A DNA stretch of 34,305 nt, from assembly GCA_947177795.1 (NCBI GenBank), contig CAMWVR010000015.1, positions 1 through 34,305 on the forward strand, in the 5' to 3' direction. The position numbers and the translations under genes are program-made. Below the pieces are notes generated by a model. It was not told the DNA's origin and ran no database searches. It saw only the letters and a program-made list of their open reading frames with translations. This document shows positions 1-34,305 of the stretch, one piece after another (within the stretch, counting starts at the first letter, position 1; every line of letters starts with the position of its first letter). The DNA is from an uncultured Clostridia bacterium. GTDB lineage: Bacteria; Bacillota; Clostridia; Christensenellales; UBA3700.

Positions 1-540
1 GGATATATTAGGAAAATAAAATAAATATTTGCTACATGTCGTAATTAGAGTTGGTTCCTCTCACTTTATATCCAACTCCTTTGCGCGCCACCGAAAGGTG
101 GCGCGTAGAGTTAGAGAAAATGCTATCAAAGGAACTTGCCGACGGCAAGATATTAAAGCGATAAGACAAAAGCAAAAACAATGGCACAAGGAGAAAGTAA
201 ACGCCTAGGGTAAATAACTTTGGTCATATTGTTAATATCAAGTCGTTGGCAAGTGTAAAAAAATAAAGGAAAGCAAGTTTAAGATCAAAAAGTTGAAATA
301 ATTCTAAATTTGCGCTTTTAGATCGAAAAATGTATCTGATGTTAAGTAAAGTTGACAACATGTAAACTGAAGTTACTTGTAATTATGTAAGTTATGCCTT
401 AAAATAAGAACGTAAGCAACGAAAGCGTTGCGATACAAAATTCAAAGTAGGCTAAAATAAATTGATGATATACCGATCTGCATAGTGACGTATATCATAG
501 ACACCGAAGAGCGCGTTGCCGTAAGGCGGCGCGCTTTTCT
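1..540 (+). ncRNA. candidate large structured non-coding RNA (5' end uncertain)
   Basis: No plausible protein is encoded here, but compact helices follow one another on the plus strand. They are 48-54/72-78 (GAGTTGG/CCAACTC), 84-92/97-105 (nine perfect pairs closed by a GAAA tetraloop), 135-140/144-149 (CTTGCC/GGCAAG), 344-378 (AAGTAA/TTACTT with inner AGTT/AACT), 416-421/426-431 (GCAACG/CGTTGC) and 465-473/490-498 (ATGATATAC/GTATATCAT). The series ends in an intrinsic terminator at 511-538. A second GGCAAG at 248-253 could compete for 135-140. Length and ornate hairpins recall the large bacterial RNA classes (ROOL, GOLLD, OLE), but I cannot match a family by eye. No convincing promoter is visible, so the 5' end may lie upstream of the window. 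Bases 185-203 are exactly complementary to the small RNA at 19909-19984. Confidence 0.55.
511..538 (+). terminator. intrinsic terminator of the 5' non-coding RNA
   Basis: A ten-pair stem, 511-520 with 525-534 (two G-U pairs), closed by a GTAA tetraloop, is followed by TTTT. No coding sequence precedes it, so it must end a non-coding transcript. Confidence 0.8.
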
Positions 541-593
541 ATTGACAATATTATCGATTGAATCGACGGATATTTTTGGCCGTTGAAATGCGC

Positions 594-622
594 TTGCCAT
601 GCAAGAGATAATAAATTATAAT
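594..622 (+). promoter_or_regulatory. promoter giving a leaderless ppx transcript
   Basis: TTGCCA (594-599) and TATAAT (617-622) are separated by 17 bases. The expected start, about seven bases after the -10 box, is base 629, the A of the ppx ATG. There is no Shine-Dalgarno sequence near that ATG, so the mRNA would be leaderless. Confidence 0.5.
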
Positions 623-628
623 ATCATT

Positions 629-1522
629 ATGAAGTACGCAGTGATAGACGTAGGCTCCAATTCGGTACGACTTATGGTCAGCGAGGAGCTTGAGCGAATT
701 TACAAGAAAATTAATACTACGAGGCTTGGCATGGGACTTGCTTTGACGGGACGGCTTGACGGCGATAGAATGGCAGAGACAGCGGCCGCAGTAGAGCAGT
801 TCGTCCAAGAGGCAAAAGCCGAACTGTGCGAAGAAATATTCGTGTTTGCAACAGAAGCCGTGAGGAGCGCCGCCAACAGAGAGGAGTTTGTCGCTCTTTT
901 GGCAGACAAGGGTATTGACGTCGAAGTGGTTGGCAGCGAAGACGAAGCGAAATTGGGATTTGCGGGAGCTTATACGCAAGGAGTATGTTGCATACTTGAT
1001 ATCGGCGGCGGAAGCGCAGAACTCGCCGTGGGTGATAGCGACGGACTGTCGTACGCTAAAAGTCTGCCGATAGGTCTTATGAGAATATATGACAAATGCC
1101 AAGAAGACATCGTGGCTATCGACTCATACGTAGCAGATATTATAAGCCAATATGGCAAAACGCCGAATTTCGACAACTTGCTCGCAATAGGCGGAACGGC
1201 AACGACTTTTGTCGCAATAAAAGAGAAGATGACGAGCTACGATTCCAACGTCGTCGACGGATACGTGTTGACAAAAAGCGATATAGAGGAAATGACGGAA
1301 AGAATACGTTTGATGAGCATGCAAGACAGACTGCTTTTGCCCGGTTTAGAACCAAAGCGAGCCAACGTAATAGTGGGCGGTGGCAGACTGCTTTCGGCGA
1401 TCATGGAGATGCTGGGGCGCGATTCGCTCATAGTCAGGGATAGCGACAATCAGGAGGGGTATTTATACGTTCGGCTGTATGTTCGGCGAGAAGAGAGTCG
1501 TCGCAATTTTACACGGCAATAA
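629..1522 (+). CDS. Ppx/GppA family phosphatase (exopolyphosphatase-like)
   Basis: The protein belongs to the ASKHA-fold Ppx/GppA family, which hydrolyses inorganic polyphosphate or pppGpp. The N-terminal phosphate-1 motif DVGSNSVRLMV and the phosphate-2 motif LDIGGGSAEL are clear, as is the third glycine-rich loop AIGGTATT. At about 297 residues it has the short two-domain form without the C-terminal HD-like extension. Family homology begins at MKYAVIDVG, so I start at 629 rather than at the in-frame ATG at 599. This also fits the promoter, which places transcription initiation at 629. No polyphosphate kinase gene is adjacent. The choice between exopolyphosphatase and pppGpp phosphatase cannot be made from sequence alone. 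Confidence 0.88.
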   Translation: MKYAVIDVGSNSVRLMVSEELERIYKKINTTRLGMGLALTGRLDGDRMAETAAAVEQFVQEAKAELCEEIFVFATEAVRSAANREEFVALLADKGIDVEVVGSEDEAKLGFAGAYTQGVCCILDIGGGSAELAVGDSDGLSYAKSLPIGLMRIYDKCQEDIVAIDSYVADIISQYGKTPNFDNLLAIGGTATTFVAIKEKMTSYDSNVVDGYVLTKSDIEEMTERIRLMSMQDRLLLPGLEPKRANVIVGGGRLLSAIMEMLGRDSLIVRDSDNQEGYLYVRLYVRREESRRNFTRQ

Positions 1523-1733
1523 TGCTCTCCATACTTCTTCAAACTCACTTGACGTACATATAGTACGCCTGCGTTCGTTTTCATCGTCTGAAAAACATTT
1601 TTACTCGTGAAAATTTTGCGCCGCTCTTTTCTTGCCGAACGAAGGGGCGTTTAAAAATAGCGTTGTCACCTCGACCGTAGCGGAGAGGTCTCTATCCGAA
1701 TAAAAAGAAATTTTTAAAAATTTCAAAAAACTC
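1523..1733. other. intergenic region with a repeat-like palindrome
   Basis: No gene is visible. The segment at 1664-1695 (GTCACCTCGACCG then CGGAGAGGTCTC) resembles the GTCAT...TCGAGCG...GAGATCTC type of intergenic palindrome scattered through many Bacillota genomes. A related piece occurs at 9352-9378. No terminator for ppx can be recognised. Confidence 0.35.
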
Positions 1734-1762
1734 TTGACAAATGTATTTTTTTCATTTATTAT
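1734..1762 (+). promoter_or_regulatory. promoter of the tRNA pair
   Basis: TTGACA (1734-1739), 17 bases, TATTAT (1757-1762). This predicts a start near 1769, about 24 bases before the first tRNA. Confidence 0.75.
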
Positions 1763-1792
1763 TGTAAAGCATTGACAAAAGCTATTTAATAT

Positions 1793-1867
<75 letters not shown>

Positions 1868-1872
1868 TTATC

Positions 1873-1950
1873 GCCGGTGTAGCTTAGTTGGTCTATAGCG
1901 GTCGGTTCATACCCGACAGGTCATTGGTTCAAATCCGATCACCGGTACCA
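1873..1950 (+). tRNA. tRNA with CAT anticodon (elongator Met, or Ile2)
   Basis: The acceptor stem GCCGGTG pairs with CACCGGT (first pair G-U). The anticodon loop TTCATAC sits on a GTCGG/CCGAC stem, the T-loop is TTCAAAT and CCA is encoded. Elongator methionine is most likely. A lysidine-modified tRNA-Ile2 reads the same CAT anticodon and cannot be excluded by eye. Confidence 0.88.
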
Positions 1951-1984
1951 AAAAATACGGACTTCATCAGAAGTCCGTATTTTT
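1951..1984 (+). terminator. terminator of the tRNA pair
   Basis: A 15-base perfect stem (1951-1965 with 1970-1984) with an ATCA loop; the 3' arm ends in TTTTT. Its core ATACGGACT/AGTCCGTAT is the same as in the terminator of the small RNA at 19954-19979. Confidence 0.9.
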
Positions 1985-2027
1985 ACTTATTGCCTTTAAT
2001 CTTTTCGATTTTGATTATTTGCTAATT

Positions 2028-3986
2028 TCAAGAGTGGGTTTTAATAGGGCTATTTTTATTTATCTTTTTTGCGTCGTAATTCTTGTTAACTCTCATTGCG
2101 TTGAGAATCGCAACTATTGCCACGCCTACGTCGCCAATTACGGCGAGCCACATGCCCGTCACGCCGAATGCTGAGAGCAGCATTATCAAAAGCTTGACGG
2201 CAAGGGAAATAACGATATTTTGCATTACGACAGCCATCGTCTTTTTGGCTATGCGTTTTGCGGTGGCGATGCCTCGCAGGTCGTCTTGCATAAGCACTAT
2301 GTCTGACGCTTCGATTGCGGCGTCGCTTCCTACGCCGCCCATGGCTATGCCTATGTCGGAGCGCATAAGCACGGGCGCGTCGTTGATACCGTCGCCGACA
2401 AAGCACAGAACGTCGCCTTTATTTTTGTCGGCAAGCATTTTTTCTACGTTTTCCACTTTGTTTTGCGGCAGTAAAGAAGCCTTGTAACTTGTCAATCCAA
2501 GCTCTTGAGCTACACTTTTGGCAACTGCCTCATTATCGCCCGTAAGCATTACGGTACTGCAATTCATTTGGTTGAGCGCAGATACCACGGATTTTGCCTC
2601 GGCTTTTATTTCGTCGCTTATCAGCAAAGAGCCGACGAATTCGTTGCAGTGAGCCACGTATACCACCGTGCCGACGCCGTCTTGAGGTGTATACGACACG
2701 TCGTTGTCGAGCATAAGTTTTTCGTTGCCGCAATATATGACGTCTTTGTCTTTTGTCGCGATTACGCCTTGTCCCGCGACGTTGGTAACGGTATAGCCCG
2801 TCGGGACTTCTTTGCCGTAGCATTCAATAATTGATTGGGCAATGGGGTGGGACGAGCCTTGTTCGGCGATTGCGGCAAGGCGCAATATCTCTTCTTTGTT
2901 CTCTTGAGGACAAATTGCAGTGACTGCGAAGTTGCCTTTTGTCAGCGTGCCCGTCTTGTCAAATACGAAGATGTTGGCTTTGTTCAAAAGTTCGAGATAA
3001 TTGGAGCCTTTGACGAGTATGCCGTGTCTTGAGGCTGCGCCTATTCCTGCAAAGAAAGAAAGGGGAATCGACACGACGAGAGCGCAAGGGCAGGATACCA
3101 CCAAAAAACTCAACGCTCTGTATATCCAACTATACCAATCCTTTGTAATTATGCCGGGGATGATCGCAAGAAGCAGCGCCGAGCATACGACTATTGGCGT
3201 ATAGTATTTTGCAAACTTCGTGATGAAGTTTTCCGCCTTGGATTTGCGAGACGACGCATTTTCAACGAGTTCCAAAATCTTTGACACGGTTGAGTCGTAG
3301 AATACTTTGCTTACTTTGACGTGCAGTTGCGACGTCATATTGACGCTTCCGCTTATCACGTCTTCGCCAACGTTCACTTCGCGGGGCATTGATTCGCCCG
3401 TCAAAGCCTTGGTGTCCAAAGTCGAACTGCCTTTGATTATCACGCCGTCGAGCGGTATCTTTTCTCCTGCGTTTATGACGATAATATCGCCTACCTCAAC
3501 TTCTTCGGGATCGACTTGTTCTACGGTTTCGCCTCGCATCAAGTTGGCGTAATCGGGACGAATGTCCATGAGCGACGATATTGATTTGCGTGATTTGCCC
3601 GTCGCATAGCCTTGGAAAAACTCTCCCACTTGATAGAACAGCAACACGGCGCAAGCCTCGTCAAATCCCTCAATGTCTTTGCCTGCAACGCCCGTATATA
3701 TGCCGAGGGCAAACGCGCCAATCGTCGCCACGCTCATCAAGAAGTTTTCGTCGAGTATCTGACCGTGAGCAATGTTGCGCGCGGCTTTGAAAAGCACGTC
3801 GTAGCCGATAATAATATAGATCGCAAAATATAGGCAGAATGGCAGCAACCAGCCAAGTTTGCTACCCGTAGCTCCTGCCAAGTATATGGTTTTGTCGACT
3901 ATCATTACAATCAAAAACGCCGCAAGAGCGACGAGTATTCTCGTCAGATTCTTTTTTTGTTTTTTGCTCAGATTTACTTTTTTCAT
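2028..3986 (-). CDS. cadA: P1B-type Zn2+/Cd2+/Pb2+ efflux ATPase (CadA/ZntA-like)
   Basis: This heavy-metal-exporting P-type ATPase of about 652 residues shows the TGES actuator loop (196-199), the intramembrane metal site CPC (299-301) and the phosphorylation motif DKTGT with D343. It also has the HP motif (380-381) of the nucleotide domain and GDGIND (531-536). CPC together with the operon's zinc-type repressor argues for a divalent-cation pump rather than a copper pump. There is no N-terminal HMA domain; the 72-residue HMA protein encoded just upstream supplies one separately. The start at 3986 has AAGGA seven bases upstream. An in-frame start at 4028 lacks a ribosome site and would place the protein inside its own operator region. 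Confidence 0.93.
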   Translation of the reverse strand: MKKVNLSKKQKKNLTRILVALAAFLIVMIVDKTIYLAGATGSKLGWLLPFCLYFAIYIIIGYDVLFKAARNIAHGQILDENFLMSVATIGAFALGIYTGVAGKDIEGFDEACAVLLFYQVGEFFQGYATGKSRKSISSLMDIRPDYANLMRGETVEQVDPEEVEVGDIIVINAGEKIPLDGVIIKGSSTLDTKALTGESMPREVNVGEDVISGSVNMTSQLHVKVSKVFYDSTVSKILELVENASSRKSKAENFITKFAKYYTPIVVCSALLLAIIPGIITKDWYSWIYRALSFLVVSCPCALVVSIPLSFFAGIGAASRHGILVKGSNYLELLNKANIFVFDKTGTLTKGNFAVTAICPQENKEEILRLAAIAEQGSSHPIAQSIIECYGKEVPTGYTVTNVAGQGVIATKDKDVIYCGNEKLMLDNDVSYTPQDGVGTVVYVAHCNEFVGSLLISDEIKAEAKSVVSALNQMNCSTVMLTGDNEAVAKSVAQELGLTSYKASLLPQNKVENVEKMLADKNKGDVLCFVGDGINDAPVLMRSDIGIAMGGVGSDAAIEASDIVLMQDDLRGIATAKRIAKKTMAVVMQNIVISLAVKLLIMLLSAFGVTGMWLAVIGDVGVAIVAILNAMRVNKNYDAKKINKNSPIKTHS

Positions 3987-4040
3987 ATCAATATCCTTAT
4001 ATATTATATTCAAAATACGCGTTGTCAAACGATTGCTTTG

Positions 4041-4056
4041 TTGAACAACTATTCAA
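4041..4056 (-). promoter_or_regulatory. second metal-repressor operator, upstream of cadA
   Basis: TTGAACA-AC-TATTCAA is a 7-2-7 near-palindrome almost identical to the operator before the repressor gene. On the minus strand a TATAAT-like box directly precedes it, and a further TTGACA lies between it and cadA. The ATPase may therefore have its own metal-controlled promoter besides read-through from the repressor promoter. Confidence 0.6.
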
Positions 4057-4143
4057 TTATATCCTATTAAAAAACGGGAAAGACATTTTACCCGTATTGA
4101 GCGGGGGAGAGCCAAGATAGCTCGCCCCTATACGCCGGAGCCG

Positions 4144-4362
4144 TCAGCGGATTATTCTCGTATCAGGCTCGACTTTTTTGCAAACTTTTACGACTTCGTC
4201 CATTATTTCTTCAAAACGAGCGTCGTCGGCTTCGATCGTCATTTTTTGAGTCAAGAAGTTGACGTTGATTTGAGATACGCCGTCGATTTTTGCGATATTA
4301 CGTTCCATTTTGGCGGCGCAATTTGCGCAATCCAAGTCCTCGAGTTTAAAAATCTTTTTCAT
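4144..4362 (-). CDS. heavy-metal-associated (HMA) domain protein, metallochaperone-like
   Basis: This 72-residue protein has a single ferredoxin-like HMA domain with the metal-binding motif DCANCA (CxxC). It resembles CopZ-type chaperones and the N-terminal metal-binding domains of P1B ATPases. GGAGG lies six bases before the ATG. It sits between the repressor and the ATPase on the same strand, 16 bases after the repressor. The ATPase lacks its own HMA domain, so this is probably the detached metal-binding domain that delivers ions to it or regulates it. Confidence 0.88.
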   Translation of the reverse strand: MKKIFKLEDLDCANCAAKMERNIAKIDGVSQINVNFLTQKMTIEADDARFEEIMDEVVKVCKKVEPDTRIIR

Positions 4363-4378
4363 AAAACCTCCATTATTT

Positions 4379-4705
4379 TTATTCGTTGACGTGACTAAGA
4401 CCGCATTGCATAATTAAAGTAACGTGGTCGTCGTCCAAAGAATATTTGACTTCTTTGCCTTCTTTGACGCCCTTGACGAGTTTGATATTGCGGAGCACTC
4501 GCAATTGGTGCGATACGGCTGATACGCTCATATCGAGTATATCGGCAATTTCGCCTACGCATAAGTCGGCAACTTGCAGACAACTCAATATCTTTGCTCT
4601 CGTCGGATCTCCAAGCGCCTTGAAAAGCTCGGCTAAAGCGTAAGTCGTATCCTCGCTGGGCAATTGTTCTCTTATTGACGTCGTCTTGTCTTTTTGGTCT
4701 TTCAT
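4379..4705 (-). CDS. ArsR/SmtB-family zinc-responsive repressor (CzrA/SmtB type)
   Basis: This 108-residue winged-helix repressor has the ArsR-family segment ALGDPTRAKIL (30-40) and the recognition helix MSVSAVSHQLRVLR (59-72). Its C-terminal helix carries the complete alpha-5 zinc motif DxHx10HxxE: D92, H94, H105, E108. The alpha-3 site has only one cysteine (LCVGE) instead of the CxC of CadC, so zinc or cobalt is the likelier inducer than cadmium or lead. It is first in the operon, directly behind a promoter that overlaps a matching operator. GAGGG precedes the ATG. Confidence 0.92.
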   Translation of the reverse strand: MKDQKDKTTSIREQLPSEDTTYALAELFKALGDPTRAKILSCLQVADLCVGEIADILDMSVSAVSHQLRVLRNIKLVKGVKEGKEVKYSLDDDHVTLIMQCGLSHVNE

Positions 4706-4720
4706 AATCCCTCATTACAC

Positions 4721-4736
4721 TTGAATAGTTATTCAA
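4721..4736 (-). promoter_or_regulatory. ArsR-type operator of the metal efflux operon
   Basis: TTGAATA-GT-TATTCAA is a perfect 7-2-7 palindrome of the SmtB/CzrA kind, positioned just downstream of the expected transcription start. An additional TTGAACA half-like element adjoins it on the minus strand. Confidence 0.78.
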
Positions 4737-4748
4737 CTGTTCAATACT

Positions 4749-4777
4749 AGTATATTCGCCCGTTTTGATTTTGTCAA
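4749..4777 (-). promoter_or_regulatory. promoter of the metal efflux operon
   Basis: On the minus strand, TTGACA (4777-4772), 17 bases, TATACT (4754-4749). The operator begins just after the expected start site. Confidence 0.8.
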
Positions 4778-4833
4778 TACTTTTTTGCAAAAAATTTTGA
4801 ATTTTTTGACGGAGTGGGCGAGCGCAATCTTTA

Positions 4834-4862
4834 AAGAGTATTGCAAGGGTTGCAATACTCTT
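4834..4862 (+). promoter_or_regulatory. 29-base inverted repeat, candidate operator
   Basis: AAGAGTATTGCAA and TTGCAATACTCTT are perfect 13-base arms around GGG. The right arm supplies TTGCAA (4850-4855), which with TAATAT 17 bases later would form the promoter of the DUF3592 gene. A bound regulator would block it. No regulator gene is adjacent in the same orientation. Confidence 0.55.
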
Positions 4863-4913
4863 GAGTATATGGTAATATTATGTAAACAACAATTATTAAA
4901 TTTTAGGTGTGAT

Positions 4914-5348
4914 ATGGGAAAGAGTAACTTTGCGGTATTCATATTGTGTTTGGTCATCTTTATCGTATTTGCGGCGGGAGGTTCTTTTGCTTTATACAAG
5001 AACGTGTCAAAAACAGAAGGTTTCGTCAAGACGGAAGCGGTAGTAGTGGATTACAAGGAAAAGACGGATTACGACGTCGATCGCGGTTATGAAACGATGT
5101 ATTGCGAAATCGTAGAATATACCGTCGACGGACAGACTTATAGAGCAAGCAATTCCGTATGGACGAACGTACCGGAGGATATAGGCAAAAAAATCGATAT
5201 CGCTTACGACCCCGATATGCCGTCGAATTGCGTATTTGTCAAAAGCAGTTATATTTTTCCGATGATATGCTTTGCTATTGCAGCAGTTACGTTTGCGGTA
5301 CTCATAGCGCACGTAGTCACATGTATAAAGTTAAAAAACAGGCATTAA
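4914..5348 (+). CDS. DUF3592 membrane protein
   Basis: The protein of about 144 residues has one N-terminal transmembrane helix (residues about 6-28). An extracytoplasmic beta-rich region with the DUF3592 signature (VDYKEKTDYDVDRGYE, VEYTVDGQTYRA, IAYDPDMPSNCVF) follows, then a C-terminal transmembrane helix. The function of the family is unknown. I start at ATGGGAAAG (4914) because the longer frame back to 4785 runs through the inverted repeat and promoter. The DUF4874/DUF4832 lipoprotein follows 25 bases later and is probably co-transcribed. Confidence 0.8.
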   Translation: MGKSNFAVFILCLVIFIVFAAGGSFALYKNVSKTEGFVKTEAVVVDYKEKTDYDVDRGYETMYCEIVEYTVDGQTYRASNSVWTNVPEDIGKKIDIAYDPDMPSNCVFVKSSYIFPMICFAIAAVTFAVLIAHVVTCIKLKNRH

Positions 5349-5373
5349 AATTTTGTAAGAATAGGAGAGCGAC

Positions 5374-6774
5374 ATGAAAAAGTGGAAAAGACTATTATCA
5401 GTATTATTGATCGCCGCAAGCGCAACGACTTGCATATCTTTTTCTGCGTGTAAAAAGATTGATATAAAAGAATATCCGCCTGCCCCAACGGCTTTTAAGT
5501 ATCAAGTCGACGGCAGTATAGCATTGTCGACCGTAGCAACTGCGCCGACGGAAAATGCAAGCCGAGGATATAGAGGCGAGACGTATATCACGTTGGGACG
5601 AAACGAGGCTTATCCCGACAGCAACGAGCCGTATATGCAAAAGCTTGAGAGCGAGTTGAAAAGACTTGAGCCCGACAATATAAAGCTTATGCAGGTATAC
5701 GTATATCTCATCGAGTATTACAATACGACCATACCCGACAGCGCTTTTGAGCAGTTGAAAGAATATTTGCAGGTCTTCGAGCAAAAGGGACTTAAGATTT
5801 TGTTGAGGTTTGCTTACGAGACTGACGAGGGACAGAAAGCAGGTCCTAAGACTTCGGATATAGAGAGACATTGCGCTCAACTCAAAGAGTTTTTTAACGA
5901 CAATCTAAATCTTTTCAACAAGACGGTCTACGCTCTTCAAATGGGTTTGATAGGACTGTGGGGAGAGGGACACGGAAGCGTCCATAGACACAACGTCGGC
6001 AGAGTGATAAAGGCGGTTGCCGATATGACGCCGCAAGATACGCCTGTCATGGTGCGCACTCCGCAGATGCTCTCGCAAGTTCCAAAAGATATCGATGATA
6101 GATTCGGTATGCATGAAGACTACGTCATTGGATACAACGATCCCTGGGTCGCAATAGCCACCGACGACAAAAACTATTACGCCGTGACCAATAAGTGCAA
6201 ATACGCCGTGACCGACGGCGAAATGCCTTGGGGACGGGCGGGCGTGCCCATAGATACGATAGGTTCTTTGAAGACCGCCGCAGACTTTGCAATGACGAGT
6301 TTTTCGCTGGCTCACAACTATATCGAAGAAGGCGAGCACAGTCTTAAGGCGTGGCAGAGAGAGTTTTTGACGGAGCAGAATCTCAAAGATAATAACTTGC
6401 CTTATAATCCGTCGCTGTTGACAGACGGCAAAATCAGCGCTTTTGATTATCTCAAATATCATTTGGGATATCAGTTGGTTGCGTCGAATCTCGAGATAAA
6501 AGACGGCAAGGCTTCGTTTATGATCACCAATTACGGCTTTGCATGTCCGTACGGTTACGATATGAAGATATTCGTCGGCGGAAAGCAAGTGGAGCCTCAA
6601 GAGGGGTATTCTTGGAACAACCTGACGCAGTTCGGACAAAGCGTATTTAGTTTCCCTTACGGCGGAGGAGATATCGAGGTGGCGTTTGTTAATCGCAGGG
6701 ATAGCGCAGATACTATAGAGTTCTTCAACGACGTGCCTTACGAGAGCGGCCGCAACGTCATATTGAGAGCGTAG
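5374..6774 (+). CDS. DUF4874/DUF4832 lipoprotein
   Basis: This 466-residue protein has a lipoprotein signal: a basic start, a hydrophobic stretch and lipobox FSAC with C26. The N-terminal half (about 60-240) has the TIM-barrel-like DUF4874 pattern, including YITLGRNEAY, LRFAYE and MGLIGLWGEGHGS. The C-terminal half (about 270-460) fits DUF4832, a beta-rich domain. These paired domains occur in secreted proteins of glycan-using bacteria, and the glutamates in WGEGH suggest a glycosidase-like site, but no activity is established. AGGAGA lies six bases before the ATG. It probably sits outside the membrane, anchored by lipid, and is co-transcribed with the DUF3592 gene. Confidence 0.82.
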   Translation: MKKWKRLLSVLLIAASATTCISFSACKKIDIKEYPPAPTAFKYQVDGSIALSTVATAPTENASRGYRGETYITLGRNEAYPDSNEPYMQKLESELKRLEPDNIKLMQVYVYLIEYYNTTIPDSAFEQLKEYLQVFEQKGLKILLRFAYETDEGQKAGPKTSDIERHCAQLKEFFNDNLNLFNKTVYALQMGLIGLWGEGHGSVHRHNVGRVIKAVADMTPQDTPVMVRTPQMLSQVPKDIDDRFGMHEDYVIGYNDPWVAIATDDKNYYAVTNKCKYAVTDGEMPWGRAGVPIDTIGSLKTAADFAMTSFSLAHNYIEEGEHSLKAWQREFLTEQNLKDNNLPYNPSLLTDGKISAFDYLKYHLGYQLVASNLEIKDGKASFMITNYGFACPYGYDMKIFVGGKQVEPQEGYSWNNLTQFGQSVFSFPYGGGDIEVAFVNRRDSADTIEFFNDVPYESGRNVILRA

Positions 6775-6804
6775 CTATCCAATAAGCGGTATAATAACTA
6801 AGGT

Positions 6805-7554
6805 ATGCAAAAGAAAAAACTAAAAGAATTTTTCCGCAATATAATGGCGGAAATATTCGTGGATAAGTACAACTGTATCGTTTGCGACGGCGAGTTGCAA
6901 GAGAAGTCTAAGTATGGGCTATGCGAAGACTGTAAGAACAAATTGCGTATTGTCGGTGACAAGATATGCAAAAAGTGCGGCAGACTTCAGCTCAATGAGG
7001 CGGACTATTGTCTGACTTGCAAGGAGCATAAGCGTCAATTTGATTTTGCTCGCTCCTGCGTCGTATACGACGACGTGGCAAAAGAAATCGTCAGAGGCAT
7101 AAAGTTTGGCGGTAAAAAGTACTTTGCAAAGTATATCGCCAATTTTCTCGTCGAGAAATATCAAAGCGCTTTTGACGGAGTGGATATTGACGTCGTAATA
7201 CCCGTGCCGATGACCAAGAAAGGGAAAGCCGCAAGAGGATTTAATCAATCTTGGGAGATAGCAAAGAGATTTGCAGAAACAGTGGGATTGACAGCCGACG
7301 ACAAAATTGTTGCAAAGATCAAGGACACTCAGGAGCAGGCAACACTTGGCGGGAAAGAACGAGAGGAAAATATCTTGGGCGCTTTTGAAGTCAAATTGCA
7401 AGAGGCTGTCGAGGGGAAAAGCGTACTTATAATAGACGACGTCATGACGACGGGCAGTACGGCAAGCGAGATCGCAAGAGTCTTAAAAGAGGCGAAAGCA
7501 AAAGAGGTGTATCTGTTGACTTTTGCGAGCACCAAGTATAAGGTTGAAAAATAA
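6805..7554 (+). CDS. comF: ComF family phosphoribosyltransferase-like protein
   Basis: This 249-residue protein has the two expected parts. The N-terminal zinc-binding region has four CxxC pairs (C24/C27, C40/C43, C55/C58, C69/C72). The C-terminal type I phosphoribosyltransferase domain has the PRPP loop VLIIDDVMTTGSTASE near residue 207. The ComF family is linked to DNA uptake and recombination in competent bacteria. No other competence gene lies nearby. A TATAAT box ends nine bases before the ATG, leaving only two or three bases of leader, and the only AAGG is too close to act as a ribosome site. An alternative start is the ATG at 6844. Confidence 0.88.
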   Translation: MQKKKLKEFFRNIMAEIFVDKYNCIVCDGELQEKSKYGLCEDCKNKLRIVGDKICKKCGRLQLNEADYCLTCKEHKRQFDFARSCVVYDDVAKEIVRGIKFGGKKYFAKYIANFLVEKYQSAFDGVDIDVVIPVPMTKKGKAARGFNQSWEIAKRFAETVGLTADDKIVAKIKDTQEQATLGGKEREENILGAFEVKLQEAVEGKSVLIIDDVMTTGSTASEIARVLKEAKAKEVYLLTFASTKYKVEK

Positions 7555-7628
7555 AATAAGACTAATCTTCACAGTCGTTATTGGTTTGATTAGTAAAAAT
7601 ATAATTCTAAACCGCATTGAGGGAAAAT

Positions 7629-9293
7629 ATGAAGACAAGATGGTATAAAGACGCAGTAATCTATCAAATTTATCCGCGCAGTTTCTGCGACGGCAACGGC
7701 GACGGTATAGGCGATATAAGGGGTATTATTTCAAAACTCGATTATATCAAAAGCCTTTGCGTGGATGCGGTATGGCTTTCGCCCGTCTATAAATCTCCCA
7801 ACGACGACAACGGCTACGACATAAGCGATTATAAGGATATAATGGACGAGTTTGGTACGCTTGACGATTGGAAAGAGATGATAGACGGTATGCACAGCCG
7901 CGGTATTCGCATTATCATGGACTTGGTCGTCAATCATACTTCTGACGAACACGCCTGGTTTGTCGAGAGCCGAAACAAAGACAGCAAGTACAGAGATTAT
8001 TATATATGGCGCAAGGGCAGAGGTAAGAACGGCAAGAAACCTCCCAACAATTGGACTTCCAATTTCGTAGGACCTGCGTGGGAATACGACGAGCAAAGCG
8101 GAGAATGGTATCTGCATTTGTTCTCAAAAAAACAGCCGGATCTCAATTGGGAAAATCCCAACGTACGTCAAGAAGTAGCCGATATATGCAATTATTGGTT
8201 TGACTTGGGCGTGGACGGCTTTAGGTGCGACGTGATTACCTATATATCCAAAAAAGACGGCTTGCCCGACGGCAAGTTAAAGTTCCCGCTTGTCGGAGAC
8301 GAAAACTATATCGTCGGTCCAAATTATCACAAGTATATTCACGAACTCAACGAGAGAAGTTTTTCCAAATACGACAGTATGACGGTGGGAGAATCCATAG
8401 GCATTACTCCCGACAACGCTTTTGACGCCATTGACGAGAGCGTGGGCGAACTTGATACTGTCTTCAGTTTTGACCATATGGGCGTAGACTTCAAGATGAA
8501 CGTAATTCCCGCCAAGTTTAATCTTGCAAAATACAAAAAGATTTTGAATAGGTGGCAACGACTTCCCAAGACTTGTCAGCCTACGATATTCCTGGAAAAT
8601 CACGATCAGCCGCGCTGTTTGCCGAGGTTCACGGGGGATTACGGCGACAGACGTGAACTTGCAGGTATGGCGCTTGCCACTTCGATGCTCTTTATGAGAG
8701 CAACGCCGTATATCTATCAAGGTCAAGAGATAGGTATGACCAATTGCGACTTTAAACAAGAGGATTATAAGGACATAATGTCCGTCAACGCATTGAAAAT
8801 GATAAAAAAGGTTTGTCCGCTCCTTTTGCCGTATGCGTGCAAAGTCTTGCTGAAAAGAGCGAGAGATCACGCCAGAACTCCCATGCAATGGACGGCAGGG
8901 GAAAACGCAGGCTTTTCTACGGCTAAGCCTTGGATGATCGTCAATCCCAATTATAAAGAAATCAACGTCGAAGACAGCGAGAAGAGAAGCGATAGTTTGC
9001 TCAACTTTTACCGCAAGGCGCTTGCTTATCGCAAGGGCAAGGACGTGATCATTTACGGCGACTTCAAATTGTTGTGTCCTAAGAGTAAAGATATATTTGC
9101 GTATCTAAGAGAGTATGATGGCAAAAAGCTTTTAGTAATAGTCAATTTTAAAAACAGGAGAGTCAATTTAAAACTTCTAAAAGATTTGACTTTGGATAAT
9201 TGTCAAGTAGCACTATCCAATTACGCAGACGCTCCTCAAGCTTCGTCAATTATGAAGTTGAGAGAATACGAGGCGATAGTGTACGAACTTTAG
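7629..9293 (+). CDS. GH13 alpha-glucosidase (oligo-1,6-glucosidase type)
   Basis: This cytoplasmic GH13 enzyme of about 554 residues resembles the oligo-1,6-glucosidase/sucrase subfamily. It opens with WYKDAVIYQIYPRSF, has DLVVNHTSDEH, nucleophile D201 (GFRCD), acid/base E255 (VGES) and transition-state aspartate D326 (ENHDQPR). There is no signal peptide, so it should act on imported isomalto- or malto-oligosaccharides. GAGGG precedes the ATG at 7629; the TTG at 7617 lies within that ribosome site and is not the start. A 7-base inverted repeat (ACTAATC/GATTAGT, 7561-7594) lies in the leader. The 3' end faces the GPH sugar symporter, a plausible importer for its substrate. Confidence 0.93.
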   Translation: MKTRWYKDAVIYQIYPRSFCDGNGDGIGDIRGIISKLDYIKSLCVDAVWLSPVYKSPNDDNGYDISDYKDIMDEFGTLDDWKEMIDGMHSRGIRIIMDLVVNHTSDEHAWFVESRNKDSKYRDYYIWRKGRGKNGKKPPNNWTSNFVGPAWEYDEQSGEWYLHLFSKKQPDLNWENPNVRQEVADICNYWFDLGVDGFRCDVITYISKKDGLPDGKLKFPLVGDENYIVGPNYHKYIHELNERSFSKYDSMTVGESIGITPDNAFDAIDESVGELDTVFSFDHMGVDFKMNVIPAKFNLAKYKKILNRWQRLPKTCQPTIFLENHDQPRCLPRFTGDYGDRRELAGMALATSMLFMRATPYIYQGQEIGMTNCDFKQEDYKDIMSVNALKMIKKVCPLLLPYACKVLLKRARDHARTPMQWTAGENAGFSTAKPWMIVNPNYKEINVEDSEKRSDSLLNFYRKALAYRKGKDVIIYGDFKLLCPKSKDIFAYLREYDGKKLLVIVNFKNRRVNLKLLKDLTLDNCQVALSNYADAPQASSIMKLREYEAIVYEL

Positions 9294-9351
9294 TATTGCC
9301 GGGAATTGAATGCATTGCTTTGAGAAGATTGGACATCTTATTTGTTGATTT

Positions 9352-9378
9352 AGATTTCTCGACTGCGCTCGAAATGAC
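9352..9378. repeat. dispersed intergenic palindrome (GATTTCTCGACTGCGCTCGAAATGAC type)
   Basis: It resembles the REP/MITE-like sequence GTCATTTCGAGCGCAGTCGAGAAATC found in many copies between genes in numerous Bacillota. It lies between two convergent genes, the usual place for such elements. A degenerate relative is at 1664-1695. Copy number in this genome cannot be seen here. Confidence 0.45.
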
Positions 9379-9383
9379 AAGTT

Positions 9384-11006
9384 CTATTCGTTCTTGGACG
9401 GATTTTCTTGTTCTTCAGCGATTTCTTTATTTATCGCTTGAGTGGTGATGTCTCCGCCTTTTTCCATTGAATTGTCGCTGATTTCCGGCGTGGCAACTTC
9501 AACGTCGGGCATAGCGTCGGTAGATTGAACCGATTGAATGCGCTCGGCGCGCAACGCTTCGAGCTGTTTGTTGATAGCGTCTCTCTTTTTCGTCGTAAGT
9601 CTATAGCCTATCATAGGCAATAGCGACAGCGCAAAGCAAAGACCTACGAATATAGTGTAGAAGAATACGAGTTTTATCTTTGTCGATTGACTTTGGATAT
9701 CCGTGCCTTGTTGATAATTGCATACTTTGAGGAGTATAGTCGGGGTAAGAATACCCGTGATGACGGTCATTATCGTCGTGACAATCGTCGACGAAAAACT
9801 TACCGTGCCTTCAAGGCGTTTGCCGCCGCTCTGCAATTCGATTTCGTTGAGTACGTCCGCGTTGAAGATATTGGGCAGGAGATTGGAAGAGCCGAATTGC
9901 AGACCTATGAGAAACAGACTTGCAATAAAGGCTATCTGCCAGCCCACGCCGCCTTGCTTGAAGTATGCGTATGCTATAAAGAATGCCATTGTATTGGCGA
10001 GCAGAGAATATACGCCGAATATCGTATATACTTTTATCGGATCGATCTTCTTTATCATGTTGCGGACGATAAGCATACTGACGACCGTACCTATACCGGT
10101 GGGAAGTCCTATCAAAATAAACTTCGACGTGTCGCCAAGCAGCGCGCCCGCTACGAATATGCCGAATCCCATGCCGAGAAGACGCACCTCTCTTATGGCG
10201 TTGGTAAGCGTCAAAAACCAAAAATTCTTATTTTTGACGACGTGAGACATGCCTTCTAAAGGCGAATTCTTTTTTTCGTTGTAAGGTACGCGCTCTTTTA
10301 CTTTGAGCATTGCGTTGATCATAAATGCCACGTAGAGTACTGCGCACAAAGCCAACGCAATGATATACATCGTGTTTTTAGAATAATGTCCGCTCGTTAT
10401 ATTGCCGTCTTCGTCGTATTTGTATTGGAAGAACCCGAATACCAAAATTATGACGAGCGGAGCAGACTGCATAATGGAATTGAAAAACCCGTTGGTGGAG
10501 AGGAGCGAATTGCGCTCTTTTTCGTTGGGCGTCATCACGATAGCCGTGGAGTTTGCCGTCGCAGTCAAGGTCACGAGTCCGTTGTATATCACGTTGACCG
10601 CCACGAGATAAAACATCGCCTGCCAAGTGTTGGCGTTGGAAAAAGGCGTGTAGAACATCAAAAATCCAAACAATCCCATAGGTATTGCCGATATCAAAGC
10701 GATAGGGCGGAACTTGCCTCTTTTGCCGTGGAAGTTGTCGATAAATACCATTATGCCAAATCCCACTACAAAGCCGAGTAAAGCTACGACCACGTTGAGA
10801 ATCTGTTGGTTGGTCTCGTTGAGCTTGATAATGTTGTTGACGTAATCGCTTTTGTAATTGCTGATCATGCCGATGAACATACTGTAAAAGCCTGTTCCCA
10901 GCACGTAAGAAAATAATTCGTGTTTGGAGATATGGTTTTTTGTCGAATCAAGGTTGTCTACCGTGATGACGTTGTCTTCGATTTGTCCGGACTTACGTTT
11001 TGACAT
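9384..11006 (-). CDS. GPH-family sugar:cation symporter (MFS superfamily)
   Basis: This 540-residue membrane protein has about twelve hydrophobic segments and the layout of glycoside-pentoside-hexuronide symporters (MelB/XynP/YicJ relatives). It has DNFHGKRGKFRP in loop 2-3, where GPH proteins carry a conserved D..R.G motif, and the paired half-repeat later in the protein. The hydrophilic C-terminal tail (last 60-70 residues, Glu/Gln/Ser/Thr-rich) is longer than usual and could be a regulatory or partner-binding tail. GGGAGGG lies directly upstream of the ATG. It is convergent with the GH13 gene and probably imports oligosaccharides for the cytoplasmic hydrolases encoded around it. The substrate cannot be read from sequence. 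Confidence 0.88.
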   Translation of the reverse strand: MSKRKSGQIEDNVITVDNLDSTKNHISKHELFSYVLGTGFYSMFIGMISNYKSDYVNNIIKLNETNQQILNVVVALLGFVVGFGIMVFIDNFHGKRGKFRPIALISAIPMGLFGFLMFYTPFSNANTWQAMFYLVAVNVIYNGLVTLTATANSTAIVMTPNEKERNSLLSTNGFFNSIMQSAPLVIILVFGFFQYKYDEDGNITSGHYSKNTMYIIALALCAVLYVAFMINAMLKVKERVPYNEKKNSPLEGMSHVVKNKNFWFLTLTNAIREVRLLGMGFGIFVAGALLGDTSKFILIGLPTGIGTVVSMLIVRNMIKKIDPIKVYTIFGVYSLLANTMAFFIAYAYFKQGGVGWQIAFIASLFLIGLQFGSSNLLPNIFNADVLNEIELQSGGKRLEGTVSFSSTIVTTIMTVITGILTPTILLKVCNYQQGTDIQSQSTKIKLVFFYTIFVGLCFALSLLPMIGYRLTTKKRDAINKQLEALRAERIQSVQSTDAMPDVEVATPEISDNSMEKGGDITTQAINKEIAEEQENPSKNE

Positions 11007-11067
11007 TTACCCTCCCAAAAACTACATAAATTTTCACATTTAATACATAAATATCAAATACTTAATA

Positions 11068-11097
11068 ATTATATCATACATATAACCATTATTGCAA
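11068..11097 (-). promoter_or_regulatory. promoter of the GPH symporter gene
   Basis: On the minus strand, TTGCAA (11097-11092), 18 bases, TATAAT (11073-11068). Confidence 0.55.
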
Positions 11098-11178
11098 GAG
11101 ATATAATTAGAAAGTTTTATGCGATCATCTGCGCTGCGTTGTCAAAATCAAAGCTAAAATAAAAATTAATTATAAAGT

Positions 11179-11213
11179 AAAAAAGACAAATCTGATTCAG
11201 ATTTGTCTTTTTT
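11179..11213 (-). terminator. terminator of tRNA-Asn
   Basis: A 17-base perfect inverted repeat (AAAAAAGACAAATCTGA and its complement) directly follows the tRNA 3' end on the minus strand and ends in six T on that strand. Confidence 0.85.
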
Positions 11214-11288
11214 GGCGCCCTCAATAGGACTCGAACCTATGACACTGCGGTTAACAGCCGCATGCTCTACCGACTGAGCTATAAGGGC
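11213..11288 (-). tRNA. tRNA-Asn (GTT)
   Basis: On the minus strand the acceptor GCCCTTA pairs with TGAGGGC. The anticodon loop CTGTTAA sits on a TGCGG/CCGCA stem, the T-loop is TTCGAGT, and the discriminator G is followed by encoded CCA. Confidence 0.95.
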
Positions 11289-11309
11289 AATTTGCTGTTG
11301 AGCATATTT

Positions 11310-11338
11310 ATATTAAAGTAAATTGACGTAATTGTCAA
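11310..11338 (-). promoter_or_regulatory. promoter of tRNA-Asn
   Basis: On the minus strand, TTGACA (11338-11333), 17 bases, TAATAT (11315-11310), about 22 bases before the tRNA. Confidence 0.75.
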
Positions 11339-11433
11339 GAGTTTTTTCTCAATTTTTCAAAAAATTGTTTTGACGGTTTTGTTGCGTCGATATATTATAT
11401 GAAAAAACGTATTGACGAGTGAATACTAAGTCG

Positions 11434-11463
11434 CAAAATCCCGTCGCTATTTAGGCGACGGGA
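11434..11463 (-). terminator. terminator of the GH3 gene
   Basis: Nine-base arms TCCCGTCGC (11439-11447) and GCGACGGGA (11455-11463) are followed on the minus strand by ATTTTG. It lies just after the GH3 stop codon. Confidence 0.75.
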
Positions 11464-11476
11464 CTGTGTAAGTATA

Positions 11477-13972
11477 CTATTTAGATTTTTTTGCTTGTTT
11501 TGCTTCTTCTTTGGCTTTTGCCTTTTCGGCTTTTTTCTTGGCTTTATCTTCTTCGTCGCCGCCTATGTTTTTGAGCACCATGCCCACGCCCTTGAAGAAT
11601 TTGCCGTTCATTATCGTTACGACGCCGTCGACCATCTTCATGTTGAACATGCCTTGAGAGGAGAATGCCAACGCTCTCATCGGGGAAGTCTTCATTACTT
11701 CGTAGATCATGAGGTAGTTGGGGTCGTCCTTCTTGGCTTTCATGCTCATTCTTATTGCGGGTTTTGCGATCTTGAGCGCAAATCTTGCGAGACCGCTGGT
11801 ATTTGCCATATCTTCAAAAGAATCGTCTTCTGTGAATTCGCCTTTCTTTGCAATGCGGTAGTCTTCTTTGATTTTAAGTCCCGACATTGCCAAAAACTCT
11901 TCTTGAGTAATCTCTCTGTCGGCGTGAGGAGCGGTATACCAAGAATCGGCGGGGGTGGGGATAATTTCGGCGGTATCGGTAGATTTGACGGTCACCGTGT
12001 CTTCGAGTCTTATATCTCTGCTTGACGCGCCTATCATGATTTTGAATTCGCCGCTTTCCACCTGCCAATCGCCTGCGTTGACGTTATAGAACGCAAAGCT
12101 ACGCTTATCGAGGCTGAAGGTGACTCTCTTCTTTTCGCCCGCCTTAAGGAATACTTTTTCAAATCCTTTAAGTTGTTGATAAGGGGTATATACGCTTGAT
12201 TCCACGTCGTTGACGTAAAGTTGGATTATTTCTTTGCCGTCCATATCTCCCACGTTTTGTACGTCTACGGTAGCCGTCAAAATCTCTTTGTCGGTTATAT
12301 TCTTTGAGGACAGCGTGAGGTTGGAGTATTCAAACTTCGTATACGAAAGTCCGTGACCGAACGGGAAGAGGACGGGTACGTTTGCAGTATTGAAGTATCT
12401 GTATCCCACGTATAGTCCCTCTCTGTATTCCACGCTGAATCTTGCGCCGGGGAAGTTTTGAGTAGAGGGTACGTCAGAAAGTTTGAACGCAAAGGTCTCC
12501 GCCAATTTTCCGCACGGATTCGCCTTGCCGAGCAAGAGGTCTACGCAAGCGTCGCCCGAGGATTGACCGCCGAGGTACATGCAGAGCACACTGCGTACTT
12601 TGTCTATCCATGGCATTTCCACGCTAGAACCCATAGTCAGCACTACGTTGACGTTTTTGTTGACTTGAGCAAGTTCTTCTATCAACAAATCGTGACTTTG
12701 AGGCATATTGATGTGCTTTCTGTCAAAGCCTTCCGCCTCGTATTTTTCAGGCAAACCTGCGACTACGAGTACCGTGTCGTAATTCTTTGCAAGTTCGACT
12801 GCGTTTTTGCGGAGTTTGGCGTTTTTCTTGACGGATTCGTCGGAGAGGTCGTAACCGCTCGTAAATTCATATTCGATACCTGCGTCGCGCAGACTTTGTT
12901 CTACCGTCGATATCTTGGTGCAGTTGACAAAAGAAGATCCTGCGCCTTGGAATCTCGGCTCTATGGCAAGTTCGCCGACGAGCAAGATTTTTTGAGCTTG
13001 AAGGGGCAGAGAGCCGTCGTTTTTGAGCAACACTGCGCTTTCTTTTGCGATATTTTTTGCAATCTGATAATGTTCTTCTTTGTCGTAAGTTGCATCTTTT
13101 GGATTCTTTGTGGATTGCATTACGAGATCGAGTATTCTGTCCACAGCCGTATCTAGGACGCTTTCGTCAAGAGCCCCGTCTTTGACGGCTTTGACGATGA
13201 GTTTGTCGTTCATTCCGCCGCTTGAGGGCATTTCCAGATCGTGACCTGCCTTGAGTCCGTCCACGCGCTTGTTGGTTGCGCCCCAGTCGCTGACGACGAG
13301 CCCTTCAAATCCCCATTCGTCCCTCAAGACTTTGTTAAGCAAAAATTCGTTTTCCGTTGCGTACGTGTCGTTGATGAGATTATACGACGCCATGATCGTT
13401 CGAGGTTGAGATTGCTTTACTGCGATCTCAAAAGGCAAGAGATATATCTCTCTCAGCGTTCTCTCGTCGACGACGGAGTTGATAGTCATACGGTAAGTTT
13501 CTTGGTTGTTGGCGCAATAGTGCTTGATTGACGTGCCGATATTCTTACTTTGCACGCCGTCGATAAAGCTTGCCGAAAGCATGCCCGCTAAATACGGGTC
13601 TTCGGAGAAGTATTCGAAGTTACGTCCGCAAAGGGGGCTTCTTTTGATATTCGTGCCGGGACCGAGGACCAAAGCCACGTTTTCGGCTACGGCTTCTTCG
13701 CCAATTGCCTGTCCCAGTTGGTTGAGCAGCGTCTTATCCCAAGACGACGCCGTTGCCGACGCGGTGGGGAAGCATATAGCGTCGACCGATACGTTGAGGC
13801 TAGTCGACACGCCGCTGTCGTCTTGTTTTCTCAATCCGTGAGGTCCGTCGCACATCATGACGGAGGGGATACCCAATCTTTCGATTGCTTTTGTGTGCCA
13901 CATATCTTTGCCCGAACAAAGACTAGCCTTTTCTTCCAAAGACATCTGGGCAATTAAATCTGCATATTTCAT
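11477..13972 (-). CDS. GH3 beta-glucosidase-type glycoside hydrolase
   Basis: This enzyme of about 831 residues has no signal peptide. The N-terminal TIM barrel includes CDGPHGLRKQ (41-50), the K150-H151 pair of SIKHYC and the nucleophile D229 in GLVVSDWG. An alpha/beta sandwich domain follows, with a PA14-less layout, then a fibronectin-III-like domain (about 530-640). The last 190 residues extend further and end in a run of Lys, Ala and Glu (from about residue 805), an unusual charged tail. The ATG at 13972 has GGGAG eight bases upstream; the frame extends to 13987 without its own ribosome site. It probably cleaves beta-linked gluco- or xylo-oligosaccharides in the cytoplasm. Confidence 0.92.
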   Translation of the reverse strand: MKYADLIAQMSLEEKASLCSGKDMWHTKAIERLGIPSVMMCDGPHGLRKQDDSGVSTSLNVSVDAICFPTASATASSWDKTLLNQLGQAIGEEAVAENVALVLGPGTNIKRSPLCGRNFEYFSEDPYLAGMLSASFIDGVQSKNIGTSIKHYCANNQETYRMTINSVVDERTLREIYLLPFEIAVKQSQPRTIMASYNLINDTYATENEFLLNKVLRDEWGFEGLVVSDWGATNKRVDGLKAGHDLEMPSSGGMNDKLIVKAVKDGALDESVLDTAVDRILDLVMQSTKNPKDATYDKEEHYQIAKNIAKESAVLLKNDGSLPLQAQKILLVGELAIEPRFQGAGSSFVNCTKISTVEQSLRDAGIEYEFTSGYDLSDESVKKNAKLRKNAVELAKNYDTVLVVAGLPEKYEAEGFDRKHINMPQSHDLLIEELAQVNKNVNVVLTMGSSVEMPWIDKVRSVLCMYLGGQSSGDACVDLLLGKANPCGKLAETFAFKLSDVPSTQNFPGARFSVEYREGLYVGYRYFNTANVPVLFPFGHGLSYTKFEYSNLTLSSKNITDKEILTATVDVQNVGDMDGKEIIQLYVNDVESSVYTPYQQLKGFEKVFLKAGEKKRVTFSLDKRSFAFYNVNAGDWQVESGEFKIMIGASSRDIRLEDTVTVKSTDTAEIIPTPADSWYTAPHADREITQEEFLAMSGLKIKEDYRIAKKGEFTEDDSFEDMANTSGLARFALKIAKPAIRMSMKAKKDDPNYLMIYEVMKTSPMRALAFSSQGMFNMKMVDGVVTIMNGKFFKGVGMVLKNIGGDEEDKAKKKAEKAKAKEEAKQAKKSK

Positions 13973-13988
13973 TATTTTCACTCCCATC

Positions 13989-14003
13989 GTTATTTAAAAT
14001 AAC
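13989..14003 (-). promoter_or_regulatory. palindrome in the GH3 leader, candidate operator
   Basis: GTTATTT-A-AAATAAC is a perfect 7-1-7 palindrome between the expected start site and the ribosome site. Upstream on the minus strand are overlapping promoter choices (TTGACG or TTGAAA with 17-base spacing to TATTAT). Sugar control by a repressor at this site is an inference. Confidence 0.4.
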
Positions 14004-14093
14004 ATAATAATAATATCATATAATAACGTCAATTTCAATATTTTTTGAGTGAAAATTGTTGATTTCGCCAATAAAATTCGATTGATGCAAAAT

Positions 14094-14124
14094 AAAAAAA
14101 GAATACGGCGGTTATGCCGTATTC
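14094..14124 (-). terminator. terminator of the XRE regulator gene
   Basis: Arms GAATACGGC (14101-14109) and GCCGTATTC (14116-14124) are followed on the minus strand by seven T. Confidence 0.8.
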
Positions 14125-14185
14125 GGTGATTTTACATACAAAATACAAGGCTGCTAAGCCCTATAATCATACGTTCAAGAGTATA

Positions 14186-14401
14186 TTACTCGCTCTTGCT
14201 TACGGGAGTATGTCCTACGAGTTCGTCGAGAGACACCTCGAGATAATCTGCAAGGATACAAAGTCCCTCTATGCTTGGTTGGCAAGTGCCGTTCTCATAG
14301 TGAGAAATGGTACGTTGCGATACGCCGAGCAATTCTGCAAGTACGGTTTGAGATACTCTTTTAAGTTTTCTGAAGATTCTTAAGTTTTTGCTAAAATTCA
14401 T
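14186..14401 (-). CDS. small XRE-family helix-turn-helix regulator
   Basis: The 71-residue protein is little more than a Cro/C1-type HTH domain: LRIFRKLKRVSQTVLAELLGVSQRTISHYENG, then ILADYLEVSLDELVG. The ATG at 14401 has GAGAGGTG eight bases upstream; the longer frame to 14476 lies over the promoter. It has its own promoter and terminator, so it is a single-gene unit between the GH3 and GLUG-lipoprotein genes. Its target is unknown; palindromes near neighbouring promoters are candidates. Confidence 0.88.
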   Translation of the reverse strand: MNFSKNLRIFRKLKRVSQTVLAELLGVSQRTISHYENGTCQPSIEGLCILADYLEVSLDELVGHTPVSKSE

Positions 14402-14466
14402 TGTTGACACCTCTCTTTTGTCTTTTAATGTTATTTTTGAGACGCTTTTACGCGCCTTGTATTTAC

Positions 14467-14495
14467 AATATAGCATATTTTTGTGTGAATTTCAA
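14467..14495 (-). promoter_or_regulatory. promoter of the XRE regulator gene
   Basis: On the minus strand, TTGAAA (14495-14490), 17 bases, TATATT (14472-14467). Confidence 0.65.
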
Positions 14496-14855
14496 GAGTA
14501 TTTTAAAATTATTTTGTCATATTTTGCAAAAATTATTAAAAAGTAAGCTTTTTAAGAAATAAATCGCGTTCTGTGTCTATAAATATTGATAAATTTAAGA
14601 ATTTACAAGGAATATTTATAAAATAGTGGCGTTTTCGGCGGGGGAATTGCGGGGAAATTTAATACTTTTCTTAAAAAATTTTAAGGTTATGCGACGCATT
14701 TAGGCTATTAATACGTCTAAAATATTCGATTGGAGATATTAAGCAATCTGTCCGACGCGCGTAAATAAAAACTCTAATGTCTTAGGCGCAGTCACGCATA
14801 AATAATTGTATTACGTTAAACGCATAATATTTATATATAAATAATTCTTAAACAG
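14496..14855. other. AT-rich divergent intergenic region without a recognised gene
   Basis: The region separates the XRE gene from the GLUG lipoprotein gene. I see no ORF of note, no tRNA and no clear terminator. A G-rich patch (GGCGGGGGAATTGCGGGG, around 14638-14655) stands out from the A/T background. Confidence 0.4.
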
Positions 14856-14884
14856 TTGATATTATACAAAGCCTTTGTTATAAT
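14856..14884 (+). promoter_or_regulatory. promoter of the GLUG lipoprotein gene
   Basis: TTGATA (14856-14861), 17 bases, TATAAT (14879-14884). Confidence 0.75.
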
Positions 14885-14917
14885 AAAACGGTACAACCAA
14901 GGTTAAAAGGAGTGAAT

Positions 14918-17900
14918 ATGAGAAATAAAATCAACGTGATTGTCTGCATAATGATAGTGGCGTGCGTGGCAATTTTTGCAGTTGCGTGCGTACCCAAAGA
15001 CGCGGACGGATTGATTAAACTCGCTTCGCCAAGCAATTTAAATCTCAACGGAAGCGTGCTGAGTTGGGACGAAGTGGAAAATGCAAATGAGTATTTTATT
15101 TCCGTTGACGGAGTGGAGAATGAGCGCAGCGTGACTACCACGACTTGCGATCTGAGCGCAATGGTCACAGGATACGGCAATTTTTCCATTACGGTGAGAG
15201 CTTACGGCGACGGCAAGAAGTACGGCACCAGTGACAAAAGTCAGGCTATAGTATATCATAAGGGCAACGCCTTGGATACGCCTGTCATAACGATCGCCGA
15301 CAAAGTTGCGTCTTGGAACGCAGTCGATCAGGCGGTGGAATATTCCGTCAGAGTTACCGACGGTAAGGGCGCTTTGCTTGACGAACTCACAAGCGACGCT
15401 TTGTCTTATGATTTCACGAAGAAAAAAGTCGGAGAGAATGAAGAAGAGAAGGACATCTACGGCGATTACGGAGCTTATAGGATCAGCGTCATAGCAAAAC
15501 CTGCGTCAGACAATATCGAGTATTCTCCTTCTTTGGCAGGCGTGGCAACGTATTATAATTCGACGGTTCTATCGGTTCCGAAATTCACCGATATGACGGG
15601 CTCTACGATAAGGTGGGGAGCAATAACCAACGCCACTAACTATACTTTGAGAAAGACCTATGAGGACGGCACTTACGAAGATGCAGTCGTCACGGGCACG
15701 AGCTACGCATATCGCACTAAGTTCAATTTGGAAAAAGTAGGCGAGTATACCTTTACGATCAGAGCCAACGGCGACAATCAAGTATACTACACCAGCGAAT
15801 TCAGCGAGAAGGACGACGAATACGTCGTCAACAAGCTTGCTGCCGTAGATCCTCAAGATATCTCGCTGACTTACGATGCAAAAGGCAGCGCAAAACTCTC
15901 TTGGAAATTGGCTGCAGATTCTCTTGCGACTGAATTTACGCTCAACTTGAGCGCATTGTTGCCCGACGGCAGCGTCAAGTTGGAGAGCAGTATTTTGCAA
16001 CAGACTATTTCCAACAAGATAGTATTCGTCGTAGCAGACGTATACGATTTCTATAAGTACGACGCAGACGGCGAGGGACTCATAAAGGAAGATGGAACTA
16101 CAATTCTCGTATATAATATGAACGGATTTGCAAAAGTTCGTTACGACGGTAAAGATTATTTCCTCAAGGATAAAGACGGAAATGACGTGATGTGGAAGAA
16201 TTATACTCCAAGCGCAAGCGTCGATGTCATTTGCGATATGAGCGATCCCGACAATATCAAGTTTGTCAACGAGCGCAAGGAGTACACCAATCCCGACAAC
16301 GGAGCTATTTTGAGCCAAAATACGGGCGAAGACCAAGACGTGCTTGATGACGGAAAACAGCTTTTCTATTATGAAAAAGTCGACGGCGAGACGGAGATCG
16401 AAGTCAAACAGGACGTTGAGTACGATGCCGACGGCGTAACCGTCAAGTATCATACTTTTGAGATTATGCTCGACGATATATTCATCAAGAAGACCACCGA
16501 AGAGGGCGAGAGTAAATACGATTATTTGATAAGCGACAACGCTTATTACGGATTGCTTTACGACGTGTCTATATCGGCAGATAACACTTCCAAAAATTAC
16601 GTGGTAAGTCAAAGCACTGCGACGAGCGGACAGTATATGAGCTATAAGATACCCGAAATGGCAGACGGCAGATACGTCGTGACCAACACGGGCGAGTACG
16701 CTTATATCATATTGAATTCCTTTATCAATCCCGATAATACCGATGAGTTCTCCATAGAGGAAAATATCAACTTCAACGGATACGAAGTGGCGCAGATAGA
16801 GACGTTCAGCGGAGTTATCGACGGCAACAAGCACACTGTTTCGGGCATCGTCATCGGCAACAAAGTTATGACTCAAAATGGCGTGGTAAAGAATGATAGC
16901 GTAAGCGACCTCGAGTATTCTATGTTCGTCAATATAGACTCCAAGGGCAATAGTAAGAAAGGTATAATAGAGAATATATTCTACGTGGGCGTAAGCTTTG
17001 TGGGATATGACAAAGAAGACCTTGACGAGAACGTCAAGTCTATCAAGGTCGCTCCGATTGCTATCAATAACAAAGGCACGATCCGCGACTCTCTCGTTCA
17101 GAGCGATTCTATCAAGGCGGAGGGAGCTCAAGTTGCAGGCTTGGTAATCAACAATTACGCATATATCGGCGCAGTTTCCGTATACGCAGAGCTCGAGGGT
17201 ATGACCGTCGGCGGCTTTATGATCAACAACGAACGAGAGACTATCATTTCGTCAATCGGTTTTTACGGCAAAGTCACGGCTACGCTTTCCGACGTTTTGA
17301 CTGACGGAATAACTAGCATCGGCGGAGCGGGAATCGTCGTCAACAATAAAGGCAATATCTTGGATAGCTTTGCTATAGGAGACGTAAGCGTAACGGCGGC
17401 GGGTCTTGACAGCGTTTACGCAGGCGGTTTCGTCGCTGTCAACGACGGCGATATCAAGCAGTCTTACAGCGGAGAATTTACGCTCAACAATGCAGGAATT
17501 ACAGAAGTCGTCGCCAACGGCAACAATGCATACGCAGGCGGTTTTGTCGGTCTTAACAGAGGCGACGTAGCTTCGTGCTATTCGACCAATAAGGCTACGG
17601 CAAGTATGTACTCGGGCGGTTTCGTAGGTTTCAACGGAGCAAACGTAACGAGTTGTTACTCCACGGGCGGTACGACTCGCACCGGCGAAAATAACGGCTC
17701 TTTCGTGGGCAAGAACGACGGCGCAGTCGTCAAGAGCGTATGTTATTCTACGGACAGTTGGGCAAAAGACGACGCTGTCGAGGTGTTTAAGTCAAGCGAA
17801 AAACTCGGCGACTTCATTGATATACTTTACGACGGAGAAGAAGAGGTGGATATGGTTCTTATGAGAGAACAGGGATATCGCAATCCTTTGCTCAAAAGAG

Positions 17901-18127
17901 TTATCTATCTTTTAAGGACGGGCAATGATACCAGCAAGGAGAGAAATATCGTAACGATGCGTCCTTCGCAGACCGTTGACACACAAGCCTTCTTCTATCT
18001 CAATGGCGAGCTAAAAGAAGTTGAATCTATTTTGCGTGGCGACAATACCAAGAAAGGCAACAGAATAGTTGTCGAACTCAAAGGCGAACACGCAACGACG
18101 AGATACGTCTACGGATACGTCAACTAA
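14918..18127 (+). CDS. large surface lipoprotein with FN3-like and GLUG repeats
   Basis: The 1069-residue protein has a lipoprotein signal with lipobox FAVAC (C24). Residues about 35-300 contain three or four fibronectin-III-like units marked by LSWDEVENANEYFISVDG, ASWNAVDQAVEYSVRV and IRWGAITNATNYTLRK. The middle (300-600) is Asp/Lys/Tyr-rich without a recognised domain. From about residue 610 a GLUG-type repeat solenoid begins (FSGVIDGNKHTVSG, AGLVINN, GGFMINNE), with clear copies at 830-950 (AGGFVAVNDGDI, GGFVGLNRGDV, GGFVGFNGANV, GSFVGKNDGAV). Such repeats occur in surface proteins for adhesion or glycan binding. AAAAGGAG precedes the ATG at 14918 (a GTG at 14912 overlaps it). The role is inferred only from architecture. 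Confidence 0.85.
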   Translation: MRNKINVIVCIMIVACVAIFAVACVPKDADGLIKLASPSNLNLNGSVLSWDEVENANEYFISVDGVENERSVTTTTCDLSAMVTGYGNFSITVRAYGDGKKYGTSDKSQAIVYHKGNALDTPVITIADKVASWNAVDQAVEYSVRVTDGKGALLDELTSDALSYDFTKKKVGENEEEKDIYGDYGAYRISVIAKPASDNIEYSPSLAGVATYYNSTVLSVPKFTDMTGSTIRWGAITNATNYTLRKTYEDGTYEDAVVTGTSYAYRTKFNLEKVGEYTFTIRANGDNQVYYTSEFSEKDDEYVVNKLAAVDPQDISLTYDAKGSAKLSWKLAADSLATEFTLNLSALLPDGSVKLESSILQQTISNKIVFVVADVYDFYKYDADGEGLIKEDGTTILVYNMNGFAKVRYDGKDYFLKDKDGNDVMWKNYTPSASVDVICDMSDPDNIKFVNERKEYTNPDNGAILSQNTGEDQDVLDDGKQLFYYEKVDGETEIEVKQDVEYDADGVTVKYHTFEIMLDDIFIKKTTEEGESKYDYLISDNAYYGLLYDVSISADNTSKNYVVSQSTATSGQYMSYKIPEMADGRYVVTNTGEYAYIILNSFINPDNTDEFSIEENINFNGYEVAQIETFSGVIDGNKHTVSGIVIGNKVMTQNGVVKNDSVSDLEYSMFVNIDSKGNSKKGIIENIFYVGVSFVGYDKEDLDENVKSIKVAPIAINNKGTIRDSLVQSDSIKAEGAQVAGLVINNYAYIGAVSVYAELEGMTVGGFMINNERETIISSIGFYGKVTATLSDVLTDGITSIGGAGIVVNNKGNILDSFAIGDVSVTAAGLDSVYAGGFVAVNDGDIKQSYSGEFTLNNAGITEVVANGNNAYAGGFVGLNRGDVASCYSTNKATASMYSGGFVGFNGANVTSCYSTGGTTRTGENNGSFVGKNDGAVVKSVCYSTDSWAKDDAVEVFKSSEKLGDFIDILYDGEEEVDMVLMREQGYRNPLLKRVIYLLRTGNDTSKERNIVTMRPSQTVDTQAFFYLNGELKEVESILRGDNTKKGNRIVVELKGEHATTRYVYGYVN

Positions 18128-18150
18128 TCTAATAGATTTTAGCATTTGCA

Positions 18151-18184
18151 AACTCCCTTCTCGTTCGACGAGAGGGGAGTTTTG
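18151..18184 (+). terminator. terminator of the GLUG lipoprotein gene
   Basis: A 14-base stem (18151-18164 with 18168-18181, one G-T wobble) around TCG runs into TTTTG. Confidence 0.85.
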
Positions 18185-18204
18185 TTTTACTGCACTTTTC
18201 CCTA

Positions 18205-18233
18205 TTGATTTATATTATTTAATATGATATTAT
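18205..18233 (+). promoter_or_regulatory. promoter of the GH29 gene
   Basis: TTGATT (18205-18210), 17 bases, TATTAT (18228-18233). Confidence 0.6.
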
Positions 18234-18260
18234 TTATATATAAAGAATAACGGAGGAATT

Positions 18261-19823
18261 ATGAACGATCAGGAAAGACTTGAAAAGTACGTGTCTATCG
18301 TGCCGAGTGTAAATCAAAAACATTTTCAACGCCAAAGGTTTAACGTATTTTTCCACTATGGAACTAATACTTTTACTGCAAAAGAATGGGGAGACGGCAA
18401 GGCAGACCCGCAAATTTTCAATCCTACGGAGCAAGACACCGACCAATGGTTGAGGGCTGTCAAAGAAGCCGGAGCATACGGAGTCATACTCACGTGTAAG
18501 CATCACGACGGATTTTGCCTTTGGCCGACCAAGACGACGGATTACAGCGTGGCTAGCTCGCCTTATAAAGACGGCAAGGGCGACGTAGTCAAAGAAGTGT
18601 CGGACAGTTGCAGAAAATACGGAATAAAGTTTGGTATCTATCTGTCGCCGTGGGACAGAAATCACGAGGCGTACGGAACGGAAGGATACAACGACGTGTA
18701 CTGTGGTCAGCTTGAAGAGCTTTTGACGGGATACGGCGAGATCTTCTGCGTATGGCTTGACGGAGCTTGCGGTTCTTATATGGACGGAAAGCCCAAGCAA
18801 GTTTACGATTGGGATAGATACTTTGCGACGATTCGCAGGCTTGCTCCCAATGCGTGCATTTCCAATTGCGGACCCGACGTACGCTGGGTGGGCAACGAAG
18901 GCGGTTTTGCCAGAGAAAGCGAATGGAACGTCGTGCCTAAATTTGCGTTTGATATCCAGTCTATCGAGGCGACGTCTCAGCAGAGCGATGACGGCGATTT
19001 TGCAAAAAAAGAAGCGGATATAATATCTCCCGATTTGGGCAGCAGGGAATTTTTGAAAGACTTCAATAGTTTTATTTGGTATCCTGCGGAGGTCGACGTG
19101 TCTATACGCCCAGGTTGGTTTTATCACAAGTCGCAAGATAAAGCCGTACGCAGTCTCAAAAATCTTTTGAAAATATATTATAATTCCGTCGGCGGCAATT
19201 CGACATTGCTTCTCAACGTGCCGCCTGATCGCCGAGGATTGCTTCACGAAAACGACGTCAAAAGACTTAAAGAACTCGGAAAGCATATCCAAGAGAGCGA
19301 CGCTCAACTTCTGAAGGTCAAGGCTATATCGGCTCCCGTCGCGGAAGAAGGATTTGATATCGAGGGGGTACTCGAGTATTCTTATGACGAGAGTACTTTT
19401 GATCCGATAAATTATTATACGCCCAAAGAAGAGCGTGGATCTTATGAGATTGAGCTCGTCTTAGATCAACCCGCAAAGATCAACAGATTGCAGTTGGTGG
19501 AAAACGTGGCTTTTTCTCAGCGAATAGAGAATTTTGAAATATACGCTTTTGTCAAAGGCAAATACAAAAAGGTATATGACGGAACTACGGTGGGCTATTG
19601 CAGGATTGCTACGTTCAAAGCTGTGACGACGGATAAGGTCAAAGTCGTGTTAACAAGCGTACGCAAAAAGCCTTATATAGAGTTCATAGGCGTCTATGCC
19701 GACAACGGCGTGCTTATCAAAGACACTTTGCGCCAAAAGTTTGTCAAATGGTTGCATCACGTCAATTATATAGCTTATATTAAACGAGAAAATAAGAAGA
19801 ATAAGAAGGGTGACGGGCAATAA
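18261..19823 (+). CDS. GH29 alpha-L-fucosidase
   Basis: This 520-residue enzyme has the GH29 catalytic barrel: FNVFFHYGTNTFTAKEWG (27-44), CKHHDGFCLWPT (79-90), YLSPWDRN and nucleophile D167 in IFCVWLDGACG. A C-terminal beta-sandwich (about 390-480) resembles a discoidin-type carbohydrate-binding module, and the last residues are Lys/Asn-rich. No signal peptide is present, so it should act on imported fucosylated oligosaccharides. The short active-site region suits the GH29-B type (branched alpha-1,3/1,4 linkages), but this is not certain. GGAGG lies five bases before the ATG. It stands alone between two terminated units. Confidence 0.92.
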   Translation: MNDQERLEKYVSIVPSVNQKHFQRQRFNVFFHYGTNTFTAKEWGDGKADPQIFNPTEQDTDQWLRAVKEAGAYGVILTCKHHDGFCLWPTKTTDYSVASSPYKDGKGDVVKEVSDSCRKYGIKFGIYLSPWDRNHEAYGTEGYNDVYCGQLEELLTGYGEIFCVWLDGACGSYMDGKPKQVYDWDRYFATIRRLAPNACISNCGPDVRWVGNEGGFARESEWNVVPKFAFDIQSIEATSQQSDDGDFAKKEADIISPDLGSREFLKDFNSFIWYPAEVDVSIRPGWFYHKSQDKAVRSLKNLLKIYYNSVGGNSTLLLNVPPDRRGLLHENDVKRLKELGKHIQESDAQLLKVKAISAPVAEEGFDIEGVLEYSYDESTFDPINYYTPKEERGSYEIELVLDQPAKINRLQLVENVAFSQRIENFEIYAFVKGKYKKVYDGTTVGYCRIATFKAVTTDKVKVVLTSVRKKPYIEFIGVYADNGVLIKDTLRQKFVKWLHHVNYIAYIKRENKKNKKGDGQ

Positions 19824-19873
19824 ACGTTGATTATTTTAATCAAAAATATAGATAAATTTGACATAAATTGCTA

Positions 19874-19902
19874 TTGACAATAGCTTTTCTATCGATTATA
19901 AT
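19874..19902 (+). promoter_or_regulatory. perfect-consensus promoter of a small RNA
   Basis: TTGACA (19874-19879), 17 bases, TATAAT (19897-19902). This is one of the two strictly consensus promoters I see in the window (the other drives tRNA-Arg). The predicted start is G19909. Confidence 0.85.
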
Positions 19903-19908
19903 ATAAGT

Positions 19909-19984
19909 GTAAATGTTTAGTAGTGTAAAAACGTTTACTTTCTCCTTGTGTAGGATACGGACTGAAGACAGTCCGTATCTTTTT
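19909..19984 (+). ncRNA. candidate trans-acting small RNA (~76 nt)
   Basis: The unit has a consensus promoter, no ORF and three parts. A 5' hairpin of ten pairs (19909-19918 with 19929-19938) comes first. Next is an unpaired CU-rich stretch TTCTCCTTGTGTAG (19940-19953). An intrinsic terminator follows (19954-19963 with 19970-19979, then TTTTT). The layout is that of a bacterial regulatory RNA with an exposed seed. Bases 19932-19950 are the exact reverse complement of 185-203 in the large non-coding RNA; twelve of these bases are in the exposed or junction region and seven lie in the hairpin arm. The seed also contains CTCCTT, an anti-Shine-Dalgarno sequence, so mRNA leaders are alternative targets. 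Confidence 0.7.
19954..19984 (+). terminator. terminator of the small RNA
   Basis: GATACGGACT and AGTCCGTATC are perfect ten-base arms around GAAGAC, followed by TTTTT. Confidence 0.88.
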
Positions 19985-20009
19985 ATTATTTAAAATAGTC
20001 TGCAATCTG

Positions 20010-20038
20010 TTGACTTTATGCCGTTTATAGTATATAAT
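20010..20038 (+). promoter_or_regulatory. promoter of the marR-MATE operon
   Basis: TTGACT (20010-20015), 17 bases, TATAAT (20033-20038). The start is expected near 20045, inside the palindrome at 20044-20059. Confidence 0.8.
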
Positions 20039-20043
20039 ACAAA

Positions 20044-20059
20044 AGTCCGAAATCGGACT
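20044..20059 (+). promoter_or_regulatory. MarR operator candidate
   Basis: AGTCCGA-AA-TCGGACT is a perfect 7-2-7 palindrome at the predicted transcription start of the MarR gene. This position and size suit autorepression by a MarR dimer. Confidence 0.65.
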
Positions 20060-20072
20060 AATGAGGTATAAT

Positions 20073-20522
20073 ATGCGGTTTGAAGATTTTATAAAGTTGT
20101 ATAATGAAATATATAAAGCCGGTAATAGAATTTATCACGCTTTTGCGCTCAAGTGCGGCTTGTCGGACAGCGCTTTGACGATAATGTATGAATTGAGAAT
20201 GGAAGGGCAAGAGGGCATTACTCAAAGAGATTTGGGCGCGATGCTTTCGCTGAGTAAGCAGACTGTCAATTCTTCGACAAAATCTTTGGCGGATATGGGA
20301 CTTGTAGAACTCAGAGACGGTAAAGTGGATAAAAGGGAAAAAGCTGTTATATTGACGGATAAGGGCGAGAAATTTTGCATAGATAAGATCGACAGAATAA
20401 TTCATGCGGAAGAAAGAGCTTTTAGCAGACTTACCGAAGAAGAAGCGCAGGCTCTCATGTCTGCCGAAAAAAAGTATTATCAATATTTTTTGGAAGAGTC
20501 AAAAAAAGCAATGGATAATTAG
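20073..20522 (+). CDS. MarR-family transcriptional regulator
   Basis: The 149-residue protein has the MarR winged helix: ALTIMYELRMEGQEGITQRDLGAMLSLSKQTVNSSTKSLADMGLVEL, then the wing DKREKAVILTDKGEKF. The C-terminal helices serve dimerisation. GAGGT lies five bases before the ATG at 20073; the ATG at 20061 would overlap that site. It is the first gene of an operon with a MATE efflux pump, so it is probably a ligand-relieved repressor of both genes acting at the palindrome next to its promoter. The ligand is unknown. Confidence 0.9.
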   Translation: MRFEDFIKLYNEIYKAGNRIYHAFALKCGLSDSALTIMYELRMEGQEGITQRDLGAMLSLSKQTVNSSTKSLADMGLVELRDGKVDKREKAVILTDKGEKFCIDKIDRIIHAEERAFSRLTEEEAQALMSAEKKYYQYFLEESKKAMDN

Positions 20523-20526
20523 GACT

Positions 20527-21891
20527 ATGAAAAATCAAATTCAGTTGTCGGACAACTTTAATTTAAAAAAGATAATAAGATTTACGATGCCGTCAGTCGT
20601 TATGATGGTAATAATGTCTATATACAGCGTCGTAGACGGTTTGTTCGTCTCCAATCTCATAGGAGACATGGCTCTTTCCGCCGTCAACGTCGTCATGCCG
20701 TTGGTCATGATCATAGGCGCGGTAGGACTCATGTTGGGATCTGGCGGAAGCGCTCTCGTGGCAAAGACCTTGGGCGAGGGCGACAGAATCAGGGCAAACA
20801 AGTATTTTTCCATGATAGTTTTTACCGTAATCGGCATAGGCGTGGTATTGTCTGCGCTTTGTCTTATATTTTTGAGACAGATACTCTCGCTCATGGGCGG
20901 CAGCGATTTGATAATAGAGGACTGTATGTCGTACGGCTACGTCATGGTGGGCGGCAGTGTGCTGTTTATGTTGCAATGTATGTTCCAAAGTTTTTTTCCC
21001 GTTGCGGAAAAACCTCAATTGGGACTCATACTTTCGATTAGCGCAGGCGTTGCGAACATGGCTTTGGACTATATATTCATCAAGTTTGCCAAGTTGGGAA
21101 TTTTCGGGGCGGGACTTGCGACCGTGATAGGCTTTGCCATAGGCGGCGGCGTTGCGTTGGCGTATTTTATATTTTCCCAAAAGAGCATGATAAAGATAAG
21201 GGTATGCGGATTTTATCCCAAACAATTCGGATACGCTTGCTACAACGGCGCTTCGGAGTTTATGTCCAACGTGTCGGCGTCGTTTGTGGGAATACTTTAC
21301 AACGTGCAATTGCTAAAACTCGTAGGCGAAAGAGGCATTGCGGCTTATTCTGCCATGATGTACACCGACTTTGTGTTCTTGGCGGTATTTTTTGGATTTA
21401 CTATGGGTATAGCTCCCGTAATAAGTTATAACTACGGAGCTAATAGATTCGACGAAATGAAAAACGTATTTAAGAAGAGCACTGCGCTGATAGTCGTCGG
21501 CTCTGTCGTCGCAATGGTCTTGGCGGAGGCGTTGAGCTATCCGTTGGCGTACGCCTTCGTCGGGTATGACAAAGAGCTTTTGCAAATGACGGTAAGAGGC
21601 TTTAGAATTTTTGCCGTATGCTACGCATTTTGCGGTATCAATATTTGGTGCTCGGGATTTTTTACCGCTTTGTGCAACGGAGGAGTGTCTGCGACTGTGT
21701 CGTTTTTGCGGTCGTTGCTATTTAGGGGAAGCGCAGTAATGCTACTGCCGATGATTTGGGGACTTGACGGCATATGGTCGGCAGTCATCGTCGCAGAAGG
21801 ACTGACGGCTGTAGTGTCGGTATTGCTGTTCGTGGTATTCCGCAAACGCTATAAATACGGCAAAGATTCAAACTTATCCGACGCCAATTAA
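20527..21891 (+). CDS. MATE-family multidrug efflux transporter
   Basis: The 454-residue membrane protein has about twelve hydrophobic helices in two related halves. It shows MATE features such as TMPSVVMMVIMSIYSVVDGLFVSNL near the N-terminus, GSGGSALVAKTLGEGD at 70-90 and GMGIAPVISYNYGA-like sequence (FTMGIAPVISYNYGAN) opening the second half. It would export cationic drugs or metabolites using Na+ or H+. The ATG at 20527 lies four bases after the marR stop with AGGA in the overlap; the frame running back to 20404 overlaps marR and is not used. It is co-transcribed with and presumably repressed by MarR. Confidence 0.92.
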   Translation: MKNQIQLSDNFNLKKIIRFTMPSVVMMVIMSIYSVVDGLFVSNLIGDMALSAVNVVMPLVMIIGAVGLMLGSGGSALVAKTLGEGDRIRANKYFSMIVFTVIGIGVVLSALCLIFLRQILSLMGGSDLIIEDCMSYGYVMVGGSVLFMLQCMFQSFFPVAEKPQLGLILSISAGVANMALDYIFIKFAKLGIFGAGLATVIGFAIGGGVALAYFIFSQKSMIKIRVCGFYPKQFGYACYNGASEFMSNVSASFVGILYNVQLLKLVGERGIAAYSAMMYTDFVFLAVFFGFTMGIAPVISYNYGANRFDEMKNVFKKSTALIVVGSVVAMVLAEALSYPLAYAFVGYDKELLQMTVRGFRIFAVCYAFCGINIWCSGFFTALCNGGVSATVSFLRSLLFRGSAVMLLPMIWGLDGIWSAVIVAEGLTAVVSVLLFVVFRKRYKYGKDSNLSDAN

Positions 21892-21919
21892 GTTTTTAAA
21901 TTAGCGTCGTCAAATTTGA

Positions 21920-21948
21920 TTGACAAACAATGCGAAATTAACTATAAT
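21920..21948 (+). promoter_or_regulatory. promoter of tRNA-Arg
   Basis: TTGACA (21920-21925), 17 bases, TATAAT (21943-21948): a full consensus, about 20 bases before the tRNA. Confidence 0.85.
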
Positions 21949-21968
21949 GTCAAATGGAGCGACGATAT

Positions 21969-22045
21969 GCACTCATAGCTCAATTGGATAGAGCGTTCGG
22001 CTACGGACCGAAAGGTTGGGAGTTCGAGTCTCTTTGGGTGCACCA
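21969..22045 (+). tRNA. tRNA-Arg (ACG)
   Basis: The acceptor GCACTCA pairs with TGGGTGC (one T-G). The anticodon loop CTACGGA on TTCGG/CCGAA gives ACG, the T-loop is TTCGAGT, and CCA is encoded. Confidence 0.95.
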
Positions 22046-22050
22046 AACAC

Positions 22051-22087
22051 AACCTAATTCGAACTATCGAATTAGGTTGCGTTTTTT
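22051..22087 (+). terminator. terminator of tRNA-Arg
   Basis: Eleven-base arms AACCTAATTCG and CGAATTAGGTT around AACTAT, then GCG and seven T. Confidence 0.85.
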
Positions 22088-22091
22088 TAAT

Positions 22092-22571
22092 CTAATTCAA
22101 TGTTTCGATTTTGCAACCGTTGCGTTCGTAGTAATTTAGCATTTCGGGGATTTTCTTTTTATCGTAACTTGTAATACAGTCGGATAAAACGTGAACTGTA
22201 TATCCACTCTTTGCCATATTATAGCAAGTGGATTTTACGCAAGCAATGGCGTCGGCGCCTGCGATATAAAATTCTTTAATACCGTTTTCATTTATAAACT
22301 CGGCAAATTTTTCGCTTGTTAATGCGTTGCCTTTGCTTTTTACAAATATGTTTTCAGACACGATTTTCATATCTGGCACTAATTCTGCGCCGCGCGTGTC
22401 GGGTTTAAAAGTTCGGGTACCGGCAGATAGGTTATTATGTTTAATATATACGACGTGCATATTGTTATTAATTGCCCAATCAATTGCGGTATTGACGTTG
22501 TTGATTATTTCTTTATAGTTTTTTGTAATGTCGTTTTGAATGTCGATTACTACCAAAGCTTTATCTTTCAT
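22092..22571 (-). CDS. isochorismatase-like cysteine hydrolase
   Basis: The 159-residue protein has the isochorismatase-fold catalytic triad: D10 in ALVVIDIQND, a lysine in FVKSKGNA (K78 or K80) and the nucleophilic cysteine C111 in GADAIACVKST. The family includes nicotinamidases, isochorismatases and other amidases; the substrate cannot be assigned. It is slightly shorter than typical members (180-210). Ribosome-site support is weak (AAAGAG, about 12 bases upstream). It has its own promoter with a palindrome and is convergent with tRNA-Arg. Confidence 0.88.
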   Translation of the reverse strand: MKDKALVVIDIQNDITKNYKEIINNVNTAIDWAINNNMHVVYIKHNNLSAGTRTFKPDTRGAELVPDMKIVSENIFVKSKGNALTSEKFAEFINENGIKEFYIAGADAIACVKSTCYNMAKSGYTVHVLSDCITSYDKKKIPEMLNYYERNGCKIETLN

Positions 22572-22605
22572 TTTTGCTTATCTCTTTAATTTTATTGTTA
22601 TAGAT

Positions 22606-22634
22606 ATTATAACACGTGTTAGTTGCATTTTCAA
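22606..22634 (-). promoter_or_regulatory. promoter of the isochorismatase gene with a palindrome over the -10 box
   Basis: On the minus strand, TTGAAA (22634-22629), 17 bases, TATAAT (22611-22606). The perfect 12-base palindrome TAACACGTGTTA (22610-22621) overlaps the -10 box edge and spacer and could bind a repressor. Confidence 0.6.
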
Positions 22635-22681
22635 GCTTATAACGAAGTCTAACGTCAATTTAAGTTTTTTACGTCGTTTGC

Positions 22682-22710
22682 TTGAAATATGTAATATCTT
22701 ATGATATATT
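22682..22710 (+). promoter_or_regulatory. promoter of the ABC-F gene and its leader
   Basis: TTGAAA (22682-22687), 17 bases, TATATT (22705-22710). The transcript would start near 22717, leaving a leader of about 200 bases before the ABC-F start codon. Confidence 0.7.
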
Positions 22711-22740
22711 ATAGTTAATACAAGTTTTGAGGTGAAAGGA

Positions 22741-22761
22741 ATGATGATAGTTTCTTGCTAA
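22741..22761 (+). CDS. leader peptide MMIVSC of the ABC-F attenuator
   Basis: A six-codon ORF with GAGGTG six bases upstream and a TAA stop lies at the start of the ABC-F leader. Such uORFs let antibiotic-stalled ribosomes control a downstream terminator (as known for vmlR- and erm-type genes). TTTCTTGC within the uORF (22751-22758) is complementary to GCAAGAAA at 22814-22821, so a stalled ribosome would change leader folding. Confidence 0.6.
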   Translation: MMIVSC

Positions 22762-22865
22762 ATCTTTTATAATAAGTCGACAGGGGAATAATACTCTTGA
22801 GACTTGTTTGATTGCAAGAAAGTTTATCTACCGATTTCTCAAATAAAATATTTTGAGTACTAGTT

Positions 22866-22897
22866 GAGTTATGAGAATACTTTCTCATAACTCTTTT
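22866..22897 (+). terminator. attenuator terminator in the ABC-F leader
   Basis: Twelve-base perfect arms GAGTTATGAGAA and TTCTCATAACTC around TACT, then TTTTATTTT. It lies only 21 bases before the ABC-F ATG, after the leader peptide, as in ribosome-mediated attenuation. An upstream CTCAAA/TTTGAG hairpin (22837-22857) is a candidate competing structure. Confidence 0.78.
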
Positions 22898-22917
22898 ATT
22901 TTAAGGAGGTGTAGCGT

Positions 22918-24378
22918 ATGTCAATTATTAAGGTAGAAAATCTTACGTTTGCTTATCCGTCGAGTTATGACAATATATTCGAAAACGTCAACTTCCAGAT
23001 CGACACGGATTGGAAACTCGGCTTTGTGGGCAGAAACGGCAGAGGCAAGACGACTTTTTTGAAGCTTTTGCAAGGTAAATTCGAATACAGCGGAAAAATC
23101 GTCAAGTCCGTTGAGTTTGATTATTTTCCTTATCCCGTACGAGATAAAAGCCTGTTGACGGAAGAGGTTTTGCGCGAAGTCTGTCCGACGGCAGAAGAGT
23201 GGCAGCTCATGCGAGAGCTTTCGTATCTTGACGTCGATTACGACTGCTTGTATAGACCGTTTAATACTTTGTCCAATGGAGAGCAGACCAAGGTTTTGCT
23301 TGCAGCATTATTTCTTAACGAAGGGCATTTCTTGCTGATAGACGAGCCTACAAATCATTTAGACACGCAGGCGAGAGAATTGCTCTCGGCATATTTGCGA
23401 AAGAAAAAAAGCTTTATATTGGTATCTCACGACAGGTATTTCTTAGACGGGTGCGTCGATCATATTCTTTCGCTGAATCGCTCAAACATAGAAGTGCAGA
23501 GCGGCAACTTTTCTTCGTTTATGACGAATTTTGAGAGACAGCAAGAATTTGAGCGCAGGCAGAATGATAGATTGCAAAACGATATCAAGCGTTTGCAAGT
23601 GACGGCAAAGCGTACTGCAAATTGGGCGGACGCCGTAGAGGCGTCAAAGATCGGAGCGGCAGACAAAGGCTACGTAGGGCACAAGTCTGCAAAGATGATG
23701 AAACGCGCAAAGGTAGTAGAGGCGCGGCAACAAAAAGAGATAGAGCAAAAATCCAATTTGCTTAAAAATACGGAAGTAGAAAGCGCTCTCAAAATTTCAC
23801 CGCTTTTGTATCGCTCGGATCGACTTGCGACCTTTTCTTCGGTTGCGCCTGTGTATGACGGCAAAGCCGTCTGCTCGCCGATGACATTTGAAATCAAGCG
23901 TGGCGACAGGATAGCTCTTGAGGGGAAGAACGGAAGCGGAAAAAGCAGTCTGCTAAAATTGCTGTGCGGTCAACGAATAGACCATTGCGGAAAAGTGGAA
24001 GTAGGCTCTAATCTGATAGTATCTTACGTGCCGCAAGATACCTCTCATTTGCAAGGAAGGCTTGCGGATTTTGCCGTATCGCATAGGATAGACGAAAGGT
24101 TGTTCAAAGCCATACTTCAAAAAATGGGCTTCGACCACACTCAGTTTGAGAAGGATATGTCAGACTTTTCGGACGGGCAAAAGAAAAAGACCTTGATTGC
24201 AAGAAGTCTTTGCGAGCAGGCGCATTTATACGTCTGGGACGAGCCGTTGAACTTCATTGATATTTATTCGCGTATTCAGATAGAAAAATTGCTTGAAGAG
24301 TTTAGACCTACGATGATATTTGTCGAGCATGACAAGGCTTTTCAAGACAAGATCGCAACAAGCGTAATTCATATTTAA
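22918..24378 (+). CDS. ABC-F ribosomal protection protein (Lsa/CplR-like)
   Basis: This 486-residue cytoplasmic protein has two ATP-binding domains and no membrane segment. Walker A is GRNGRGKT (38-45) and GKNGSGKS; signatures are LSNGEQ (118-123) and FSDGQ; Walker B is FLLIDEP (138-144) and LYVWDEP. The basic linker between domains (about 195-275) is the arm that reaches the peptidyl-transferase centre in resistance-type ABC-F proteins. The opening segment FAYPSSYDNIFENVNFQIDTDWKLGF matches the Lsa/CplR/Vml branch, which protects ribosomes from lincosamides, streptogramin A and pleuromutilins. AAGGAGGTG precedes the ATG. An attenuator leader suggests drug-induced expression. Its 3' end overlaps the convergent DUF3795 gene by four bases. 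Confidence 0.9.
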   Translation: MSIIKVENLTFAYPSSYDNIFENVNFQIDTDWKLGFVGRNGRGKTTFLKLLQGKFEYSGKIVKSVEFDYFPYPVRDKSLLTEEVLREVCPTAEEWQLMRELSYLDVDYDCLYRPFNTLSNGEQTKVLLAALFLNEGHFLLIDEPTNHLDTQARELLSAYLRKKKSFILVSHDRYFLDGCVDHILSLNRSNIEVQSGNFSSFMTNFERQQEFERRQNDRLQNDIKRLQVTAKRTANWADAVEASKIGAADKGYVGHKSAKMMKRAKVVEARQQKEIEQKSNLLKNTEVESALKISPLLYRSDRLATFSSVAPVYDGKAVCSPMTFEIKRGDRIALEGKNGSGKSSLLKLLCGQRIDHCGKVEVGSNLIVSYVPQDTSHLQGRLADFAVSHRIDERLFKAILQKMGFDHTQFEKDMSDFSDGQKKKTLIARSLCEQAHLYVWDEPLNFIDIYSRIQIEKLLEEFRPTMIFVEHDKAFQDKIATSVIHI

Positions 24379-24863
24379 TTTTTAGTCTTGGAATAAGATA
24401 AGTAGTGCGAATGAGCAATAGTTTCTACGTAATATTGCTCAACGCCTACATCTCTTATTTTTTTATTACCGACAAGCCAATCTTCAAAAACGATATCGTT
24501 AAAAATGTCTTTTGTTTTATTGCAAGGAAATTCGCTACATTCTCCGCAGAAGTCAACGCCGTGAGATTGTGCGCATTCTAAAATAAAGCAATTTTTGATA
24601 CAATATTTGCCGTGTTCGCCATTTCTGCAACCACAACAAGAAGCATTTGATTTGCTGTTCAATTTTTCTAAAAACTTTTTCTCTTCGCGTATTGATTTTT
24701 TTAAATTTTTAGGTAAAATTGTATTTTCAAAATCACAATAACCTATATGATAATTTAATAAATTGTTCGCCGTTTTTGCAATAATACCGTCCTTTTTTAC
24801 TGCGCAAGTATAACAACATAGAGCGCAAGGTGCAATGGCTTCAAGTATATCTTTTTTCTCCAT
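24375..24863 (-). CDS. DUF3795 cysteine-rich protein
   Basis: The 162-residue protein has the DUF3795 cysteine pattern: APCALCCYTCAV at the N-terminus, a central CCGCRNGEHGKYCIKNC cluster and CGECSEFPC. This suggests metal or iron-sulfur binding. No function is established. I start at ATGGAGAAAAAAG (24863); the longer frame from 24878 overlaps the upstream stop. No Shine-Dalgarno sequence is present, so it is translated by re-initiation from the PII-like gene ending 12 bases upstream, or from a local TATAAT-like promoter as a leaderless mRNA. Confidence 0.8.
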   Translation of the reverse strand: MEKKDILEAIAPCALCCYTCAVKKDGIIAKTANNLLNYHIGYCDFENTILPKNLKKSIREEKKFLEKLNSKSNASCCGCRNGEHGKYCIKNCFILECAQSHGVDFCGECSEFPCNKTKDIFNDIVFEDWLVGNKKIRDVGVEQYYVETIAHSHYLSYSKTKN

Positions 24864-24874
24864 TATATTATATT

Positions 24875-25264
24875 TCAAGATTTCTTATCTTTATTTTCTT
24901 CTTGTTGTTTTTCAGGTTCTGCCTTTTCGTCGGATTTGGCAGGGGGAGGGGTAGTCGGAGCCGAGATACCTACCACGTCGTCCACGGGGAGAGAAAAGGC
25001 GATGCCTTTACCTTCGCTTTTTAGACCTGCGTTGCGGTAAATTGCGTGGAGCACGTTGTCTTTGATTTCTGCGGGTACCAATATCATGACGATATCTTTG
25101 TCGGGTTGAATTGCGATATGGAAGTACTGTTCCGCCTCTTTGTTGGCAGTGCCGCGGGCGTGAATAACCGTGCCGCCGCGCGCGCCTTCTTCTTTTGCCG
25201 CATCCATAACGAGTTCTGAAAATCCTGAGTCCACTATACACAAAATCATTTCGTAATTATTCAT
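24875..25264 (-). CDS. PII-like signalling protein (second of two)
   Basis: The 129-residue protein has the ferredoxin-like PII fold in residues 1-95: EMILCIVDSGFSELVMDAAKEEGARGGTVIHARGT at the start (the GGTVIHARG segment is typical of this group) and DIVMILVPAEIKDNVLHAIYRNAG. It lacks the Tyr-containing T-loop of classical GlnB. Residues 98-129 form a Pro/Glu/Lys-rich tail. AAAGGAG precedes its ATG, which overlaps the stop of the previous PII-like gene by one base. It is translationally coupled within the DUF1538 operon, so it probably senses a small molecule and gates that membrane protein (inference). Confidence 0.85.
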   Translation of the reverse strand: MNNYEMILCIVDSGFSELVMDAAKEEGARGGTVIHARGTANKEAEQYFHIAIQPDKDIVMILVPAEIKDNVLHAIYRNAGLKSEGKGIAFSLPVDDVVGISAPTTPPPAKSDEKAEPEKQQEENKDKKS

Positions 25265-25719
25265 TATTTACTCTCCTTTACCGTCATTCTGTTGTTGCTC
25301 AAAAATCCGTAGATAAGCGTGCCTATCACGCTTGTAAGAGGTATCGTGCAAGCGACGCCCTTGCCGTCTCTTATTGTTTGGAATTTATGTTCGAGCGTAC
25401 TCATTGCGTCGGGTATCTTATTTTCTTGAATTACGCTCAAGATGACGACTTTTTCGCTGTCCAACAAGCCGAGAAGTCCAAGCATTTTTGCATTTGCCGT
25501 GCCTTCTGCAAGCACGACCATTTGCATATTTACGTCAAAGGACTGAATAAGGTCGGTGTAGTACTCGGCTTTTTTTCTTGCGACTATCGTGACAAGAAGT
25601 TTGAGCTTGTTGGATTTGACGGTATTCGACGCAGTTGGTTTTGCCTTTTGCGCAGAATGCTGTTTGGATTCTTTTTTAGCAGTCGATTCGTGTTCTTTAA
25701 TATGTTTTTTATCAGACAT
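25264..25719 (-). CDS. PII-like signalling protein (first of two)
   Basis: This 151-residue protein begins with about 38 Lys/Ser/Ala-rich disordered residues. A PII-like domain follows: KLKLLVTIVARKKAEYYTDLIQSFDVNMQMVVLAEGTAN and EKVVILSVIQENKIPDAMSTLEHKF. It lacks the GGTxxHARG loop of its partner, so the two are not recent duplicates. A heteromeric sensor is possible. AGGAGAG lies upstream of the ATG, nine bases after the DUF1538 stop. It is an operon partner of DUF1538. Confidence 0.75.
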   Translation of the reverse strand: MSDKKHIKEHESTAKKESKQHSAQKAKPTASNTVKSNKLKLLVTIVARKKAEYYTDLIQSFDVNMQMVVLAEGTANAKMLGLLGLLDSEKVVILSVIQENKIPDAMSTLEHKFQTIRDGKGVACTIPLTSVIGTLIYGFLSNNRMTVKESK

Positions 25720-25728
25720 AAATCTCTC

Positions 25729-27273
25729 CTATTCAAAGTAAATGATCTGCTCGTCGTCTGCGGACAGTATGCGCTTCATTGCAATCTTATCTCTGACTTT
25801 CGCAGACATAATGGCCTTGAAACCAAGCGCCTGAATCGTTATGAGAGGCGTCATTGCGACCATTGCAACCACGCCGAAAGCGTCTGTCAAAATCGAGTCT
25901 GCGCCGCCGTTGACAGAAACGCACGCGCCCACTATCAATGGCAAAATAAAACTCGAAGTCAACGGACCGCTGGCTACGCCGCCCGAGTCAAACGCAATTG
26001 CCGTATATACTCTTGGGACGAAGAATGACAGTCCCAAAGAAATGAGATAACCGGGTATCAAATAATACAAAAGAGAGAAGTGGAAGATCATTCTGATTAT
26101 CGACAGACACAGCGAAACGCCTACTGCCAATGAGAGCGCAATCAACATTTCTATCTTTTTGACTCCGCCGCCCGTGACTTGCTCGACCTGCTTGTTGAGC
26201 ACGTGCACCGCAGGCTCTGCCAAAACGACTACAAAGCCTATTACCAGACCGAATACGGCGAGCACAGGTTGAGAGAAGTTGGCGATTTCCGTACCGAGCT
26301 TGAATCCGATAGGCATAAAGCCTACTTCTACCGCAACCAAGAAAATCACGAGCCCGAAGAACGTATACAATATTCCGATGCCTATTTGCGCAAGTTTTTG
26401 ACGGGGAAGTTTGAGAACCGTAAATTGCAGTACCAAGAAAAACAATACTATGAGAGCCAATGCGCTTATGACGTCTTTGGACGTACTCAAAATGGCGTGA
26501 CCGATCGACGAAAGGCTTTCTTCGACCGTCTCGTAAGAAGCAAGCGCATTCAAGGTGTCTTGAGATATTTCGCCTTTGGAACAAAGCGAAAGTATCATGA
26601 CTGCGATAATAGGACCGATTGAGCAAAGAGCGATGAGTCCAAAGCTGTTTTCGTTGGCGTCTCTTCCGCCGACTGTGGTCGCAATACCAAAACCGAGCGC
26701 CATTATGAATGGAACGGTTATCGGACCCGTCGTCACGCCGCCCGAATCGAAAGAAAGCGAAAGGAAGTTGGTCTTTCCGCATTCGATAAGCAAGGCGCAT
26801 ACTGCGAACAACATCATATAGAAAAACATCAAAAGCATGGAAAGGCTTTTGTGGAATACTATCTTAAGAACGGCAATAATGAGGAATATGCCCACGCCTA
26901 CGCCGACCGTAACTATGAGAACCGTGTCGTTCATAACGTCGCTGACTTGCGATGCAAGCACGGAAAGATCCGGCTCGGCAATCGTGATAAGCACACCCAT
27001 GATAAAGCACACAGATACGAGGACGAGTACCTTTTTGGACTTGGTAAGTCCCGTGCCGACGTGTCCGCCCATTGGCGTCATTGCAAGGTCTGCGCCCAAA
27101 TTAAAAAGACCGATACCCAAGATAAGCATCACTGCGCACACTGCAAAGGTGATTTGCTCTGTTGCAGTCAAAGGCGCAAGGGGGGTAAATGAAATTATAA
27201 GTACGATAATCGCAATCGGCAAAACCGAAATAAGCGATTCTTTAAGTTTGACTAAAAGCGCCTTTACCATCAT
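25729..27273 (-). CDS. DUF1538 polytopic membrane protein with internal duplication
   Basis: The 514-residue protein has about twelve to fourteen membrane segments arranged as two related halves. FDSGGVTTGPITVPFI (175-190) matches FDSGGVASGPLTSSFIL (428-444), and AEPDLSVLASQV (99-110) matches AEPAVHVLNKQV (352-363). Such inverted or tandem duplications are usual in transporters, and FDSGG..GP looks like a substrate- or ion-binding loop. The family (DUF1538) has no proven transport substrate. GGAG lies three bases before the ATG at 27273 and six before the next ATG (27270), which may be the true start. It is first in an operon with two PII-like proteins, pointing to a transporter gated by PII-type signalling. 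Confidence 0.87.
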   Translation of the reverse strand: MMVKALLVKLKESLISVLPIAIIVLIISFTPLAPLTATEQITFAVCAVMLILGIGLFNLGADLAMTPMGGHVGTGLTKSKKVLVLVSVCFIMGVLITIAEPDLSVLASQVSDVMNDTVLIVTVGVGVGIFLIIAVLKIVFHKSLSMLLMFFYMMLFAVCALLIECGKTNFLSLSFDSGGVTTGPITVPFIMALGFGIATTVGGRDANENSFGLIALCSIGPIIAVMILSLCSKGEISQDTLNALASYETVEESLSSIGHAILSTSKDVISALALIVLFFLVLQFTVLKLPRQKLAQIGIGILYTFFGLVIFLVAVEVGFMPIGFKLGTEIANFSQPVLAVFGLVIGFVVVLAEPAVHVLNKQVEQVTGGGVKKIEMLIALSLAVGVSLCLSIIRMIFHFSLLYYLIPGYLISLGLSFFVPRVYTAIAFDSGGVASGPLTSSFILPLIVGACVSVNGGADSILTDAFGVVAMVAMTPLITIQALGFKAIMSAKVRDKIAMKRILSADDEQIIYFE

Positions 27274-27304
27274 TACTCCAATTTTTTCACTTTGCTGTAA
27301 GATA

Positions 27305-27324
27305 ATATTTTGTCTACAAAATAT
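27305..27324 (-). promoter_or_regulatory. 8-4-8 palindrome in the DUF1538 operon leader
   Basis: ATATTTTG-TCTA-CAAAATAT lies between the ATG and a promoter further upstream on the minus strand (TTGCTT, 17 bases, TATAAT around 27330-27365). It may be an operator or an mRNA hairpin. Confidence 0.4.
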
Positions 27325-27449
27325 GCTTAATATATTATATCATAGTTTTAAGCCGTAAGCAACCGTACGATTTTGATTTTCTAAACAAAATTTGCCAGAC
27401 ATTATTGATAATAGCGAGCTGTTATGATAAAATTATAAAGAGGTGGGTT

Positions 27450-27670
27450 ATGTCTTCAAAATTTAATATGACAGAGAACAGAGTTGGCAAAACAATTTGC
27501 GCTTTACGCAAAAATAAAAAGTTGACACAGGCAGAGTTAGGCAAGGCGCTTGGGTATTCCGCAAGAACGTTTCCGATTGGGAGAATGGTTGCACTGAACC
27601 TAATATCAGCGCTATCAAAGCGCTTGTAAAGTTTTTTGAAATTTCTTACGATGAATTTTTTGAAGATTAA
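27450..27670 (+). pseudogene. frameshifted XRE-family regulator
   Basis: AGAGGTGG precedes ATG 27450. The frame reads MSSKFNM, then ICALRKNKKLTQAELGKALGYSART, a clear XRE helix-turn-helix. After ART (about 27570) the annotated frame becomes nonsense and stops at 27629. In the frame shifted by one base the rest of the domain is intact: SDWENGCTEPNISAIKALVK, then FFEISYDEFFED and TAA at 27670. One base has been lost at ACGTTTCCG, where ACGGTTTCC or similar is expected. This is a recent inactivating deletion, a sequencing error, or less likely programmed frameshifting. A promoter TTGATA-17-TAAAAT lies upstream. Confidence 0.75.
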
Positions 27671-27705
27671 AGTATATAAAATATTGCAATTAAAAATATA
27701 AGATA

Positions 27706-28122
27706 CTAATCGAATTTGATTTTTTCCACTTTGAAATCACAGTAATATTCGGCTTGTTCGCAAGTGAATTTCAATACGCAATAATCGGGATCAGTCACGC
27801 CCTTTTTATAAAAGAGGGTATCTCCAAAACGCCATATCATATCTTTTGTAGGTTGGTCTTCGCACACTTGCATAGTGCCGGTGATAGACACGCCTTGATA
27901 TTTAAATCTGCCGCGTTTGTAAAAATATATGCAAGCTTTTGGATTGTCAAGATACTGTTTTACTTTGTTTGACGAGGTATTTGTGGAGAAGTATACGTCT
28001 TTGCCGACGATTTTTCTCGGCGAAAGCATAGCTCTTGCGACAGGATAGCCTTCTTCGTTTACTGAGGCAATTATCGCAGTCTTTTGCTTTGATATAAATT
28101 GGATTACTTCGTTTGAGTTCAT
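27706..28122 (-). CDS. pyridoxamine 5'-phosphate oxidase-like (split-barrel flavin-binding) protein
   Basis: The 138-residue protein has the small PNPOx-like split barrel: KQKTAIIASVNEEGYPVARAML (about 12-33), VYFSTNTSSNKVKQYLDNPKACIYFY (about 43-68) and the GVSITGTMQV strand. Such proteins bind FMN or F420, or act as heme or xenobiotic-handling proteins; the cofactor is not determined. GGAG is six bases before the ATG at 28122; the in-frame GTG at 28134 lies inside that ribosome site and is not the start. It is divergent from the GrpB-GNAT gene. Confidence 0.85.
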   Translation of the reverse strand: MNSNEVIQFISKQKTAIIASVNEEGYPVARAMLSPRKIVGKDVYFSTNTSSNKVKQYLDNPKACIYFYKRGRFKYQGVSITGTMQVCEDQPTKDMIWRFGDTLFYKKGVTDPDYCVLKFTCEQAEYYCDFKVEKIKFD

Positions 28123-28150
28123 AATATTCTCCACATCATTTGTCAGTTAA

Positions 28151-28179
28151 ATTATAATGCTTTGATGTCAAAGTTGCAA
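28151..28179 (-). promoter_or_regulatory. promoter of the PNPOx gene with a palindromic spacer
   Basis: On the minus strand, TTGCAA (28179-28174), 17 bases, TATAAT (28156-28151). The spacer contains CTTTGA-TG-TCAAAG (28160-28173), a perfect palindrome filling the RNA polymerase contact region. Confidence 0.6.
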
Positions 28180-28194
28180 CGTTTTGTAGAGGGG

Positions 28195-28223
28195 TTGAAA
28201 AAATATCCGCGCTCTGATATAAT
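28195..28223 (+). promoter_or_regulatory. promoter of the GrpB-GNAT gene
   Basis: TTGAAA (28195-28200), 17 bases, TATAAT (28218-28223). Confidence 0.75.
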
Positions 28224-28247
28224 CTAACTAAAAAACAAGGGGTCTGT

Positions 28248-29186
28248 ATGCCACAACATATCACCGTCCAAAAATTTAATACTGCGTGGGAAAGGCAATT
28301 CGTCGAGGAAAAAGAATTTATAAAATCTATCTTAAAAGATAACCTCGTCGAAATCTATCATATCGGTTCGACGGCAGTAAAAGGATTGAGCGCAAAGCCA
28401 ATAATAGATATGATGCCTGCAGTTTTCGACTTATCGAAAGTTGATTTAATTGCCAATAAATTTGAGCAAGCGGGATATGAGTATATGGGCGAGTTTGGCA
28501 TAAAAGGCAGGAGATATTTGCGTAAGGGCGGAGACGAAAGAACGCATCAAATACATATCTTTCAAAAAGACGATGCGTCTAATATAAAGAGACATTTAGC
28601 CGTGAGAGATTATTTGCGAGAGCACTTTGACGAAGCGCAACGTTACGGCAAATTAAAAGAAAGTCTTGCTTTGCAATTTCAATATAATATAGAAGGTTAC
28701 TGCGACGGTAAAGAAGAATTTATGCAAAGTCTTGAGCAATCTGCAATAGAGTGGTACGACAATTCAATAAGACTTGGCAATATTTGTGAAATTGACGAAA
28801 TTATGCAGATTTGGAAAAGCGAAAACATCAGAGCGCACAACTTCATTTCGGCAGATTATTGGGAAAGCAATTATTGCGCGGTCAAAACCGCTTTGCCGCA
28901 ATCCGAGATATACGTATACGCCTGTAAGGGAGAAATAATGGGATTTATCGGACTGAACGGCAATTATATCGAAGGTATATTTGTAAAAGCCGATTGCCAA
29001 CGCAAAGGCATCGGTAAGGCTTTGCTAAATAGAGTAAAAGAGACAAGGTCTAATTTGACTTTAAGCGTATATAAGAAAAACTTAAACGCAGTATCGTTTT
29101 ATTTAAAAAACGCTTTTGCCGTCGTAAGCGAAGATATAGACAATAACACCAACGAAATCGAATATACTTTACGTTGGATGAAATAA
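28248..29186 (+). CDS. GrpB (UPF0157) - GNAT acetyltransferase fusion
   Basis: The 312-residue protein joins two domains. Residues 1-170 are GrpB/UPF0157, a nucleotidyltransferase-fold domain with HIGSTAVKGLSAKPIIDMM (39-57) and the THQIHIFQKDD strand. Residues 175-312 are a GNAT N-acetyltransferase, with the acetyl-CoA loop QRKGIGKALLNRV and the LSVYKKNLNAVSFYLKNAF segment. Each domain usually occurs alone or with other partners. The natural substrate of GrpB is unknown; the GNAT part suggests acylation of a small molecule or protein. AAGGGG precedes the ATG. The next gene follows on the same strand after 26 bases. Confidence 0.88.
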   Translation: MPQHITVQKFNTAWERQFVEEKEFIKSILKDNLVEIYHIGSTAVKGLSAKPIIDMMPAVFDLSKVDLIANKFEQAGYEYMGEFGIKGRRYLRKGGDERTHQIHIFQKDDASNIKRHLAVRDYLREHFDEAQRYGKLKESLALQFQYNIEGYCDGKEEFMQSLEQSAIEWYDNSIRLGNICEIDEIMQIWKSENIRAHNFISADYWESNYCAVKTALPQSEIYVYACKGEIMGFIGLNGNYIEGIFVKADCQRKGIGKALLNRVKETRSNLTLSVYKKNLNAVSFYLKNAFAVVSEDIDNNTNEIEYTLRWMK

Positions 29187-29212
29187 CGACAATAATATTG
29201 GAGGTTATGAGA

Positions 29213-30232
29213 ATGATGTCGACAAGATTTTTAACGAATGAAGAGCGAAAAGTTGTTTTAAGATTTGCATTATCAGTTGGAGACAAAATGTCTACGCTTA
29301 TATTTGACTGGTCTGACAATGACGGCGAGATTATGAAAAAACAAAAGGATTTGCTATTGGCTGATACCGCTGAACTAGAAAAATTAAAAGAGAAAAAACA
29401 AGATTTTCTGTCAAGAAATAATGATAAAAAGCAGGATTCAATTGACGAATTACAATATCTGGATAGAATGATTTCTATATATGAAAACAGAATTAAATTA
29501 AGCAAAGAATATATAGGAAATTTAAAAAATAAAAAGCCGTTGCCTCAAAAGTATTTAGATTTTTGCAAATCTTTTAATTTTGGTGGAAATGTAAGTCATT
29601 ATGAATTTGATTTGACTCAAGACAGAAAAGATTTTCTTGCAAAAGAAGGAGCGCTTGGAGACTATGGCAATTTGGCGTTTGGCGTGGAGCCTAAAATAGC
29701 AAGAGAGCAAAACAGCAGTATCGTATTTGAAGATATAGACGTGTATTGCAATGGCAAGCAGATAACTATGTCTATTACTCACGAAGATAGTATGGAAGTG
29801 GAATTTGACAGCGCGCTTGAAAAGAAGTTCCTTGATTTTGAGAATGAAAGAGACAGAAATGCCAAGATACTGCTTACGTTGAGAAGAAGTTGTTGTCCTC
29901 AAGATTTGACTGATAAGAGAATGACGGTGAATGTAGACGAGGGCAAGTTGAGACTTGAGATTGAAGACGGCAGAAAAGTGACGTTTGATTTTTCGGATTG
30001 CAAGCGCATAATCTATTTTGACGCTATTGACGGCAAACAAAACTTCGATTTTGTCAACGGTAACGAATATATTTTGGAAGAGATAGATTTATGTCAAGAT
30101 GTAGAGGGAAATTTCGGAGAATATATAGATTTTGATCACAGCGAAATGAGTTTGATTTTAAGGACGGACAATCAAGAATTTTGCCGCGTTGAAGTTTTGG
30201 CAGATAAGATTTTTGTCGACGTAGAACAGTAA
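29213..30232 (+). CDS. uncharacterised protein with N-terminal coiled coil
   Basis: I do not recognise this protein of about 339 residues. Residues about 35-100 are Lys/Glu/Leu-rich with heptad-like spacing (AELEKLKEKKQDFLSR, DRMISIYENRIKLSKEYIGNLKNKK), probably a coiled coil. The rest is beta-rich and acidic (HYEFDLTQDRKDFL, VFEDIDVYCNGKQITMSI, EDGRKVTFDFSDCKRIIYFD). No signal peptide or membrane segment is present. GGAGG sits eight bases before ATG 29213, the best-spaced start; 29207 and 29216 are alternatives. It follows the GrpB-GNAT gene and is probably in the same transcript. Confidence 0.75.
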   Translation: MMSTRFLTNEERKVVLRFALSVGDKMSTLIFDWSDNDGEIMKKQKDLLLADTAELEKLKEKKQDFLSRNNDKKQDSIDELQYLDRMISIYENRIKLSKEYIGNLKNKKPLPQKYLDFCKSFNFGGNVSHYEFDLTQDRKDFLAKEGALGDYGNLAFGVEPKIAREQNSSIVFEDIDVYCNGKQITMSITHEDSMEVEFDSALEKKFLDFENERDRNAKILLTLRRSCCPQDLTDKRMTVNVDEGKLRLEIEDGRKVTFDFSDCKRIIYFDAIDGKQNFDFVNGNEYILEEIDLCQDVEGNFGEYIDFDHSEMSLILRTDNQEFCRVEVLADKIFVDVEQ

Positions 30233-30302
30233 ATACGTCATTTGTCGATAAATATTTAAGACTAAAAGTAATAATGTTGTTGACATTATATGGATTTTTG
30301 TA

Positions 30303-33414
<3,112 letters not shown>

Positions 33415-33420
33415 TAATAA

Positions 33421-33446
33421 AAAACGCCGATTAACGTCGGCGTTTT
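33421..33446 (+). terminator. terminator of the GH2 gene
   Basis: AAAACGCCGA and TCGGCGTTTT are perfect ten-base arms around TTAACG, ending in TTTTT. Confidence 0.9.
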
Positions 33447-33496
33447 TAAATGGGTAAATTAAGAATTATAAAAGCAAGTCTTAAAAGGCAGGGAAT

Positions 33497-33647
33497 ATGA
33501 TCGACTTTATTGGATTTTGCAGAAGGATATATAAAAGAGCAAAACAAAAAGTCGATTAGCGTTTATCTGGGCGAATTCAAATATTACTTTGAATCTTATT
33601 CGTTTTATGAAAACTCGGATACAAAGAATATCAACCTAGATATTTGA
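33497..33647 (+). pseudogene. small ORF with an early frameshift
   Basis: GGCAGGGA precedes ATG 33497, but that frame stops after 20 codons. Removing one base right after the ATG (A33500) opens a 49-residue frame, STLLDFAEGYIKEQNKK then SISVYLGEFKYYFESYSFYE, with TGA at 33645-33647. It has a protein-like composition. A terminator lies downstream at 33704-33732. It may be a degraded small gene or a sequence error. No family is recognised. Confidence 0.35.
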
Positions 33648-33703
33648 TAAAATATTTGCAATAAAATATAGGACGCTTAACAGTGTATTTCATAGGGATT
33701 AAA

Positions 33704-33732
33704 CAAGGATGATAATCAGTCCTTGCTTTTTT
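33704..33732 (+). terminator. terminator upstream of the DUF3788 gene
   Basis: CAAGGA and TCCTTG arms with an inner TGA/TCA extension are followed by CTTTTTT. It ends whatever is transcribed from 33450-33700. Confidence 0.7.
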
Positions 33733-33751
33733 AGTATGGTTATGCTATAAT
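33723..33751 (+). promoter_or_regulatory. promoter of the DUF3788 gene
   Basis: TTGCTT (33723-33728), 17 bases, TATAAT (33746-33751). The -35 box overlaps the T-run of the preceding terminator. Confidence 0.6.
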
Positions 33752-33800
33752 GAAACTACTATAAACAGTAATTTAGCAGAATGATCGGAGAGAGAGTTAT

Positions 33801-34214
33801 ATGCTTGAACCAATACCTACAGCAGATGAAATGACCGCGTTAATCGGAAAATCTCTATATTGCGTATGGAATAATTTGTGCGCCTTAATTGACCATAATT
33901 ACGATATGGAACGTTCGTGGAATCAAGGAGGTAAAGCATGGAAGTACGAATACAAATATCGTCGGGGCGGTAAAACGCTTTGCGCCTTGTATGCAAAAGA
34001 AAATTGCGTAGGGTTTATGATTGTCTTGGGTAAAGACGAGCGGTTAAAATTTGAAGCCGCCAAAGAAACTTATTCAAAAGAAGTTCAAAAAATATATGAC
34101 GATACCCATACTTACCACGACGGAAAATGGATAATGTTTGAGCCGACCGACACTTCCTTGTTTAACGATTTTATTAGGCTGTTGAGTATTAAAAGAAAGC
34201 CGAATCGAAAGTAA
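33801..34214 (+). CDS. DUF3788 protein
   Basis: The 137-residue cytoplasmic protein matches the DUF3788 pattern: a start like PIPTADEMTALIGKSLYCVWNNL, then ERSWNQGGKAWKYEYKYRRGGKTLCALYAKENCVGFMIVLG and DGKWIMFEP near the C-terminus. The family is small, monodomain and without known function; related folds bind small molecules. GGAGAG lies upstream of the ATG. It has its own promoter. The sequence after the stop (34215-34305) holds no recognisable gene in this window. Confidence 0.8.
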   Translation: MLEPIPTADEMTALIGKSLYCVWNNLCALIDHNYDMERSWNQGGKAWKYEYKYRRGGKTLCALYAKENCVGFMIVLGKDERLKFEAAKETYSKEVQKIYDDTHTYHDGKWIMFEPTDTSLFNDFIRLLSIKRKPNRK

Positions 34215-34305
34215 AGATAAATTTCGATTTAGCTTTATAAACTTTTACAAAGTATAGCGCCCCAAAATAGAAAACGAATAAGGTGGGCGTGTTAGTTTGG
34301 CACAA

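What the first reader, a model, noticed from the sequence alone, without database searches (positions are those of the whole stretch)
185..203. Nineteen-base perfect complementarity between the large RNA and a distant small RNA
CACAAGGAGAAAGTAAACG at 185-203 is the exact reverse complement of 19932-19950 in the candidate small RNA. In 34 kb a chance 19-base complement between two given loci is very unlikely (roughly a few in a thousand for the whole window, somewhat more with skewed composition). Both loci are non-coding, expressed-looking and terminated. The target lies between the two alternative partners of CTTGCC in the large RNA, so pairing could switch its fold or assembly. I know of no described small RNA that acts on such a large structured RNA.
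Basis: partly seen in the sequence, partly recalled or inferred. Interest (0 to 1): 0.82.

Follow-up and report, generated by a model that had tools for sequence, protein, structure and literature searches.

The report
Small RNA matching a pseudogene hairpin
A conserved 75-base regulatory RNA of an uncultured Clostridia bacterium is perfectly complementary over 19 bases to a hairpin loop in the decayed remnant of a transporter gene; the match is real and unlikely to be pure chance, but it is unique to this species and the 'large RNA' it was thought to switch is a gene-deletion scar.

Summary
The 19-base match is real: it is the longest exact reverse-complement pair in the window and occurs only at these two places in the genome. 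About 1% of shuffled windows give one as long.

The small RNA (19909 to about 19985) is solid. It has a perfect promoter, a 5' hairpin, an exposed UUUCUCCUUGUGU anti-Shine-Dalgarno segment and a terminator, conserved in four species of the genus.

The 'large RNA' is not an ornate RNA class. Two relatives carry two or three tandem ABC-transporter genes between its ends, and bases 134-254 are a frameshifted piece of that gene. Relatives keep only 11 matching bases (14 with G-U) inside the intact genes, so the perfect match is species-specific.

The piece nevertheless folds into a strong hairpin with the target in its open loop, and the hairpin survived divergence with three compensatory pairs. 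The predicted fold does not change when the target is occupied, so the 'switch' idea fails.

I hold two readings about equally likely: an inherited pairing site, now at most a decoy, or coincidence between a pyrimidine-rich seed and a purine-rich linker. A better-supported partner is a 3' untranslated region elsewhere in the genome, pairing over 25 bases here and 19 in one relative.

The parts
19874..19902 (+). sRNA promoter TTGACA-N17-TATAAT
   Evidence: 12 of 12 consensus match; both hexamers kept in G001, G008 and G012
19909..19985 (+). small RNA gene (start inferred from the promoter, end from the terminator)
   Evidence: Fold z -5.1; covariance model finds it in G000, G001, G008, G012 with E 1e-17 to 1e-19, one copy each (these four built the model)
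19909..19938 (+). sRNA 5' hairpin (10 bp, 10-nt loop); most of it can pair with a 3'UTR elsewhere in the genome
   Evidence: (100% of cells paired in 4 species)
19939..19951 (+). exposed anti-Shine-Dalgarno segment UUUCUCCUUGUGU (putative seed)
   Evidence: Unpaired in the minimum-energy and centroid folds; invariant in four species
19952..19981 (+). intrinsic terminator of the sRNA
   Evidence: 13-bp stem followed by a T tract
185..203 (+). 19-nt perfect complement of sRNA bases 19932-19950
   Evidence: 85% unpaired
134..254 (+). hairpin carrying the target in its 17-nt apical loop; decayed, frameshifted piece of an ABC-transporter coding sequence (linker between ATPase and permease domains)
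   Evidence: Blast to ABC genes of G001/G008 over 132-222; reading-frame remnants ELADG... and SDKTKAKTMAQGE; z -6.88; analogous hairpin in ABC genes and 3 compensatory pairs
13..119 (+). leader with two hairpins, conserved upstream of the tandem ABC genes in relatives
   Evidence: hairpin fold z -7.2
324..542 (+). 3' block conserved in G001, G003, G008: 19-bp direct repeat remnant (about 341-374), promoter-like TTGTAA-N17-TAAAAT (377-405), short structured RNA (about 412-542) and terminator hairpin (about 508-537); probably a separate transcription unit

Best explanation
The segment 19909-19985 encodes a trans-acting small RNA whose exposed, invariant UUUCUCCUUGUGU segment imitates an anti-Shine-Dalgarno sequence. 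Its ordinary job is probably to pair with purine-rich sites, such as ribosome-binding sites, of several mRNAs. Bases 134-254 are what is left of a tandem ABC-transporter gene after the array was deleted. In relatives the intact genes carry at the same place a hairpin whose loop region (GCGCAAGGAGAAAG) can already pair with the sRNA over 14 positions. In this species the loop pairs over 19. I think the site is an inherited pairing site, and that if the scar is transcribed it binds the sRNA and acts as a decoy (sponge) rather than being switched by it. Shown: the match, sRNA conservation, ABC origin, predicted hairpin and accessibility. Inferred: transcription of the scar, binding in the cell, any effect on sRNA level or targets.
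For: sRNA conserved with promoter, hairpin, invariant seed and terminator in four species. Exact 19-nt match covers that seed and is unique in the genome. The target lies in the loop of a hairpin with z -6.9, unpaired probability 0.85. The hairpin is more stable than 99.7% of randomly mutated copies of the G001 gene segment with the same number of changes, and has three compensatory pairs on a sequence-only alignment. Predicted net pairing energy -14.5 kcal/mol, beyond the best of 800 random sites (-13.0), against -8.9 to -5.7 for the ABC sites. The CACAAGGAGAAAG-like site in ABC genes was found only in genomes that have the sRNA (G001, G008, remnant in G000); ABC genes of G003, where no sRNA was found, lack the site. 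Known precedent for such sponges in Firmicutes.
Against: The perfect match exists in one species only. The scar is a broken gene whose transcription is not shown; its start lies at the contig end, so no complete promoter is visible. ABC linkers in this genus are generally purine-rich: G005, without a confident sRNA homologue, also has AAGGAGAAAGAG there. Hairpin arms can be perfected by replication template switching without selection (PMC8794818). The hairpin is absent from the ABC genes of G003, G013 and G014. G012 has the sRNA but no close ABC gene.
Confidence: 0.42

Rival explanations
1. Coincidence with a head start: an anti-Shine-Dalgarno sRNA is pyrimidine-rich and the charged linker of the ABC proteins (K/E/G/R codons) is purine-rich, so 10-14 matching positions arise by composition; drift in the dead copy happened to extend this to 19. 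The two loci have no functional link.
For: Only 11 Watson-Crick pairs in relatives. Apart from the ABC sites, genome counts of near-matches to the 13-mer core are close to the reversed-pattern controls. Purine-rich linkers also in species without a confident sRNA homologue. Shuffled windows reach 19 or more in 1% of cases, and the finding was picked as the best of many possible pairs.
Against: The match covers the invariant exposed segment of a real sRNA (rough expectation 1e-5 per genome before the head start), lies in an accessible loop, and the hairpin around it is retained after loss of the reading frame.
Confidence: 0.42
2. In G001 and G008 the sRNA represses the ABC operon through the coding-sequence hairpin, and the G000 site is a dead former target that has not yet decayed.
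For: Same loop in all five intact gene copies, 14 positions with G-U; analogous hairpin.
Against: Net pairing energies -8.9 to -5.7 are within the best few percent of random sites, not beyond them. Coding-region conservation alone would keep the core.
Confidence: 0.09
3. The sRNA is a switch of the fold or assembly of a large structured RNA.
For: Two possible partners for CTTGCC lie on either side of the target.
Against: The long-range helix has probability 0.999 with or without the target occupied. The RNA is a gene-deletion scar, not present as such in relatives, and matches no Rfam family.
Confidence: 0.04
4. 185-203 is the ribosome-binding site of a short reading frame in the scar and the sRNA represses its translation.
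For: AAGGAG is a textbook Shine-Dalgarno sequence.
Against: No ATG/GTG/TTG at the usual spacing behind it; next bases are AAAGTAAACGCCTAGGGTAAATAAC; it derives from codons for AQGE.
Confidence: 0.03

Closest known systems
RosA, sponge of RoxS/FsrA in Bacillus subtilis (PMC8216469)
   Same: Purine (G)-rich single-stranded region of a longer noncoding RNA pairs with the pyrimidine-rich, ribosome-site-like segment of a small RNA of a Firmicute
   Different: RosA is conserved and experimentally shown; here the site is species-specific, gene-derived and untested
SprY titrating RNAIII in Staphylococcus aureus (PMC9266662)
   Same: A small RNA pairs with a roughly 500-nt structured RNA
   Different: SprY is the sponge and RNAIII the regulator; here the long RNA would be the sponge and is a deletion scar
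Rfam ncr982 (RF02454), Bacillus sRNA between fosB and lexA, found with Hfq (PMC3574147)
   Same: Size, 5' hairpin, exposed UUUUUCCUCCUU-like segment and terminator; 32.4 bits
   Different: Below the gathering score of 50; other neighbours; similarity is largely of architecture
C-rich anti-Shine-Dalgarno sRNAs RoxS, FsrA, CsfG
   Same: Works-like resemblance: short Firmicute sRNA with unpaired pyrimidine-rich ribosome-site mimic
   Different: No Rfam match to those families was returned; the segment is UUUCUCCUUGUGU, not a run of C

Membership tests
Trans-acting anti-Shine-Dalgarno sRNA of Firmicutes | own promoter and intrinsic terminator | tested here: met
   Sequence consensus and conservation
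Trans-acting anti-Shine-Dalgarno sRNA of Firmicutes | unpaired, conserved segment complementary to Shine-Dalgarno sequences | tested here: met
Trans-acting anti-Shine-Dalgarno sRNA of Firmicutes | conserved target at a ribosome-binding site | tested here: inconclusive
   TACAAGGAGAAG before the DUF378 gene in all four sRNA-bearing species; not compared with species lacking the sRNA
Trans-acting anti-Shine-Dalgarno sRNA of Firmicutes | expression and regulation of targets | not testable with these tools
   No transcript data
ncr982 (RF02454) | score above gathering threshold | tested here: not met
   32.4 bits against 50
RNA sponge (RosA/SprY kind) | accessible extended complementarity to the sRNA seed | tested here: met
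   (accessibility is predicted)
RNA sponge (RosA/SprY kind) | conserved pairing in relatives | tested here: not met
   11 bp (14 with G-U) inside coding genes only
RNA sponge (RosA/SprY kind) | lowers free sRNA or relieves its targets | not testable with these tools
   Needs experiment
Large ornate noncoding RNA classes (ROOL, GOLLD, OLE and the like) | match to a family covariance model | tested here: not met
   No hit at gathering threshold; only a chance-level hit at relaxed threshold
Large ornate noncoding RNA classes (ROOL, GOLLD, OLE and the like) | one continuous conserved structured RNA | tested here: not met
   Relatives have two or three ABC genes in the middle

The most novel reading that the evidence does not exclude
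A coding-sequence hairpin in tandem transporter genes is a pairing site for a small RNA; after the genes were deleted the hairpin was kept and its loop was improved to a perfect 19-nt match, turning a pseudogene scar into a dedicated sponge for the sRNA.
Probability: 0.15. Interest if true: 0.72.

Novelty: new member of a known kind. Interest (0 to 1): 0.42.

Why it matters
If the pairing works, it would show how a bacterial RNA sponge can be born: from a target gene whose coding part was deleted but whose pairing hairpin stayed. It would also give a first sRNA network for an uncultured Clostridia genus. If not, it is a clean example of how anti-Shine-Dalgarno sRNAs collect long chance matches in purine-rich linkers.

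Tried and rejected
Known RNA family: no Rfam family at threshold for either locus; tmRNA not found by ARAGORN. Dispersed repeat: only two genomic copies. Phage origin: no match of 1-600 in phage records; the 18-mer is in two viral contigs whose neighbouring reading frames were listed but not followed. Ribosome-binding site in the scar: no start codon at usable spacing. Direct ABC fragment plus unrelated 3' arm: rejected after alignment suggested that the 3' arm continues the ABC homology with paired changes. The strong G008 contig-31 match (TGACAAGGAGAAAGTAAAATG) looked like a ribosome site, but the frame behind it is only 5 codons, so it was dropped. A distant sRNA hit in G005 (E 0.003) shows only a terminator-like match by eye. 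The first alignments A1 and A3 used wrong strand or coordinates for some rows and were redone (A2, A4).

Full report
Observation. The 19-base complement between 185-203 and 19932-19950 is exact. It is the longest distal reverse-complement match in the window and is present at just these two places in the 1.89-Mb genome. Four of 400 dinucleotide shuffles produced a match of 19 or more, while nine natural 34-kb composites from relatives gave 15-16. So any-pair chance is about 1%. For the sRNA segment itself the expectation is far lower: near-matches with up to 3 mismatches occur about 0.25-0.5 times per genome, in the pattern and in its reversed control, and an exact match is about 28,000 times rarer. 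That last figure is my scaling and ignores compositional enrichment.

The small RNA. A perfect TTGACA-N17-TATAAT lies at 19874-19902 and an intrinsic terminator at 19952-19981. The predicted RNA of about 75 nt folds with z -5.1 into a 10-bp 5' hairpin, a free UUUCUCCUUGUGU and the terminator stem. Homologues occur in G001, G008 and G012, with the promoter hexamers kept, an invariant CUUUCUCCUUGUGU and all pairs kept. Each lies about 110 bases behind a reading frame of the alpha-L-fucosidase family. No convincing homologue was found in other genera of the family. Contig lengths tie G001, G008 and G012 to 'Clostridia bacterium' MAG records JAIDRT010000011.1, JAIDUV010000027.1 and CAMWQA010000004.1.

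The 'large RNA'. The window is a whole contig, so base 1 is an assembly end. DNA search shows that 13-119, 132-222 and 324-542 match relatives in three separate pieces. In G001 and G008 two and three tandem genes for about 1000-residue ABC ATPase-FtsX permeases lie between the outer pieces. The middle piece lies inside those genes at the linker behind the ATPase domain. The window keeps ELADGK... and SDKTKAKTMAQGE in different frames with stops. The genome still holds a 46%-identical ABC gene on contig 51 but no close copy. G003 carries what looks like an independent scar at the same locus, made of other ABC fragments. The 3' block has repeat motifs, its own promoter-like site and a terminator, and is probably a separate unit. 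None of it matches Rfam.

The hairpin. Bases 130-256 fold with z -6.88, with ACAAGGAGAAAGUAAAC as the apical loop. The ABC genes of G001 and G008 fold into an analogous hairpin with GCAAGGAGAAAG in the loop region. On a sequence-only alignment with 47 substitutions, three inner pairs changed on both sides and stayed paired. The window copy is more stable than all but 0.3% of 3000 randomly mutated copies of the G001 sequence. This suggests constraint on the hairpin, but template switching between hairpin arms can produce the same pattern without selection (PMC8794818). ABC genes of G003, G013 and G014 lack the hairpin and loop.

Pairing. Predicted net energy for the sRNA with the window loop is -14.5 kcal/mol, against -13.0 for the best of 800 random sites and -8.9 to -5.7 for the ABC gene sites. 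Contiguous pairs: 19 (20 with G-U) in the window, 11 (14 with G-U) in G001 and G008. The target is 85% unpaired. The 135-140/248-253 helix keeps probability 0.999 whether or not the target is bound, so the proposed fold switch is not supported.

Other partners. A 3'UTR on contig 20 of the same genome is complementary over 25 bases to the sRNA 5' hairpin. The orthologous 3'UTR of G001 pairs over 19 with its own sRNA and that of G008 over 11. Random 70-base stretches never exceeded 11 in 4000 trials. The ribosome-binding site of a DUF378 gene keeps TACAAGGAGAAG in all four sRNA-bearing species. These support an RNA-pairing role for the sRNA more firmly than the window match does.

Judgement. The sRNA is very probably real and the complement is real. 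The large-RNA reading is wrong, and so is the claim of no precedent: RosA sponges RoxS and FsrA, and SprY titrates RNAIII. Whether the 19-mer works is open. I put an inherited pairing site acting as a decoy and a composition-aided coincidence at about equal odds, and commit to the former because of the hairpin and the exact match to the seed.

Noticed in passing
L031:1500-1545 (G000 contig 20, about 15338-15368): 3'UTR of a 131-residue gene of no Pfam family is perfectly complementary over 25 bases to the 5' hairpin of the sRNA (19913-19937); orthologues in G001 and G008 keep 19 and 11 pairs just before the terminator. A stronger candidate sponge or target than the finding itself.
   Followed up: partly
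window 412-542: Conserved structured RNA of about 130 nt with promoter-like site and terminator, in G000, G001, G003 and G008; in relatives it precedes an undecaprenyl-diphosphate-synthase-like gene. Possible leader or independent sRNA without Rfam match.
   Followed up: partly
window 341-374; L007, L008, L014, L015, L019, L024: Direct repeats of ATGTAAACTAAAGTTGACA in tandem upstream of many unrelated genes across the genus; the last TTGACA often looks like a -35 box. Probably an operator of a genus-wide regulator.
   Followed up: partly
L035:1419-10619 and L033:1473-7646: Tandem ABC ATPase-FtsX genes with nearly identical first ~880 bases (about 95-98% between copies in one genome) and divergent permease parts, as if homogenised by gene conversion; the array is lost, apparently independently, in G000 and G003.
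   Followed up: partly
L078:1500-1520; L205, L206, L207: Ribosome-binding site of a DUF378 membrane protein gene carries TACAAGGAGAAG in all four sRNA-bearing species: a candidate canonical target.
   Followed up: partly
window 18261-19985 and relatives L122, L123, L124: The sRNA always sits about 110 bases behind an alpha-L-fucosidase-family gene, while its downstream neighbour varies (MarR-MATE or a recombinase).
   Followed up: yes
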